Assembly: GCA_021838445.1 (NCBI GenBank)
Contig: JAKCDU010000020.1
Span: forward strand, 1-64,000
Reading direction: 5' to 3'
Length of the DNA: 64,000 nucleotides
Origin: Actinomycetes bacterium
GTDB lineage: Bacteria; Actinomycetota; Acidimicrobiia; Acidimicrobiales; Palsa-688
Shown piece by piece: positions 1-64,000 of this stretch. Numbering within the stretch: the stretch's first letter is position 1; every line of letters starts with the position of its first letter. The translations under genes and the position numbers were made by a program. Under the pieces are notes generated by a model, which saw only the letters and a program-made list of their open reading frames with translations, was not told where the DNA came from and ran no database searches.

Positions 1-2
1 GC

Positions 3-317
3 CCTCTATGGACCGATCACGGCTTGGTCTTCTGCTCCGAGATCGGCACACCGATCGACCCCGCCAACCTCCGCCGGGTGTTCTCCCGGATCGCAAAGAA
101 GGCCGGGATCGGCCACGTCTTCCCCTATGCCATCCGCCACACGACTGCCAGCCTGCTAATCGACGCCGGCGCCAGTGTGGAGGAAGTGGCCGATTTGTTC
201 GGCGACGACCCGATCACGCTTTATCGCCACTACCGCCACCGGGTCCGTAAGGTCGCCTCGGCCGGGACCAGGATGCGGGGTCTGCTCGAGGTGCCGGCGG
301 CTGCCGATGGGGACTGA
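3..317 (+). CDS. Tyrosine recombinase (integrase), C-terminal part, cut by window edge
   Basis: The reading frame is open from the first bases, so the gene starts outside the window. About 105 residues remain and match the catalytic end of a tyrosine integrase: PYAIRHT (the HxxR box, with Tyr in place of His, as in some actinobacterial integrases), then VADLFGDDP where most relatives have LGH, then the candidate nucleophile Tyr in LYRHYRH. The missing second His is unusual and could mean the enzyme is decayed. The gene runs toward the 3' end of a tRNA-Val gene about 90 bp away, the usual layout for an element integrated in a tRNA gene. The element would extend leftwards out of the window. Confidence 0.8.
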   Translation, partial: PLWTDHGLVFCSEIGTPIDPANLRRVFSRIAKKAGIGHVFPYAIRHTTASLLIDAGASVEEVADLFGDDPITLYRHYRHRVRKVASAGTRMRGLLEVPAAADGD

Positions 318-322
318 AGCGG

Positions 323-346
323 CTTGGCTGCCAACTTGGCTGCCAA
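323..346. repeat. Tandem 12-bp palindromic repeat beside tRNA-Val
   Basis: CTTGGCTGCCAA occurs twice back to back, and each copy contains the perfect palindrome TTGGC-T-GCCAA. The pair lies between the integrase stop codon and the tRNA-Val 3' end. That position and the one-helical-turn spacing suggest integrase or excisionase binding sites; this role is inferred. Confidence 0.5.
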
Positions 347-405
347 GCGGGTTTCCGGACCTTTCCGGCGCCGTCCCTGACCGGCATATGTCCTGGTCAG
401 GAGGG

Positions 406-479
406 TGGGCGCAGAGGGATTCGAACCCCCGACCTCATGCGCGTCATGCATGCGCTCTAACCAACTGAGCTATGCGCCC
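406..479 (-). tRNA. tRNA-Val (GAC)
   Basis: The reverse strand folds as a full cloverleaf: acceptor GGGCGCA pairs with TGCGCCC, the D arm is GCTC/GAGC, the anticodon stem is CATGC/GCATG around a 7-base loop with anticodon GAC, and the T arm holds TTCGAAT. CCA is not encoded. The 3' end faces the integrase fragment at the left edge, so this tRNA is the probable attachment site of that element. Confidence 0.93.
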
Positions 480-551
480 GGGAGCAACCGAACATAGCAG
501 CTGGAAGCACTGACCACCCGGGGTCCCGGTCGGCATCTAGGCTGAGCGCTG

Positions 552-1523
552 GTGCTTACCGCGTCGCTCCTCGCCTACATCCCCAGTCCGCCGGCCAACG
601 GAATCAGCATCGGCGGTCTGCGACTGCACGTCTACGGGCTGATGATCGCCCTCGGCATCGTCTCGGCGGTGTGGCTGTCCCAGAGGCGTTGGACGTTGCT
701 CGGCGGCGCGCCCGGGACCATGTCGATGCTGGCTGTGTGGGGAGTACCGGGCGGCTTGATAGGCGCCCGGATCTACAGCCTCATCACCAGCTGGCAGGTG
801 GACACCGCCGGGCACTGGCTGTGGGGCTTCGAGATCTGGCGGGGTGGTCTGGGGATATGGGGTGGCGTGGTCGGCGGTATCGCTACCGGGGCCATCGGCG
901 CCCGCCGGGCCGGGCTGAGCCTGGCTCCCCTGGTGGACTGCGTGGCCCCGGCCTTCGCGCTGGCCCAGGCGGTGGGCCGCTGGGGCAACTACTTCAACCA
1001 GGAGCTCTACGGGTGGCACTCGAATCTGCCCTGGGCGGTGCAGATCGACCACCCGAACGGCTCCAACTCGCCGGCCGCCACCTTCCAGCCGACGTTCCTG
1101 TACGAGTCCATCTGGGACCTCCTGGTCTGCGTCATGGTCATCCAGGTCGAGCGGCGCTACCGCATCCGTCGCGGCTATCTGGTCCTGTCCTACGCCGCCC
1201 TGTACACCTTCGGGCGTTTCTTCACCGAGTGGATGCGGATCGACCCGGCCCACCGGTTCTACGGGCTGCGGCTGAACGACTGGACCAGCGTGGGGGTCTT
1301 CGTGGTGTCGGCCGCCATCCTCCTGCTCTTCGGCCGGGCCCAGCCCGGCGAGGACTGCGCCGGCGATCCCCTGGTCAAGGGGACGCCCGCCGGCCTGGCG
1401 ACCGCCGGGGGCACCGCCAACGGGACCGCTGAGGCCGGGGAGGATGTCGGTGCGGCCAAGCGCGGCGGCGAGGACACCGGGGGTCAGGAGGCCGCCGTCG
1501 GCCCGGGACGCACGCCCACGTAG
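552..1523 (+). CDS. lgt: Prolipoprotein diacylglyceryl transferase
   Basis: Lgt transfers diacylglycerol from phosphatidylglycerol to the lipobox cysteine of prelipoproteins in the cytoplasmic membrane. The protein (323 aa) has several hydrophobic segments and the Lgt signature around GRWGNYFNQE near residue 145. The GTG start sits just upstream of the first membrane segment. About 70 residues at the C-terminus are Ala/Gly/Glu-rich and lie beyond the usual family length. The last 40 bases overlap the 3' end of the convergent citrate synthase-like gene. Confidence 0.93.
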   Translation: MLTASLLAYIPSPPANGISIGGLRLHVYGLMIALGIVSAVWLSQRRWTLLGGAPGTMSMLAVWGVPGGLIGARIYSLITSWQVDTAGHWLWGFEIWRGGLGIWGGVVGGIATGAIGARRAGLSLAPLVDCVAPAFALAQAVGRWGNYFNQELYGWHSNLPWAVQIDHPNGSNSPAATFQPTFLYESIWDLLVCVMVIQVERRYRIRRGYLVLSYAALYTFGRFFTEWMRIDPAHRFYGLRLNDWTSVGVFVVSAAILLLFGRAQPGEDCAGDPLVKGTPAGLATAGGTANGTAEAGEDVGAAKRGGEDTGGQEAAVGPGRTPT

Positions 1524-2785
1524 TCCGCTCGACTGCGGAAGCGGGTGGGGGCGGCGTACTCCTCCATGGCATGCGCCAGCCACCCGGCGATCTTGCCGAG
1601 CGTGAAGATGACCTGGCCGGCGCCGGGGCCCATGTCGGCGCAGAAGGACAGAGCTCCCAGGCCCAGGTCGAAGTTGGGCTCGGGGAAGTGCCGCTCGGCG
1701 CCCAACTGGACGATCCGTTGGACCAGTTCCAACCGCGCCGGGTCGCCGATCCCCTCTAGCCGGCTCAGCAGTTCCGCCCCCCGGGGATCCCCGCCGGGGT
1801 ACAGGGGCATACCGAATCCGTGGGGAACCCCCCCGCTCCGACGAAGGCGCTCACCGATGGCCCGCTCGACGCCCACCTGGGTGGCCTCGGCCAGCATCAT
1901 CTCCACCTCTGTCGGAGCGCCGGTACTACCGGCGTAGGAACTGCCCCGGGCCGGTCCCAGCCCGGTGAGCACCACGGCGTAGGGATCGGCCCGGAATGAG
2001 GCGGCCACCCTCGCCGCCAGGGTGGACGGAGCCAGCTCGTGATCGGCGGCCAGGACCAACGCCGCCTCGACCGCGTCCACGCCCCGCTCGGCGTCGCCGC
2101 CGCCGGCGCGGCGACCACCGGTGAGGGCGTCCCACAGCCGGTGGCTGATACGGGCCCCGGTGGTGGGCTCCCGGTCCCCCCCTCCCAGCGAGCGGCTGAG
2201 CAAGCCCAGCAGGGCCCGGCTGGTCACCGCCAGCCCGGAGGGGGTCAGGTCGTGGCGGAGCTGGTCCCCCAGCGAACCGGCGACGAGCACCACCATGAAC
2301 CGCTCGAGCAGGCCGGTCGCCCGATCCAGGTCGGCCAGGGCCCGCCCCGCCCGGGCCGCCACCGCGGCCGGGACCTCCCAATCGACGGGACCGGTGGGCC
2401 ACTGACCGCTCCAGAGCCACTCGGCCACCTCCTCGAAGGTGGCCGACCGGGACAGCTCCACGGCATCGCGGCCCCGGTAGTAGAGATGGCCGTCGGCGAT
2501 CAAGGTCAGCTCGGTCACGAACACGGGGTCCTCGCGGATCGTCTCCGCCTCGCCGGGCGCGGCCCGCGGGATCCGCGCCCGCGACGAGCGTGCCGACGGC
2601 TGACCCGGGCCGCCGGGGCGGCGCGACGTCCGGGACAGCTCAATGACCTCCTGGAGATCGAAGAAGCTGCCCCTCCCGGTGCGCTCCGGGTGGAGCAGGC
2701 CGCGACTCACGTAGGCGTACAACGTGGCCGGCTTCACCCCCAGGCGTTCCGCCGCCTGACGGCTGCTCAACCTCCGATTGATCAT
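1484..2785 (-). CDS. HTH-citrate synthase fusion, probably non-catalytic regulator
   Basis: Residues 5-50 form a MerR/excisionase-type helix-turn-helix (SSRQAAERLGVKPATLYAYV). From about residue 75 to the end (433 aa) the sequence follows the citrate synthase fold. The two active-site histidines are missing: the GPLHGGA box reads GSSYAGS, and GFGHxxY reads GFGMPLY. The Asp box is present as PNFDLG. I infer that the synthase domain binds a ligand (acetyl-CoA, oxaloacetate or similar) and steers the HTH. The gene is divergent from a citrate synthase with both histidines intact, and a 16-bp palindrome lies directly before its ATG, which suggests autoregulation. Weak catalysis cannot be excluded. 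Confidence 0.8.
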   Translation of the reverse strand: MINRRLSSRQAAERLGVKPATLYAYVSRGLLHPERTGRGSFFDLQEVIELSRTSRRPGGPGQPSARSSRARIPRAAPGEAETIREDPVFVTELTLIADGHLYYRGRDAVELSRSATFEEVAEWLWSGQWPTGPVDWEVPAAVAARAGRALADLDRATGLLERFMVVLVAGSLGDQLRHDLTPSGLAVTSRALLGLLSRSLGGGDREPTTGARISHRLWDALTGGRRAGGGDAERGVDAVEAALVLAADHELAPSTLAARVAASFRADPYAVVLTGLGPARGSSYAGSTGAPTEVEMMLAEATQVGVERAIGERLRRSGGVPHGFGMPLYPGGDPRGAELLSRLEGIGDPARLELVQRIVQLGAERHFPEPNFDLGLGALSFCADMGPGAGQVIFTLGKIAGWLAHAMEEYAAPTRFRSRADYVGVRPGPTAAS

Positions 2786-2801
2786 TGATCAATATTGATC
2801 A
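2778..2801. promoter_or_regulatory. Palindromic operator between the two citrate synthase genes
   Basis: TGATCAATATTGATCA (2786-2801) is a perfect 16-bp palindrome, and TTGATCA occurs three times as a direct repeat (2778, 2785, 2795). The site touches the ATG of the HTH-citrate synthase gene and lies about 30 bp before the citA ATG. It would be able to control both divergent promoters. The HTH-citrate synthase is the obvious candidate ligand; this is inference from position and symmetry. Confidence 0.6.
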
Positions 2802-2829
2802 GTATCCAGGTGGCGGTCAAGATGACCCT

Positions 2830-3993
2830 ATGACCCCTGACACCGATCACCTCATCGACGTCCCCGCCGGCCTCAAAGGCGTCGCCGTCACCGACACCAC
2901 CGTCGGTGACGTGCGGGGCCGGGAGGGCTTCTACCACTACCGCCAGTACTCGGCCCTCGACCTGGCGGCCAGTCGCCCCCTCGAGCACGTGTGGCAACTG
3001 CTCCTTGACGGGCACCTGCCCGCCACCAGCACCGACGCCGAGGACTTCGCCGCCGAGACGGTCACCGGGCGGCGCCTGCCGCCCGAAGTCGAGCGGGTTC
3101 TCCCAGAAATCGCCCGGGCGTCGAAGGGTACGCCGCTCGACGCCCTGCGCAGCGCCCTGTCCCTCTACGGCTCGGCTCGGGGCTACCAGCCGCTCTGGGA
3201 CCTCGACGGGGAGCGGAGGCGGGCCGACCTGCTCGATCTGGTCGCGGCAGCACCGGTGCTGGCCGCCGGGCTGTACCGGCTGAGCCGGGACCTGGCACCG
3301 GTCCCCTCCGACCCGGCGCTCGGCCACGCCGCCAACTACCTCCACATGCTCACCGGCGTAGCTCCCGGGGAGGACGCGGCCCGGGCCTTGGAGCAGTACC
3401 TGATCCTCACTGTCGACCACGGGTTCAACGCCTCCACCTTCACGGCCCGGGTGATCGCGTCCACCGGCGCCGACGCCGCGGCCGCGGTGGTGGGCGCGCT
3501 GGGCGCTCTCTCGGGGCCGCTCCACGGGGGCGCCCCGAGCCGGGCCCTCGACACCCTGGACGCCATCGGCACGGCCGAGGGTGCCGAACCCTACGTTCGG
3601 GCCCTGCTCGGTCGCGGCGAGCGGGTGATGGGTTTCGGGCACGCCGTCTACCGCACCTTCGATCCCCGCGCCGTGATGATGCGGGAGGTGGCGGTCCGCA
3701 TCGGCGCACCCCTCGCCGAGCTGGCCGTCGAGGTGGAAGCGACCACCTTGAGGGTCCTGGCCGAGGACCGCCCCGACGCGCCCATCTACACCAACGTGGA
3801 GTACTACGCCGGCGTGGTCATGGACGCCTGCGGCCTTCCCCGTGAGCTGTTCAGCACCACCTTCGCCCTCAGCCGGCTCATCGGCTGGTCGGCCAATATC
3901 GCCGAGCAGGCAGAGCAACGGCGACTGATCCGACCGTCGGCCCGCTATGTGGGCCTACCGGCGCCGGCTCCGGTACCCGCTCTGACCGCGTGA
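2830..3993 (+). CDS. citA: Citrate synthase, CitA-like
   Basis: Condenses acetyl-CoA (or propionyl-CoA) with oxaloacetate. The protein (387 aa) has both catalytic histidines, in GPLHGGA and GFGHAVY. The third catalytic residue is Glu instead of Asp (TNVEYYAG), as I recall for mycobacterial CitA. The N-terminal GDVRGREGFYHYRQYSA block is typical of this branch. A TTG at 2785 is in frame, but it would lie inside the palindrome, so the ATG at 2830 is preferred. Divergent from, and probably controlled by, the HTH-fused paralog. Propionyl-CoA from the steroid genes later in the window makes 2-methylcitrate synthase activity possible; the sequence does not decide. Confidence 0.87.
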   Translation: MTPDTDHLIDVPAGLKGVAVTDTTVGDVRGREGFYHYRQYSALDLAASRPLEHVWQLLLDGHLPATSTDAEDFAAETVTGRRLPPEVERVLPEIARASKGTPLDALRSALSLYGSARGYQPLWDLDGERRRADLLDLVAAAPVLAAGLYRLSRDLAPVPSDPALGHAANYLHMLTGVAPGEDAARALEQYLILTVDHGFNASTFTARVIASTGADAAAAVVGALGALSGPLHGGAPSRALDTLDAIGTAEGAEPYVRALLGRGERVMGFGHAVYRTFDPRAVMMREVAVRIGAPLAELAVEVEATTLRVLAEDRPDAPIYTNVEYYAGVVMDACGLPRELFSTTFALSRLIGWSANIAEQAEQRRLIRPSARYVGLPAPAPVPALTA

Positions 3994-3999
3994 GCCGGC

Positions 4000-4656
4000 T
4001 CAGGCCGGGAAGCCCGGGCCGCCCGGGCCGTCACCGTCGCGGTGGATACCCCCACCCCCGGGACCCCATCCACCCCCGGGACCGCCCGGGAGCCCGAACC
4101 CCTGCCGGCTGGAGCCGATCTTGGTGACGTCTACGATCTCGGTGGCCACCGGGGAGCTGCCTTTCACCAGAGCCTCGATGCGCACGCTGTCCTTGGGCAT
4201 CACCGCCGATATCCCCCCCGCCTGGGAGTCCACGACGGTGGTGCTGTCCACGCTGTAGGTCGCCTTGAATCCGTCGGAGCTGACCACCGTGATCGATGAC
4301 GAGGACACGGTATCGACCGAGCCCACCTGCTCATCGATGGTCTCGTAGGAGGTGCCATGGGCGATGGTGTACTGACCGTGGAGCACTCCCCCGCGGGCGG
4401 CGCCCATGGGACCGGCCAGTCCCGGGCCCGGTGTGACCGCCGGAGAGTTATTGGCGCTCGACGTCGGCGGTGTCGTCGACGACGAGGCCAGCGATGCCGC
4501 GGCGTGACTGCCGCCGCTGGATGCCAGGGCCAGCCCGGCGCCGCCCAGGCCGACCACGGCGACGACCCCGGCGGCGACGGCCACCCGGGGACGGCGTCGG
4601 GAATCCCGGGTCGGGCGCGCCGAATCGTCCGGCAGGTCATACGGTTCGTGCCACAT
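4000..4656 (-). CDS. Membrane-anchored extracytoplasmic protein with Gly/Pro-rich tail
   Basis: 218 aa. A short charged N-terminus is followed by one hydrophobic segment (about residues 24-45). A Ser/Thr/Pro-rich linker (50-85), a small beta-rich domain (about 90-180, with SVDTVSSSSITVVSSDGFKATYSV) and a tail of Gly, Pro and Gly-Asp runs complete it. The domain recalls DUF5666-type extracytoplasmic proteins, but I do not claim membership. No neighbouring gene hints at function. Confidence 0.65.
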   Translation of the reverse strand: MWHEPYDLPDDSARPTRDSRRRPRVAVAAGVVAVVGLGGAGLALASSGGSHAAASLASSSTTPPTSSANNSPAVTPGPGLAGPMGAARGGVLHGQYTIAHGTSYETIDEQVGSVDTVSSSSITVVSSDGFKATYSVDSTTVVDSQAGGISAVMPKDSVRIEALVKGSSPVATEIVDVTKIGSSRQGFGLPGGPGGGWGPGGGGIHRDGDGPGGPGFPA

Positions 4657-4775
4657 GGTCTGATAGCCCTCCCTCGAAGCTCGGAAGTCATGATGGCGAC
4701 CGTCTGTGAGAAGAACCTGAAGGATTGCTCAGAGCGGCGGTCGCGGGGCCACGATCGGCCGCCCGCAGTGCTGGC

Positions 4776-5039
4776 TCAGAGTGCCACGTCCACGCGCTCG
4801 CCCCGCGCAGGCTGCGCCAGGGCCGTCTGACTACCGTAGGTCGACGCTGCTTTCGACGCCACCCCGCCGGGCGGGTCCCGCAAGTCGATCACCTCCGGGG
4901 TGTCGGAGTCGACGGCGAGGTAGCGCTCGATCTGCTGGCGGGCCGAGGCGGCGAAGGTCGTCCGCTCGGCCGGGAACGGGGTCGCCCGAGCCTTGGCGAT
5001 CAGCGCCTCCGCCAGTTCGAGCCGCTCCTGGGTACCCAC
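4776..5039 (-). CDS. Small hypothetical protein, DUF2786-like
   Basis: 87 aa, GTG start. The first half, with LAEALIAKARATPFPAERTTFAASA, resembles the N-terminal repeat of DUF2786 proteins, helical modules seen in phage and mobile-element genes. The rest is not recognised. It stands alone before the debris region and may be a remnant of a longer gene. Confidence 0.5.
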   Translation of the reverse strand: MGTQERLELAEALIAKARATPFPAERTTFAASARQQIERYLAVDSDTPEVIDLRDPPGGVASKAASTYGSQTALAQPARGERVDVAL

Positions 5040-5160
5040 CCCTTCGTTATCTCACGACGGCGTCGTGGTTTGCGCTCGATTTCCGCATTTTCCTGATCGA
5101 GCACTTGGGCTCCTCTTCAGCGATGTCCAGATGATGGACACGACGTCACAGGGCTGCGCC

Positions 5161-5373
5161 ATGATGGTGGGCGTGAGTGTTGGCGAGGATCTGCTCGAGG
5201 AGCGCCGCCGCCGCCGTCGGGCCGGTGACCCGCGACTGTCTGAGGCGGACCGGGAGATCCTGCGCCGGGTCACCCGCGGTGACCTGCAGGCCGAGTTCCA
5301 GGCCGCGCTCGACGCCGACCTGGCCGCCGATCCTCTCCTGGGCGGCGACGAGCATCCCGACCACGCCGACTGA
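5161..5373 (+). CDS. Small hypothetical protein, doubtful
   Basis: About 70 aa, highly charged: a run of arginines (EERRRRRRAG), then a predicted helix (SEADREILRRVTRGDLQAEFQAALDA) and an acidic tail. Composition and helix periodicity are reasonable for a real protein, but no family is recognised. A GTG at 5170 or 5173 is an alternative start. It overlaps no convincing gene. Confidence 0.3.
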   Translation: MMVGVSVGEDLLEERRRRRRAGDPRLSEADREILRRVTRGDLQAEFQAALDADLAADPLLGGDEHPDHAD

Positions 5374-5415
5374 GTCCACGAGGTCCTGGCGGTGATCGTG
5401 ATCGAGGAGTACCTC

Positions 5416-5820
5416 GCGGGTCACGGCCGAGCCGCTGCAGTTGATGGTGTCGTAGAGCAAGTAGGTGACCTGCCCTGACGGAGGCGTCGAGGGGTTGCCG
5501 TTTGCGAACACGAGCGCGCTGTCGTAGGCCGTGGCCCCGGTCGTCTCGGGCACCGAACCCCACGCGCTGGCCGACCCGGCGTCGTAGAGCGACTGGGTCG
5601 TGGAGGCGCCGATCTGGGTGGTGGTGACCGCGAACGAGGCGGTTCCTGTCGAGGGGGCGTAATTGCTGTCCCCCGAATAGGTGGCGGTCAGGTTGTAGTC
5701 GCCGGCCGGGAGTATCCCGGTGACGCAGGTGGCCGAGCCGGAGGCCACGCTGGCCTGGCAGAGAAGGCTGCCGCCGGAGGTGAACTGTACCGAGCTGGTC
5801 GCGCCGGCCAGCCCCGACCC
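5416..5820 (-). pseudogene. Fragment of an Ig-like repeat surface protein
   Basis: About 134 codons keep the hallmarks of bacterial Ig-like repeats: VQFTSGGSLLCQASV, then GSATCVTGILPAGDYNLTATYSGDSNY, then a second domain start with TGATAYDSALV and TYLLYDTINCSG. The frame stays open on both sides, but the flanking translation is unrelated and there is no signal peptide, anchor or start. This is a piece of a large secreted or surface protein left by rearrangement. Confidence 0.6.
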
Positions 5821-5926
5821 GCCGGTCGGCAGTCCGCGGGCCGACGGGGAGCGGAATGACGGTCGGCAGCGGGCACGACGGGTCAGAAGCGGTCGGTCGT
5901 CTCCCTCGGTGACGCAGGCTGCCGTT

Positions 5927-6148
5927 GTGACCGTTCGTCCGAAGCTCGACCCAGAACTTAAGGCGCTCGTCGTACGAACGCGAGCCAAGCTGGAGGCGAA
6001 CGGCGAACTGCGAGCGGCGACCGGCCCTTACGAATCCCGCTTCGACGCCGAGACGAGAGAAGTGATCGCCGAGTTCGTGCGCTCGGGCGAGTACCACCGC
6101 TTGGCGATCGAGGTGGGACGCGAGGATCCCGACTTCGCTGACCTCTGA
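5927..6148 (+). CDS. Small hypothetical protein, first of a two-gene pair
   Basis: 73 aa from a GTG start. Mostly helical and charged, with VVRTRAKLEANGELRAATG and FDAETREVIAEFVRSGEYHRLAIEV. No family recognised. Its stop overlaps the possible start of the next small frame in a CTGA arrangement, so the two look like a translationally coupled pair, perhaps a toxin-antitoxin-like module. That is speculation from size and coupling. Confidence 0.45.
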   Translation: MTVRPKLDPELKALVVRTRAKLEANGELRAATGPYESRFDAETREVIAEFVRSGEYHRLAIEVGREDPDFADL

Positions 6149-6294
6149 CACCGCAGTCGTACGCCTTGCTGGTACTCGACGAGGACAACCTCCTCCTGAC
6201 CCTCGCCGGTGAGATAGGAGCGGAGACGGCCCTGGCGCTGACTAGAGGCGAAGTCTTCACCACCGGCTCCTGGTACTGGCGTCTGGCACGTTGA
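6145..6294 (+). pseudogene. Small hypothetical protein, probably truncated
   Basis: The frame encodes about 49 residues with YALLVLDEDNLLLTLAGEIGAE and FTTGSWYWRLAR, which reads like a folded soluble domain. The only start joined to the upstream gene is CTG at 6145; TTG at 6166 is the alternative. It ends exactly where an unrelated, oppositely oriented integrase fragment begins (about 6290), so the C-terminus was probably lost at that junction. Confidence 0.4.
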
Positions 6295-6547
6295 GGTCCC
6301 GCCGGTAGGTCTCTTGGGTGCTGGGAGACAGCCTGGGGGCCAGGAGGAGGAACTCGTCCGCCCAGTGAGCCAGCGGGATGGCGGCGTGCCTCGGGTCGAT
6401 CCAGTTACCCGGGGCTTTCTCGGTCTCCATCTCGGCCAGGAACCGCTGGGCGTCGGCCTTGCGATCGAATGTCGTCGACGTGCCCCGGCCGAGGGGATCG
6501 CGGTACCGAGCCCGGTATTTGCCCCTCTGCTTCTGGATGTAGCCCAT
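6257..6547 (-). pseudogene. Tyrosine integrase, N-terminal fragment
   Basis: The ATG start is followed by an arm-binding domain (MGYIQKQRGKYRARYRDPLG, then FDRKADAQRFLAEME) and the start of the core-binding domain (HWADEFLLLAPRLSPSTQETYRRDL). Homology stops at about 6290; the last residues read through neighbouring DNA. The whole catalytic domain is gone. It is a different protein from the intact integrase at 16.3 kb. Its 5' end faces the left attachment site, so it may remain from an older element in the same tRNA-Cys. Confidence 0.75.
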
Positions 6548-6570
6548 GAGGTCGACCTCCTCTTGATCCC

Positions 6571-6600
6571 GAGGCGCGTTTGAGGCGCGGACGAGGCGCG
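6571..6600. repeat. Three GAGGCGCG repeats, 11-bp period
   Basis: GAGGCGCG occurs at 6571, 6582 and 6593, exactly one helical turn apart, directly upstream of the integrase fragment and 100 bp from the left attachment site. This resembles arm-type integrase sites and differs in sequence from the CGCGGGA sites of the intact element. Confidence 0.5.
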
Positions 6601-6699
6601 AAATAGGGGCTTTCGGGGGTCATCGGCGGCAAATGACAGGCAGACCCGGGCAGTACCGAAAATGCTCGTTGACCTGGACTTTTGCCCGTATCAGATCTG

Positions 6700-6745
6700 G
6701 AGGCGGCGAGCGGAATCGAACCGCTGTACAGGGCTTTGCAGGCCC
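6700..6745 (-). repeat. attL: duplicated 3' half of tRNA-Cys
   Basis: These 46 bases match 17548-17593, the 3' half of the intact tRNA-Cys from acceptor end to anticodon loop, with only two differences (6710 and 6724). The differences are G for C and C for G and would pair with each other in the T stem. Beyond 6745 the D arm and 5' acceptor are absent, so this is a target-site remnant and not a working tRNA. Confidence 0.88.
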
Positions 6746-6872
6746 ATTTGCCCGCAAATTCCGGCCTTCGCCGTGGATGACCGTTGGAGTCCGCCGGTGA
6801 CAATAAGTGCTGGTCAGCGCCCTAATTTCTCAGGCCGCCTGGACTCATGTGGACAACTGCGGACGGCCTCGG

Positions 6873-6916
6873 CCGCGGGATTTTCGCGGGATGCCGCGGG
6901 ATTCTCGCGGGATGGA
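6873..6916. repeat. Left-end arm sites: four phased CGCGGGA repeats
   Basis: CGCGGGA occurs at 6874, 6885, 6895 and 6906, with spacings of 11, 10 and 11 bp, so all four lie on one face of the helix. The right half of the block (6893-6916) is identical over 24 bp to 17463-17486 at the other end of the element. Probably integrase arm-binding or excisionase sites. Confidence 0.65.
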
Positions 6917-6939
6917 AACGGCCGCAAATCAGCACCCGG

Positions 6940-7833
6940 TCAGGGCGTCCAACTTCGTACCAACGGGTCCCAGGTTCCGCTGTCGATCGTCTCGCTGAGG
7001 ATCGGGTCGATGAACCGTTCGACTTCCTCGATCGCGGTCGAGTAGTCGGCCGGGAGGAGGTCGCCCAAACCGGTCCGGGCGACGAACGCCGACCATGAAG
7101 TTTGCCGCGCTGGTCCAAGGGCATCGAGCAAGCCGGTCAGAGGACTCAGGTTGCTCCTCCGGTGGGCGGCTGTCGCCCGCAAGGCTGCAAGCAGTTCCGA
7201 TGCGTCGATCTGATGACGCCTGGAGAGGAGCACTACATCGGCGAAGTCCCGTTCGCGGGTCGTGGCCAGTCCCCTGTCGATCATGGTCACCACCTTCTCG
7301 GCCAGGACGGTGGCCAGCGGATAGCCCAACACGTTGAACGAACCTTCCAGTAGGCCGGGGTAGGTGACTTCGACCGGAGCCGGAGTGACCGGATCGCCGA
7401 CGTTGACGTCGACTCGCAGAACGGCATGAGCCCGGTCGAGCCGCGCCGGAACCGCCAGCCGCACTCCCGAGTACAGCTCGGCATCCCGTATCACTGCTGC
7501 CGTAAGCCGGTCGGGCTCGTAGACGACTCCGTCGTCAACTTCTGCGGCGAGGATCGCTCGCACAATGTCGGCAACGACGTCCAAGCCGTTGGCAACTGCT
7601 CGGGCGAGGAGGTCGACGTCGGCTGTAGGTCGCCGCCTGTCGAGCGCAGCGAGCAGCAATCCGCCCTTCAAGACCAGCCTCTCCCGGAACCCTGAGTTGG
7701 CCAGCCTGAACAAGAAGCGTTCCAGCACATACAGCACGAGCAACTCCTGCGTCGGCCGGCCGCTGCGACGAGCGAGCCTCTGCAAGTCGAGATAGGCACG
7801 CCCGGCCGGCGTGTCCCGACGGACCGGGCTCAT
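6940..7833 (-). CDS. abiEii: AbiEii-type nucleotidyltransferase toxin
   Basis: Toxin of the type IV abortive infection pair AbiE; related enzymes transfer nucleotides to RNA and block growth on phage infection. The 297-aa protein has the nucleotidyltransferase core KGGLLLAAL followed by TADVDLL (the DxD metal pair), and the family's later block EKVVTMIDRGLATTRERDFADVV. All expected motifs are present, so it appears intact. The start codon overlaps the stop of abiEi by 4 bases, so translation is coupled. It is the first gene inside the left end of the tRNA-Cys element. Confidence 0.9.
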   Translation of the reverse strand: MSPVRRDTPAGRAYLDLQRLARRSGRPTQELLVLYVLERFLFRLANSGFRERLVLKGGLLLAALDRRRPTADVDLLARAVANGLDVVADIVRAILAAEVDDGVVYEPDRLTAAVIRDAELYSGVRLAVPARLDRAHAVLRVDVNVGDPVTPAPVEVTYPGLLEGSFNVLGYPLATVLAEKVVTMIDRGLATTRERDFADVVLLSRRHQIDASELLAALRATAAHRRSNLSPLTGLLDALGPARQTSWSAFVARTGLGDLLPADYSTAIEEVERFIDPILSETIDSGTWDPLVRSWTP

Positions 7834-8435
7834 TCCTGGAGGATCCGAAGTGCTTGGAGGACCGGCGTTCTGACCCGCAAGACGCTGGCGAGGTCGATGA
7901 TCCTGGCCGGCTTGGCTCCAACCAACCGCAGGTATCGACGGAGCCCAACGGTCGCGAGGTCATCACCGATGCGGTGGCGCGCCCGAAAGCAGTCCACCAC
8001 GGTGCGCTCCCGGTCGCTGATGAAGAACCCGGTTCCAGCGCTGCCCTCGACTTGGATCCGGCCCATGTCGAACGTCGATGCCTGGAAGACGTGGACGACG
8101 GTCGGCGGGTGATCGATTCGCGGTCGGTGTAGTCCCGACGGAACGGCCAGATCGACCCAGCTAGCGATCTCGTCACTTAGATCCCAGTAGGCGAGCGCCG
8201 AACGCAGGCAGACCATCCCCCGCGGAGCTCGTGCGCACACAGCCACGAAATCGATCTGATCGAGACCCGCCGACTCCTCGAGCTGGTAGAGCCCACGGGA
8301 AAGCTCGATGACCAGTCCGGAATCCCGGGCTTGATAGAGATCCCTCCACGAGACACCCGCGTCGATCGCTTCGCGGGCACGGAAGATGGGGCCGAGAGTC
8401 CTCAAACGCTCACCTATCGCCTCGGCAGTGGGCAT
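7830..8435 (-). CDS. abiEi: AbiEi-type antitoxin and autorepressor
   Basis: 201 aa. An N-terminal winged-helix region (about residues 15-50, GVSWRDLYQARDSG and LSRGLYQL) is followed by the AbiEi body with CLRSALAYWDLSDE and FISDRERTVVDCFRAR. In known systems AbiEi neutralises AbiEii without direct contact and represses its own operon by binding inverted repeats upstream. An inverted repeat of that kind lies immediately before this start. ATG start; ATGA overlap with the toxin. Confidence 0.9.
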   Translation of the reverse strand: MPTAEAIGERLRTLGPIFRAREAIDAGVSWRDLYQARDSGLVIELSRGLYQLEESAGLDQIDFVAVCARAPRGMVCLRSALAYWDLSDEIASWVDLAVPSGLHRPRIDHPPTVVHVFQASTFDMGRIQVEGSAGTGFFISDRERTVVDCFRARHRIGDDLATVGLRRYLRLVGAKPARIIDLASVLRVRTPVLQALRILQE

Positions 8436-8482
8436 GTATGAAACTCTACTAAGGAAAGGGGTTCATATGGTGGATTTCATAC
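8436..8482. promoter_or_regulatory. Inverted repeat upstream of abiEi
   Basis: GTATGAAA (8436-8443) and TTTCATAC (8475-8482) are perfect 8-bp inverted arms separated by 31 bp. A partial third copy, GTTCATAT, lies at 8461. The arms flank the expected abiE promoter, so this fits the paired operator known for AbiEi autoregulation. Confidence 0.6.
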
Positions 8483-8514
8483 AGACTCTGGATCGAGACC
8501 GCTGGCCCGAGGCC

Positions 8515-9654
8515 TCAGTCCGGTGCCATCGCGATCGGCCCGCAACACGTCTTGTACTTGCGGCCGGAGCCACACCAGCAGGGGGCGTTGCGGCGGGGCG
8601 GCCACTCCACGGCTTGGCGCCGGCGGGCGATCTCGGCGGCATAGGAGGAGCGGGCCTCTCCGGTGGCAGGAGCCTCACCCTCGCCGGCGCAGAAGTCCGT
8701 GAGCCCGTCGACGGTCATGGGCGACACCCGCATCGGGTGGCCGGCCAGAGCTCGCGCCAGCCGTTTCATCCGAGCCTCGATCCGGTGGCTGTACTCCCGG
8801 TGGTCAGCGGGGGGGTCTTCGAGGAGGTCGGGCCAGGCGGTGGTGGCCTTCTCCCACTCGCCCGCGGGGAACCAGGCCAGCGACACCACCATCGAGGAAC
8901 GAAGGCCGTCCGGCGGGCGGCCACGCTCCCACGTGACGTCCTGGCCATTGGTACCCCAGTTCGCGAAGTCGCCTCTCGACGAGGCTGGGTCGTAGCCACA
9001 ATGCTCACACCGACGTTCCTCGATGGGCGGCCGGTCGTCCCATCCGTGGCGGAACGGATCCGTCGGCCGTACCCAACCCTCGACGAAGGCGTCCACCCGT
9101 TCGTTCAGTCCTGGCTCCGGTGCCTCTGCGAGGGCTGCCCATGCATCCTCGAGGCCTTCGAGGAGTTGGACCACGACCTGGTCGGGATCGCCGGTGCGCA
9201 CTGCGACGTCGATGCCTTCACGGAACCATCGGGCCGACTCGGCATGATCGGATACCCCTGCGTAGGAGAACCCGGCGGCGTTGTAGAGCCAGACGTCGTC
9301 GGACGTCCGTATCTTCAGGTCCGCGAAGAGTGCGTCACCTTCGGCGCGCCGTCCGGCCCTGAGATGGCACTCGGCGATGTCGGCGTCGGGATGCGGCAGG
9401 GACTGGTAGCCGGCCCGAACAGCCTCCTGTTTGGCGGCTACAGCCGCGTCGTAGTCGCCCGCCCTCTTGTTGAGCTCGTGGATGTTGTCCCACACCTCGT
9501 AGGCAACGACCTGGTGATGGGCGCAGGGGTGGTCGAGCAACTCGTGGAGGCCGGCGATCGCGGCATTCCAGTCCTTCGCCTTCTCGCACTCGTCCACGCG
9601 GTTGCTGATGGCACGGATCTGTCGGCTGGACTCCTTGAAGGTGATCTCCGGCAT
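8515..9654 (-). CDS. TPR-like protein with C-terminal SEC-C zinc motif
   Basis: About 379 aa. The N-terminal two thirds are helical and read like tetratricopeptide repeats (DWNAAIAGLHELLDH, GDYDAAVAAKQEAVRAG, AECHLRAGRRAEGDALF). A CEHCGY knuckle lies mid-protein, and the C-terminus is a clear SEC-C motif (RNAPCWCGSGRKYKTCCG), a zinc site shared with SecA and several nucleic-acid-linked proteins. ATG 9654 was chosen because residues upstream of it are shadow-like. Divergent from the pRiA4b ORF-3 gene with only 58 bp between starts. Function unknown; the setting beside AbiE makes a defence role possible. Confidence 0.75.
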   Translation of the reverse strand: MPEITFKESSRQIRAISNRVDECEKAKDWNAAIAGLHELLDHPCAHHQVVAYEVWDNIHELNKRAGDYDAAVAAKQEAVRAGYQSLPHPDADIAECHLRAGRRAEGDALFADLKIRTSDDVWLYNAAGFSYAGVSDHAESARWFREGIDVAVRTGDPDQVVVQLLEGLEDAWAALAEAPEPGLNERVDAFVEGWVRPTDPFRHGWDDRPPIEERRCEHCGYDPASSRGDFANWGTNGQDVTWERGRPPDGLRSSMVVSLAWFPAGEWEKATTAWPDLLEDPPADHREYSHRIEARMKRLARALAGHPMRVSPMTVDGLTDFCAGEGEAPATGEARSSYAAEIARRRQAVEWPPRRNAPCWCGSGRKYKTCCGPIAMAPD

Positions 9655-9712
9655 GCGTCTCCACGCTAGGTGCTGGCTCCCTCGGCCTTCGGCAGCCCGT
9701 AGCGTCTTGCCG

Positions 9713-10822
9713 ATGAAGACGACTCGCCTCCGGGTGACGATGCAAGAGGTCGAGCCCAAAGTGATGCGGGTGCTCGACGTACCGGCTGGAGTGCTGCTGC
9801 CGGAGCTGCATGATCTCCTTCAGGTCGCAATCGGTTGGACCGACTCGCACCTCCACCAGTTCGTGGCCGGCGACGTGCGTTACGGAATGCCCGACATTGA
9901 CGACTTCAACGAGTTCGAGGATGAGCAAGCCGAGACCGACGTGGCTCTTCGAGCACTGCCCGACCGCTTCACCTACCTGTACGACTTCGGCGACGACTGG
10001 CATCACGAAGTGGAGGTCATCGGCGCCGGGGGTGACTCGGCGGGGGTCGTGACCGGGGAGGGTGCCTGTCCCCCGGAGGACGTGGGCGGGCCCCACGGCT
10101 ACGCCGATTTCCTGAAGGCACTGGCCAACCCCCGGGACCCCGAGCACGACCACATGAAGAACTGGGCCGGACCGTGGAGCGACAAGTTCGACCTGGCGGC
10201 TGCCGACCTTCTCGTACAGCAGACCGCCGGTGCCGTCCCGTCGCCGGTTCGGCTGGTTCTCGGCCTGGCCGCCGACGGTGTGAAGCTGACGCCGGGCGGA
10301 CGGCTCCCTCGTTCTTTCGTGCGCCAGGTCCAGGACCACTACCCCAGCTGGTATTCGCTCGGACGCCCGGCCTCAATCGAGGAGGACCTTCCACCGCTGA
10401 CACACCTGCACGACCTGCTGCGCGAGGTGGGCCTTCTCCGCCTGAGCAACGGGGTCCTCTCGCCGACCCGCGCCGCGAGCGACGACACCGAGGTGATCCG
10501 CCGTCTCCGATCGTGGTTCGGCCCTGTCTACGGCTTCACATCGATGCTGGCCGGAGACGCCCTCGCCCTTCTCGCCACCGAGGGACCGAGCAGGCCTGAA
10601 GACATGGCCGGCCGCCTATTCGACCTGCTCGGTCACCGGTGGGTCACGAGCCGGGGAGATCCTCTCGACCAGGCTCGCACCCTGAGCGACCTCCGCAGTC
10701 TCCAGTTCATCCTGCGGGGCCTCGACCTGATCCAATCCGACAAAGGAGTCTGGACAGCCGGCCCATCGGCCCTGTGGCTGCTCCCACGGTCGACAGCCCT
10801 CGCCTATCTGTGGTCGCGATGA
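9713..10822 (+). CDS. Plasmid pRiA4b ORF-3 family protein
   Basis: 369 aa. Residues 1-175 carry the pRiA4b ORF-3 domain: the LHDLLQVAIGWTDSHLHQF block and the hallmark FTYLYDFGDDWHHEVEV, then PPEDVGGPHGY. The C-terminal 190 residues are helical and not recognised, with PVYGFTSMLAGDALALL and WTAGPSALWLLP. The family is common on plasmids and islands, and its biochemistry is not established. ATG at 9713, 58 bp from the divergent SEC-C gene, so the two probably share a control region. Confidence 0.85.
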   Translation: MKTTRLRVTMQEVEPKVMRVLDVPAGVLLPELHDLLQVAIGWTDSHLHQFVAGDVRYGMPDIDDFNEFEDEQAETDVALRALPDRFTYLYDFGDDWHHEVEVIGAGGDSAGVVTGEGACPPEDVGGPHGYADFLKALANPRDPEHDHMKNWAGPWSDKFDLAAADLLVQQTAGAVPSPVRLVLGLAADGVKLTPGGRLPRSFVRQVQDHYPSWYSLGRPASIEEDLPPLTHLHDLLREVGLLRLSNGVLSPTRAASDDTEVIRRLRSWFGPVYGFTSMLAGDALALLATEGPSRPEDMAGRLFDLLGHRWVTSRGDPLDQARTLSDLRSLQFILRGLDLIQSDKGVWTAGPSALWLLPRSTALAYLWSR

Positions 10823-10877
10823 GACACACCTAACGGAGTCTCGGACACAAGTCTTCTTGCTACGGTAGCCTTCTGTC

Positions 10878-11525
10878 GTGGAGATCGGCGTCAAGGAAGT
10901 AGCGGCCCAACTCGGGGTCACCGAGCGACGGGTACGCCAGCTCATCGAAGCCGGTGCCCTTCCAGCGCGCCGGGTGGCGGGACGTCTGCTCATCGAAGAG
11001 GCAAGGATTCCGCGGTCCCGACCCGTGACTCGCCCGATGTCGCCGAGGATCGCTTGGGCCTTCATCAACCTTCTCTCCGGGGAACCCGCCCCCGGCATAT
11101 CGGACCGGGAACTCCTCCGGTTGGACGCGAAGCTACTGGCGCTGCTGGGCTCTCCTCATCCCGAGGTGTTGCTGCGTTCATGGCTCCGCCGCCGGGCTCA
11201 GCTGGTCCGGCTCGCCGTGTCTCCTTCTGAGGTGGACGACCTACTGAGCGACCCCAGACTGGTCCCATCAGGGATCAGCGATGCCCGATCCGAGATGTCC
11301 GCCGGGCGCGAGGTGGAGGGTTACGTTCGCTCGAGCGACGTTGGGCAGCTCATGGCGGACCACCTGATGGCCGCTGTGCGTCCCGCCAACGTATGGGTAC
11401 ACGTCGCTGACCGTCCGCTACTGCGTCCGGCCCCGCTTGGGCTGGTAATTGCCGACCTCGCCGACCACGACGGAGCGCGTGAAGACGCCCGGGTCAGTGA
11501 GTTGCTGGACAGCATCCGCCAATGA
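10878..11525 (+). CDS. HTH-domain protein, antitoxin-like
   Basis: 215 aa. Residues 3-45 form an excisionase-type HTH (VKEVAAQLGVTERRVRQLIEAGALPARRVAGRL). The rest is a two-part helical body (LLRSWLRRRAQLVRLAVSP; later VADRPLLRPAPLGLVIADLADHDGAREDARV). Proteins of this build often precede a nucleotidyltransferase-like toxin. Here the next frame starts in an ATGA overlap but stops after 29 codons, so this gene looks like an antitoxin that has lost its partner. Starts at GTG after a short intergenic stretch. Confidence 0.65.
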   Translation: MEIGVKEVAAQLGVTERRVRQLIEAGALPARRVAGRLLIEEARIPRSRPVTRPMSPRIAWAFINLLSGEPAPGISDRELLRLDAKLLALLGSPHPEVLLRSWLRRRAQLVRLAVSPSEVDDLLSDPRLVPSGISDARSEMSAGREVEGYVRSSDVGQLMADHLMAAVRPANVWVHVADRPLLRPAPLGLVIADLADHDGAREDARVSELLDSIRQ

Positions 11526-11611
11526 CAGTCACCCTCACCGGGTTGACCGAACGCCAACATCAGAGTTGGCTGGGCCGGCTCGACGTCGCCAACAACTTCC
11601 CCGACGCGTGA
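11522..11611 (+). pseudogene. Truncated partner (toxin-like) of the HTH gene
   Basis: The ATG overlaps the upstream stop (ATGA). The 29-residue frame (MTVTLTGLTERQHQSW, then LDVANNFPDA) resembles the first helix of nucleotidyltransferase-like partners of HTH antitoxins, where a GG-containing core would follow. Instead the frame ends and the downstream bases show nothing related. Inactivated by deletion. The toxin identity is an inference from this short stretch. Confidence 0.45.
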
Positions 11612-11891
11612 CGCCGTACAGCACGGGACGAACGGAATCGGACTGCAACTCTTGACGAGCCCATTCCGGGCCGTCCCTTCGAATGACATTTTGGCTGCTC
11701 AGACGTGGTCTGTGTCGATGGGCGCTCCCGTTTGGGACCTGTCCATACCGATCGAACCCGGCGCGTTTGTGATCAACGTGTGATCATGACGACTGCTGTT
11801 CGAGACCAGTCGCAGAGCTGAGTTGGGCATCGCATCTGTCGGCTGCTCAGCCAAGTCTTCCAGGTTCAGACCTGCCTGCGGTCCGCGGCAG
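11612..11891. other. Non-coding remnant
   Basis: No convincing gene on either strand. Open frames here lack start signals and protein-like composition. It probably holds the scar of the deleted toxin gene and the 3' region of the secreted protein operon. Confidence 0.4.
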
Positions 11892-12413
11892 TCATGGACC
11901 CGTAAGAGCCCCTGTCGCTGGGCTGTAGTCGGTCTCGCTGCCAGGCAATCCTTCGAAGAAGCTGGGCCACGATGAAGCGGGCCCTCCACAATCGAATGCG
12001 GGGTCGAGGGTAGCGGCGTCTAGAACGGTTACTTCCCAATTGTACGTACCCGCTCCACGCCCTTCGAGCGCCCGATTGTCGAAATTGCCTGCCTGCACGA
12101 CGACGTACACAGACTCTCCCGAGGTCAGGTTCCCAGGCAGCGGTTCGCTTCCGAGAAACGTCGTAAGAGCGGGGACAAGATCTCCCCACGTCATCTGCTT
12201 GATACCAACCTTCGTCACGGACGTCATCATGCTGCCGGACTGCAGGGGTGCAGCCCACTTCTCAGCAAGCTGCTGCGACGTGCTTAGCTGAGCTGAAGGG
12301 CTCGAGCCAGCCTTCACCAACGTGGCAGGTGACGATGACTGGGTTATGAAGAATAAGCCGACGCCAAGGCAAGCCGACCCACCTATGACTCCCACCAACA
12401 CCCGTATTCTCAT
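11892..12413 (-). CDS. Secreted or membrane-anchored protein of unknown function
   Basis: 173 aa from the ATG at 12413, chosen because GGACGGTGAG lies just upstream and a signal-anchor follows at once (MRIRVLVGVIGGSACLGVG). The exported part is Ser/Thr-rich, then a compact domain with SGESVYVVVQAGNFDNRALE and TYNWEVTVLDAATL. The cysteine in the leader is not in a good lipobox. Base use is visibly less GC-rich than in chromosomal neighbours. Second gene of a pair with the upstream secreted protein. Confidence 0.6.
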   Translation of the reverse strand: MRIRVLVGVIGGSACLGVGLFFITQSSSPATLVKAGSSPSAQLSTSQQLAEKWAAPLQSGSMMTSVTKVGIKQMTWGDLVPALTTFLGSEPLPGNLTSGESVYVVVQAGNFDNRALEGRGAGTYNWEVTVLDAATLDPAFDCGGPASSWPSFFEGLPGSETDYSPATGALTGP

Positions 12414-12459
12414 TCTCTCACCGTCCTCTAATACCGAACTAGTTGGGAACTGGACGCCT

Positions 12460-13188
12460 TCATGATTGCTCGTTCGCATTCCAGCCGCTGTACGCGGGAT
12501 TCCACTGGCCGTTTAAACAGTGATGAGCTCCAGGGGAACAAGGGTCGTCGATCACATTGCCATTCCATTGGGTGACAGTGCCGACGCCATTGGCGGTGAT
12601 TTGGAAGTTCGGGCTCGTCCAGGTACCTGTACTGGACCCGTCATTGATGTTCCCGATAAAGATGAACCCGTCCTCCGCAATAGCTCCGCCGTCGATTCCA
12701 GTTCCATTGAACTGATAGGGCAATTGGTATTGGGTCGTTCCTATCCACCAATACACAGTGTCTTTCCAGTCCCCAGGCCCATTATAGGTCAGGTCAAACT
12801 GCTCCTTAGAGGGAGTGCCACCGCTGATCACCTGCGTATTCCCAGCCCATGTCCCATTGGGCATTAGAGTTTGGGTGTATGCCTGTCCCACGTTCTGGGG
12901 AGTTATCTCGATCCCGACTTCAGTGAGTTGGTTGACGCCTCCATATTCTGTTCCAGCCCACCGGAAGTAGTCGCCGCCGGGAGTTACGCCATTGGGAATC
13001 GCGTTGCCGTTCGCCGATAGGAGGGTCTGAACGTGACCCGAGTAGCAGGCTCGGCTCAGTAGATTTCCAACATCACACACGTTGGCATAAGCGGGAGAGC
13101 CGAAAGCAGCTACAGCGAAGGTCGCCGGTCCCAACGTGCCAACAGCCGCAGCGAGCAGCTTGAAACGAAGACTCCGCGCACCTATCAT
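12460..13188 (-). CDS. Secreted protein of unknown function
   Basis: 242 aa with a classical signal peptide (charged start, hydrophobic core, PAYA cleavage site near residue 35). The mature part is rich in Gly, Asn, Trp and Tyr, a beta-rich extracellular composition: GDYFRWAGTEYGG, GTWAGNTQVISGG, WWIGTTQYQLPYQF. Cysteines sit near both ends (NVCDVGN, RACYSG; DDPCSPGAHHC). No family recognised; a secreted enzyme or adhesin is possible. AT-richer than the surrounding genes, which suggests recent transfer from another genome. Confidence 0.65.
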   Translation of the reverse strand: MIGARSLRFKLLAAAVGTLGPATFAVAAFGSPAYANVCDVGNLLSRACYSGHVQTLLSANGNAIPNGVTPGGDYFRWAGTEYGGVNQLTEVGIEITPQNVGQAYTQTLMPNGTWAGNTQVISGGTPSKEQFDLTYNGPGDWKDTVYWWIGTTQYQLPYQFNGTGIDGGAIAEDGFIFIGNINDGSSTGTWTSPNFQITANGVGTVTQWNGNVIDDPCSPGAHHCLNGQWNPAYSGWNANEQS

Positions 13189-13438
13189 CGCCGCCCCCTC
13201 AAAATCGGTAGGTGACGGTTACCGTACGCTCGTCCCACCTGACTGTCAAGGAAACTAACCAGCAGTTGACTGTCTGCCGGAGACGCCGGTCCAGAGCTTT
13301 CGATGGGGTCGGCTGCGCCCCCTTAAGTGAGCGCAACCATTTGACCGCTTCGTCCGATTCTGGTTTGCCTGAGCTATCGCCTAGGGCTGAGCCTGGATCC
13401 GCTGTGGCTGATTTGAGTCTGTAGGTCGCGTATCCGCG
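13189..13438. other. Intergenic region between secreted gene and IS1380 remnant
   Basis: Holds the leftward promoter region of the secreted-protein pair and the DNA up to the IS leader. I see no gene, tRNA or clear repeat. Confidence 0.4.
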
Positions 13439-13509
13439 AAAGATGCCCTCTGAGCAGGGAGGATGTGGATTCTCACGTCAACATCCGGCCGCTCTAGGAG
13501 GGCATCTTT
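13439..13509 (+). other. Nested hairpin in the leader of the IS1380 transposase
   Basis: AAAGATGCCCTC (13439-13450) and GAGGGCATCTTT (13498-13509) are perfect 12-bp inverted arms just before the transposase ATG at 13513. The 47-base loop holds a second arm pair, GGATGT and ACATCC. The structure could be the IS end or an RNA element that limits transposase translation. Confidence 0.5.
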
Positions 13510-13512
13510 TCG

Positions 13513-14556
13513 ATGCGAGTTTCGCACAGTCTTGACCGTGTGGCGGTGGCATTCGATGACGAGCACGCGGTGGCCGACGCCGGGCTGATGTTGCCCGCGT
13601 CGCTGGCCCAGCACCTCGAGCTCGAGGCCCTTGCAGATGAAACGATCAACCTGGGCGATCGGCCGGGCGGGTTCGCTCCTGGCCGCAAGTTGCTGACCTT
13701 GGTGGCCTCGATGGCCGCCGGCGGGGACTTCATCTCCGACATCGACATGCTCCGGGCGGGAGCGACGGCGGAGATCCTTTCGCACCGGGCCATGGCGGCG
13801 ACGACGGTGGGCACGTTCCTGCGGGCGTTCTCCTTCGGTCATGTCCGCCAGCTCGACCGCGTTGCTGATGTCGCTTTGGGTCGGGCGTGGGCGGCCGGTG
13901 CCGGCCCCGGCGATGGCCCGTTGACCATCGACGTGGACTCCACCGTCGTCGAGGTTCACGGTTACGCCAAGCAGGGAGCCGCGTTCGGTCACACCCGCCA
14001 GCGCGGCTACCACCCGTTGTTGGCCACCCGGGCCGAGACCGGCGAAGTCCTGCACCTGCGGTTTAGGACCGGATCGGCCAACACCGCTCGGGGGGCAAGA
14101 CGGTTCATCGAAGAGACCGTCGCCCGCGTGCGCCGAGCCGGCGCGGTCGGGCCGATCGTGTTGCGGGCCGACTCGGGCTTCCATTCCGCGCCGACGATCG
14201 ACACCTGTCGGGCCAAGGGTGTTCGGTTCTCGGTCACCGCCCGCATGACCACCACCATTCGCACGGCGATCGAGTCGATCCCCGAGCTGGGCTGGGTGCC
14301 CCTGGCCGACTACCCCGACAGCGGCTTCGCCGAGCTGGGGGAAACCGTCCTGGCTGACGGCACCCGGCTGATCGTGCGCCGCACCATCGTCTTGGACCCG
14401 GCCGAGACGCTGTTCAAGGTGTGGCGCTACCACGCCTTCGTCACTGACCGCGATGGCACGGCGGCCGATCTCGACGCCGATCACCGCCGCCACGCCCAGG
14501 TCGAGCTGGTCATTCGTGACCTCAAAGCCGGCGCGCTGGCGCACTGCGTGGTGTAA
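13513..14556 (+). pseudogene. IS1380-family transposase, 3' truncated
   Basis: About 347 codons match the N-terminal three quarters of an IS1380-type DDE transposase: LTIDVDSTVVEVHGYAKQG holds the first catalytic Asp, VLRADSGFHS the second, and the region around QVELVIRDLK the catalytic Glu. Homology breaks at ALAHC (about 14547), where relatives continue for roughly another hundred residues, so the protein is incomplete and probably inactive. The break abuts a decayed wHTH gene on the other strand, which suggests insertion into that gene followed by deletion. Confidence 0.85.
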
Positions 14557-15025
14557 CCACACGTGGTCGATACGAGTGGGGACCAGAAGGATCCGGAGTT
14601 GCCGAACTGGAGTCGACCCCATGCGGCTCGCCCACTGACGGCAACGCCACACTTGGTGCAGCCGCTGATGGAGTGACGACCGTCAGCCCCGTGATCGACC
14701 CGAGGACATATACCGACAGCCCGAAGCGGCCCGACGGGCCCGCCTCGCGCTCCAGTAGGAGCAGACGGTGGCGCCGTAGATCGCGAAGGGCACCGGCCGC
14801 CGTCCCGGGGTCTACGCCGAGGCGTTCCGCGACCTGCCGCGCCGATGTCCGGGCGACTAGGCGGCCGCCTTCGCAGACCGCGTCGAGAGCAACTTCCTCA
14901 AGCGCCACCCAGGCCAGAGGCCGTAGCCGCCGCCGCAGGTTTCGGCTCGCGGCGGACAGCAGAAGCCCCGCGTCGTGAGAATCGGACCCCGGGTGATCCC
15001 CGCCAGGCCAATTAGATGACCGTCT
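14522..15025 (-). pseudogene. Winged-helix protein gene, truncated
   Basis: The reading frame is open from 15025 down to 14522, but no normal start precedes the conserved block; GTG at 14908 would cut it. The conserved part reads LAWVALEEVALDAV, then ARTSARQVAERLGVDPGTAAGALRDL (helix-turn-helix) and GRFGLSVYVLGSI, a build I associate with small regulators on actinobacterial mobile elements. The C-terminal Ser/Pro-rich stretch runs into the IS1380 remnant at about 14548. Both ends look damaged. Confidence 0.5.
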
Positions 15026-15189
15026 TCATCACCCACCGGCGCCGTCCAAAATCCCCATCACCGGGTAAACGGCCGGCTGCCCACGACTAGCGAGTCCGTG
15101 TCGGACGCCCATGGACGAAAAACTCTAAAAATCTCGCACTCAGGCCGACAAGGCGCTGACCAGCTAATTCATCCCGGGAATGGCTCGAA

Positions 15190-15241
15190 AGCAAGGACTT
15201 TGGAAGGACTCAGCAAGGACTCGAGCAAGGACTTTGGAAGG
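15190..15241. repeat. Direct repeats before the sigma-like gene
   Basis: An 18-bp sequence starting AGCAAGGACTTTGG is present at 15190-15207 and again at 15224-15241, with a third copy of its first 10 bases at 15212. The repeats end 22 bp before the ATG at 15263, a position suited to an operator. Confidence 0.55.
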
Positions 15242-15262
15242 GGCCCAGTCCACCATCACCCC

Positions 15263-16288
15263 ATGGACGCGTTCGCTTCCATCGCCGCCGAATGGCTGGC
15301 AGTGGCCAACAGCCATCGAGCACGTAGCGCCATCATGAAATGGGCGCAACGCCGGCCATCCCTCGGCGAGTACCACTCCCCCGCCGACGTCGTCGCGGCG
15401 ATCAACCAGCCCGGCCACGCTGATCGCTCCTGCGCTCTCCTGTCCGACGTCCTCCTCGTCGCCGCAGACGACCCCCTCGCCCAACTCGCCGTCATGGAGG
15501 CCCTGCTCCCCGGACTGCGGGCGACCGTCCGCCAGCGATGGAAGACGGCGCGGCTGAACGGTCCGTGGCAGACCCAAGCAGACCTGGCCGCCGAAGCCGC
15601 CTCGGCCGCCTGGGAAGCGATCCGTCACCATGCCGGAAGCGACACTCCCCGTCCCGCCCGTCTCATAATCAGACGTGTGGAGCGTCGGCTGCGCACCCTC
15701 CACGATGCTCACCGCAGAGACGCCGATCATGCTGTCCCGCATTGGGACATCGATCCCGCAGCGGCGTTGGTCCAGGAAACCAGCGAGGACGAGCGACACG
15801 TCGCAGCAACGCTCCGACAAGCCGTCCAGTCGGGAGAGCTGGACGCCCGTTCAGCCCGCCAGGCGTTTCAGATTGGCGTCCTCGGCGAGCCGCCCAGAAC
15901 CGCCCGACACCGGGCGGGCCTCTCCACGGCTCAAAGCCAGAGATCACTTCACCATGCGCTCGAGGTCCTCGCGGGAGAGACCAGAGCGACACCCGCATCC
16001 CAGCCCTCCCGCCCTCCCATGCACTTTCCAACCCAGGAGGATCCTGTGATACATCCCACTCACCCAGCGCAAGAGCGGTCGCCGATCCTGCCGCTGCTGC
16101 TGACCGTGAAGCAGACAGCTGAACTGCTCGGCATCGGGCGCTCGACCCTCTACGAGCTCCTCGATGCAGGCGAGCTTCGGTCCGTCAAGCGCGGAGCGAG
16201 CCGGCGCATACCCCTGAAGGAAGTTCACGACTACATCGACCGACTGCTCGACAACGATGGGACAGACGCTGTCGCATCCTCTTCATAG
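15263..16288 (+). CDS. Sigma-like protein fused in frame to an excisionase HTH
   Basis: 341 aa from ATG 15263. Residues 1-255 resemble the sigma-factor-like proteins found beside integrases in actinobacterial elements: LAQLAVMEALLPGLRATVRQRW and LAAEAASAAWEAIRHH recall region 2, and LDARSARQAFQIGVLGE recalls region 4. Residues 285-335 form an excisionase HTH (LTVKQTAELLGIGRSTLYELLDAGEL). These are usually separate genes; here no stop separates them. A good ribosome site and GTG inside the frame allow the HTH part to be made alone. An upstream GTG at 15098 would add sequence overlapping the direct repeats and is less likely. Confidence 0.65.
   Translation: MDAFASIAAEWLAVANSHRARSAIMKWAQRRPSLGEYHSPADVVAAINQPGHADRSCALLSDVLLVAADDPLAQLAVMEALLPGLRATVRQRWKTARLNGPWQTQADLAAEAASAAWEAIRHHAGSDTPRPARLIIRRVERRLRTLHDAHRRDADHAVPHWDIDPAAALVQETSEDERHVAATLRQAVQSGELDARSARQAFQIGVLGEPPRTARHRAGLSTAQSQRSLHHALEVLAGETRATPASQPSRPPMHFPTQEDPVIHPTHPAQERSPILPLLLTVKQTAELLGIGRSTLYELLDAGELRSVKRGASRRIPLKEVHDYIDRLLDNDGTDAVASSS
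16046..16288 (+). CDS. xis: Excisionase, internal start nested in the sigma-like gene
   Basis: GTG at 16046 is preceded by AGGAGG (16035-16040) at normal distance and is in the same frame as the upstream gene. It would give an 80-aa excisionase with the usual HTH (QTAELLGIGRSTLYELL) and a basic wing (VKRGASRRIP). Xis proteins of this size bind near att sites and bias the integrase toward excision. The integrase follows 30 bp downstream. Whether the short form, the fusion or both are made cannot be read from sequence. Confidence 0.55.
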   Translation: MIHPTHPAQERSPILPLLLTVKQTAELLGIGRSTLYELLDAGELRSVKRGASRRIPLKEVHDYIDRLLDNDGTDAVASSS

Positions 16289-16318
16289 GCTCGACGCCGA
16301 TACCACGGGAGGATCACC

Positions 16319-17458
16319 ATGGCCCACATCCAGCGCCGTCGTACCAGGACCGGCGAGTGGCGATACGACGTCCGGTGGAGAGCCGGAGACCAGGAGAGAT
16401 CGAAGAGCTTCGCCCGCCGTAAGGATGCCGACTCGTACAAGGCCAAGGTGGAAGGCGATGAGCTGGTCGGTCTGGTGGCCAACCCCCGAGTCGGCAAGGT
16501 CGGCTTCGCGGCGTACGCCAAGGACTGGCTCGACGGCCGAGTGGTCCGCGGCCGGTCGCTCTCGCCGTCGACGCGCTATGGGTACGAGCGGCTCCTCGCC
16601 CGGAACGTCCTGCCGCACCTCGCCCCGCTGCCCCTCCGGGCCATCAGCCCGGAAGTGGTGCGCACCTGGTACGGCACCGTCACGTCCAGTGCCGGACACG
16701 ACCAGGCGGCCAAGAGCTACCGGCTCCTGAGCGCCATCCTCAACACGGCTGTCAGCGACGAACGGATCGCACGCAATCCCTGCCGGATCAGGGGCGGTGG
16801 CCGGGAGTCGGCACCGGAACGCCCGATGCCCACCACAGCCGAAGTGCTCGCCCTCATCGAGGCCATGCCAAAGCGGTACCGCCTGGTGCTGGTCCTTGCC
16901 GGGCTGGGCGGGCTCCGCACGGGGGAGATCCTCGGCCTCCGGCTTTCCGATGTCGACACTCTCCGTACCGCGGTCCACATCCGCCGGACCGCGCAGGAGA
17001 TCCCGAAGCTCGGTCGGATTATCAAGGACCCGAAATCCGACGCCAGCAGACGAACGGTGGTCCTGCCGAAGCAGGCCATGGAGGCGATTGCAGCCCACGT
17101 GGAGGCGTTCGGCTGCGCCGACACGGGCGAGCTGATCACCGATCCCCACGGGGGCCCGGCCCGCCGGTCGCGAGTTTCAGATGCGTGGAGCGAAGCGAAG
17201 GCGGCGGTCGGTGTCGACCCCGAGATGCGCCCTCACGACCTCCGGCACCACGCCGCCACGCTCATGGCCCAGATGCCCGGCATCACGACCAAGGAGCTGA
17301 TGGCCCGCATCGGCCATTCCTCCCCGAGAGCGGCCTTGATCTACCAGCACGCTACGGCCGAACGCGACCGCCACGTGGCCGAATTCCTCGAAGAGAAGAT
17401 CAAGGCGACGGCGCCCGCGAAACCCCGAATCGTGGCCCTCCCGGACGCCGCGAATTAA
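16319..17458 (+). CDS. int: Tyrosine integrase of the tRNA-Cys element
   Basis: 379 aa, complete. Arm-binding domain at 1-60 (AHIQRRRTRTGEWRYDVRW), core-binding domain at about 65-165, catalytic domain to the end with Arg in GLRTGEILGL, the HDLRHHA box, GHSSPRAALIYQHAT with the second His and the nucleophile Tyr. All catalytic positions are present, so it is probably active. The gene ends about 90 bp before the tRNA-Cys 3' end with a CGCGGGA repeat block between. It follows the excisionase closely, so both may be on one transcript. Confidence 0.93.
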   Translation: MAHIQRRRTRTGEWRYDVRWRAGDQERSKSFARRKDADSYKAKVEGDELVGLVANPRVGKVGFAAYAKDWLDGRVVRGRSLSPSTRYGYERLLARNVLPHLAPLPLRAISPEVVRTWYGTVTSSAGHDQAAKSYRLLSAILNTAVSDERIARNPCRIRGGGRESAPERPMPTTAEVLALIEAMPKRYRLVLVLAGLGGLRTGEILGLRLSDVDTLRTAVHIRRTAQEIPKLGRIIKDPKSDASRRTVVLPKQAMEAIAAHVEAFGCADTGELITDPHGGPARRSRVSDAWSEAKAAVGVDPEMRPHDLRHHAATLMAQMPGITTKELMARIGHSSPRAALIYQHATAERDRHVAEFLEEKIKATAPAKPRIVALPDAAN

Positions 17459-17462
17459 ATGA

Positions 17463-17486
17463 GCCGCGGGATTCTCGCGGGATGGA
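17463..17486. repeat. Right-end arm sites: CGCGGGA pair
   Basis: CGCGGGA at 17465 and 17476 (11-bp spacing) lies in a 24-bp block identical to 6893-6916 at the left end. It starts 5 bp after the integrase stop and lies about 60 bp from the attachment core. Probable integrase arm or excisionase sites. Confidence 0.65.
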
Positions 17487-17548
17487 GCCCGGCAACGAGG
17501 AGCCCGACAATGATCAGAAAGGGCCTCTGACCTGCGAAAACACTATTG

Positions 17549-17620
17549 AGGCGGCGACCGGAATCGAACCGGTGTACAGGGCTTTGCAGGCCCTTGCCTA
17601 AACCACTCGGCCACGCCGCC
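17549..17620 (-). tRNA. tRNA-Cys (GCA), attR of the element
   Basis: Complete cloverleaf on the reverse strand: acceptor GGCGGCG/CGCCGCC, D arm GCC/GGC, anticodon stem AGGGC/GCCCT with GCA in the loop, T arm ACCGG/CCGGT with TTCGATT. The 3' half (17549-17593) is duplicated at 6701-6745. Since the element lies on the 3' side, the present 3' half came with the element and restored the gene. Confidence 0.95.
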
Positions 17621-17688
17621 CGGCGCGTACGACCGGGCAAGTGTACCCGCCCGGCCGTCCCACATCAGTTGGCTAGTGTTGCCCGGAC

Positions 17689-18842
17689 GTGAGCCGGCGT
17701 GAGGTAAATCGACCCGGGTCGGGCACCGAGGCCCACCTGGGCCGTGGCCAACGGCTGACGTTGATCGCTTCGGGCCTGCTCACCGCTTTGGCCGGGGTCC
17801 TGGTGGCGGTCGGCGCCAGTCCCGTCGCCCGCTTCATCGTGGCCGGTCTGGCGCTGGCCGGGCTGGCCGCCGTGGTGGGCCAGGCCATCGACCAGATCGG
17901 CGAGCGACTCGGTCCTGGCCCGACCGGCCTCCTCCAGTCCACCCTGGGGAACCTGCCCGAACTGTTCGTCGGTATCTTCGCGCTGCGAGCCGGGCTCACC
18001 GGCGTGGTGAGAGCGGCGCTGGTCGGCTCGGTGCTGGGCAACGCCGTGCTGGTGCTGGGGCTGGCCTTTCTGGCCGGGGGCCTGCGCCACGGGACCCAGC
18101 GCTTCAACGCCGAGGAGCCCCGGCTCAACGCCTCCCTCCTGATGCTGGTCGTCGCCGCCCTGCTGGTCCCCACCCTGGCCAGCCGGTTGAGCACTCCGGC
18201 CGCGGCCCACGCCGGACAGCTGAGCGACGTGCTGGCCATCGTCCTGCTAATCGTCTACGGCGCCTCCATCCCCTACTACCTTCGCCGCAGCCCCCGCCCC
18301 GATCCCGGAGATGGGCCGCCCGGGGCTGGCGGCGACCCAGGACGCGACGGCGGATCGGAGGCGCAGGGTGAGCCCGACGAGCCGGTGGCGGCCCTCCCCC
18401 TGCGCTGGTCGGCGGCCATCCTGGCCTTCGGGAGCCTCGCCGCAGCGCTCGTGTCGGACTGGTTCGTGAGCCCCCTGGAGGCGGCGACCCGGACCCTCGG
18501 GCTGTCCCAGACCTTCACCGGCCTGGTGGTGGTGGCGGTGGCGTCCAACGCCGTGGAGCACGCCGTCGGGGTCCGCTTCGCGTGGAAGGCCAAGCCGGAA
18601 TACGCCATCAGCACCACCCTCAACAGTCCGCTGCAGGTTGCCCTCCTCCTGACCCCGGTTCTGGTCCTGGTGAGCAACGCTGTCGGGCCGGCCAAGCTGA
18701 CCCTCGTCTTTCCCCCGCTGCTGGTCGCCGCCCTGGCCATCTCCACCACGGTGGTTACGGTCATCATCTACGACGGTGAGTACACCTGGATCGAAGGAGT
18801 AGCCCTGATAGCCCTGTATTTCATCCTGGCGGCGGCGTTCTG

Positions 18843-18852
<10 letters not shown>
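17689..18852 (+). CDS. Calcium/proton (cation) exchanger, CaCA family
   Basis: 387 aa with about ten hydrophobic segments in two homologous halves. Each half has the CaCA alpha repeat: [16 protein letters not shown] near residue 85 and [10 protein letters not shown] near residue 285. A cytoplasmic Gly/Asp/Pro-rich loop separates the halves at about 203-232. This layout fits Cax/ChaA-type exchangers that expel Ca2+ against protons. GTG start shortly after the tRNA-Cys; the stop overlaps the start of glgX. Confidence 0.88.
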
Positions 18853-20987
<2,135 letters not shown>

Positions 20988-21047
20988 ACAAGTTTGGCGC
21001 CCGGGGCCCGACCCAGGGCCTACGATGCGCGCTTGTCAGGAGGACAG

Positions 21048-21572
21048 GTGTCAGAAGAAGTCCCTGTTTCGTATGCGAGGGCCGTCGGCGACCGTCTACG
21101 TGCCCTGCGGCGCCAACGCGGCCTGTCGCTGCTCGCCGTGGAGGAAGCCTCCGGGCGCGAGTTCAAAGCTTCGGTGCTCGGCGCCTACGAGCGAGGCGAA
21201 CGGGTGATATCGGTGCTGCGCCTGCAACGCCTGGCCCAGTTCTACCGGGTGCCCGTCGATCAGGTCCTGCCCCGCCCGGGCGTCGCGGCGGCCGGCGCCG
21301 AGGGCGGGGGAACGCCGGGAGGTCCCTCTCCCGGTGAGCCGTTCGAAGCGCGACGCCCGCTGTTGTTGGATCTGCCCCGTCTGCAGGCCACCGAATCCAT
21401 CGAGGGGCAAGTGATCCGCCGCTACGTCAACGCCATACAGGGCCAGCGCTCCGCCCCTCAGGGACCGCTGATGGCTATCCGGGCCGAGGACCTGAGGGTG
21501 ATCGGGCGCTTCTTGGAGCGCGATGAGACGGCCATGGAGATCCGCCTGGTGGAGTTGGGCCTCAGAGCCTGA
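21048..21572 (+). CDS. BldD-like XRE transcriptional regulator
   Basis: 174 aa. GTG 21048 lies 5 bases after AGGAGG, which decides the start over an upstream in-frame codon. Residues 7-75 form the BldD-type HTH (LRALRRQRGLSLLAVEEASG, then VLGAYERGERVISVLRLQRLAQFY). The C-terminal half has a Pro/Gly linker and a helical domain (RRYVNAIQGQR, LRVIGRFLERDE). In Streptomyces BldD is a c-di-GMP-dependent developmental repressor; I do not see enough to assign the same signal here. Confidence 0.85.
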   Translation: MSEEVPVSYARAVGDRLRALRRQRGLSLLAVEEASGREFKASVLGAYERGERVISVLRLQRLAQFYRVPVDQVLPRPGVAAAGAEGGGTPGGPSPGEPFEARRPLLLDLPRLQATESIEGQVIRRYVNAIQGQRSAPQGPLMAIRAEDLRVIGRFLERDETAMEIRLVELGLRA

Positions 21573-21590
21573 GCGGTCGGCAGGTCGGGC

Positions 21591-22301
21591 TCAGGAGAAG
21601 GCCTGCAGCCACGCTTGCTCGGTCGCCGGCTTGAACACCATGTTGGTTTCCTTCACCGCGGCCATGGTCCCCGCCGAGGCCACCGAGTAGCGGTGGCCGG
21701 GATAGATCACGGTGGTGTCGGGGAGGGCGGCAAGACGTTGCAGGGAGTCGTACATCGAGGCGGGGTCGGCACCGGGCAGGTCGGTGCGGCCGCATCCCTG
21801 CAGGAACAGCGTGTCGCCGGCGATCAGCATGCCGTCGACCAGGAAGCACTGGCTGCCGGGAGTGTGGCCCGGGGTGTGCAGCAACTCGATTTCCACGGCC
21901 CCCACCGAGACCCGGTCACCGCCGAAGTGCCCCACCACCGCCGAGGGCTCGAGCCCGGTGACCCGGGTGATCAGGGCCGCCTCGTCGCGGTTGGCGTGAA
22001 TCGGCACCGAGACCCGGTCGAGCAGGGCCGCCACGCCCTCGATCGAGAAGCCCATCATCGAGCCACCCACGTGGTCGGGGTGGTGGTGCGTGGCCAGGGC
22101 TGCGGTGATGCGCATACCGTCGGCGGCGGCGATGTCGACCAGCTCCCCCACCCCGTAGGCGGGATCCACGATGACCGCGTCGCCGGTGTCGCGGTCGCCG
22201 ATCAGGTAGGAAAAATTGACCATCTGCACCGCCATCTGGTCGCCGGTCGCGAAGTCACGGCCCGAGAGGAGCTGGCGGAAGTACAGGCGGGGCTCGGTCA
22301 T
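21591..22301 (-). CDS. MBL-fold hydrolase, glyoxalase II-like
   Basis: 236 aa metallo-beta-lactamase-fold enzyme with the di-metal motif THHHPDH near residue 72, further ligands in HTPGHTPGS and AGDTLF, and YPGHRY near the C-terminus. This set matches hydroxyacylglutathione hydrolases and related thioester hydrolases. The substrate in an actinobacterium would be another thiol ester. Divergent from the pirin gene with about 50 bp between starts. Confidence 0.87.
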   Translation of the reverse strand: MTEPRLYFRQLLSGRDFATGDQMAVQMVNFSYLIGDRDTGDAVIVDPAYGVGELVDIAAADGMRITAALATHHHPDHVGGSMMGFSIEGVAALLDRVSVPIHANRDEAALITRVTGLEPSAVVGHFGGDRVSVGAVEIELLHTPGHTPGSQCFLVDGMLIAGDTLFLQGCGRTDLPGADPASMYDSLQRLAALPDTTVIYPGHRYSVASAGTMAAVKETNMVFKPATEQAWLQAFS

Positions 22302-22351
22302 TGCCTGAAGTGTACGGGCCCCGGAATAGTTGCGACCGCAATGAAGTTGGG

Positions 22352-23320
22352 ATGGTCATGCCTGCTGTGACCGTCGACGATCTGAGCCGCCTGCCGAGAA
22401 TCGCACCCCCGAGCGGGGAGTCGAGGGGACGCCGGGTCCGGACCGTGACCACCGCCCCGGCCGGGTTCGAGGGTGAGGGATTCCCGGTGCGCCGGGCCTT
22501 CGCCGGCGTGCCGCTCGAGGTCCTCGACCCGTTCATCCACATGGACCAGATGGGCGAGGTGGACTACGGCCCCGGGGAGCCCCGGGGAACCGCCTGGCAC
22601 CCCCACCGGGGCTTCGAGACGGTGACCTACATGATCGACGGCACCTTCGAGCACCAGGATTCCACCGGGGGAGGTGGGCTGATCACCAACGGGGACACCC
22701 AGTGGATGACCGCCGGCGCCGGGATCCTGCACATCGAGCGACCGCCGGAGGCGCTCGTCGCCAAGGGCGGCCTGTTCCACGGTATCCAGCTGTGGGTCAA
22801 TCTGCCGGCGGCCCGCAAGTGGGTGGACCCCCGCTACCAGGACATCTCCAGGGACCAGGTGGCGCTGGCTACCGCGGGCGACGCCGGGGCCCTGATCCGC
22901 ATAATCGCCGGGGACCTGGGCGATGGGCGCGGCCCGGGGGTCACCTACACGCCCATCACCATGGTCCACGCCTCCTTGAGCCCCGGTGCCCGGGTGGAGC
23001 TCCCCTGGGACCCCGCGGCCAACGCCCTGGTATACGGCCTGGCCGGGCGGGGATGGGTCGGAGCGGACCATCCGGCGCTGTCGGGCGGCCAGTTGGCGGT
23101 GCTCGGCGACGGGGACACGGTGATCGTCGAGGCCGCCCCCGTCCAGGACAGCCGCAGTGCCAATTTCGAGGTGCTGCTCCTCGGCGGGCGGCCCATCGGG
23201 GAGCCCGTCGCCGCTTACGGGCCGTTCGTGATGAACACCCGGGCCGAGCTGGCCCAGGCCTTCGAGGACTTCCAGCAGGGAAGGTTGGGCACCGTGCCCG
23301 CGGCCCCCGCCGGGGGTTAA
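22352..23320 (+). CDS. Pirin family protein
   Basis: 322 aa bicupin. The N-terminal cupin has the metal-binding HPHRGFETVTYMIDG and the later GILHIERP (usually HxE). The C-terminal domain has LPWDPAANALVYGLAGRG. Bacterial pirins are redox-linked metal proteins, some with quercetinase activity. ATG 22352 or 22358 is the start; residues upstream of it are not pirin-like. Confidence 0.87.
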   Translation: MVMPAVTVDDLSRLPRIAPPSGESRGRRVRTVTTAPAGFEGEGFPVRRAFAGVPLEVLDPFIHMDQMGEVDYGPGEPRGTAWHPHRGFETVTYMIDGTFEHQDSTGGGGLITNGDTQWMTAGAGILHIERPPEALVAKGGLFHGIQLWVNLPAARKWVDPRYQDISRDQVALATAGDAGALIRIIAGDLGDGRGPGVTYTPITMVHASLSPGARVELPWDPAANALVYGLAGRGWVGADHPALSGGQLAVLGDGDTVIVEAAPVQDSRSANFEVLLLGGRPIGEPVAAYGPFVMNTRAELAQAFEDFQQGRLGTVPAAPAGG

Positions 23321-23329
23321 CCTGCGGCG

Positions 23330-24064
23330 GTGAGCTCCGCCGCAGGTGAAGAGCCGATGCCCGCCGCCCTTTCCCTGTCGGAGGTGGTGGCCGCCACCTC
23401 GGTGCCCGCCAGCACCATCCACTACTACCGCCGCAGCGGGTTGATACCGGCACCGCTGCGGGCGGCGGCCAACCGCTTCGTCTACGACCAGCGTCACGTG
23501 GACGCCATCAACGCGCTGCGGGCCCAGCCCGCCGCCGAGCAGCACGACTGCCGGGAACGCATCGTGGACGCGGCCATCGAGGCGTTCAAGACCCGCAGCT
23601 ACGCCGAGGTGTCGGTGAGCGACATCGCCGAGGCGGCCCACATGGCCAAGGGCAACGTGTACCGCTACTTCCCGTCCAAGGAGGCCCTCCTCACGGCGTC
23701 CATCGAAACCCTCCTCGACGACACCTCCGAGCGCTTCCAGGGGGCCCTCGACGCGCTGGGGGAAGGGGACGACCTGACCGTCGACCCGGAGAAGTCGGCC
23801 ATGGCTCTGGGCTACGTGGTGGCCGATGTCCTGCCCATCCTGCTCGAGCTCGGGGCTCGGGCCGCCAAGGGCCACGAGCCGAGCGCCGACCTGGCCCGGC
23901 GGGTGCTGCGGACCCTGGCCATCACCGCCGGGCGACCGTTCACCGCCGATGACGCCGACGAGGAGGAAGCCATACAGGCCGGGCTGAGGGTCATCGAGTC
24001 AGGATTCTCCACCGTGCTGCAGTGGTCGGTCGGGACCGACTGGCCTCCCGACCACCTGGTCTGA
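23330..24064 (+). CDS. MerR-TetR double-HTH regulator
   Basis: 244 aa with two DNA-binding domains in one chain. Residues 15-65 form a MerR-type HTH (LSEVVAATSVPASTIHYYRRSGLIP). Residues 75-125 form a TetR HTH (RIVDAAIEAFKTRSYAEVSVSDIAEAAHMAKGN is the region, ending YRYFPSKEAL). A helical ligand domain follows. It ends 71 bp before the hopanoid operon and points at it; a 16-bp palindrome covers the operon's first start codon, so local control of hopanoid synthesis is plausible. No effector can be named. Confidence 0.85.
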   Translation: MSSAAGEEPMPAALSLSEVVAATSVPASTIHYYRRSGLIPAPLRAAANRFVYDQRHVDAINALRAQPAAEQHDCRERIVDAAIEAFKTRSYAEVSVSDIAEAAHMAKGNVYRYFPSKEALLTASIETLLDDTSERFQGALDALGEGDDLTVDPEKSAMALGYVVADVLPILLELGARAAKGHEPSADLARRVLRTLAITAGRPFTADDADEEEAIQAGLRVIESGFSTVLQWSVGTDWPPDHLV

Positions 24065-24134
24065 GCTCGCCCATGCCGGTCCCGTGGCCGCCAAACCGGA
24101 AAGGTACGGGCCGGGCCGCACCACGTACTAAGTT

Positions 24135-24150
24135 GTGACCACGCGGTCAC
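24135..24150. promoter_or_regulatory. Palindrome at the start of the hopanoid operon
   Basis: GTGACC-ACGC-GGTCAC has perfect 6-bp arms and includes the hpnC GTG. TACTAA at 24126 could be a -10 element, which would place the site at the transcription start. It suits a dimeric TetR-type repressor; the upstream MerR-TetR protein is the natural candidate. Confidence 0.5.
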
Positions 24151-25031
24151 TGTCTTGCACCGACGGGGGGAGGCAGCTCCCACCCGGTTTGCCGGCTGCC
24201 GGGGAGGTCCTCGGCCGGGCCGGAAGTGAGAACTTCGCGGTCGCGTCCCGGTTGCTGCCCCGGGCGGCCCGCCGGCACCTCTTGGCGTTCTACGGCTTCG
24301 CCCGCTTCACCGACCAGATCGGCGACGTCTACCAAGGCGATCGGGTCGCGGCGCTCGAGTGGCTGCGCCAAGAGACCGCCCGGTCCCTGGCCGATCAGAC
24401 CGACGCACATTCCCTGGTGGCCGGCGCAACTGCGTCGGTGAACGCCCTCCACCTCGACCCCCGACCGCTGTTCGACCTGATCGAGGCCAACGTCTTGGAC
24501 CAGTCGGTCACCTCGTACGCCGACTTCGACCAGTTGCTGGGCTACTGCTCCCTGTCGGCCAACCCCGTAGGACGCCTGGTGCTGGGCGCTTTCGGGCAAC
24601 TCGACGATGAGAAGGCGGCTCTCAGCGACGCGGTGTGCACCGCCCTGCAACTGGTGGAGCACTGGCAGGACGTTCGCGAGGACGCCCTCGCCGGAAGGGT
24701 CTATCTGCCCGCCGACGACCTGCGCCGCTTCGGGGTCGATCGACGCGACCTGGTCCTGCCTCCCCCCGCCCCCCCGGCGCTACGCTCCCTGATGGTCTTC
24801 GAGGTGGCCCGGGCCCGGCGGTGGATGGACCACGGCGCCGATCTGATCGGTCTTCTGCACGGCCCGGCCCGGTTGGCCGTCGCCGGTTTCGTGGCCGGAG
24901 GCCGGGCCGCCCTCGACGACCTGGCGGATCGGGACTTCGACTGCCTGGTCGAGCCGTCCCGTCCGAGGACCCGTTCGCTGGTCCGCAACCTGGCCGCGGT
25001 CGGCCGCCACGCCACGGGGAGGGCGGCGTGA
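24135..25031 (+). CDS. hpnC: Hydroxysqualene synthase HpnC
   Basis: 298 aa, squalene/phytoene synthase fold. Converts presqualene diphosphate to hydroxysqualene in the HpnC-D-E route. Asp-rich motifs: FARFTDQIGD near residue 58 (first Asp replaced, as expected for HpnC versus HpnD) and VEHWQDVRED near residue 176. GTG start within the palindrome. The stop overlaps hpnD by 4 bases. First gene of an eight-gene hopanoid operon. Confidence 0.92.
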   Translation: MTTRSLSCTDGGRQLPPGLPAAGEVLGRAGSENFAVASRLLPRAARRHLLAFYGFARFTDQIGDVYQGDRVAALEWLRQETARSLADQTDAHSLVAGATASVNALHLDPRPLFDLIEANVLDQSVTSYADFDQLLGYCSLSANPVGRLVLGAFGQLDDEKAALSDAVCTALQLVEHWQDVREDALAGRVYLPADDLRRFGVDRRDLVLPPPAPPALRSLMVFEVARARRWMDHGADLIGLLHGPARLAVAGFVAGGRAALDDLADRDFDCLVEPSRPRTRSLVRNLAAVGRHATGRAA

Positions 25032-25885
25032 ACCTGGACGAGGCATACCGGGCCTGCGAGCACATCACAGCCACCGAGGCCCGCAATTTCTCCTACGGCA
25101 TCAAACTCCTGCCCGAACCCAAGCGCCGGGCCATGTCGGCCCTCTACGCCCTGGCCCGGCGCATCGATGACATCGGCGACGGCGACGGCGCCCCCGCCGA
25201 GAAGCTCGACGCCCTGGCCCGGGTCCGCAAGCAGGTCGGCGAGTTGCGGACCGACCGGCCCGCGGTCCATTCCGACGACCCGGTGATGACGGCCGTGGCC
25301 GATGTGGCCCGGCGCTACCCCCTGCCCGTGTCGGCCCTCGAGGAGCTCATCGAGGGCTGCGAGATGGATGTGGTGGGTACCCGCTACGACACCTTCGACG
25401 ACCTGGTCGGCTACTGCCGGCGGGTGGCCGGCACGGTGGGGCGGCTCAGCCTGGCCATCTACGGCACCGAGGCGCCGGCTCGGGCCGAGGGTCTCGCCGA
25501 CGACCTCGGTGTGGCGTTGCAGATCACCAACATCTTGAGGGACGTCGTCGAGGACCACCGGGCTCTGGGCCGGGTCTACCTGCCGCGCGCCGACCTCGAC
25601 CGCTTCGGTGTCGGCCCCGACCTGGACGGCCCTGAGGATGCCCTGATCGCTCTCGTCGCCTTCGAGACGGGCAGGGCCGAGGAGTGGTACGAGCGGGGCT
25701 TCACCCTGCTCCCGCTGCTCGATCGTCGCTCCCGGGCGGCCACCGCGGCGATGGCCGGTATCTACCACCGGCTGCTCGTCACCATCCGCCGAGATCCCTC
25801 GGCAGTGCTGCGCGGACGGGTGTCGCTTCCCGCCTGGCAGAAGGCCGCCGTCGCAGCCCGGGCGCTCACCTGGGGTCGTCCGTGA
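25028..25885 (+). CDS. hpnD: Presqualene diphosphate synthase HpnD
   Basis: 285 aa. Joins two farnesyl diphosphates to presqualene diphosphate. Both full Asp motifs are present: ARRIDDIGD near residue 47 and LRDVVEDHR near residue 175, with YCRRVAGTVGRLS between. GTG start in a GTGA overlap with hpnC; GTGA overlap with hpnE. Confidence 0.94.
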   Translation: MNLDEAYRACEHITATEARNFSYGIKLLPEPKRRAMSALYALARRIDDIGDGDGAPAEKLDALARVRKQVGELRTDRPAVHSDDPVMTAVADVARRYPLPVSALEELIEGCEMDVVGTRYDTFDDLVGYCRRVAGTVGRLSLAIYGTEAPARAEGLADDLGVALQITNILRDVVEDHRALGRVYLPRADLDRFGVGPDLDGPEDALIALVAFETGRAEEWYERGFTLLPLLDRRSRAATAAMAGIYHRLLVTIRRDPSAVLRGRVSLPAWQKAAVAARALTWGRP

Positions 25886-27291
25886 GGGCCTCCACCACCG
25901 GTCCGGGCCGGTCGTCGCTGACGGGACGCCACGTGGCCGTCCTCGGCGGGGGGCTGGCGGGGCTGGCGGCGGCTCTCGAATGTGCCGACCTGGGGGCCCG
26001 GGTGACCCTCGTCGAGCGCCAGCGTAGACTCGGGGGCCTCACCTGGTCGTTCGAGCGGGGCGGCCTCTGGATGGACAATGGTCAGCACGTCTTCCTGGCG
26101 TGCTGTGACGCCTACGTGGGCTTCTTGGACCGTATCGGCGCCCGCGGCGACGTGGAGGCGGCGCGGGTCCTCGACATCCCGGTGGTCGCCCCCGGGCCCC
26201 GCGGGCCGGTCGCGGCCCGGCTGCGGCGACGGGACCTGCCGGTGCCGCTCCATCTGGCCGACTCCCTGCTGCGCTTCGGCCACCTCGGGGTCGGGGACCG
26301 CCTGATGGTCGGCCGGGCCCTCGTCGGCCTGGCCCGACTCGACCTGGCCGACCCGTACCTGGACCGCATCACCTTCGGCGAATGGCTCCAAAGCCACGGC
26401 CAGAGCCCGGCCGCCATCGCCGCCGTCTGGGACCTGATCACGGTTCCGACGGTCAACCTCCCGGCCGCCGAGGCTTCCCTCGCGGCGGCCGCCATGGTGT
26501 TCCGCACCGGGGTCCTCGGCGGGCGCGCCGCCCTCGACATCGGCTGGAGCCGGGTCCCCCTCGGGCACCTCCACGGCGAGCGGGCGGCCGCCGCCCTCGA
26601 GCGCGCCGGGGTTCGGGTGCTGACCGGTGAGCGGGTCTCGGCCGTGGTCGCCGGCCTCTCGGCCGACTACGAGGTGCTACTCCCCGACGGCCGGCTGACC
26701 GCCGACGCCGTGGTGGTCGCCCTCCCCCACGAGGAGGCCGCCGACGTGGTCCCCCCCGAGGCCGCCCCGCAGCGGCGCCAGTGGGCCGGTCTGGGCTCCT
26801 CGGCGGTCGTCGACGTGCACCTGGTGTTCGACCGGCGGGTCACCCACTGGGAGGTCATGGCCGGGCACGACTCCCCCATCCAGTGGGTGTTCGACCGCTC
26901 GGCGGCGTCGGGCCTGTCTGAGACCAACCCGTCCGGGCAGTACCTGGCCGTATCCCTGTCTGCAGCCGACCACCTCCTCGGGACCCGCCCCGAGGAGCTC
27001 GTGGCCACCATCGTCGGCGAGCTGACCCGGCTGTTGCCCGCCGTGGCCGGCGCCCAGCTGGTCGACTCGGCGGTGACCAAGGAACGCCGGGCCACCTTCC
27101 GGGCCGCCCCCGGTAGCGCGGCTCTCCGTCCGGGGCCCCGATCGGACCTCCCCGGCCTGGTCCTGGCCGGGGCGTGGACCGCCACCGGATGGCCGGCGAC
27201 CATGGAGAGCGCGGTGCGCAGCGGCGTCGCCGCCGTCCGGGCCCTCTCTTCGACCTTCATTTCCGCACCTATCACCCAGGAGGTGGCGTGA
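25882..27291 (+). CDS. hpnE: Hydroxysqualene dehydroxylase HpnE
   Basis: 469 aa FAD-dependent amine oxidase/desaturase fold. Reduces hydroxysqualene to squalene, completing the HpnC-D-E route. The N-terminal Rossmann motif is VLGGGLAGLAAALE, with the family block GGLWMDNGQHVF near residue 62. The C-terminal FAD motif reads AGAWTATGWPATMESA. GTG starts and GTGA overlaps on both sides. The alternative, a carotenoid desaturase, is ruled out by context. Confidence 0.92.
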   Translation: MRASTTGPGRSSLTGRHVAVLGGGLAGLAAALECADLGARVTLVERQRRLGGLTWSFERGGLWMDNGQHVFLACCDAYVGFLDRIGARGDVEAARVLDIPVVAPGPRGPVAARLRRRDLPVPLHLADSLLRFGHLGVGDRLMVGRALVGLARLDLADPYLDRITFGEWLQSHGQSPAAIAAVWDLITVPTVNLPAAEASLAAAAMVFRTGVLGGRAALDIGWSRVPLGHLHGERAAAALERAGVRVLTGERVSAVVAGLSADYEVLLPDGRLTADAVVVALPHEEAADVVPPEAAPQRRQWAGLGSSAVVDVHLVFDRRVTHWEVMAGHDSPIQWVFDRSAASGLSETNPSGQYLAVSLSAADHLLGTRPEELVATIVGELTRLLPAVAGAQLVDSAVTKERRATFRAAPGSAALRPGPRSDLPGLVLAGAWTATGWPATMESAVRSGVAAVRALSSTFISAPITQEVA

Positions 27292-28331
27292 CCCCGACCA
27301 TCGGTGTTGAGGAAGTCCTGGCCCGCTGCCGGCGGGCCATTCATCCGGCGCTCACTGCGGCCATCGACCGGCTGGCCCCCGAGATACGCCAGATCGCCGC
27401 CTACCACATGGGCTGGACCGACGCTGCGGGCAGCCCGGTCGACGCGCCCGGCGGGAAGGGGGTGCGTCCCACCGTGGCCATCCTCGGCGCCGAAGCGGCC
27501 TGGGCCGACTCCGAAGTGGGCGTGCCCGGAGCGGTCGCGGTGGAGCTGGTCCACAACTTCTCGCTGATCCACGACGACATCATCGACACCGACACCGAGC
27601 GTCACCACAGACCGACGGTGTGGTCGGCTTTCGGTGTGGGACCGGCGATCGTGGCCGGCGACGCGCTGCAGGTACTGGCCCACCAGGTGCTGCTCGAGGC
27701 CTCACCCGACACCGGCCCGGCGGCGTCGTCCGAGCTGGCCGACGCCACCGCGGCCATGATCGCCGGCCAGGCCGACGACATCGCCTTCGAGAAGCGCCGC
27801 AACGTGACCGTGGAGCAGTGCACCGCCATGTCGGCGGCCAAGACCGGCGCCCTCCTCGGGTGCGCCTCGGCCATCGGAGCCATCCTGGCCGGCGCCCCCG
27901 ACGCCACCGTGGGGGCTCTACGCGACTACGGCCGCCACCTGGGCCTGGCCTTCCAGGCCATCGACGACCTGCTCGGCATCTGGGGGGACCCGGACACGAC
28001 CGGCAAACCGGCCAGCTCCGACCTCACGCTGCGCAAGAAGTCCATGCCGGTGGTCTCGGCTCTGGCCGCCGGAGGGGCCGAAGCCGACGAGCTACGCCTG
28101 CTCATGCTCGGACCCGAGGACGCCGAACTGCCCCTCGGCCCGCTCGGACCCGACGAGGTGGAGCGGGCCCGTTACCTGGTGGAGGCGTGCGGCGGCCGGG
28201 AATGGACCGCGGTGCGAGCCAAGGCCAACCTCGACGCCGCCCTGGGCGCCCTCGAACGGGTGCGCCTGTCGGCCATCCCCCACCGCGACCTCGCCGACCT
28301 GGCGGTCTACGTCGTGGAGCGGGAGTTCTAG
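27288..28331 (+). CDS. Polyprenyl (farnesyl-type) diphosphate synthase
   Basis: 347 aa trans-isoprenyl diphosphate synthase. First Asp motif in HDDIIDTD near residue 97, GKGVRP before it, second motif in FQAIDDLLGIWGD near residue 223. In this operon it most likely supplies farnesyl diphosphate to HpnD. Chain length is not certain from sequence. GTG start with AGGAGG upstream, overlapping hpnE. Confidence 0.9.
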   Translation: MTPTIGVEEVLARCRRAIHPALTAAIDRLAPEIRQIAAYHMGWTDAAGSPVDAPGGKGVRPTVAILGAEAAWADSEVGVPGAVAVELVHNFSLIHDDIIDTDTERHHRPTVWSAFGVGPAIVAGDALQVLAHQVLLEASPDTGPAASSELADATAAMIAGQADDIAFEKRRNVTVEQCTAMSAAKTGALLGCASAIGAILAGAPDATVGALRDYGRHLGLAFQAIDDLLGIWGDPDTTGKPASSDLTLRKKSMPVVSALAAGGAEADELRLLMLGPEDAELPLGPLGPDEVERARYLVEACGGREWTAVRAKANLDAALGALERVRLSAIPHRDLADLAVYVVEREF

Positions 28332-28333
28332 CC

Positions 28334-30250
28334 GTGGCCCTCGGACTGGAAGGGGCCCGGGCCTCGCTCGAGGAGGTGGCGTCGGCGACGGCCAAGGCCG
28401 CCGTCGAGCACCTGCTCTCGCTCCAGGATCCGGCCGGCTGGTGGAAAGGCGAGCTCGAGACCAACGTCACCATGGACGCCGAGGACCTGCTCCTGCGTCA
28501 CTTCCTGGGGGTGCTCGACACCGATGTGGCGGTCCCCGCCGCCGACTGGATCCGCTCCAACCAGGATCCCGACGGCACCTGGGCCACCTTCTACGGGGGG
28601 CCTCCCGATCTGTCGGCCACAGTGGAGGCCTACGTCGCTCTCCGCCTGGCCGGCGAGCCCGCCGATCTGCCCCACATGCAGGAGGCGGCGGCCTGGGTGC
28701 GGGCCCAGGGCGGCGTCGCCGCCGCCCGGGTGTTCACCCGCATATGGATGGCCATGGTCGGGGCCTGGAGGTGGGAGGACCTTCCGGTCCTGCCCGCCGA
28801 GCTGATGTTCCTGCCCCCTCAGGTCCCGCTCAACATCTACGACTTCGGCTGCTGGGCCCGCCAGACGGTGGTGGCGCTCAGCGTGGTCATGGCCCACCGA
28901 CCCGCCCGCCCGCTGCCCTTCGCCATCGATGAGCTGGTGGTGCCGGGTCGGCGCGCCCCTGAGCCGGGCGGCTTCTTCGGTGCCCTGGACCGCCTCCTGC
29001 ACCGCTACGAGCGGCTCCCCGGCTGGTTCCTGCCCCGGCGTGTCCTACGCCGCGCCGCCCTGCGGCGGGCCGAGAGCTGGATCGTGCAGCGGCAGGAGGC
29101 CGACGGGTTGTGGGGGGGCATACAGCCGCCGGTGGTCTACTCGATCATCGCCCTGCACCTGCTCGGCTACCCCCTCGACCACCCCGTGATCGCCGCCGCT
29201 TTCGAGGGGCTGCAGGCCTTCACCATCGAAGACGAGCGGGGGCGGCGGCTCGAGGCCTGCCAGTCCCCGGTCTGGGACACCGCCCTGGCCGTGATCGCCC
29301 TGCGCGACGCCGGCGTGGGTCCCGAGCACCCGGCCATCCGTCAGGCCTCCGACTGGCTGACCGGCGAGGAGGTCACCTACCGGGGCGACTGGGCCGTCCG
29401 CCGCCCCGACCTGGCCCCCGGGGGCTGGGCCTTCGAGTTCGCCAACGACCACTACCCCGACATCGACGACACCGCCGAGGTGGTCATGGCCCTGCGGCGG
29501 GCCGGCCACCGCCCCGAGGCGGTCACCGCCACCGCCGACGCCTGCCGGAGAGGGGTGCTCTGGACGCTCGGGATGCGCAGCCGCAACGGGGCCTGGGGCG
29601 CCTTCGACGCCGACAACTGCAGCCGGCTGATCGCCGCGCTGCCCTTCTGTGACTTCGGCGAGGTCACCGACCCGCCGTCGGCCGACGTCACCGCCCATGT
29701 GCTCGAGATGTTGGCCGGCGAACCCGACGTGCCCGACGACATCATCGAGGGCGCCATCGACTGGCTGTGGTCGGAGCAGGAGCCGGAGGGCTCCTGGTTC
29801 GGGCGGTGGGGGGTCAACCACATCTACGGGACCGGTGCCGTCGTGCCGGCCCTCGTGGCCGCCGGGGTGCCCATCATCGACGCCCGCATCCGCCGGGCCG
29901 TGGAGTGGCTGGAGTCCCACCAGAACGACGATGGCGGGTGGGGCGAGGACCTGCGCTCCTACGTCGACCCGGCGTGGAGGGGGCGGGGGGACTCCACCGC
30001 CTCCCAGACGGCCTGGGCCCTCCTGGCTCTCATCGCCGCCGGCGAGGCCGCCTCCCCCGCCGTCGCCGGGGGCGTCGCCTGGCTGGTCGAGCACCAGACG
30101 GCCGATGGGACCTGGGACGAGCCGCAGTTCACCGGGACGGGCTTTCCCTGGGACTTCACCATCAACTACCACCTCTACCGCCTGGTGTGGCCGCTGATGG
30201 CGCTCGGCCGGTACCTCGAGGCCATGGCCGGAACCGGAGTCCAGCTCTGA
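28334..30250 (+). CDS. shc: Squalene-hopene cyclase
   Basis: 638 aa, the usual length. Cyclises squalene to hopene/hopanol at the membrane. The catalytic acid motif DxDD is present (DIDDTAE near residue 378), and QW repeats recur, for example QDPDGTWATFYGG, ESHQNDDGGWGED and EHQTADGTWDE. GTG start 2 bases after the synthase stop. Confidence 0.95.
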   Translation: MALGLEGARASLEEVASATAKAAVEHLLSLQDPAGWWKGELETNVTMDAEDLLLRHFLGVLDTDVAVPAADWIRSNQDPDGTWATFYGGPPDLSATVEAYVALRLAGEPADLPHMQEAAAWVRAQGGVAAARVFTRIWMAMVGAWRWEDLPVLPAELMFLPPQVPLNIYDFGCWARQTVVALSVVMAHRPARPLPFAIDELVVPGRRAPEPGGFFGALDRLLHRYERLPGWFLPRRVLRRAALRRAESWIVQRQEADGLWGGIQPPVVYSIIALHLLGYPLDHPVIAAAFEGLQAFTIEDERGRRLEACQSPVWDTALAVIALRDAGVGPEHPAIRQASDWLTGEEVTYRGDWAVRRPDLAPGGWAFEFANDHYPDIDDTAEVVMALRRAGHRPEAVTATADACRRGVLWTLGMRSRNGAWGAFDADNCSRLIAALPFCDFGEVTDPPSADVTAHVLEMLAGEPDVPDDIIEGAIDWLWSEQEPEGSWFGRWGVNHIYGTGAVVPALVAAGVPIIDARIRRAVEWLESHQNDDGGWGEDLRSYVDPAWRGRGDSTASQTAWALLALIAAGEAASPAVAGGVAWLVEHQTADGTWDEPQFTGTGFPWDFTINYHLYRLVWPLMALGRYLEAMAGTGVQL

Positions 30251-31749
30251 GCACCGCCCCTGCGGTCCTCGCCCCGCTTCGCCTCGAAGCCAGGGCTTTG
30301 AGCCGGGGCGCTCCCGGCCTGCGCGTCGTGCGCAGCGGATCCGGGCCGCAGCGGGCGGCCCGCGCCGCGTCGCGTCTGAACGGCGGCGGGGTCGCCGCCC
30401 TGGCGGTGGCCGGGGTCGGTGGGGGTCTCGTGGCCGGCCTGGCGGCGGGGACGGTCGTCATCGGCGACCGGGTTCTCGCCGACGACGGCCGGGAGGTCGC
30501 CGTGGTCGACTCGGCCGCTCTCATGGCCGGGCACCTGCGCCGCCTGGGCCTCCCGGTGACCGTCGGCGGCGTGGTGTCGACGCCGCGGGTCGCGAGAGGG
30601 CGGGACCGTCGGGCGGCGCTGGCCCGCCTCGGGGCCGTGGTGGTCGACACCGAGACGGCCTACGCCCTGGACGGGGGTTACGACATCCCCACGGCCGTGG
30701 TGCGCGTCGTGGTGGACACCCCCGAGCGCGAGCTCTTCTCGACCGGCACCTTCAGCGGTGGGGTGGCCGCCCTCCGCCACCTGCGACGGGTCGCTCCCGC
30801 CCTGTTGGCGTGGGCCGACTGCCTGGCCGAGCGGACGGTCCTGCTGGCCGGCCCCCGATCCTTCTGCGCCGGTGTGGAGCGGGCCATCGCCACCGTCGAC
30901 CGGGCCCTCAACCGCTTCGGCGCCCCGGTCTACGTCCGACGTCAGATCGTTCACAACCGCCACGTTGTAGAGGACCTGGAGGAGCGGGGCGCGATATTCG
31001 TCCGGGAGTTGTCCGAGGTGCCCGACGGGGCGACGGTGATCCTGTCCGCCCACGGGGTGTCGCCCGAGGTGCGCTCCGAAGCCACCCACCGCGACCTCCA
31101 GGTCATCGACGCCACCTGCCCGCTGGTGTCCAAGGTCCACCACGAGGTGCGACGCTTCAGCCAGAGGGGCTACCAGATCGTCATGATCGGCCACCCCGGC
31201 CACGACGAGACCGAGGGCACCCTCGGCGAGGCCGAGGGCATCACTTTGATCACCGAGCGCGCCGACGTGGCCCGGCTGCGCGTCGCCGACCCCGACCGGC
31301 TGGCCTACATCACCCAGACGACCCTCTCGCCCGACGACGTGTCGGAGATCGTGTCGGAGCTGTCGGCCCGCTACCCCGCGGTAATCGGCCCCCACGCCAC
31401 CGACATCTGCTACGCCACCCAGAACCGCCAGGATGCGGTGTCGGCCATGGCCGCCGAATGCGACCTGGTCCTCGTCATCGGCTCCGCCAATTCGTCCAAC
31501 GCGGCCCGCCTGGTGGAGGTGGCTGAGCGGGCCGGCGCTCCGGCGGCTCTCATAGAGGACGAGTCCGAGCTACGCTTCGAGCACCTTTCCCGTGCCCGGG
31601 TGGTGGGTGTGACGGCCGCTGCGTCCACCCCTCCCCACCTGGTCGAACGTCTGGTCGCGACCCTCGACGCCCTCGGCGGCGTACGCGTCGAGGAACGCCG
31701 CACCACCACCGAGAACATCAATTTTCCCCTGCCTGTGGAGGTCCGCTGA
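30247..31749 (+). CDS. ispH: HpnG-IspH fusion protein
   Basis: About 500 aa. Residues 1-190 resemble the hopanoid nucleoside phosphorylase HpnG, which removes adenine from adenosylhopane: APLRLEARALSRG, GSGPQRAARAASRL, VAGVGGGLVAGLAAGTVVIGD. Residues 195-500 are a complete IspH (4-hydroxy-3-methylbut-2-enyl diphosphate reductase) with its three Fe-S cysteines (PRSFCAGVERA, DATCPLVSK, DICYATQNRQ), His in IVHNRHV and SAHGVS, and the HDETEGT block. No stop or internal ribosome site was noted between them. The start is uncertain: CTG 30247 overlaps the shc stop; GTG 30187 and GTG 30328 are alternatives. Confidence 0.85.
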   Translation: MSTAPAVLAPLRLEARALSRGAPGLRVVRSGSGPQRAARAASRLNGGGVAALAVAGVGGGLVAGLAAGTVVIGDRVLADDGREVAVVDSAALMAGHLRRLGLPVTVGGVVSTPRVARGRDRRAALARLGAVVVDTETAYALDGGYDIPTAVVRVVVDTPERELFSTGTFSGGVAALRHLRRVAPALLAWADCLAERTVLLAGPRSFCAGVERAIATVDRALNRFGAPVYVRRQIVHNRHVVEDLEERGAIFVRELSEVPDGATVILSAHGVSPEVRSEATHRDLQVIDATCPLVSKVHHEVRRFSQRGYQIVMIGHPGHDETEGTLGEAEGITLITERADVARLRVADPDRLAYITQTTLSPDDVSEIVSELSARYPAVIGPHATDICYATQNRQDAVSAMAAECDLVLVIGSANSSNAARLVEVAERAGAPAALIEDESELRFEHLSRARVVGVTAAASTPPHLVERLVATLDALGGVRVEERRTTTENINFPLPVEVR

Positions 31750-32754
31750 ATGTCTGTTTCCCTGCGCCAGAGCGTGGCCGTCGGCAAGTACCTGGCGGCA
31801 CAGAAGCTCGCCAAACGAGACAAGTTCCCCCTCATCGTGGAGCTCGAACCGCTCTTCGCCTGCAACCTCGAATGCAACGGCTGCGGCAAAATCCAGTACC
31901 CCACCGAGATTCTGCGCAAGCGTCTCACCGTCGAGCAGGCCGTCGCCGCCATAGAGGAGTGCGGGGCCCCGATGGTGTCCATCGCCGGTGGTGAGCCCCT
32001 GCTGCACCCCGAGATAGAGAAGATCGTCTCCGAACTGCTCGACCGCAAGAAGTTCGTGATCCTCTGCACCAATGCGCTGCTCCTCGAGCGCAAGATCGAC
32101 CGCTTCAAACCCCATCCCCGGTTCCAGTGGATGGTTCACATCGACGGCCTGCGGGAGCGCCACGACGAGAGCGTCAGCCGGGAGGGCACCTTCGACAAGG
32201 CCGTCGCCGCGGTGCGCCTGGCCAAGGAGAAGGGCTTCCAGGTGTACACCAACACGACGTTCTTCAACACCGACTCCCCCGAGACCATCCGCGAGGTCCT
32301 CGATTTCTTGAACGACGAGCTCGAGGTGGACGGGATGCAAATCTCCCCCGGCTACGCCTACGAGAAGGCCCCCGACCAGGTGCACTTCCTCAGCACCCGG
32401 AGCTCCAACGAGCTGTTCGCCCAGGCCTTCGCCGACGGCCGGCGCCGGCGCTGGAGGCTGAACCACAGCCCTCTGTTCCTCGACTTCTTGGAGGGCAAGG
32501 TCGACTTCGAGTGCACCCCCTGGGGCATTCCGAGCTACTCGGTGTTCGGGTGGCAGCGTCCCTGCTACCTCATGGCCGACGGCTACGCCGAGACCTACAA
32601 GGAGCTCATCGAGACCACCGACTGGGACCGCTACGGTCGGGGCAAGGATCCCCGCTGCGCCAACTGCATGGCCCACTGCGGCTACGAGCCCACCGCCGTG
32701 CTGGCCACCACCAAGTCCCTCCGGCAGTCCATCCGCGCCGCGGTGAGCGTCTGA
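31750..32754 (+). CDS. hpnH: Adenosylhopane synthase HpnH (radical SAM)
   Basis: 334 aa. Joins adenosine to hopene through 5'-deoxyadenosyl radical chemistry. Radical SAM cluster CNLECNGC near residue 38, SIAGGEPLLHP (SAM GGE motif) near residue 77, and further C-terminal cysteines (DPRCANCMAHCGYEP). ATG directly after the IspH stop. Confidence 0.95.
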   Translation: MSVSLRQSVAVGKYLAAQKLAKRDKFPLIVELEPLFACNLECNGCGKIQYPTEILRKRLTVEQAVAAIEECGAPMVSIAGGEPLLHPEIEKIVSELLDRKKFVILCTNALLLERKIDRFKPHPRFQWMVHIDGLRERHDESVSREGTFDKAVAAVRLAKEKGFQVYTNTTFFNTDSPETIREVLDFLNDELEVDGMQISPGYAYEKAPDQVHFLSTRSSNELFAQAFADGRRRRWRLNHSPLFLDFLEGKVDFECTPWGIPSYSVFGWQRPCYLMADGYAETYKELIETTDWDRYGRGKDPRCANCMAHCGYEPTAVLATTKSLRQSIRAAVSV

Positions 32755-32758
32755 GCCC

Positions 32759-34135
32759 ATGGGTTTCGATCTGAACAGCCTGCTGGCCTCCCGGGCGGGG
32801 GAAGGAGCCCGTCTCTGGGACCGCTACCTGAACCCGCAGACGGCCAAGGTCCTCCACTCGGTGGGTCTCGACCGTCAGTGGGTGCGGGCCGACGGCCCCT
32901 ACCTGTGGGATGTCGATGGAGACCGCTACCTCGACTGGTTGGCCGGCTTCGGGGTGTTCGGCGTGGGCCGCAACCACCCCGTGGTGAGGCAGGCCGTCAA
33001 GGACGCGCTCGACGCCGACCTGGCCGACATGGTCAAGATGGACACCCCCCTGCTGGCCGGCCTGCTCGGTGAGGCGCTGGTGGCGCGAGCTCCCTATCTG
33101 GACCGGGTGTACCTCTGCAACAGCGGCACCGAGGCGGTGGAGACGGCCCTCAAGTTCGCCCGCTACGCCACCGGCCGCCCCCGGGTCCTCTACTGCAGCC
33201 ACGCCTACCACGGTCTGACCGCCGGGTCGCTGTCGGTCAACGGCTCCAAGGACTTCACCGAGGGCTTCGGCCCGCTCCTGCCCTCGACGATGATCCCCCT
33301 GGGCGACCTCGACGCCCTCGAGCGGGAACTGGCCCAGCGCGACGTGGCCGCCTTGATCGTGGAGCCGGTGCAGGGCAAGGGCGTGCACGTCGCCCCCCCG
33401 GGCTTCCTCGCCGGAGCTCTGCGGATCCTCCACGACCATGGGGCGCTGCTCATCTGCGACGAGGTGCAGTGCGGGCTCGGCCGGACGGGACGGTTCTTCG
33501 GGTTCGAGCACGACGGGATCGAGCCCGACCTGGTCAGCGTGGCCAAGACCCTCTCGGGCGGGGTGGCGCCGATCGGAGCCACCCTCGGCAAGGAGAAAAT
33601 CTTCGCCAAGGTTTACTCCAACATGACCCGCGTCTTGGTCCACGACACCACCTACAGCCACAACAACACGGCGGCCGCGGCCGGTCTGGCCGCTCTGAGC
33701 GTGCTCGACGACGAGGGTCTGATCGCCAACGCCGCCGAGCGGGGCCAAGAGCTCACCGACGCCCTGCGCGCCGCCGCCGCCCGCTACGACTTCATCTCCG
33801 ACGTGCGCGGCCGGGGGCTGATGATCGGCATCGAATTCGGCATGCCCCGCTCCCTTCGGCGCCGGGCCCGCTACGCGCCGATGACCCTGGCCCGCAAGGG
33901 ACTGTTCACCCAGATGATCGTCTGCGACCTCTTCGCCCGGCACCGGATCCTCACCCAGACCGCCTCCGACCACGCCGACGTGCTCAAACTGCTCCCCCCG
34001 CTCACCACTACCAGCGAGGACATCGAGTGGTTCATGACCGCGTTCTGCTCGGTGATGGACGCCATCTCCAGCAGCTCCAAGCCGGTCTGGGAGTTCGCCA
34101 GGGGCCTCACCACCAGGGCCCTCCGAACGTCTTGA
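32759..34135 (+). CDS. hpnO: Class III aminotransferase HpnO
   Basis: 458 aa PLP enzyme. The block LCNSGTEAVETALKFAR and YHGLTAGSLSVNGSK mark class III aminotransferases, DEVQCGLGRTG binds cofactor, and the PLP lysine is in SVAKTLSGGVAP near residue 264. As the last gene of the operon it should convert an oxidised ribosylhopane-derived side chain to the amine, giving aminobacteriohopanetriol. Starts 4 bases after hpnH. Confidence 0.92.
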   Translation: MGFDLNSLLASRAGEGARLWDRYLNPQTAKVLHSVGLDRQWVRADGPYLWDVDGDRYLDWLAGFGVFGVGRNHPVVRQAVKDALDADLADMVKMDTPLLAGLLGEALVARAPYLDRVYLCNSGTEAVETALKFARYATGRPRVLYCSHAYHGLTAGSLSVNGSKDFTEGFGPLLPSTMIPLGDLDALERELAQRDVAALIVEPVQGKGVHVAPPGFLAGALRILHDHGALLICDEVQCGLGRTGRFFGFEHDGIEPDLVSVAKTLSGGVAPIGATLGKEKIFAKVYSNMTRVLVHDTTYSHNNTAAAAGLAALSVLDDEGLIANAAERGQELTDALRAAAARYDFISDVRGRGLMIGIEFGMPRSLRRRARYAPMTLARKGLFTQMIVCDLFARHRILTQTASDHADVLKLLPPLTTTSEDIEWFMTAFCSVMDAISSSSKPVWEFARGLTTRALRTS

Positions 34136-34270
34136 ACGCCCCGCCCCCGGCCGACGACGGCCGCCGGATCGGCTCGGTCTCACCAGCGAGGGCCTCCGGG
34201 AACCGTACACTGTGCCCAGACCCGAGTTACCCCGGCCGCCCGGCCGGATCCGAGAAGAGGAGCAGAGACG

Positions 34271-34495
34271 CTGGCTCAAGGTAAGGAGGACGCAATCGTG
34301 CTGGAAGGCACGGTGAGCGAGGCCCTCAAGAACGCCATGTTCAAAGTGCAACTGGCCAATGGGCACGAGGTGTTGGCCCACAACTCGGGGAAGATGAGGA
34401 TGAACCGGATCCGGGTGCTGCCCGGGGACAAGGTGCAGGTGGAGATCAGCCCCTACGACCTCACCCGGGGCCGCATCACCTACCGCTACAAGTAG
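34271..34495 (+). CDS. infA: Translation initiation factor IF-1
   Basis: The OB-fold body is clear: [34 protein letters not shown] and [17 protein letters not shown]-1 proteins almost always begin M-x-KEDAI; here KEDAI is encoded, but only CTG at 34271 precedes it in frame (AGAGGAG 8 bases upstream). The next ordinary start, GTG 34298, also has a good ribosome site but would remove KEDAI. I prefer CTG, giving 74 aa, with moderate certainty. It stands alone between the hopanoid operon and the helicase, away from any ribosomal genes in the window. Confidence 0.85.
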
Positions 34496-34498
34496 CGC

Positions 34499-34768
34499 TC
34501 AGTCGTCCTGGTCGGGGTCGGCCAGCACGCCGTTGGCCGCGGCCAGCGCGGTGGCCGCCCGCACCGCCTCCTCGTAGACCGCCGTCAGGTGCCGCACCGC
34601 CTGCGCCGAGTCGATGGCGAGCGGCGGGTTCCCGAGGGAGCGCACCAGGACGCCGGGATCGGGGCTGGGGCGGATGCTGGTGTTGACCGGGGCCGGCTCG
34701 TAGGAGGCGCCCCAGAACCTCTGTTCGGCCAGCCGGCGGGTGGCCGCCGGACGTCTCCTCTTGCTCAC
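34499..34768 (-). CDS. Small hypothetical protein after the SNF2 helicase
   Basis: 89 aa. Basic start (SKRRRPAATRR), a middle with GASYEPAPVNTSIRPSPDP and a helical end (LTAVYEEAVRAATALAAA). It begins 2 bases after the helicase stop, so it is certainly in the same operon. No family recognised; a helicase accessory protein is a guess from position. Confidence 0.65.
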   Translation of the reverse strand: MSKRRRPAATRRLAEQRFWGASYEPAPVNTSIRPSPDPGVLVRSLGNPPLAIDSAQAVRHLTAVYEEAVRAATALAAANGVLADPDQDD

Positions 34769-34770
34769 GG

Positions 34771-37700
34771 TCAGGCCGCCTCCTCCTCGTTGGAGTCCTC
34801 GCCCGTGGGCTCGTCCTCCACCAGGTCCTCGTCGCGCAGTCCCAGGGCGGCGCGCAACTGCTCGGCGTCGAGATCCCCGAGGGTGCTACGGGCAGGCAGG
34901 ACCATCCCGGCGATGCGCCGCTTCCCGGCCACGATCTCCTCGACCTGCTCGTCGACGGTGCCGGGGCACACCAGACGGTGGCACATGACGGTGTTCTGCT
35001 GGCCGATACGCCAGGCCCGGTCCCGGGCCTGGTCCTCGACGGCGGGGTTCCACCACCGGTCGTAGAGCACGACGTGGTTGGCGGCGGTCAGGTTCAGACC
35101 CGAGCCCCCGGCCTTGATGGACAGCACCAGGGCTCCCGCGCCGGTGCCCTGCTGGAACTCGGCGATCAGCTCGTCGCGAACGGTCCGCGACAGGCCGCCG
35201 TGGTAGCAGCCGACCTTGGTGGCGGTGCGCTGGCTCAGATGGGCGGCGAGACGCTCCCCCCAACGGGCGAAGTGGGTGAAGACGAGGATCCGCTCCCCCG
35301 CCGCGAACACGTCGTCGACGATCTCCTCGAGGCGCGACAGCTTGCCCGACCGGCCGACCAGCGTGTCCTGGTCGTCCTCCTCGCCGAGGAACGCCGCCGG
35401 GTGGTCGCAGATCTGCTTCAGCGCGGTGATGGCCGCCAGGACCTGACCCTTGCGCTGGTTGGCGTCGGAGTCGAGACCATTGTCGAGAAGCCGGTTGACG
35501 ACGGCCTGGTAGAGACCGATCTGCTCGGAGGTCATGCTGCAGTGGTCGAGACGGTCGACCTTGTCAGGAAGCTCGGCGGCGATCTCGGGCTCGTTCTTGG
35601 TCCGGCGGAAGATGAGCAGTCCGTTGAGGGCCCGCAGTGCGCTCTCCTCGCTGCGCTGTGGCGGCGCGCCCCGGGCCGCGGCGCCCTCGCCGTCGGCGCC
35701 GTCGGTCTCTCCCCGGGGGGCGACCACCGCGCTGTTACGGGACAGGTTCTCGATGAACGAGCTGCGACCCCCGACCAGCCCCGGGTTGGTCCAGTCGAGG
35801 ATGGCCCACAGGTCGCCGAGGCCGTTCTCCACGGGGGTGCCGGTGAGAGCCAGGCGGCTGTCGGCGGACAGGCGGCGCAGCTCCCGGGCGGTGTCGCTGG
35901 TGTGGTTCTTGATGACCTGCGCCTCGTCGACCACCACCCGCCGCCAGTGCAGAGCCGACAGGGCCTCGATGTCGCGTACCGCGGTGGCGTAGGTGGTGAG
36001 CACCACGTCGGACAGACCGGCCAGCTTGGCGATCGCCTCGCCCTCGGCCCGGCGGGGGCCGTGGTGCAGCGAGACCTTCAGGCTCCTGGTGAAGCGGGCC
36101 GCCTCGGCCGCCCAGTTGCCCAGCACCGCCGGCGGGCAGATGACCAGCGAGGGGCCGTGACCCTTGTCGAGCAGCATGTGGGCCAGCAGGGTCGGGGTCT
36201 TGCCCAGGCCCATGTCCATGGCCAGGCACCCCCCGAGCCCGGCCCGGTCCAGGAAGGCCAGCCACCCGGCGGCCTCGGCCTGGTAGCTGCGCAGCTGGCC
36301 GGCGAAACCGTCGGGGGTGTCGATCGGAGCGGGCGGGTGGCTGGTGGCACCCTTGAGCAGCTCGGCCGCCCAGCCGGTGCCCTCCACCCGCACCGGGCCG
36401 CCCAGGGCGCTGCCTTCCAGGCCGACGGCGTGGCGGATCATCTCCGCCCCCGACATCTGGGTGATGGCCGCCCGCTCGGCCAGCGCCGCCGCGGCCGCGG
36501 TGAGATCGGCCCGGTCGAGATGGACCCAGCGGCCCCTCACCCGGACCAGGGGGGACGCCTCCTTGGCCAGGCGGCTGATCTCGGCGGCGTCGAGCTCGAG
36601 GTCGTCGAAGAGCACCGTCCAGCGGACGTTGGACAGCTGGCGGACGCCGACCTGCGACTCACCGCCGAGGGCCTCGGCGAACAGCCGCAGCTGTGGCGAC
36701 GGACGCCGGCGCGACACCCGTGGCAGGCTCACCTCGAAGCCGGCGGCCTGGAGGGACGGACCGGTCGTGAACATCAGCTCCATGGCCTCGTCGCCGTCGA
36801 GCACGACCTGGCCGCGCCGGGTGCTCGGGCGGCGCAGGGCCGGCACCAGACGCTCCAGCCGCTTGAGCTGGGCTTCCACGTGCTGGGACTTGGTACCCGA
36901 CGACACCACCAGGGCGTGCTCCACGGGCATCGGGTGCTTGTCCACCCCGGTGGCCTCCACGGTGAGCAGCCACCCACCGTGCTGCTCGGGGGGATCGAGC
37001 CGGACGATCAGCCCCACCCGATGGTTGCTCGTCACCGGTGCCGCCCACCGCTTGAGGTCATCGCCGACCTTTCCGGCGGGATCGATGTCGGCGATGAAAG
37101 GCCGCCCGTCCAGGCCCGACAGGAGGGCCTCGGCGATCTCGGTGCGGGTGCCGGCGTGGGGCGGAGCGGCCGGTGCCACCAGGCGCCCGGCCCCGGCCCG
37201 CGAGACGGCGTCCACCACGGCCGAGAGGATGGATCGGGCCGCCGCGTCGGCAGGCGTGGCGTTCTGCAGGCAGGATACCGCCCCGGGCATGCGCACGACC
37301 AGGTCGTGCAGCCTCTCCCGACCGACCAGCGCAGGTACCCAGCGGACCCGGTGACGTCCGCTACCGGGACGGCCCCCCGAGGGGGCGCCCGTCGCCGAGC
37401 GCAGGACCGGAACCATGTGGCCCTGGGCCACCAGCTCGGTGCCCCACAGAGCCACCTCACCCAGCCAGCGCAGGCTGGAACCGACCTCGTCGCCCGCGGC
37501 CCCGGCCCCGATGCCCACCAGCCAGCCCAGCGTCTGGGACAGCGGGGCGCTGCGGGCCTCGACAGTCTCGCCCGAGGGCACCGGGACGGGGGCGTGCTTC
37601 TCCCAGCCGATGCCCGACGCCTCGGCCTTGGCCAGCAGCTCGTCGAGCTCCTCGCTCGCGGCGACCGTCCCCGGGCCACCTCCCCACACCACCACCCGTC

Positions 37701-38136
37701 CCTCGCCCCACGAGGCGTGGAGGCGGGCTGGGCCGCTCGGCATCTCCACCTCGGCCGGCGGCCGGACAGCCTGCGGCCTCCGGCTCTCCACCTCGGCCGG
37801 CTCCGGCCGGGCCGGCCCGTCAGCGGGGAGGTCCGGCGCGTCGATGGTGTCACCGCCGGTCACCCTTGACAGCGCCGCCGCCAACCGCTCCCGCTCCGAG
37901 CGCAGGTCGGCCAGCACCACGTCCCTCAGGTCCCCGGTGAGGCTGGCGGCCGAGCGCAGGCCGTCGTCGGTCTCGTGTATCAGTCGACGCAGTGCCGCGG
38001 CCCAGGCCAGTGGCTGGGCCGTGAGCGCACTGCGCTCGGCTTCTGACGCCCAACCGCCGGCATCAGCGGCGGCTGCTGCCTCTAACGTGATCTGGTTCAG
38101 CTCTCTCTCCACTCGCACCCTGGAGCCACCCGGCAC
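34771..38136 (-). CDS. SNF2-family DNA helicase/translocase
   Basis: 1121 aa. The N-terminal 550 residues match the bacterial SNF2-associated region. ATPase motifs follow: Walker A MDMGLGKT near residue 641, LVICPPAVLGNW, Walker B VVDEAQVIKN near 737, SRLALTGTPVEN, and the second lobe with FTHFARWGERLA, KAGGSGLNL and DQARDRAWRIGQ near 1055. These ATP-driven translocases act on DNA-protein complexes; bacterial members relate to RapA and to the HepA-like helicases. The GTG at 38136 is the longest start; GTG codons 18 and 24 bases later are possible. Confidence 0.9.
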   Translation of the reverse strand: MPGGSRVRVERELNQITLEAAAAADAGGWASEAERSALTAQPLAWAAALRRLIHETDDGLRSAASLTGDLRDVVLADLRSERERLAAALSRVTGGDTIDAPDLPADGPARPEPAEVESRRPQAVRPPAEVEMPSGPARLHASWGEGRVVVWGGGPGTVAASEELDELLAKAEASGIGWEKHAPVPVPSGETVEARSAPLSQTLGWLVGIGAGAAGDEVGSSLRWLGEVALWGTELVAQGHMVPVLRSATGAPSGGRPGSGRHRVRWVPALVGRERLHDLVVRMPGAVSCLQNATPADAAARSILSAVVDAVSRAGAGRLVAPAAPPHAGTRTEIAEALLSGLDGRPFIADIDPAGKVGDDLKRWAAPVTSNHRVGLIVRLDPPEQHGGWLLTVEATGVDKHPMPVEHALVVSSGTKSQHVEAQLKRLERLVPALRRPSTRRGQVVLDGDEAMELMFTTGPSLQAAGFEVSLPRVSRRRPSPQLRLFAEALGGESQVGVRQLSNVRWTVLFDDLELDAAEISRLAKEASPLVRVRGRWVHLDRADLTAAAAALAERAAITQMSGAEMIRHAVGLEGSALGGPVRVEGTGWAAELLKGATSHPPAPIDTPDGFAGQLRSYQAEAAGWLAFLDRAGLGGCLAMDMGLGKTPTLLAHMLLDKGHGPSLVICPPAVLGNWAAEAARFTRSLKVSLHHGPRRAEGEAIAKLAGLSDVVLTTYATAVRDIEALSALHWRRVVVDEAQVIKNHTSDTARELRRLSADSRLALTGTPVENGLGDLWAILDWTNPGLVGGRSSFIENLSRNSAVVAPRGETDGADGEGAAARGAPPQRSEESALRALNGLLIFRRTKNEPEIAAELPDKVDRLDHCSMTSEQIGLYQAVVNRLLDNGLDSDANQRKGQVLAAITALKQICDHPAAFLGEEDDQDTLVGRSGKLSRLEEIVDDVFAAGERILVFTHFARWGERLAAHLSQRTATKVGCYHGGLSRTVRDELIAEFQQGTGAGALVLSIKAGGSGLNLTAANHVVLYDRWWNPAVEDQARDRAWRIGQQNTVMCHRLVCPGTVDEQVEEIVAGKRRIAGMVLPARSTLGDLDAEQLRAALGLRDEDLVEDEPTGEDSNEEEAA

Positions 38137-38462
38137 CGCAGAACCGCGACCGTTACAGGACGCGTCGCCCGACAGTCGGCCCGTCGCCTACACCCGGCTT
38201 CCCAATTTCGTCACCCAACGGCCTTGGAATCGACGGCCAAAGCCCCTTGGTTGAACCTATTCCGGTTTCCTTCCATTCCGGATTTGTCGACCTGCGGGGT
38301 CACGACCCCTTCGAGGCCCGCATCCATCGAGCCGTCTGGGATTCATGTGGCCCCGCCCGGCTCATAGTAGCGCAGGGCGTAGTGGAACAGGTGGTAATGG
38401 TGTCGCCCTGGGCGGGCGGCCGGGACGGGCTGGTGGACGGGCTGGGCGGGAGGGCGGCGGGG
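38137..38462. other. Intergenic region, 326 bp
   Basis: Holds the helicase promoter region and the 3' flank of the epimerase gene. I see no gene, RNA or clear repeat. GC-rich inverted segments near 38400 might end the steroid transcript. Confidence 0.35.
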
Positions 38463-39380
38463 CTAGACGTCGCGCAGAGTGATCTCGGGATGGGAGTTGG
38501 CCACCATCCTCCGCATGCCGTCCTTCCAGTGCACCTCGGCCGGCCCGATCAGCTGCTCCATCAAGCTGGTGTCCACGGCCACGCTGGGCAGGGCCTGCTC
38601 GGTCTCCTCGATGACCGGCTCCTTGCCGACCAGCGACCCGAGGTACCCGCACCACTCCTGGACGCTCACCACGTCGGGACCGGCCCAGTTGACCGTCACC
38701 GCAGGGACGGCGGCCACGCCGAGGAAGCGGGGGATCTGGCGGATGATGTCGTCGCTGTGAATGGGCGAGTAGTAGGAGGGTTCGCCGGGGAGCACCTGGA
38801 TGGGATGGCCGCCGAGGATGCACTCCAGATGAATCGACGGCCACGCCACGGCGTCGCCGTAGGGCACGTTGAGACGGGTGATCACCGTTGGCAGGTCGTA
38901 CAGCCGGGCCGACAGGCGCGCCACCGACTCGGCGGCGATCTTGGAGATGCTGTAGGTGGGCAGCAGGGCCCGGTGATTGTCGCCGAGCGGGTCGCCTTCG
39001 CGCATGCGGTGGGACCCGTTGGGGGCGTACACCCCCGTCGACGAGCAGTGCAGGAAGGCCTTGGCCGACCGGAAGTGACGCATGATGAGGCCGAGGCTCT
39101 CGGCGTTGGACCTCAAGGCGGTGGCGAAATCGTTCGAGTGGGTGACGGCCAGGTTGACCACGTAGTCGACCTCGGTGGGCAGCACAGAGGTGTCGGGGTC
39201 GGACAGGTCGAGGGTGACGGTCTTGACGCCGGCCTCCTCTAGAGCCGCCTTGGCCGCCTGATTGTTGAACCGGGCCACACCCCAGACCTCGTTGTCGGCG
39301 GCCAGACTGTGGATCACGGGGGTCGCCACCATGCCGGTGGCCCCCAGTACGACGACTCTCTGACCGGACAGCTTGTCCAT
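38463..39380 (-). CDS. NAD(P)-dependent epimerase/dehydratase family protein
   Basis: 305 aa extended SDR. Rossmann motif GATGMVATPVIHSL, active-site set S in HCSSTGVYA and YSISK near residue 145, and the RLNVPYGD block after it. The substrate is not evident. As the last gene of a transcript starting with the FadE26/FadE27-like pair it may act on a steroid intermediate, in the manner of 3-beta-HSD-like enzymes. Confidence 0.8.
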   Translation of the reverse strand: MDKLSGQRVVVLGATGMVATPVIHSLAADNEVWGVARFNNQAAKAALEEAGVKTVTLDLSDPDTSVLPTEVDYVVNLAVTHSNDFATALRSNAESLGLIMRHFRSAKAFLHCSSTGVYAPNGSHRMREGDPLGDNHRALLPTYSISKIAAESVARLSARLYDLPTVITRLNVPYGDAVAWPSIHLECILGGHPIQVLPGEPSYYSPIHSDDIIRQIPRFLGVAAVPAVTVNWAGPDVVSVQEWCGYLGSLVGKEPVIEETEQALPSVAVDTSLMEQLIGPAEVHWKDGMRRMVANSHPEITLRDV

Positions 39381-40499
39381 TTAGACGGTCTCCTCTGCCA
39401 TTAGGGCGCCGAGGCGCAAAAGGTTGGGCGTGGCCCCGCCGAGGGTCAACTCGAGCTGCTTGGCCGCCAGGAAGTAGCGGTGCAGGGGATACGAGCGGTC
39501 CACTCCGAGCCCGCCGTGGAGGTGCTGGGCGGCGTGAACGACCCGCTGGCCTCCGTCGGCAGCCCAGAACTTGGCTATGGCGACGTGCTCCTCGGCGGGC
39601 AGCCCCGCCGAGATCCTCCAGGCCGCCTGGCGGGCCGTGATACCGACCGCCTCGGTGTCCACGTAGGCGTCCGCCGCCCGCTGCCCCACCGCCTGGAAGC
39701 TGGCAATGGGCCGATCGAACTGCTTGCGGGTCACGGCGTATCCCGCCGTCAGCTTGAGCGCCGCCTGGCAGGTACCGGCCATCAGCGAGCACAGGCCCGA
39801 GGTGGCCCGCGGGCGCAGCCAGGCCAGTACGGCCTTTCCGCCCTCGGGATCGCCGAGCACCGCCTCGGGACCGACCCGCACGCCGTTCAGCTCCAGGCGC
39901 GCTTCGGGCACGTCAGTGGTGGTCATCTCGGCGGACACCTCCACTCCGTCGGACGCGGCCTCGACGAGGAACACCCCGACGGCATCGCCGACGCGCGCCG
40001 GCACCAGGACGGTCCCGGCCAGAGTGCCAGCCGGCACGCAGATCTTGGTCCCGTCGAGGACCCAGCCTCCATCGACGGCGCGGGCCGTGGTCAGAGGTTG
40101 CTCCGGCTCGGTGCCGACCTCCACCAGCGCCGCGGTCAGGACGAGCTCGCCGGTCACCGCCGGCCGCAGGAGGCGCTGCTTCTGCTCCTCCGACCCGAAC
40201 TCGACCACGGGGAGAGCGCCGAGCACCAGCGCCGCCCACAGAGGGACCGGGGCGGCGGCCCGACCGGCCTCTTCGAGCAGAACCGACAGTTCAGCAAAGC
40301 CGAGCCCGCTGCCCCCGTAGGCCTCGGGCACGGCCAGGCCGAGCAGGTTGGCCTCAGCCAGAGCCGCCCACAGCTGCCGGTCGATACCTTCCCCGCCGGC
40401 GGTCACCTCCTGGCGCCTCTCGTCGCTCAGGTGTCCTTCGAACAGCTTCGCGGCCGCCTCGACTACGGCGGCCTGCTCCTCCGACAATGAGAAATCCAC
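39381..40499 (-). CDS. Acyl-CoA dehydrogenase, FadE27-like beta subunit
   Basis: 372 aa. ACAD fold with LLGLAVPEAYGGSGLGFAE near residue 55, RKQFDRPIASFQAVG near 240 and HLHGGLGVDRSYPLHRYF near 330. Resembles FadE27 (ChsE5) of Mycobacterium, which forms a heterotetramer with FadE26 to desaturate C26 steroid side-chain CoA esters. The pairing with the FadE26-like gene directly upstream supports this. Immediately followed by the epimerase. Confidence 0.82.
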   Translation of the reverse strand: MDFSLSEEQAAVVEAAAKLFEGHLSDERRQEVTAGGEGIDRQLWAALAEANLLGLAVPEAYGGSGLGFAELSVLLEEAGRAAAPVPLWAALVLGALPVVEFGSEEQKQRLLRPAVTGELVLTAALVEVGTEPEQPLTTARAVDGGWVLDGTKICVPAGTLAGTVLVPARVGDAVGVFLVEAASDGVEVSAEMTTTDVPEARLELNGVRVGPEAVLGDPEGGKAVLAWLRPRATSGLCSLMAGTCQAALKLTAGYAVTRKQFDRPIASFQAVGQRAADAYVDTEAVGITARQAAWRISAGLPAEEHVAIAKFWAADGGQRVVHAAQHLHGGLGVDRSYPLHRYFLAAKQLELTLGGATPNLLRLGALMAEETV

Positions 40500-40525
40500 G
40501 ATGCTGGCTCCTCGCGTCCAGTTCC

Positions 40526-41701
40526 TCAGCGGGAGGCCCGGGGAAACCCGAGCCCGAACATGGCAATGAGATCCCGCTGGATCTCATTGGTGCCCCCACC
40601 GAAGGTGAGGATCAGGGTGCTGCGGTAGACCCGCTCGAGCCGGGCGTGCAGCACGGCGTCGGGTGACCCGTCCTTCAGGTAGGCCCGCTCGCCGATGATC
40701 TCCATCAGCACCCGGTAGGCCTCGAGGTAGAACTCGGTGCCGAAGACCTTGATGCTCGACGCGTCGGCGGCGTCCAGATGGCCCTGGGTGGCGGTCCAGG
40801 CCACCTTCCAGTTCATCAGACGCAGGTACTCGAGCCGGGCCCGCAGACGGGCCAGGTTCACCTGTACCCATTCCTGGTCGATGACCCGCCGGCCGTCGGC
40901 CAGCTTGGTCTCCTGGGCCCAGCGCTGGACATCGACGAGGTGTCGGTCGATCACCCCCGACGAGCACAACGTCACCCGCTCGTGGTTCAGCTGGTTGGTT
41001 ATGAGACCCCAGCCCTCGTTCTCCTTGCCCACCAGGCAACTGGCCGGGATGCGCATGTCGTCGAAGAAGGTGTGGTTGATGTCGTGCTCCGACAGGAGGC
41101 TCATGGGCTGGATGCTCAGACCGGGGGTGTCCATCGGGACACAGAACATCGAGATGCCCTTGTGCTTCTTGGCATCGGGATCGGTCCGGGCAGCCAGCCA
41201 GATGTAGTCGGCACCCCCGGCCAGGCTGGTGAAGATCTTCTGACCGTTGACCACGTACTCGTCGCCGTCCCGGATGGCCGTGGTCTTCAGGTTGGCCAGG
41301 TCGGTGCCGGCGCTCGGCTCGGTGTAGCCGATGCAGAAGTGGATCTCGCCTTTGAGGATGCCCGGAATGAAGAAGTCCTGCTGCTCCTTGGACCCGAACT
41401 GGCGGATGGTCGGTCCCACGCTGTTGATGGTGAGCATGGGTACGGGGGCACCGGCGCGCATCGACTCGTCGAACCAGACGAACTGCTCGATGGCGGTGAA
41501 CCCGCGACCTCCCCACTCCTCGGGCCACCCGACTCCCAGCCAGCCGTCCGCGCCCATCTGGCGGACCACCCGCCGCATGGTCTCGCCGACCCCCTTGGAG
41601 TCGGCCAGATCGGCCTCGACCTCTGGGGTCAGCAGCTCGGCGTAATAGGCCCGCAGCTCCTGGCGCAGGCGCTCCTGTTCCTCGGTGTATCCGATGTACA
41701 C
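40526..41701 (-). CDS. Acyl-CoA dehydrogenase, FadE26-like alpha subunit
   Basis: 391 aa. Close in remembered sequence to FadE26 (ChsE4): VGWPEEWGGRGFTAIEQ, the INSVGPTI block, YTEPSAGTDLANLKTTAI, LITNQLNHERVTL, and the FAD-binding tail LTFGGGTNEIQRDLIAM. Together with the next gene it should introduce the first double bond in the cholesterol-type side chain. A near-perfect KstR-type operator lies about 35 bp upstream. Confidence 0.87.
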   Translation of the reverse strand: MYIGYTEEQERLRQELRAYYAELLTPEVEADLADSKGVGETMRRVVRQMGADGWLGVGWPEEWGGRGFTAIEQFVWFDESMRAGAPVPMLTINSVGPTIRQFGSKEQQDFFIPGILKGEIHFCIGYTEPSAGTDLANLKTTAIRDGDEYVVNGQKIFTSLAGGADYIWLAARTDPDAKKHKGISMFCVPMDTPGLSIQPMSLLSEHDINHTFFDDMRIPASCLVGKENEGWGLITNQLNHERVTLCSSGVIDRHLVDVQRWAQETKLADGRRVIDQEWVQVNLARLRARLEYLRLMNWKVAWTATQGHLDAADASSIKVFGTEFYLEAYRVLMEIIGERAYLKDGSPDAVLHARLERVYRSTLILTFGGGTNEIQRDLIAMFGLGFPRASR

Positions 41702-41732
41702 GTTCGCCCTCCCTTTCCCTATCTGAACATTA

Positions 41733-41746
41733 CAGAACGTGTTCTA
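41733..41746. promoter_or_regulatory. KstR-like operator before the fadE26-type gene
   Basis: CAGAACGTGTTCTA contains the palindrome AGAAC-GT-GTTCT and fits the mycobacterial KstR motif TnnAACnnGTTnnA at all but one end base. KstR represses upper cholesterol catabolism genes until a steroid-CoA binds it. The site lies 33-45 bp before the FadE26-like start, where a repressor would act. Confidence 0.65.
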
Positions 41747-41787
41747 GTTTCGCCAGGACACGACCCGGCGTCCGGCCCCGATCCAGC

Positions 41788-42552
41788 TCAGAGGGTCATG
41801 CCGCCGTCCATGAGGACCACCGATCCGGTCATGTAGTGGGCCTCGTCGGATCCCATGTAGGCGTACAGCGACGCCAGGTCCTCGGGACGGCAGAAGCCAG
41901 TCGGCGTCACGTAGCGCATGATGCGGGAGAAGTCGCCGCCTTCGGGGAGCTGGGAGAAGTCCTTCATGATGGGCGTCTCCACCCCGCCGGGGGCGATGGC
42001 GTTCACCCTCAGCTTGCGGTCGAGGTACTCGAGCGCCAACGCCTTGGTGAGCATCACCACCCCGCCCTTGGAGGCACAGTAGGCCGCCTGCCACGGTTGG
42101 GCGAACAGGCCGGAAGTGGAGGCCGTGTTCAGGATCACGCCGCCCCGGTCGAGCATGTGGGGCAGCACGGCCTGGGCCACCAGCCATGTACCGGTGAGGT
42201 TCACGTCGATGATCCTCTGCCAGTCCTCGGGGGCCATCTCGGTGCTGTTGTAATAGCGGCCGATGCCGGCGATGTTGCACAGCACGTCGGTCGGCCCGTA
42301 AAGGCCCACGGCGGCCTCCACGGCGGCCCGCACCTGCTCCACGTCCGACACGTCACAGCTCACCGCGGTGGCCGTGCCCCCCGCCCCGGCGATCTGTTCC
42401 ACCAGGTCCGAGAGGGGTTCGGCGGCACGGTCCAGGCAGGCCACCCGGGCCCCCTCGGCGGCCAGGCGCAGGGCGGTGGCCCGGCCGATGCCCGAAGCCG
42501 CTCCGGTCACTATGACGGACTTGCCCACGTATCGGTCCATCGGGGCGCTCAC
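41788..42552 (-). CDS. Short-chain dehydrogenase/reductase
   Basis: 254 aa classical SDR: TGAASGIG cofactor motif, NIAG, catalytic Ser in NTASTSG and YCASK. In this cluster a 3-hydroxyacyl-CoA or hydroxysteroid substrate is likely, comparable to the hydroxysteroid dehydrogenases near fadE26 in Mycobacterium, but the sequence does not identify it. GTG 42552 overlaps the P450 stop by 4 bases; ATG 42540 is an alternative. Confidence 0.87.
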   Translation of the reverse strand: MSAPMDRYVGKSVIVTGAASGIGRATALRLAAEGARVACLDRAAEPLSDLVEQIAGAGGTATAVSCDVSDVEQVRAAVEAAVGLYGPTDVLCNIAGIGRYYNSTEMAPEDWQRIIDVNLTGTWLVAQAVLPHMLDRGGVILNTASTSGLFAQPWQAAYCASKGGVVMLTKALALEYLDRKLRVNAIAPGGVETPIMKDFSQLPEGGDFSRIMRYVTPTGFCRPEDLASLYAYMGSDEAHYMTGSVVLMDGGMTL

Positions 42553-43754
42553 CGGTACCTCACGGGCAGTTCCTTGATGCCATTGAGCCATCCCGACCGC
42601 AACCGGCGGGCCGGGCCCGCGGCGCTGATGTCGGGCATGTGGTCGGCTATGGCGTTGAACATCAGGTTGATCTCCATCCTGGCCAGATTGGCCCCGAGGC
42701 AGTAATGCGGACCGCCACCACCGAATCCGAGGTGCGGGTTGGGGTCCCGGCCGATGTCGAACGAGTAAGGGTCGTCGAACACCTCCGGATCGAAGTTGGC
42801 CGCGCTGTAGCACAGGCCGACCCGCTGGAAAGCCTTGATGTCGGCTCCCCCGACGGAGGTGTCCTGCAGGGCGGTGCGCTGGAACACGATCACCGGGGTG
42901 GCCCAACGGACCACCTCGTCGGCGGTGGTGGCCGGACGCTCGGCCTTGTAGCGCTCCCACTGCTCGGGGAACCGGAAGAACCCCATCATCCCGTGGGTGA
43001 GGGCGTTGCGAGTCGTCTCGTTGCCGGCCACAGCCAGCAGCAGTACGAAGAAGGCGAACTCGTCGGTGGTGAGGCCGCGGTCCTCCAGGTCGGCGGTCAC
43101 CAGCTTGGTGACGATGTCGTCCCTTGGTGTGGCCGCCCGCTCCTGGCCTAGCGCCATGGCGTAGTTGATGAGCTCGGCCGAGGCCACCGCCGGGTCGATC
43201 TCGTACTCGGGGTCGTCGTAGGCGATCATCTGGTTGGACCAGTCGAAGATGCGCCGGCGGTCCTCCTGGGGCACCCCGAGCAGTTCGGCGATGGCCTGGA
43301 GGGGCAGCTCGCAGGCCACCTCCGTGACGAAATCCCCGCCGTCCTTCTTCGCCGCCTCGGCGGCGATCCGCTCAGCCCGTTCGGCGAGCGCGCCCTCGAT
43401 CATCCGGATGGCCCGGGGGGTGAAGCCCCGGTTGACTATGCGTCGGAGCTTGGTGTGATCGGGCGGGTCGACGTTGATCATCATGACCCGCTGCATCTCG
43501 ACGTCCTCGCGGGTCATGCCCTCGGCGAAGCGAACGATGGCCCCGTTCTGCCAGCTCGAGAAGACCTCCGGGTGCACCGAGACCTCACGCACGTCGGCGT
43601 GGCGGGTGAGCAGCCAGAATCCCCCGTCGTCGAAGCCGAAGCCGGACGGCTGGGAGTTCCACCAGACCGGCTCGGTGGCCCGCAGCTGGTCGAGCTGCTC
43701 CATCGGGACGGCCTGTTGCACCAGGTCCGGGTCGGTCAGGTCGATGTGCTTCAT
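42549..43754 (-). CDS. Cytochrome P450, CYP125-like steroid C26-monooxygenase
   Basis: 401 aa. Heme motif FGGGGPHYCLGANLAR near residue 345 with Cys ligand, I-helix AVAGNETTRN, ExxR in DEVVRWATP. Long stretches recall CYP125: DDGGFWLLTRHADV, RGFTPRAI, ELPLQAIAELLGVPQEDR, and the C-terminal RLRSGWLNGIK. CYP125 oxidises the terminal methyl of cholestenone to start side-chain degradation. No ferredoxin gene lies next to it, so electrons come from elsewhere. ATG 43754 starts just before the conserved region. Confidence 0.88.
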   Translation of the reverse strand: MKHIDLTDPDLVQQAVPMEQLDQLRATEPVWWNSQPSGFGFDDGGFWLLTRHADVREVSVHPEVFSSWQNGAIVRFAEGMTREDVEMQRVMMINVDPPDHTKLRRIVNRGFTPRAIRMIEGALAERAERIAAEAAKKDGGDFVTEVACELPLQAIAELLGVPQEDRRRIFDWSNQMIAYDDPEYEIDPAVASAELINYAMALGQERAATPRDDIVTKLVTADLEDRGLTTDEFAFFVLLLAVAGNETTRNALTHGMMGFFRFPEQWERYKAERPATTADEVVRWATPVIVFQRTALQDTSVGGADIKAFQRVGLCYSAANFDPEVFDDPYSFDIGRDPNPHLGFGGGGPHYCLGANLARMEINLMFNAIADHMPDISAAGPARRLRSGWLNGIKELPVRYR

Positions 43755-43785
43755 CTGTGCCTTCTCCAGGGTTCGGGCCGGGCTG

Positions 43786-44586
43786 TCACCGGCGCTTGAA
43801 GTCGGGGACCCTCTTCTCCGAGAACGCCTTGGGACCTTCCTTGGCGTCCTCGGAGGCGAACACGGCTTGGCCGCGGGGCCACTCGTCGGCAAAGGCCTCG
43901 GCCTCGGTCATACCCCCGGTGCTGCGGATGGTCTGCAGGACCGCTTCGACGGCCAGCGGGCCGTTGAGGCTGATCTGGGCGGCGATCTCCTTGGCCTTGC
44001 CCAACGCCTGGCCGTCGGGGACGACGTGGCCGATCAGCCCCAGCTGCTTGGCCTCGGCGGCGGTGATGTGCTTGCCGGTGAGGAGGATCTCGGCGGCTGC
44101 CGTGTAGGGGATCTGGCGGGGCAGCCGCACCGCTGAGCCGGCCATCGGGTACAACGACCACCGCACCTCCGATACCCCGAATCGGGCGCTCTCGCCGGCT
44201 ACCCGGATGTCGGTTCCGAGCAATATCTCCGTGCCGCCGGCGATGGCGACGCCCTCGACGGCGGCGATGATGGGCTTCAAGGGACGCTCGATCTTCAGAA
44301 ATCCCTTCCACGGGATGTCCGGGTCGGCCGCGGTCTTCTCGGCGGCGTCGGCCCGGGCGTCCTCCTCGTCGGCGAGCCCGGCCATGGCCTTGAGGTCGGC
44401 GCCCGACGAAAAGTTCCCGCCGGCCCCCGTGAGGATGATGCAGCGCACGTCGTCGTCGGCCATGGCCTCGGCGTAGGCCTCGACCAGGGTCACGAGCATG
44501 GTTCCCGTGAAGGCGTTCAGCCGCTTGGGCCGGTTGAGCGTGAGGATCATGGTGTGGGCGTCGCGCTCCACGATTATCTGGGGCAT
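43786..44586 (-). CDS. Enoyl-CoA hydratase, EchA19-like
   Basis: 266 aa crotonase. Oxyanion-hole motifs [11 protein letters not shown] near residue 62 and [27 protein letters not shown] near 115. The run [19 protein letters not shown] and [22 protein letters not shown] recall EchA19, the hydratase for the C24 steroid enoyl-CoA. Clustered with P450 and FadE genes of the same pathway. Confidence 0.87.
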
Positions 44587-44659
44587 GGCTTCCTTTCCTG
44601 AAAGAGGGTCCGGTCCCGAGAGAGGGTCCGGACCCTGAGGGGGCTCCGGCGCGAGATGG

Positions 44660-45091
44660 TCACGACTCCCCGGGGAGCATGTGCATGAAGTTGCGCTCCT
44701 CGCGCAGGGAGGCGATGCGCCAACCGCCGGGGGTGCGGGCGAACTCGTGGTGGTACCACAGCGAGCACACCATCACCTTGGAATCCTTGCCTTCGCCGAG
44801 CAGCATCGGGTTGTGGCAGGGGGTGGCGGCGCGGGCGCGGTCACCGTCGATCTCGATGTGGGGCAGGCCCAGCATGTGCTGGGTCTTGGCGAACCTGGGC
44901 ATGGCGCCGGCGAGGAACTCGAGGGTCTCCGGCACGCCACCGACCGAGCCGCCGAAGGCCCCGTAGTCGATGCTGGCGTCAGCGGTGAACAACGCTCCCA
45001 ACTCGGGCCACTGCCGCTGGTCCAAGTGGCGGGTGTAGCGGGTGATCAGGTCGGCGATCTCGGCCCGGTCGGATAGCTCCTGCACGTCCAT
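44660..45091 (-). CDS. SnoaL/NTF2-like protein
   Basis: 143 aa. The cone-shaped NTF2 fold is suggested by [21 protein letters not shown] at the N-terminus, [11 protein letters not shown], and the C-terminal strand pair ([25 protein letters not shown]). Members act as small isomerases, dehydratases or cyclase-like proteins on polycyclic substrates. Lies 2 bases after the acyl-CoA synthetase. Confidence 0.75.
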
Positions 45092-45093
45092 CT

Positions 45094-46857
45094 CTACTCC
45101 TCCTGGATGCCTGACAGGTTGGCCGCCGGGTCGCGCAGCACGTGCTTCATGACCTTGCCGGTGGCGTTGTGGGGAAGTCTCTCCACTATCTCTAGCTGGG
45201 AGGGAACCTTGAAGGCGGCCAGCGCGGCACCGACCCATTCCTTCATCGTCTCGACGTCGAGGTCGGCGCCGGGGTGCAGCACCAACACCGCCTTGACCTC
45301 CTCGCCGAGGATGCGGTCGGGTATCCCGATCACCGCCACCTCGGCGACCGCCGGATGCTCGATGAGGCGGTTCTCGATCTCGATGGGGTAGATGTTCTCG
45401 CCGCCCCGGATGATCAACTCGCTGCCCCGCCCGTCGAGGTGGAGCAGGCCCCCCTCGATGTGGCCGAACTCCCCCGCGTGGTACCAGCGGTCGGCGTCGA
45501 GGGCCCGGGCCGTGGCCTCGGCGTTGTCCCAGTAGCGCAGCAGGTTGCACGGGCCTCTCAGCCAGATCTCGCCCACCTCTGACTCGGCGACGACGTTCCC
45601 GTCGGGGTCGCGCACCGACAGCGAGTAGCCCGGCACCGGGGCCCCGACGGCGTCGGGGTGCTCGACGGCGGCCCGCCCGTCCTGGTGGGTGCCCGCCCCG
45701 CAGGTCTCGGTCATCCCGTAGCCGGTGCCCATACGGTCCAGGTGGGGCAGCTTCTCGGCCACCCGCCTCCACAGCTCCGGCTGGAAGGTGGCCCCGCCGC
45801 CACCGACGCGCCGCAGCGACGACAGGTCGTAGCGGTCGAAGTCGGGGTGCTCGAGGAGGCGCCACAGCTGCGTGGGTACGAGAGCCCAGTTGGTCGCCTG
45901 AAAGCGTTCGGTCATCTCCAGCTGAACCTGCGGATCCCAGCGCCCCGGGGGTGGATAGGCGATGGTCATGCCCATCACCGAACCGCCGATGAGCGCGGTC
46001 GAGAAGCCGGAGATGTGGAACATCGGGGACACACCTATGGCGCAACCACTCACCCCGGAGGGGGCCGGAGCACTGGCCCCACCCGGCGCAGCCCCCGGTT
46101 GGAGGCTAGAAGCTGGTTCCAGGATGGCACCGACGGCGCCTTGGAGGGCGGCCTGCATCATCATGTGGATGTGGGCCCGGTGGGACAGCACGGCGCCCTT
46201 GGAACGGCCCGTGGTCCCGCTGGTGAAGAGGATCACCATGGGGTCGTCCTCGTCGATGCGGTCGGGTGGCAGATCGACGCCCGCCCCCTCGGCCTCGAGG
46301 TCGGCCAGATCGTCCTCCAAGCACACCACCGGGACCCCTATGTCGTGACCGGCCAGCCGATCCAGGCGCTTGCGGTCCCCGAGGAGCACCTTGGGTTTGG
46401 TCAGCTCGAGTCCGTGCACCATCTCCGGCCCGGTCCACCAGCCGTTCAGCTCGACGATGATGCCCCCCAGGCAGATGCTCGCCCACGACGTCAGGGCGTG
46501 TCCCTCGCAGTTGGCCGCCACCACCGCCACCCGGTCGCCCGGTTCGATTCCGTAGCGGCGGCGCAGCGCGCCGGCCACGGCGCTCACCGGCTCGATCATG
46601 GAGCGGTGGGTGAAGGTCCGCCCGGGGAAGATCAGGAAGGGTCGGTCCCCGAAGCGCTCCCCGGCCGATTCGAGGACCTGGCGCATGTTGCGGGGCCGCT
46701 TGACGAAGACCTGCATGATGGTCCCGAGGACGTCCTCCTCGGTCATCTCGAACGGCGCGCCGGGTCCGGTCAGCGATGCCCGCGCCGCCTCGGGGAGCCG
46801 CTCGTCCTCGGCCCAGGTGAGCAGCGCCGGGCGCCGGGATACGGCCTCGGCGCTCAC
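45094..46857 (-). CDS. Acyl-CoA synthetase (AMP-forming)
   Basis: 587 aa ANL enzyme. AMP-binding P-loop FTSGTTGRSKGAVLSHR near residue 195, GYGMTETCG near 355, YHAGEFGHIEGG, RGGENIYPIEIE and the C-terminal lysine in NATGKVMKH. A Pro/Ala/Gly-rich insert of about 30 residues (ASSLQPGAAPGGASAPAPSG) follows the P-loop domain and is unusual. Probably activates a steroid side-chain acid; it is not obviously FadD17 or FadD19. GTG start overlaps the amidohydrolase stop. Confidence 0.87.
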   Translation of the reverse strand: MSAEAVSRRPALLTWAEDERLPEAARASLTGPGAPFEMTEEDVLGTIMQVFVKRPRNMRQVLESAGERFGDRPFLIFPGRTFTHRSMIEPVSAVAGALRRRYGIEPGDRVAVVAANCEGHALTSWASICLGGIIVELNGWWTGPEMVHGLELTKPKVLLGDRKRLDRLAGHDIGVPVVCLEDDLADLEAEGAGVDLPPDRIDEDDPMVILFTSGTTGRSKGAVLSHRAHIHMMMQAALQGAVGAILEPASSLQPGAAPGGASAPAPSGVSGCAIGVSPMFHISGFSTALIGGSVMGMTIAYPPPGRWDPQVQLEMTERFQATNWALVPTQLWRLLEHPDFDRYDLSSLRRVGGGGATFQPELWRRVAEKLPHLDRMGTGYGMTETCGAGTHQDGRAAVEHPDAVGAPVPGYSLSVRDPDGNVVAESEVGEIWLRGPCNLLRYWDNAEATARALDADRWYHAGEFGHIEGGLLHLDGRGSELIIRGGENIYPIEIENRLIEHPAVAEVAVIGIPDRILGEEVKAVLVLHPGADLDVETMKEWVGAALAAFKVPSQLEIVERLPHNATGKVMKHVLRDPAANLSGIQEE

Positions 46858-47768
46858 TCGCTCTTGGCCGCTCCGGCCGGCTCGGCCGCAGGGGCGAGCA
46901 GGGGCAGTCCGAGGATGCGGGCGGCATTGTCGTGGAGGAACTTGGGCCACACGTGGTCCCGGAAGGCCACGTTGGGCATGTCGCCCATGATGCGCTCCAG
47001 GGTCAGCCCCATCGGGTAGTAGCCGGCGTAGAGGATCTTGTCCGCACCGCGGGTGTTGGCGTAGTCGATGATGGCCTTCGGGTAGTGCTTGGGGGCGAAC
47101 GCCGACGTGCAGTAGTGCAGGCCCGGCCACTTCAGCATCAGCTTCACGGCGAGCGCCTCCCAGGGCTCGCACCCGTGCATGGTGACGAAGGTGAGGTCCG
47201 GGAAGTCGTACATGACCTCGTCGATCAGCTCGACGTGCTGGCACATGCCCCGCAGGCGAGGCCCGGGGATACCGGCGTTCACCCAGGCCGACAGGCCCAG
47301 CTCCACGCACTTGGCGTAGATCGGGTACATCTTCTTGTCATTGATCGGAACCTGCGGGAAGGTCCCCGCAGGGAACACCGAGACGGCGCGCACGCCGAGC
47401 TCCTCGTGGTCGCGGACGATCTTCTGGATGGCCTTCATGCCCTCGTTGGGATCGACCGACGTACGGCCGATGAACCGGTCGGGGTGCTCCCGCAGGGCCC
47501 GGTCGCTGACGCCGTCCCGGCTGGTGCCGATCATCCCGACCGCGATGTTGTAGCGGTCCATCTGCTCGAGGGTGCTGGCCACCGGGTCGCTGACACCGTC
47601 GTGGCCCTTCGGGACGTCCTTGAACATGTACTCGACGGGGAACTGCATCCCCTCCTTGGAGTCGTCGTCTTTCACCTGGCGGCGGATGAAGCCGTAGGTG
47701 GCTTCGAAGTCGGCGACGGGAAAGCCGATCATGGTGTCGATGATCGGAACGTCCTTGGGCATGGCCAT
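46854..47768 (-). CDS. Amidohydrolase-fold protein lacking usual metal ligands
   Basis: 304 aa, related to the ACMSD-like amidohydrolase 2 family by overall pattern (GRTSVDPNEGMKAIQK, FVTMHGCEPWEALAVKLMLKWPGLHYCTSAF). The N-terminal metal motif DxHxH reads IDTMIGF, and the late Asp of the usual GSDxP reads AGYYP, so most metal ligands are missing. It may be a metal-independent lyase or a non-catalytic protein. It is the first gene of the leftward transcript and divergent from a TetR regulator. Confidence 0.7.
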   Translation of the reverse strand: MAMPKDVPIIDTMIGFPVADFEATYGFIRRQVKDDDSKEGMQFPVEYMFKDVPKGHDGVSDPVASTLEQMDRYNIAVGMIGTSRDGVSDRALREHPDRFIGRTSVDPNEGMKAIQKIVRDHEELGVRAVSVFPAGTFPQVPINDKKMYPIYAKCVELGLSAWVNAGIPGPRLRGMCQHVELIDEVMYDFPDLTFVTMHGCEPWEALAVKLMLKWPGLHYCTSAFAPKHYPKAIIDYANTRGADKILYAGYYPMGLTLERIMGDMPNVAFRDHVWPKFLHDNAARILGLPLLAPAAEPAGAAKSE

Positions 47769-47835
47769 CAGCTTTCACTCCCCTGGGCGGGCCGCCGGCG
47801 GGACCCTCTCGCTAAGCTAGAATCAGCTTTCATTA

Positions 47836-47848
47836 CCTACAACGTAGG
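47836..47848. promoter_or_regulatory. Palindrome in the amidohydrolase-TetR intergenic region
   Basis: CCTAC-AAC-GTAGG has perfect 5-bp arms and lies between the divergent starts. It is a candidate operator for the adjacent TetR regulator. It does not match the KstR motif. Confidence 0.4.
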
Positions 47849-47931
47849 AGATGCAGTCGAGCCGCGCTCAAACCGGGGTCCCACCCACCGGAAATGTGGC
47901 CGGCGTGGACCGCCCGGGAGGGAACGACTCA

Positions 47932-48570
47932 GTGCCCAAGCGATCGACTCCGAAGGTGAGCGCCCCGCCGCTGCCCGAGACGCTGAGCGCGGCGCAGCTG
48001 GCCCGCCGGGAGCGCATCATCGAGGCCGGGCTGTCGCTGCTCAGGAGCCACGACCACACCCAGATACAGATGAAGGATGTGGCCGGCGAGGCCGGGGTGG
48101 CTCTCGGAACGGTGTACCGCTATTTCCAGTCCAAGGACCACCTCTTCGCCGAGGTGCTGGCCCACTGGGCCTCCCAGCTGGTCACCAACGTGGAGAGGCG
48201 CCCGCTGCGGGGGTCGACCAACGCGGAGCGCCTCACCGATGTCCTCCACCGCTCCATGCGGGCCTTCCAGAGCTGGCCGCAGCTGGCCCGGGTGGTGTTG
48301 TCGCTGGAGACGTCCGAGGATCCCTTCACCCGGGAGATCTTCGCCCGCAACATGGCCCGCAACACCAAGGTCTACGTCGAGTCCCTTCAGGGTCTCCCCG
48401 ACGAGGTGGCCAAAGACGTGGTCTCGGTGGCAACATCGGTGTTCGACCTGCAGCTGCGCCAGTGGGTCATGGGGTCGCAATCGATCGCTGACGTCTACGA
48501 CCGCATAGCCAGAGCGGTGTGGGTGGTGCTGGAATTCTCCGAGCGCCTCCCGGCCACGTCGGTCGCCTGA
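47932..48570 (+). CDS. TetR-family regulator, KstR-like
   Basis: About 212 aa from GTG 47932. ATG 47851 is in frame, but its only purine-rich ribosome site touches the codon, so the shorter form is preferred. HTH at about residues 25-70 (RIIEAGLSLLRSHDHTQIQMKD is the region, then EAGVALGTVYRYFQSKDHL). The helical ligand domain is divergent. KstR and KstR2, the mycobacterial steroid regulators, are TetR proteins with a similar HTH, and this is the only TetR gene inside the steroid region. Confidence 0.75.
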   Translation: MPKRSTPKVSAPPLPETLSAAQLARRERIIEAGLSLLRSHDHTQIQMKDVAGEAGVALGTVYRYFQSKDHLFAEVLAHWASQLVTNVERRPLRGSTNAERLTDVLHRSMRAFQSWPQLARVVLSLETSEDPFTREIFARNMARNTKVYVESLQGLPDEVAKDVVSVATSVFDLQLRQWVMGSQSIADVYDRIARAVWVVLEFSERLPATSVA

Positions 48571-48630
48571 GCGCGACCGGCCCATGGAAGTCTCAGAGCA
48601 GATACGACGACGAAGGGAGCCGCGAGGCAA

Positions 48631-49392
48631 GTGCCGGTTACATCGCAGTTAGGGGATGGTGGCATCGCCGAGGTGGTGATGGACTGCCCGCCGGTCAACG
48701 CTCTCCGGGTGGCCGACTGGTTCGCGGTGGCCGACCAGGTCAGCGCGCTCGGCCGAGATCCCGAGGTCCGCGTGGTGATCCTGAGGGCCGAGGGCCGCGG
48801 CTTCAACGCCGGTGTCGACATCAAGGAGATGCAGGAAACCGAGGGCTTCGACGCCCTGATCGGCGCCAATCGGGGCTGTTACGCGGCGTTCGCCGCGGTG
48901 TACGACTGTCTGGTACCGGTCGTGGCCGCGGTCCACGGATTCTGCGTGGGTGGCGGGGTCGGGCTCGCCGGGAACGCCGACATCGTCGTGGCCTCCGACG
49001 ACGCTTACTTCGGTCTGCCGGAGGTGGACCGGGGGGCCCTCGGCGCCGCCACCCACCTCTCCCGCCTCGTGCCCCAGCACCGGATGCGGGCCATGGTCTA
49101 CACCTCGGCCACCGTTACCGCGGCCGAGTTGCACGCCTACGGTTCGGTGCTGTCGGTGGTCCCGAGGGACGGCCTCGTGGAGGAGGCCCGGCGGGTGGCC
49201 GGGTCCATCGCCTCCAAGTCGCCGACGGTGATCAGGGCGGCCAAGGAGTCGCTCAACGGCATCGACCCGTGGGACGTGAAGAAGTCCTACCGCTTCGAGC
49301 AGGGCTTCACCTTCGAGCTCAACCTCTCGGGTGTAGCCGACGAGCACCGCGACGCCTTCGTCGCCAAGCGTGACACGGACACCTCCCGATGA
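48631..49392 (+). CDS. echA20: Crotonase EchA20, steroid ring-D hydrolase
   Basis: 253 aa. Crotonase motifs GFNAGVDIKEMQ near residue 55 and VHGFCVGGGVGLAGNADIVVA near 105. With ipdA directly after it, the order matches echA20-ipdA-ipdB-ipdC of Mycobacterium, where EchA20 opens ring D of the HIP-derived CoA thioester. GTG start. Overlaps ipdA by 4 bases. Confidence 0.85.
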   Translation: MPVTSQLGDGGIAEVVMDCPPVNALRVADWFAVADQVSALGRDPEVRVVILRAEGRGFNAGVDIKEMQETEGFDALIGANRGCYAAFAAVYDCLVPVVAAVHGFCVGGGVGLAGNADIVVASDDAYFGLPEVDRGALGAATHLSRLVPQHRMRAMVYTSATVTAAELHAYGSVLSVVPRDGLVEEARRVAGSIASKSPTVIRAAKESLNGIDPWDVKKSYRFEQGFTFELNLSGVADEHRDAFVAKRDTDTSR

Positions 49393-50213
49393 GCTCCAAG
49401 CTCATGTCGCCCGAAGCGGTGGTGGCCACCCTCGAGGAAGGCATGACCATCGGTATCGGGGGTTGGGGAAGCAGGCGCAAGCCGATGTCCATCGTGCGGG
49501 CCATCGCCCGCTCGTCGCTGCGGGACCTCACCGTCGTGAGCTTCGCCGGCCCCGACCTCGGACTGCTGTGCGCCGCCGGCAAGGTGCGCCGGGCCGTGTA
49601 CCCCTTCGCCTCGCTCGACTCCATCGCCTTGGAGCCGCACTTCCGCGCCGCCCGCCAGTCCGGGGCGGTGGAGGACGTGCCCTTCGACGAGGGCATGTTC
49701 CTCCTGGGTCTGCAGGCGGCCGCCTGGCGGGTCCCTTTCCTACCCACCCGGGTGGGACTGGGCAGCGACCTGATGAAGCTCAATCCGCTGCTGTCGACGG
49801 TCAGATCGCCTTTCACCGACGGCACAGAGCTCGTGGCGGTACCGGCCTTCGAGCTCGACGCCGCCATCTGCCACCTGAACCGGGCCGACGAGAGGGGCAA
49901 CGCCAGTTTCCTCGGGCCGGACCTGTACTTCGACGACCTCTTCCTGCGGGCCGCTCCGACCCGCCGGTTCATCTCGGCCGAGCGGATCGTCCCCACCGCC
50001 GCCCTCGCCGAGGAGGCCGGCACGGAGCTGCGGCTGCGGATCGCCCGGATCATGGTCGACGGCGTGGTCGAAAGCCCCGGCGGGGCGTGGTTCACCTCGT
50101 GCGTCCCCGACTACGAGCGCGACGAGGAGCTGCAGAAGCAGTACGCCGCCGCGGCCCGGTCCCCCGAGGACTGGGCCGAGTTCTACCGCAAGCACGTGGA
50201 GGTGCCGTCGTGA
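49389..50213 (+). CDS. ipdA: CoA-transferase-like ring hydrolase, alpha subunit IpdA
   Basis: 274 aa. Class I CoA transferase fold, with TIGIGGWGSRRKPMSIVRAI near residue 20 and SFAGPDLGLLCAAGKVRR, both close to mycobacterial IpdA. Together with IpdB it hydrolyses ring C of COCHEA-CoA instead of transferring CoA. ATG start in an ATGA overlap with echA20; GTGA overlap with ipdB. Confidence 0.9.
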   Translation: MSSKLMSPEAVVATLEEGMTIGIGGWGSRRKPMSIVRAIARSSLRDLTVVSFAGPDLGLLCAAGKVRRAVYPFASLDSIALEPHFRAARQSGAVEDVPFDEGMFLLGLQAAAWRVPFLPTRVGLGSDLMKLNPLLSTVRSPFTDGTELVAVPAFELDAAICHLNRADERGNASFLGPDLYFDDLFLRAAPTRRFISAERIVPTAALAEEAGTELRLRIARIMVDGVVESPGGAWFTSCVPDYERDEELQKQYAAAARSPEDWAEFYRKHVEVPS

Positions 50214-50977
50214 GCGCGACCCGAGCCGATGTGTGCGTGGTGGCCCTCGCCGAGTGTTTCCGCGGCGATGGCGAGATCGTCGCCAACCCCATCGGGACCA
50301 TCCCCATGATCGCCGGTCGCCTGGCCCGGGCCACTTTCGCGCCCCTGCTCATGGCCACCGACGGCGAAGCGGCCCTGATCGCCAACGACGGCGCCTTTGC
50401 CTGGCCCGAGGGTCGGGTCGTGGAGTACTACAACCCGTACCGGTCCATGTTCGACGTGGTGTGGTCGGGACGTCGTCACGTCGTCATGGGCGCCACCCAG
50501 ATCGACCCCTACGGCAACCAGAACTTCGCGGCCATCGGTGCCGACTACGCCCGGCCCAAGACCCAGCTGATCGGCTTCCGGGGCGCCCCGGGCAACACCG
50601 TGAACCACGCCACCAGCTACTGGGTGGCCAACCACTCACCCCGGGTGTTCGTGGAGAAGGTGGACGTGGTGACCGGAGTGGGCTGGGACCGGGCCGCGGC
50701 GGCGGGTGCCGGCGCGCTCGAGTTCCTGGACCTGCGCCGGGTGGTGACCAACCTGGCGGTCCTCGACTTCGGGGGACCGGACCACCGCCTGCGGCTGGTC
50801 AGCGTCCACCCGGGCGTGACCGTCGACGACGTGGTGGCAGCCACCGGCTTCGAGCTGGCCCGGGCCGGGATGATCGACCAGACGAGGCTTCCGAGCGACG
50901 AGGAGCTCCGCCTCATCCGCGAAGTGATAGACCCCGGCGACCAGCGTCACGTGGAACTACCCGAGGAGGGTGCATGA
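50210..50977 (+). CDS. ipdB: CoA-transferase-like ring hydrolase, beta subunit IpdB
   Basis: 255 aa. Matches IpdB in RRHVVMGATQIDPYGNQN, GAPGNTVNHATSYWV and DFGGPDHRLRLVSVHPGVT. Forms the IpdAB heteromer that opens the last steroid ring. GTG start coupled to ipdA, ATGA overlap with the DUF35 gene. Confidence 0.9.
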   Translation: MSATRADVCVVALAECFRGDGEIVANPIGTIPMIAGRLARATFAPLLMATDGEAALIANDGAFAWPEGRVVEYYNPYRSMFDVVWSGRRHVVMGATQIDPYGNQNFAAIGADYARPKTQLIGFRGAPGNTVNHATSYWVANHSPRVFVEKVDVVTGVGWDRAAAAGAGALEFLDLRRVVTNLAVLDFGGPDHRLRLVSVHPGVTVDDVVAATGFELARAGMIDQTRLPSDEELRLIREVIDPGDQRHVELPEEGA

Positions 50978-51396
50978 CCGAGGCGGCTCCCGTCATCGAT
51001 GGGTGGTTCACCACCGACTCCCAACCGGCGCTGATCGGGCGGCGCTGCCCGGAGTGCGGCACCTACCAGTTCCCCCCCACCGGGGAATGGTGTCCCAACC
51101 CGGCCTGCCTCTCGGCCGTGATGGTCGACACCCCGCTGTCACGGCGGGGGCGGGTGTGGAGCTACACCGACGCCCAGTACAAGCCGCCCCCGCCCTTCGT
51201 AGCGGCCACCGAGCCCTTCGAGCCGTTCGCCATCGCCGCCGTGGAGTTGCGACCGGAGAACATCGTCATCCTCGGCCAGGTCGCGTCCGGCTACGGGGTC
51301 GCCGATCTGCACGTCGGCGCCGAGGTGGAGTTGGTGATCGAGCCGATCGACGGGTCACGGGCCCTGGTCTGGAAATGGAGGCCTTGCGGTGACTGA
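50974..51396 (+). CDS. DUF35 OB-fold protein, partner of the thiolase-like Ltp
   Basis: 140 aa. Zinc ribbon RRCPECGTY and WCPNPAC in the first 45 residues, then the OB fold (RGRVWSYTDAQYKPPPPF). Resembles Rv3521 of the M. tuberculosis steroid region. DUF35 proteins form complexes with thiolase-like Ltp proteins; ChsH2-Ltp2 is the best known and acts as a retro-aldolase on the side chain. Overlaps the Ltp gene by 8 bases. Confidence 0.87.
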   Translation: MTEAAPVIDGWFTTDSQPALIGRRCPECGTYQFPPTGEWCPNPACLSAVMVDTPLSRRGRVWSYTDAQYKPPPPFVAATEPFEPFAIAAVELRPENIVILGQVASGYGVADLHVGAEVELVIEPIDGSRALVWKWRPCGD

Positions 51397-52576
51397 ACCG
51401 GTGGCAGTGATCGGGGTGGGCATGCACCCGTGGGGCAAGTGGGGACGCAACTTCGTCGGGTACGGCCTGACCGCCGCCCGGGCCGCCCTCGACGACGCCG
51501 GCGTGGCGTGGTCCGACATCGATTTCGTGGTCGGCGGCGAGACGGTGCGCAACGGGTACGGCGGCTACGTTGCCGGCTCCACCATGGCCCGGGCTCTCGG
51601 TTGGAACGGCGCCCGGGTGGCGACCTGCTACGCCGCCTGCGCGTCGGGCTCGGCGGCCATAGAAGCAGCGCGGACCAGGATCCTCGCCGGCCTGTGCGAC
51701 CTGGCGCTGGTGGTCGGGGCCGACACCACCCCCAAGGGCTTCCTCGCCCCCAACGCCGGGGAGCGATGGGACGATCCCGACTGGCTACGGTTCCGCCTGA
51801 TCGGTGCCACCAACCCGGCCTTTTTCGGTATGTACGCCCGGCGGCGCATGGACCTCTACGGGGCCGACCCCGCGGACTTCGCCATGGTGAAGGTGAAGAA
51901 CGCCCGCCACGGCCTGCACAACCCGAACGCCCGATACCGCGGCGAGGTAACCGCCGAGGAGGTCGCGGCATCTCCCGTGGTCTGCGATCCGCTCCGCCTG
52001 CTCGACATCTGCGCCACTTCCGACGGGGCGGCGGCAGTGGTTCTGTCGTCGATTGACACCGCCCGCCGTCTCGGCCGGGGTGACGTGCGCATCAGGGCCG
52101 TCTCGACGGTGACCCCGCGCTTTCCCAACACGGCCCTCGACCTGCCCGACATCGCCACCGACTCGGCGGCCTCGGTGGCCGCTCCCGATCAGGGATTCCG
52201 TCCCTCGATCGCGTCGGCCGCCTACGAGGAGGCCGGGGTCGGCCCCGACGATCTCTCCCTGGCCGAGGTCTACGACCTGTCGACGGCGTTGGAGCTCGAC
52301 TGGTACGAGGACATCGGGCTGTGCGCGCCGGGCGAGGCCGAGAAGCTGCTCCACGCCGGGGATACGACCCTCGGGGGTCGCATCCCGGTGAACCCCTCGG
52401 GAGGGTTGGCCTGCTTCGGGGAAGCCGTACCGGCCCAGGCCATCGCCCAGGTGTGCGAGGTCACCTGGCAGTTGCGCGGCCAGGCCGGGGCCCGCCAGGT
52501 GGAGGGCGCCCAGGTGGGGCTCACCATCAACCAGGGCCTGTTCGGCCACGGCTCGTGCGTGATCCTGTCGCGATGA
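51389..52576 (+). CDS. Thiolase-like lipid-transfer protein (Ltp)
   Basis: 395 aa thiolase fold. The active-site Cys is in TCYAACASGSAAIEAA near residue 80; the late blocks NPSGGLACFGEAVPAQ and GLTINQGLFGHGSC follow the family. With the DUF35 partner it probably cleaves a steroid side-chain CoA ester by retro-aldol or thiolytic chemistry. GTG start. Confidence 0.87.
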   Translation: MTEPVAVIGVGMHPWGKWGRNFVGYGLTAARAALDDAGVAWSDIDFVVGGETVRNGYGGYVAGSTMARALGWNGARVATCYAACASGSAAIEAARTRILAGLCDLALVVGADTTPKGFLAPNAGERWDDPDWLRFRLIGATNPAFFGMYARRRMDLYGADPADFAMVKVKNARHGLHNPNARYRGEVTAEEVAASPVVCDPLRLLDICATSDGAAAVVLSSIDTARRLGRGDVRIRAVSTVTPRFPNTALDLPDIATDSAASVAAPDQGFRPSIASAAYEEAGVGPDDLSLAEVYDLSTALELDWYEDIGLCAPGEAEKLLHAGDTTLGGRIPVNPSGGLACFGEAVPAQAIAQVCEVTWQLRGQAGARQVEGAQVGLTINQGLFGHGSCVILSR

Positions 52577-53649
52577 GCGCGCTGCACACCCCCGCCTGCG
52601 ACCTGCTGGGGGTCCGCTACCCGATCGTCCAGACCGGCATGGGCTGGGTCGCCGGGGCCCGGCTGGCGGCCGCCACCTCGTCGGCCGGTGGGTTGGGGGT
52701 AGTCGCCTCAGCCACCATGACCTACGACGAGCTGAAGCGGGCCATCGCCGAGGTGAAGGACCGCACCGGTAATCCCTTCGGCGTCAACCTGCGCTCCGAC
52801 CACGCCGAGATCGACCGGTTCGTGGCGTTGATGGTGACCGAGAAGGTGCGAGTCGCCAGTTTCGCCCAGGCCCCCAACGCCGCCCTCATCGCCCGTCTCA
52901 AGGACGCCGGCGTGGTCTGCATGCCGACCATCGCCGCGCCCCGCCACGCCGAGAAGGTCGTGGCCATGGGCGTCGACGCGGTGATCGCCCAGGGACAGGA
53001 AGGCGGCGGCCACACCGGCCAGATACCCACCAGCCTCCTCCTGCCGCGCGTTACCGCCATGGTGGACGTGCCGGTGATGGGCGCCGGAGGATTCCACGAC
53101 GGGCGCGGCCTGGTGGCGGCGTTGGCATGGGGCGCGTCGGGTGTAGCCATGGGCACCCGCTTCCTCCTCACCAAGGAGAGCACCGTGCCCGACCAGGTCA
53201 AGGCCCGGTACCTGGCCGCCGCTCTGACCGACACCGTCGTGACCCGGGCCATCGACGGGGCGCCTCAGCGGGTCATCCGCACCTCGCTGGTCGACCGTCT
53301 GTCGTCGGGGCCGTCGGCGTTGGTGATGGCCCGGGCCGCGGGTAACGCCCTGCGCCTGCGGCGTCTCACCGAGACGTCCCTCGGCGGCCTGGTCCGCGAG
53401 GGCCTGGCCATGAAGCGCAACGGGGAGCTCACCTGGGCGCAGGTGGCCATGGCCGCCAACGCCCCCATGCTCACCCGGGCCACGATGGTGGAGGGCCGGC
53501 TCGAGGCCGGGATCCTCCCCACCGGCCAGGTCACCGGTCTGATCGACGAGCTGCCGACCGTCGCCGAGCTGATCGAGTCGATCGTCGAGCAGGCCCGGGC
53601 CACTCTCGCCCGGCTGGCGGCGGTCACCGACGCCGCCGGTGTCGAGTGA
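52573..53649 (+). CDS. ipdC: IpdC-like flavin oxidoreductase
   Basis: 358 aa, nitronate monooxygenase (NPD) fold: PIVQTGMGWVAGARLAAATS at the N-terminus, QGQEGGGHTG near residue 140 and MGAGGFHDGRGLVAALAWGASGVAMGTRF for FMN binding. In Mycobacterium the NPD-family gene after ipdB encodes IpdC, which oxidises a ring-C/D intermediate. ATG start in an ATGA overlap with ltp. Confidence 0.87.
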   Translation: MSALHTPACDLLGVRYPIVQTGMGWVAGARLAAATSSAGGLGVVASATMTYDELKRAIAEVKDRTGNPFGVNLRSDHAEIDRFVALMVTEKVRVASFAQAPNAALIARLKDAGVVCMPTIAAPRHAEKVVAMGVDAVIAQGQEGGGHTGQIPTSLLLPRVTAMVDVPVMGAGGFHDGRGLVAALAWGASGVAMGTRFLLTKESTVPDQVKARYLAAALTDTVVTRAIDGAPQRVIRTSLVDRLSSGPSALVMARAAGNALRLRRLTETSLGGLVREGLAMKRNGELTWAQVAMAANAPMLTRATMVEGRLEAGILPTGQVTGLIDELPTVAELIESIVEQARATLARLAAVTDAAGVE

Positions 53650-54106
53650 GGACCACCCCGAGGGCCCGGCGGTGACCGGGGACCCCATCGAGGCGCGTCT
53701 GCGTCGACTGGAGGATCTGGAGGAGATCCGCCAGCTGTTCATCGACTACGGACAGCTGCTCGACCAGGGCGATTTCGCCGCCTACTCGGAGCTGTTCGCC
53801 GACGACGGGGAGCTGATGCTGGGACCGCTCGGGCGGGCCCGGGGGCGCGCCGAGATCCAAGCCATGATGAGACGGGTGGGCGGCTCGGGCGGCTCGCTGC
53901 ACCTGATAACCAGCCCGGTGATCGACCTCGACGGCGACCGGGCCCGGGCCCGGGTCATGTGGACGGTGATCAATCCCGCCGGCGACGCCAACCCCGTAGT
54001 CGGCATGGTCGGTCACCACGAGGACGACCTCGTGCGGGAGCGGGGCCGTTGGCGCTTCGCCCGACGTCGGGGGTTCGTGGAGATACCCACCACCGTTCGC
54101 CGCTGA
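53639..54106 (+). CDS. SnoaL/NTF2-like protein
   Basis: 155 aa. NTF2-type pattern: EDLEEIRQLFIDYGQLLDQGDF, ELFADDGELMLG, and strands ARARVMWTVINPA and GRWRFARRRGF. GTG start overlaps the ipdC stop by 11 bases. Last gene of the rightward transcript. Role unknown, presumably steroid-linked by context; a second NTF2-like gene lies at 44.7 kb. Confidence 0.75.
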   Translation: MSSEDHPEGPAVTGDPIEARLRRLEDLEEIRQLFIDYGQLLDQGDFAAYSELFADDGELMLGPLGRARGRAEIQAMMRRVGGSGGSLHLITSPVIDLDGDRARARVMWTVINPAGDANPVVGMVGHHEDDLVRERGRWRFARRRGFVEIPTTVRR

Positions 54107-54142
54107 CCTCGCCCGGGAGCCGGGGTCGGGCCCCGAAGCGGT

Positions 54143-55294
54143 CTACAGGCGCTCGATTATGGTCACGTTGGCCTGGCCGCCGCCTTCGCACATGGTCTGC
54201 AGCCCGTAGCGGCCGCCGGTGCGCTCGAGCTCGCAGAGCAGCGTGGTCATGAGCCGGGCACCGGTCGCCCCGAGAGGATGACCGAGGGCGATGGCCCCGC
54301 CGTTGACGTTCACCTTGGCCGGGTCCGCCTTGGTCTCGGCCAGCCAGGCCAGGACCACCGAGGCGAAGGCTTCGTTGATCTCGACCAGGTCGATCTCGTC
54401 GATGGCCATGCCCGCCTTGTTGAGCGCGTACTCGGTGGCGGGGATGGGAGCGGTAAGCATGATCACGGGGTCGTTGGCCCGCACGCTGAGGTGATGGATG
54501 CGGGCCCGGGGCTTCAACCCGTGGGTCTGCAGGCCGCGCTCGTTGACGATCAGCACGGCCGCCGACGCGTCGGAGATCTGACTGGACACGGCGGCGGTCA
54601 GGCGGCCGCCCTCGGCGAGGGGGGCCAGCTTGGCCATCTTCTCGAGGGAAGTGTCCCGACGCGGCCCTTCGTCGACGGCCACACCGGCGAGGGGTACCAC
54701 CTGGGTCTCGAAGCGTCCCTCGTCGATGGCCGTCACGGCCCGGCGGTGCGATTCGAGGGCGAAGCGCTCCATGTCCTCGCGCGAGAGGTTCCAGCGCTCG
54801 GCGATCATCTCGGCGCCCCGGAACTGTGAGATCTCCTGGGAGCCGTAGCGCTTCTGCCAGCCCACCGAACCGCTGAAGGGATCGTCGAAGCCGAACTGCT
54901 GACCCACGACCATGGCCGAGCTGATGGGGATGCGGCTCATGTTCTGTACCCCGCCGGCCACCACCACGTCGGAGGTCCCCGACATGACCGCCTGGGCGGC
55001 GAAATGGATGGCCTGCTGCGAGGACCCGCACTGGCGGTCGATGGTCGTCCCCGGCACCTCCTCAGGCAGACCGGCGGCCAGCCAGCAGGTGCGGGCGATG
55101 TCCCCGGCCTGGGGGCCGATGGTGTCGAGACAGCCGAACACCACGTCTTCCACCGCCGCCGGGTCGATGCCAGTCCGGTCCATCAGGGCGCTCAGAGAAG
55201 CGGCACCGAGGTCGGCGGGGTGCACATCGGCCAGGCCGCCGCCCCGTCGGCCCACCGGGGTCCTCACCGCGTCCACGATGTAAGCCTCAGGCAT
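54143..55294 (-). CDS. fadA6: Thiolase FadA6
   Basis: 383 aa thiolase. Active-site Cys in [18 protein letters not shown] near residue 88, His in [16 protein letters not shown] and the second Cys in [18 protein letters not shown]. Many blocks recall FadA6 of Mycobacterium ([28 protein letters not shown]). FadA6 performs thiolysis of MOODA-CoA, a late step after IpdAB. Last gene of the right-hand leftward transcript. Confidence 0.9.
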
Positions 55295-55336
55295 ACGTTC
55301 CCTTCCCTCCTGTAGTGGCCGCCCGATCCTACCGGT

Positions 55337-56347
55337 TCAGCCGTGCAGCCCCATGTCCACGCCCACCCGCCGGCGATGCCAGCGGGCCGAACCGAATGCC
55401 GGGCTGAGACACCAAACCCGCTTCAGCCACAGGTGCAGGTGGTAGTCGTCGGTGTAGCCCATGGCGCCGTGGCACTGCAAGGCGGTGCGGGCCGCTCTTT
55501 CGGCGGCGTCGGAGGCCAGAGCCTTGGCCAGCGACACCGACCGCGCGACCTCGCCGATATTGCCGACATCGCCGCCCCGCTGGTCCATCTCCCACGCCGC
55601 CGCCCACACCGCGGGGGCGGCGAACTCCACGTGCATGGCGGCGTCGGCCAACTGGTGCTTCACCGCCTGGAAGCTGCCTACGGGCACCCCGAACTGGTGG
55701 CGATCCTTCACGTAGTCCACGGTGGTGGACACCAGCGCCCGCCCCAGCCCGACCAGGACGGCGGCCGCGGCCAGAGCCCCGAATTCGAGTGGCGACCCCA
55801 CCACCAGACCCTCGCCCAGGGCCTCCACCTCAGCCAGGTCCCGCGTCGCGTCGACCGAGGCCACCGGGCGCAGGACGACGTCGTCGCGCCCGTAGAGACG
55901 GTCCCCCAGTACGAACCAGTCGGCCCGGCTGGCCGCCGGGGCCCGGGGTCGCTCCCCGCTGTCCGCCTCACCGATACCCGAGGCCACGGTCACAACCGCC
56001 CGCCCCGCCACCAGCGACCCGAGGACACCCGCCGGATCCCCGGCCGAGACGAGCAGGGGCACCCCGATGGCGGCGGTCTCGGCCAGGGGAAGCGGCAGGG
56101 CGACCCGCCCCGCCTCTGACAGCACAAGTGTCATGGTGACCCAGCCCAGGTCCGAACCACCGGCGGATTCGGGGGCGAGGAGCCCCTGCACCCCCATGTC
56201 GGCCAGGTCCGGCCACACCGCCCACGCCGCCGGTCCGGCGGGGTCCGACCAGGCCTGCTGCAGGACCGTCAGCCCAGCCCGCTTGTCGAGCAGGGCCCCT
56301 ACCGCCTCCTTGACAGCGATCTGGTCCTCGTCGAAGCCGAAGAACAT
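55337..56347 (-). CDS. Acyl-CoA dehydrogenase (FadE)
   Basis: 336 aa. Short ACAD: GVQGLLAPESAGGSDLGWV near residue 52, DRHQFGVPVGSFQAVKHQLAD near 215, and LQCHGAMGYTDDYHLHLWLKR near 290. It lacks the long FAD tail of full-length partners, and together with the next gene resembles a two-subunit steroid-type dehydrogenase. The specific FadE (31, 32 or 33) cannot be assigned. 6 bases from the neighbouring fadE stop. Confidence 0.84.
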   Translation of the reverse strand: MFFGFDEDQIAVKEAVGALLDKRAGLTVLQQAWSDPAGPAAWAVWPDLADMGVQGLLAPESAGGSDLGWVTMTLVLSEAGRVALPLPLAETAAIGVPLLVSAGDPAGVLGSLVAGRAVVTVASGIGEADSGERPRAPAASRADWFVLGDRLYGRDDVVLRPVASVDATRDLAEVEALGEGLVVGSPLEFGALAAAAVLVGLGRALVSTTVDYVKDRHQFGVPVGSFQAVKHQLADAAMHVEFAAPAVWAAAWEMDQRGGDVGNIGEVARSVSLAKALASDAAERAARTALQCHGAMGYTDDYHLHLWLKRVWCLSPAFGSARWHRRRVGVDMGLHG

Positions 56348-56353
56348 GACGGC

Positions 56354-57496
56354 TCAGCTCCTCGGCAGGCCGAGCAGTCGCTCGGCGGCAATGTTGCGCT
56401 GGATCTCGTTGGTGCCGGCGTATATCGGGCCCGACAGCGAGAACTCGAAGCCCCGCATCCACGCGTCGTCGAGCTCGGCGGCGTCCCCTCGCAGAGCGAG
56501 GGCGGTCTCGTGCAGGTGGATGTCCAGCTCCGACCACCAGATCTTGTTGAGGCTCGACTCGGCACCGGGGCGGGCTCCGCCGGCCAGCGCGGTGACCGCC
56601 TGGAGGGTGAAGAGGCGGTAGGCCTCGGCCTCCATCCACCCGCGCACCACCTGGTCGGCGAGGAGCGGGTCGGGATGGCCGCCCGGGTCGGCCGAGCGTC
56701 GGGCCAGGTCGACCAGCCTCGTGACCACCGCCGAGAACCGCCCCGGCGAGCGCAGCGTGAGACCGCGCTCGGAGCCGGTGGTCGCCATCGCCACCGACCA
56801 GCCCTGACCGACCCCGCCGAGCACGGCCTCCTCGGCGACGACCACACCGTCGAAGAACACCTCGGCGAACCCTTCGTCGCCGTCAAGACGGCCGAAGCCG
56901 CGTACCGTCACGCCCGGGGCGTCGAGCGGGACCAGGAAGTAGGTCAAGCCCCGATGACGGGTCGAGTCGGGATCGGTCCGGAACAAGCCGAACAGGTGGG
57001 TGCAGAACGCCCCTCTGGTGGTCCAGATCTTCTGGCCGGTCAGGGCCCAGCCCCCGTCCACCGGCTCGGCCCGGCTGGTGATTCCGGCCAGGTCGCTCCC
57101 GGCGCCGGGCTCCGACCAGCCCTGGCACCAGAGGTCCTCGGCGGCCGCCATCCGGGGGAGTATGCGCTGCTGCTGCTCGGGGGTACCGAACTCGAACACG
57201 GTCGGCGCCAGCAGGAATATCCCGTTCTGGGTCACCCGCTGCGGGGCCCCGGCCCGGTAGTACTCCTCCTCGAAGATGAGCCACTGCCACAGGCTGGCTC
57301 CCCGACCCCCGTACTCCTCGGGCCAGGAGACCACCGACCAGCGGTTCTCGAACAGGTGCCGCTCCCACTCCAGGTGGCGGGCGAAGCCCTCGCTGGTATC
57401 ACCCGAGGGCAGGGCCGGTCGGGGCACGTTGGCCTCCAGCCAGGAGCGGGCCCCGGCGCGGAAATCCTCGTCGGCCCGAGACCAGGTCAGGTCCAC
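56354..57496 (-). CDS. Acyl-CoA dehydrogenase, FadE30-like
   Basis: 380 aa from GTG 57496. ACAD motifs: VVSWPEEYGGRGASLWQ, QGWSEPGAGSDLAG, GQKIWTTRGAFC, and the tail IYAGTNEIQRNIAAERLLGLPR. The N-terminus recalls FadE30, which desaturates HIP-CoA. With the upstream ipdF and fadD3 genes this order mirrors the KstR2 regulon. Starts 4 bases after the SDR stop. Confidence 0.84.
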   Translation of the reverse strand: MDLTWSRADEDFRAGARSWLEANVPRPALPSGDTSEGFARHLEWERHLFENRWSVVSWPEEYGGRGASLWQWLIFEEEYYRAGAPQRVTQNGIFLLAPTVFEFGTPEQQQRILPRMAAAEDLWCQGWSEPGAGSDLAGITSRAEPVDGGWALTGQKIWTTRGAFCTHLFGLFRTDPDSTRHRGLTYFLVPLDAPGVTVRGFGRLDGDEGFAEVFFDGVVVAEEAVLGGVGQGWSVAMATTGSERGLTLRSPGRFSAVVTRLVDLARRSADPGGHPDPLLADQVVRGWMEAEAYRLFTLQAVTALAGGARPGAESSLNKIWWSELDIHLHETALALRGDAAELDDAWMRGFEFSLSGPIYAGTNEIQRNIAAERLLGLPRS

Positions 57497-57500
57497 AGCT

Positions 57501-58259
57501 CTACTCCTCCACTCCGCCGACCGGCCCCATGGCCAGCATCCAGGCCGGGATCTCGCCTCCGCCATCGACGACGATCTCGGCCCCGGTGAGGTAGGCCATG
57601 GAAGCAGTGCACACGTTGACGCACACCGCGGCCACGTCGGCGCCGGTCGCGAAGCGGCCCGCCGGTATGGTGGCCTCGACCGCCGCCACGTTGGGCCCGT
57701 AGGTCTCGGCGACCAGTTCGGTCCTCAACAGCCCCGGGGTGACCTGCACGACGCGCACCTTGGGCGCCCACTCGATGGCCAGCCCCCGGGTCAGGCCGGT
57801 CAGCCCGTTCTTGGCCGCCGCGTAGGGCACCGAGTGGGGGGCCGGGCGCTGGGCTGCGACACTCCCGATGTTGACGATCACTCCCCCACCGTCCTGGGCC
57901 TGCATGATCCGGTTCACCTGCTGGGCCACGTAGAAGGGGGCTACCAGGTTGAGGGCGACGACCCGCTCGAACAGGCGCGGGCTCATGGCGTCGGCCAGCG
58001 CGTAGGGGGTCCCGCCGGCGTTGTTGACCAGCACGTCGATCCGCCCCATCCGGGTGTGGACCTCGGCCACCATGGCGGCGACCTGGTCGGCCTCGCGCAC
58101 GTCGCAGAGCACGAACTCGCCTTCGAAGGGTGACTCGGGCTGGTGACGCCCGCAGGCCGCCACCCGATACCCGGCCTCGGCGAAAGCCCCCACCAGGGCG
58201 CGTCCGAGGCCTCTGGCACCACCCGTGACCAAAGCTACGGGTCCGGGGGCGGCGTTCAC
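57501..58259 (-). CDS. Short-chain dehydrogenase/reductase
   Basis: 252 aa classical SDR with TGGARGLGRAL, NNAG, Ser in GSVAAQRP and YAAAK. Cofactor preference is not clear. It may correspond to one of the SDRs at Rv3548c-Rv3549c. GTG start in a GTGA overlap with the MaoC-like gene. Confidence 0.85.
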   Translation of the reverse strand: MNAAPGPVALVTGGARGLGRALVGAFAEAGYRVAACGRHQPESPFEGEFVLCDVREADQVAAMVAEVHTRMGRIDVLVNNAGGTPYALADAMSPRLFERVVALNLVAPFYVAQQVNRIMQAQDGGGVIVNIGSVAAQRPAPHSVPYAAAKNGLTGLTRGLAIEWAPKVRVVQVTPGLLRTELVAETYGPNVAAVEATIPAGRFATGADVAAVCVNVCTASMAYLTGAEIVVDGGGEIPAWMLAMGPVGGVEE

Positions 58260-58654
58260 GGCAGCCACCGCGACACCGACTGGACCACGCAGGCCGGCTC
58301 GGCCCCCTCCACCTCGACGCGGATCTCCACGACTGTCTGGACGCCGCCGGCCACAGCCGCCGACGACTGCAGCGACGCCTTGACCCGGATGCGGTCCCCG
58401 GGGGAGAGAGGGGGTCCGAACCGGGCCCCCTCGGTCCCGTAGTTGACCCCGCTCGACGCGCCCGGCACCGCCAGCAGCGAGGGCAGGAAGCGGTTGGTGA
58501 GCGACAGGGCCAGGTACGGCGAAACCGGGCCGCCCGTCGCCGCCTCGAAGCGGTCGATCTCCTCGCTCGTGACCTCGGACCAGTCGGTGCATCCGAGGTC
58601 GAGGGGCGCCGCTCCGAGAAGCCGGTCGAGGTCGTCGAAGATCACCGGGTTCAC
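58256..58654 (-). CDS. MaoC-like (hotdog fold) dehydratase
   Basis: 132 aa. The pattern TDWSEVTSEEIDRFEAATG, TNRFLPSLLAVPGASSGVNYG and LSPGDRIRVKASLQ fits a single hotdog enoyl-CoA hydratase. The first two overlap with short-chain hydratases of steroid side-chain genes (ChsH1/ChsH2 class). GTG start and GTGA overlaps on both sides. Confidence 0.78.
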   Translation of the reverse strand: MNPVIFDDLDRLLGAAPLDLGCTDWSEVTSEEIDRFEAATGGPVSPYLALSLTNRFLPSLLAVPGASSGVNYGTEGARFGPPLSPGDRIRVKASLQSSAAVAGGVQTVVEIRVEVEGAEPACVVQSVSRWLP

Positions 58655-59457
58655 GGGTGCTGGCTGCTGACGCTCACGACCTCGCCGGTGACATAGCTGC
58701 TGTATTGGCTGGCCAGGAACACGATCACGTTGGCCACCTCCCACGGCTCGGCGGCCCGCCCGAAGGCCTCCCGTCCGGTCAGCTCCTCGAGTAGTTCTTC
58801 GGTGGTGACCTTGGCCAGGAACGGGTGCATGGCCAGGCTGGGGGCCACGGCGTTCACCCTGACCCCGTAGGCGGCGGCCTCGACGGCGGCGCAGCGGGTC
58901 AGGGCCATGACGCCCGCTTTGGCCGCGGCGTAGTGGGCCTGCCCGGCCTGGGCCCGCCATCCGAGCACCGACGCGTTGTTCACGATCACCCCCGAACCCT
59001 GGTCGCGCATCAGGCGCAGAGCCGCCCGGGTGACGCGGAAGGTTCCGTTCAAGGTGATGTCCATGACCCGCCCCCACTGCTCGTCGGTCATGTCCACCAG
59101 TTCGGCGGTTCCACCGAGGCCAGCGTTGTTGACCAGCACATCGAGCCGACCGAACTCGGACCGGGCGGCGTCGATCAGCCCCTGCACGTCGGCCTCGACG
59201 GTCACATCGCAGCGGAACGTCACGGGCGGCCCGGACGCCCCGGGGAGCGCCGCGAGCGCTTCTGCAGCCTCGCCGAGGCGCCTCTCGTGGACGTCGCTCA
59301 TGAGGACCCGGGCCCCTTCCTCGACGCAGCGGCGCGCCGTGGCGAAGCCGATACCGGTGCCCGCCGCGGCGGTGACCACCACCGTACGGTCACGCAGCAG
59401 GCCGTGGCCGGGGGGGTAGTCCGGCACGGCCGACAGGCCGCCCGCGGCGCCGGTCAC
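58651..59457 (-). CDS. ipdF: Hydroxyacyl-CoA dehydrogenase IpdF
   Basis: 268 aa SDR. VTAAAGTGIGFATARRCVEEGA near residue 25, NNAGLGG, catalytic NNASVLGWRAQ and HYAAAKAGVMALTRCAAVEAA, and the C-terminal GEVVSVSSQHP all recall Rv3559c (IpdF). It oxidises the ring-D hydroxyl formed after FadE30. GTG 59457 overlaps the next SDR stop. Confidence 0.88.
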   Translation of the reverse strand: MTGAAGGLSAVPDYPPGHGLLRDRTVVVTAAAGTGIGFATARRCVEEGARVLMSDVHERRLGEAAEALAALPGASGPPVTFRCDVTVEADVQGLIDAARSEFGRLDVLVNNAGLGGTAELVDMTDEQWGRVMDITLNGTFRVTRAALRLMRDQGSGVIVNNASVLGWRAQAGQAHYAAAKAGVMALTRCAAVEAAAYGVRVNAVAPSLAMHPFLAKVTTEELLEELTGREAFGRAAEPWEVANVIVFLASQYSSYVTGEVVSVSSQHP

Positions 59458-60362
59458 CCGCCGGCTCCGTATACCGGGGCGGGGGCGGGGGCGGCGGCCA
59501 GCAGGTCCCGCACCGCCGGACCGATCTCGGCGGGGTCCCACCGGGCCCCTTTGTCCACCGTCGGGCCGTGCTGCCACCCGTCGGCCACCCCGATCTTGCC
59601 GCCTTCGACCTCGAACACCCGCCCGGTGATCCCCGCCGATTCGGGGGATCCGAGCCAAACGACCAGCGGCGACACGTTGTCAGGGTGCATGGCGTCGAAC
59701 CCGCCCGCCTCCGGGGATTTCATGGTGGCCGAGAACACCTCCTCGGTCATACGGGTGCGCGCCGCGGGTGCGATGGCGTTGGCCGTGACCCCGTAGCGCC
59801 CCAACTCGGCGGCCTGGACCAGGGTCATGGAGAGGATCCCCCCCTTGGCCGCCGAATACGCCGCCTGACCGACGCTGCCGAGCAGGCCGGCGCCCGACGA
59901 GGTGTTGATGATCCGGGCCTCGTTGGTCTCGCCGGCCTTGGAACGGTCCCTCCAGTAGGTGGCCGCCCACCGGGCCACGCAGAAGTGCCCCTTCAGGTGG
60001 ACCCGCACCACGGCGTCCCACTCGTCCTCGGTGGCGTTGGCGAACATCCGGTCGCGCACGAACCCAGCGTTGTTGACCACCACGTCGAGGCCCCCGAAGT
60101 GCTCGACCGCCGTCTGGACGATCTGGCGCGAGCCCTCCCAGTCGGCCACGTCGTGGCCGTCGATGACCACCTGCCCGCCGAGAGCTCTGATCTCCTCGGC
60201 CACCTCCTCGGCCGGACCGGAGGAGCTTCCCTTCCCATCCAGCGTGGCGCCGAGGTCGTTCACCACGACCGACGCCCCCTGGCGGGCGAACTCCACGGCG
60301 TGGGACCGACCCAGACCCCGGCCGGCCCCGGTCACGACCACCACGCGGCCCTCGCAGATCAC
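59454..60362 (-). CDS. Short-chain dehydrogenase, 17-beta-HSD4-like
   Basis: 302 aa. VVVTGAGRGLGRSHAVEFARQGA near residue 8, NNAGFVRDRMFAN, SSGAGLLGSVGQAAYSAAKGG and NAIAPAARTRMTE. Long VVNDLG insert and C-terminal extension recall Rv3548c and the SDR part of multifunctional beta-oxidation enzymes. GTG start in a GTGA overlap with fadD3. Confidence 0.84.
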   Translation of the reverse strand: MICEGRVVVVTGAGRGLGRSHAVEFARQGASVVVNDLGATLDGKGSSSGPAEEVAEEIRALGGQVVIDGHDVADWEGSRQIVQTAVEHFGGLDVVVNNAGFVRDRMFANATEDEWDAVVRVHLKGHFCVARWAATYWRDRSKAGETNEARIINTSSGAGLLGSVGQAAYSAAKGGILSMTLVQAAELGRYGVTANAIAPAARTRMTEEVFSATMKSPEAGGFDAMHPDNVSPLVVWLGSPESAGITGRVFEVEGGKIGVADGWQHGPTVDKGARWDPAEIGPAVRDLLAAAPAPAPVYGAGG

Positions 60363-61930
60363 GAGTTGGCTCTCCTCTCCTCGACCACCGCGCGCGCCCG
60401 TTCGCGCAACACGTGCTTCATCACCTTGCCCCCGGCATTGACCGGGAGCGCCTCCACGACTTCGACGAGGCGGGGAACTTTGTAGTTGGCCATGCGCTCC
60501 CGAGCGAATTCGATCACGTCTGGCGCCTCGATGCTCTCCCCCGCCCGGGCCACGACGTAGGCCATACCGACCTCGCCGAGGCGTTCGTCGGGGACGCCCA
60601 CGACCGCCACCTGGGCCACGCCCGGGGCCTCCATGAGCGCCGCCTCGATCTCCGCCGGGTAGGCGTTGAAACCCCCGACGATGAACATGTCCTTGATCCG
60701 GTCCGTGATACGTAGGCCCCCGTGCTCGTCGAGCACGCCCACGTCACCGGTGTGGAGCCAACCGTCGGTGTCCATGGCCTCGGCGGTGGCGCCGGGGTCC
60801 TCGAAGTAGCCGTCCATCACCGCGTAGCCGCGTACGACGACCTCTCCCGGCTCCCCCACCGGCGTCGGGCGACCGTCGGGGCCCACCGTCGCCACCTCCA
60901 GGCCCGGGATGGCCCGGCCCGACGTGGACGACACCACCTCGGGGGGGTCTCCCACCCGGCACATCGTGACCAGCCCGATGGTCTCGGTGAGGCCGTAGGC
61001 GGTCAGCACCACATCGAACCCCAACTCCTCGTCCATGCGTCGCAGCAGCTCCACCGGAACGGCGGCCGCCCCGGTGACGGCGAGGCGGAGGGTCCGCAGC
61101 GACCGGCGCGCCTCCTCGGGCAGTTGGAGAAGGGAATGGTAGATGGTCGGGGGCCCGGGGAACACGGTGATGCCCTCGGTGGCGATGAGCTCGGCGGCCG
61201 CCGGCGGGTCGAAGACCGGCACCGGGTAGAGGGTGGCCCCCGCGGTGAGGCCGGCCACGACGCCGGCTTTGGAGCCGAAGGTGTGGAACAGCGGGTTGAC
61301 CAGCAGGTAGCGGTCCCCATGGACGATTCCCAGGTTCTCGGCGTAGTAGCGGAACGACCGGATGGAATCGCCGTGGCGGGACATGACCCCCTTGGGGTGG
61401 CCGGTCGTGCCCGACGTGAACATCAGGTCGAGAGCGTCGTCGGGATCGACCGAGTCGGCCCGCGCCTCGGCTCGCTCGGGGTCGTCGGCTCGTCGCTCGA
61501 AGGCGTCGAGGCCGCCGTCGAACGTGACCACCTCGTGCAGGTCGGGGGTCTCCTCCCTCCGGATCAGCTCGGGGAAGCGCCGTCCCAGGAACTCGCTGAC
61601 GGTGAAGAGCATTCCAGCTCGGCTGCGACGCAGGACGTACTCCGCCTCGGGACCCTGGAAACGGGTGTTGAGCGGCACCAGCACCCCTCCGCAGTAGGCG
61701 ATGGCCAGCTGGGTGACGATCCACTCGGCCGAGTTGGGGGCCCAGACGGCCACCGTGTCGCCCGGTTCCACCCCGGAGGCCATGAGCGCCGCCGCCGCTC
61801 TCCTGACCCTCTCCAGCAGGTCGGCGTAGGTGATCCGCCGCCCGGCGTCGACCACCGCCTCGGTCGAGGGATGAGCGCCTGCGGTGGCCCGCAGCAGTCC
61901 CGGTATGGTTGGCGTTTCGGGGCCGCTCAC
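60359..61930 (-). CDS. fadD3: HIP-CoA ligase FadD3
   Basis: 523 aa ANL synthetase. P-loop LMFTSGTTGHPKGVMSRH near residue 170, NPLFHTFGSKAGVVAGL, PGPPTIYHSLLQLP, VTGAAAVPVELL, TAYGLTETIG, and NAGGKVMKH at the end. These closely recall FadD3, which adds CoA to HIP to open C/D-ring catabolism. Start GTG 61930. A tandem repeat lies between it and hsaF. Confidence 0.9.
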   Translation of the reverse strand: MSGPETPTIPGLLRATAGAHPSTEAVVDAGRRITYADLLERVRRAAAALMASGVEPGDTVAVWAPNSAEWIVTQLAIAYCGGVLVPLNTRFQGPEAEYVLRRSRAGMLFTVSEFLGRRFPELIRREETPDLHEVVTFDGGLDAFERRADDPERAEARADSVDPDDALDLMFTSGTTGHPKGVMSRHGDSIRSFRYYAENLGIVHGDRYLLVNPLFHTFGSKAGVVAGLTAGATLYPVPVFDPPAAAELIATEGITVFPGPPTIYHSLLQLPEEARRSLRTLRLAVTGAAAVPVELLRRMDEELGFDVVLTAYGLTETIGLVTMCRVGDPPEVVSSTSGRAIPGLEVATVGPDGRPTPVGEPGEVVVRGYAVMDGYFEDPGATAEAMDTDGWLHTGDVGVLDEHGGLRITDRIKDMFIVGGFNAYPAEIEAALMEAPGVAQVAVVGVPDERLGEVGMAYVVARAGESIEAPDVIEFARERMANYKVPRLVEVVEALPVNAGGKVMKHVLRERARAVVEERRANS

Positions 61931-61953
61931 GACGGGGCCAGCACCACCGGGGG

Positions 61954-61991
61954 GGTCATACCGCGGCCGGGGCGGTCATACCGCGGCCGGG
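61954..61991. repeat. Tandem 18-bp repeat at the hsaF stop
   Basis: An 18-bp unit containing GTCATACCGCGG is present at 61954-61971 and again at 61974-61991. The second copy covers the end of hsaF; the first is a copy of it 20 bases downstream. Probably slippage; no function is evident. Confidence 0.6.
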
Positions 61992-63007
61992 ACCTTGGCC
62001 AACTCGGCGGCTATCTGGATGATCTGGTCCTCCTGGCCGCCCACCAGCCGCTGACGGCCACACTCGAGGAGGATCTCGGCCCCCGACACGCCGTAGCGCT
62101 CGGCGGCGCGGTAGGCGTGCTTCAAGAAGCTGGAGTACACCCCGGCGTAGCCCATGATCAGGGCGAGGCGGTCCAGCACGCACTCGTCGTCCATGACCGG
62201 GCGAACCACGTCCTCGGCGGCGTCGATGATCTGCAGCACGTCGATACCAGTACGCACCCCGAGCCGTTCCAGCACCGCGGCCAGAGCCTCGACGCTGGTG
62301 TTGCCGGCCCCGGCACCGAAACGGCGGGTGGAGCCGTCGACCTGGACGGCTCCGGCCCGGATGGCCAGCACCGTGTTGGCCACCGACAGAGAAAGGTTCT
62401 CGTGGGCGTGGAAGCCCACCTGGGCGTCGGAGCCGACCTCGCCGACGACGGCGCTGACCCGGTCGGAAGCGTCTTCGAGGACCATGGCCCCGGCCGAGTC
62501 CACCACGTAGACGCACTGGCATCCGGCGTCGGCCATGATCCGGGCCTGGCGGGCCAGGATCTCGGGCGTCGCGGTGTGGGCCATCATCAAGAAGCCCACC
62601 GTCTCCAGGCCTATCTCGCGGGCCAGGGCGAAGTGCTGCTCCGACACGTCGGCCTCGGTGCAGTGGGTGGCGATGCGGATGACCTGCACGCCCAGCTCGG
62701 CCACCGCGACGATGTCATCCTTGGTGCCCAGACCGGGGAGCATGAGCGCGGCGATGCGGGCTTGACGGGCGGTCTCCACCGCCGCCTTCATCAGCGTCCG
62801 TTCGGGGGTCCGCGAGAAGCCGTAGTTGAACGAGCTGCCCCCCAGGCCGTCACCGTGGGCGACCTCGATGACGGGGACACCGGCCTGGTCGAGGGCGGCG
62901 ACGACGGAGCGGACCTCGGCCTCGGTGAACTGGTGCCGCTTGGCGTGGGAACCGTCACGCAGCGAGGTGTCGGTGACCCTCACGTCGAGGGTCTCGGAGT
63001 AGGCCAT
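61976..63007 (-). CDS. hsaF: 4-hydroxy-2-oxovalerate aldolase HsaF
   Basis: 343 aa. DmpG-type aldolase: [16 protein letters not shown] at the N-terminus (metal/active-site Arg and Asp), [10 protein letters not shown] region read as [26 protein letters not shown] and the C-terminal helical domain. Splits the 4-hydroxy-2-oxoacid from ring A/B degradation into pyruvate and an aldehyde (propanal in the steroid pathway). ATG 63007, 1 base after the hsaG stop. Confidence 0.92.
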
Positions 63008-63008
63008 G

Positions 63009-63914
63009 TCATTCGTCTCCCGGATTGAGGTGGAGGGCCAGCTCGTCACCGACCTTGGCCGCAGCTGCAGTCATGATGTCCAAGTTCCCAGCGTAGGGCG
63101 GGAGAAAGTCCCCGGCTCCTTCCACCTCGATGAAGATCGCGACCCGATCCACGGCGCCGCCGGCGCCGTCGGACACCTCGTCGAACTGCGGGTCGGTGCG
63201 TAGCCGGTAGCCGGGAACGTAGGTCTGGACGGTCTCGACCATCTGCCGGATGGACCCGTCGATCTTCTCCCGGTCGGCGCCGGGCGGCAGCGAGCAGAAG
63301 ATCGTGTCGCGCATGATCATGGGGGGTTCGGCCGGGTTGAGGATGATGATGGCCTTGCCCTGCTTGGCCCCACCGATCACCTCCACCGCCCGCGACGTGG
63401 TCCGGGTGAACTCGTCGATGTTCTGGCGGGTGCCGGGCCCCGCCGACTCGGACGAGACGGTGGCGACGATCTCGGCGTAGTCCACGTCGACGACGCGCGA
63501 CACCGCGTGCACCATCGGTATCGTCGCCTGGCCCCCGCAGGTCACCATGTTGATGTTCGGCTCCTGGAGGTGCTCGGCCAGGTTGACCGGCGGGATCACG
63601 AACGGGCCGATGGCCGCCGGGGTCAGGTCGATGGCCTTCATCCCGGCGTCGTAGTAGCGCGGGTAGTTCGCCCGGTGGATGTAGGCCGACGTGGCCTCGA
63701 AGACGATGTCGGGCGGCTCGGTCCTCGACATCAGCCAGTCCACGCCTTCGTGGGAGGCTTCGAGGCCTTTGTGGCGGGCCAGGGCCAGGCCCTTGGACTG
63801 GGGGTCGACCCCGACCACGTAGCGCAGCTCGATCCTGTCGGATCGCAGCAGCTTGTACATCAGGTCGGTACCGATGTTCCCGGAACCGACGATGGCGGCG
63901 GTGACCTTGCCCAT
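63009..63914 (-). CDS. hsaG: Acylating aldehyde dehydrogenase HsaG
   Basis: 301 aa. DmpF-type dehydrogenase with [28 protein letters not shown], the catalytic Cys in [16 protein letters not shown] and [23 protein letters not shown]. Converts the HsaF aldehyde to acyl-CoA within the HsaF-HsaG channelling complex. ATG 63914. HsaE would be expected upstream, beyond the window edge. Confidence 0.93.
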
Positions 63915-64000
63915 GCAGACAGGATGTCAAGTGGGCACCCCTCGGACAATGGGCCGTTCCGGCCACTGACACAGCCTGTTCCGACCAGTAGCACGAGCGG

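Follow-up and report, generated by a model that had tools for sequence, protein, structure and literature searches.

Is a citrate synthase (CS) homolog that carries a helix-turn-helix (HTH) and lacks both catalytic histidines still an enzyme, or does it regulate the citrate synthase gene that lies divergently beside it? The question is raised by the gene at positions 1484-2785 of the minus strand (ATG at 2783-2785, stop codon included) of the whole 64-kb stretch of DNA analyzed here (the window). We approached it through features that sequence can show: domain architecture, lost residues, conservation of the operator, promoter-like geometry and purifying selection. With a probability of roughly 0.8, the encoded protein (HTH-CS) is a local one-component regulator, most likely a repressor, whose noncatalytic CS domain would sense a di- or tricarboxylate.

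The open reading frame encodes 433 amino acids with Pfam matches to both MerR and Citrate_synt. Pfam and predicted secondary structure delimit a MerR-type winged HTH (residues 5-54; 2624-2773, minus strand), in which the MerR, MerR_1 and HTH_17 models cover residues 6-49, the MerR HTH model PF00376 scores 29.6 bits against a cut-off of 28.2, and Y23, Y25, S27, R28 and G29 are invariant among 23 relatives. A flexible linker follows (residues 56-85; 2531-2620, minus strand; pLDDT below 50 across most of residues 56-84), and then a CS-fold domain, the proposed sensor (residues 86-428; 1502-2530, minus strand), assigned by its structural match to solved citrate synthases and matched by Citrate_synt (PF00285) at residues 87-412 with 136 bits against a cut-off of 27. 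The AlphaFold model (mean pLDDT 86.7) has the same three parts, winged HTH, disordered linker and CS fold, and VIA-align superposed it on solved citrate and methylcitrate synthases with Z of 30-36 and rmsd mostly of 2.3-4 Å over about 315-340 residues. The protein did not reach the cut-off of the curated NCBIfam citrate synthase model TIGR01800 (97 bits, cut-off 421), and a separate GltA-type CS is present in the home genome. As for the surroundings, lgt (prolipoprotein diacylglyceryl transferase, 552-1523) is convergent with the HTH-CS gene, their 3' ends overlapping by 40 bp. A tRNA-Val (gac) lies at 404-479 on the minus strand, and the adjoining positions 1-316, judged by eye, look like the C-terminus of a tyrosine recombinase, a possible integration site.

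The divergent neighbor is a citA-like citrate synthase gene (2830-3993, plus strand; Pfam 344 bits) and is the gene proposed to be regulated. Its nearest solved relative is Bacillus subtilis CitA (2c6x, E 8e-76). The reading frame opens at TTG 2785, but ATG 2830 is the start indicated both by relatives and by promoter geometry. Numbered from that ATG, both catalytic histidines are present (His232 and His271), as the earlier note had claimed. The catalytic Asp375 position (pig numbering, as for all CS positions below) is occupied by Glu324, as in the solved CitA proteins of B. subtilis and Mycobacterium tuberculosis; Glu was found at this position in 45 of 61 CS rows.

Between the two genes lies the perfect palindrome that had been pointed out before, TGATCAATATTGATCA (2786-2801, not stranded), which abuts the HTH-CS start codon and is conserved among loci; its core is ATCAATATTGAT (2788-2799). 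We regard it as a putative operator, for which there are no binding data. Only one further perfect palindrome of at least 16 bp occurs in the window, a GC run at 53938. Among 61 related genomes, 8 contain the exact sequence TGATCAATATTGAT, in every case at the HTH-CS locus, and its reversed control gave 0 matches, so the palindrome is not a product of chance. Across ten loci, pairwise identity reached 90% in the 16 bp of the palindrome versus 38% in the next 13 bp of spacer. Relatives were sampled from the 61 related genomes, a 246-genome sample of the phylum and 80 further loci from public genomes, and HTH-CS genes proved widespread in the first two sets. Within the 260 bp preceding the HTH recognition segment, the strict core RTCAAYRTTGAY was located upstream of 98 of 112 actinobacterial HTH-CS genes. 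The remaining 642 kb contained it 4 times and did not contain the reversed control. A looser core, RTCAANNTTGAY, raised the upstream count to 101 of 112 including the home locus, leaving 11 loci without the exact core. These counts span several actinobacterial families and are not phylogenetically independent, Nonomuraea and Nocardia being over-represented. On annotated plasmids the core, mostly as GTCAATCTTGAT or GTCAATATTGAT, preceded 13 of 14 HTH-CS genes and occurred nowhere else in those loci. Among the plasmid genes from outside Actinomycetota (proteobacterial or Deinococcus) the fraction was 11 of 12, and plasmid loci with the core include Agrobacterium, Ensifer, Chelatococcus, Azospirillum, Niveispirillum, Roseomonas, Comamonas and Deinococcus. 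The home genome (3.99 Mb) holds a single copy of the strict core, at the HTH-CS locus. A broad regulon was considered and rejected, as the strict-core search of that genome returned this site alone and relaxed searches gave scattered matches.

The position of the palindrome relative to the predicted promoters bears on how the protein might act. The proposed HTH-CS promoter (2792-2820, minus strand) consists of a -35 element TTGACC (2815-2820), a 17-bp spacer and a -10 element CAATAT (2792-2797) placed 6 nt before the ATG of a leaderless transcript. The proposed citA promoter (2795-2823, plus strand) consists of TTGATC (2795-2800, within the right half of the palindrome), again a 17-bp spacer, and CAAGAT (2818-2823), also 6 nt before the ATG. 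The same layout was observed for both genes at all 12 nearest loci: TTGAnn-N17 (once 18)-CAAnAT (once CAAACT)-N6/7-start, on opposite strands and overlapping. A pattern scanner reported one promoter-like site in the intergenic region, on the minus strand. If these predicted promoters and leaderless starts are correct, the palindrome doubles as the -35 of citA and the -10 of HTH-CS. A second conserved element, GTCAAnAT (2815-2823; GTCAAGAT at 2816-2823), is located about 28 bp from the palindrome center and resembles half an operator; one relative (L023) has a complete TCAATATTGA palindrome at this place, which leaves room for binding at two sites.

Since the HTH matches MerR families, HTH-CS could be a classical MerR-like activator that untwists an over-long promoter spacer. 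MerR activators target promoters with spacers of 19-20 bp and place their operator inside the spacer. The predicted promoters of this locus show neither feature: both spacers measure 17-18 bp, and the palindrome lies over a -35 and a -10 rather than sitting between them. Near-optimal 17-bp spacers with an operator over the promoter hexamers argue for repression, and we consider activation of the MerR kind unlikely.

Whether the CS domain still catalyzes a reaction was examined by mapping the active site in alignments with 61 CS rows. These bore out the earlier note on the HTH-fused paralog: Tyr284 (codon at 1934-1936, minus strand) takes the position of the catalytic His274, and Met326 (codon at 1808-1810, minus strand) that of the catalytic His320. 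Of the catalytic triad of His274, His320 and Asp375, only the last is therefore retained, as Asp373. The mapping of Tyr284 and Met326 rests on sequence alignment because loop 282-287 of the AlphaFold model has pLDDT below 50. Eight proteins from independent assemblies share the loss of both histidines, so the substitutions are not sequencing errors. In this clade position 274 is Tyr, Arg or Ala, position 320 is Met in 8/8 (and in both members of the sister group), and the oxaloacetate-binding Arg401 is replaced by Lys in 8/8 (Lys398 here; codon at 1592-1594, minus strand), a position that is Arg in all 103 other HTH-CS rows. Moreover, the CoA-contacting R324 position is Pro in the clade (and variable family-wide), and the His274 loop carries a three-residue insertion. 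Residues H238, R329, D375 and R421', which form the oxaloacetate-binding set of pig CS, are invariant in 8/8. This pattern fits a pocket that would still bind a carboxylate after the chemistry was lost, an inference from sequence.

We give little credence to a bifunctional trigger enzyme, that is, an HTH-CS that combines DNA binding with continued synthesis of citrate or of some other Claisen product. Such an enzyme would be in keeping with the wider family, most members of which keep H274, H320 and D375, and with an additional histidine, His322 (in PHGFGM, four residues ahead of Met326), that is invariant in the histidine-less clade. As the 282-287 loop is not confidently modeled, the position of His322 with respect to the pocket is not resolved, and an unusual active site cannot be fully excluded. 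Against this stand the residues lost from the clade itself, and also losses elsewhere in the family: H320 is missing singly in other HTH-CS lineages (L135, L046, L073 and L047), and a long-branch Burkholderiales member (L171, plasmid p1 of Caballeronia insecticola) lacks H274, H238 and D375 by motif inspection. Caulobacter CitA no longer showed CS activity in complementation once its counterpart of His320 was replaced (H303A/W; PMC7083601). The L171 protein is an independently degenerate HTH-CS, divergent from an MFS transporter gene, and might be a sensor of an imported acid.

The history of these losses was resolved in a maximum-likelihood tree, in which a 100/100 branch separates all HTH-CS proteins from true citrate synthases and the eight proteins lacking both histidines form a single clade, also with 100/100 support. 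In their sister pair (L012 and L013) only H320 is gone, replaced by Met. This suggests that H320 was probably lost first, followed by H274 and R401. Across the family H274 is kept in 103 and H320 in 98 of 112 distinct rows, which rules out histidine loss as the defining mark of the regulator and implies that both the fusion and the operator predate the loss by far. Since most relatives keep both histidines, an ancestral activity is possible. The proposal made in the earlier note, a transcription factor built on the CS fold that controls citA, thus gained comparative support, but the loss of the histidines did not create the regulator. Relative to its nearest relative (94% identity), the HTH-CS gene has a whole-gene dN/dS of 0.17 (NG86) or 0.11 (YN00), similar to that of citA (0.22/0.11), and its HTH part has a dN/dS of 0.055. 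The gene is under purifying selection and is maintained rather than decaying.

The identity of the divergent partner varies between lineages. It is a CS in many Actinomycetota, Rhizobiaceae, Chelatococcus and Niveispirillum, an HMGL/homocitrate-synthase-like enzyme in Nonomuraea and Dactylosporangium, a protein annotated as pyruvate carboxyltransferase in Deinococcus, a CoA transferase in Azospirillum and Comamonas, a DUF2332 protein in Nocardia and Roseomonas, and an MFS transporter in Caballeronia. The homocitrate-synthase-like HMGL proteins of Nonomuraea and Dactylosporangium (L040, L060 and others) fall below all named NCBIfam cut-offs and could be Re-citrate-synthase-like enzymes. A constant operator with changing partners is expected of a local regulator and is hard to reconcile with a subunit or enzyme role. 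This bears on a further alternative, a hetero-oligomer of HTH-CS and CitA that mainly modulates CitA activity, with DNA binding secondary. CS is an obligate dimer in which R421' is contributed across the interface, HTH-CS keeps this residue, and the neighboring gene often encodes a CS. Nevertheless, the many relatives that adjoin unrelated genes (HMGL, CoA transferase, DUF2332, MFS) still keep the operator, and we give this alternative as little credence as the trigger enzyme. Similarly unlikely is that the palindrome is merely two overlapping promoter elements, whose -35 and -10 the core does overlap, or the site of another factor such as MtrA, which binds the intergenic region shared by the putative citrate synthase genes SCO5831 and SCO5832 of Streptomyces coelicolor in EMSA (PMC12323332). 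The left half (TGATCA, between the -10 and the ATG) is conserved without a promoter role, the core accompanies HTH-CS genes of different phyla beside differing partners, and it does not fit the published MtrA site TTGACTTAACTGTCCA.

The cross-phylum operator, the interlocked promoters, the conserved HTH, the retained dicarboxylate anchors, the lost catalytic histidines and the varied partners strongly favor control by HTH-CS of the divergent gene and of its own gene. In the absence of binding, expression or activity data, DNA binding, repression as opposed to activation, the identity of the ligand and the loss of catalysis remain inferred. Under the proposed mechanism, the dimeric CS domain would perform no catalysis and would bind a small di- or tricarboxylate, such as oxaloacetate or a relative. 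The dimer would bind the palindrome at 2786-2801 through its MerR-type HTH and, by covering the citA -35 and the HTH-CS -10, may shut off both genes together, and ligand binding by the CS domain would alter this repression.

HTH-CS resembles the MocR/GabR regulators in being a one-component regulator, often local, with a converted metabolic enzyme as its sensor. On the other hand, those proteins combine a GntR-type winged HTH with a PLP-dependent aminotransferase fold, whereas HTH-CS joins a MerR-type HTH to a CS domain without PLP; by its Pfam domains it does not meet the definition of that family. The pair also recalls B. subtilis citR-citA, in which the LysR regulator CitR is divergent from the minor citrate synthase CitA. 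In both cases a divergent regulator stands beside a secondary CitA-type citrate synthase, but CitR is LysR-type and not a CS paralogue. SCO5831/SCO5832 (citA3/citA4), which the literature presents solely as putative citrate synthases under MtrA, are probably the same divergent pair as that of the window, the SCO5831 sequence being unchecked. Adjacent CS paralogues that resemble this pair also occur in Caulobacter, where CitB complements an Escherichia coli gltA deletion and CitC does not (PMC7083601); an HTH in CitC is unverified. The window protein belongs to an unnamed set with the same architecture that NCBI annotates as enzymes ("citrate synthase family protein"), other members of which differ from the window clade in not having lost both catalytic histidines. 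Open-access full texts yielded no account of an HTH-citrate synthase regulator, subscription papers being outside the scope of the search.

The family is widespread, with a conserved site in at least three bacterial phyla, and is apparently undescribed. We think it probable, with less confidence than for the local regulator, that HTH-CS proteins make up a family of transcription factors, spread over several phyla, in which the CS fold serves as a sensor of oxaloacetate-type carboxylates and one ancient operator, RTCAANNTTGAY, controls a divergent gene handling acids or acyl-CoA, the window clade being an end state without catalysis. This wider family and its shared operator are more interesting than the histidine loss alone. 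To our knowledge, few oxaloacetate sensors are known, and a CS-fold sensor with a short, defined and portable operator would be open to direct testing and could serve as a biosensor. The window clade maps residue losses onto a tree, from enzyme-like proteins to a histidine-free regulator. If the family reading is true, many citrate synthase annotations would in fact denote transcription factors, which would affect metabolic models and explain citrate synthase paralogues without activity.
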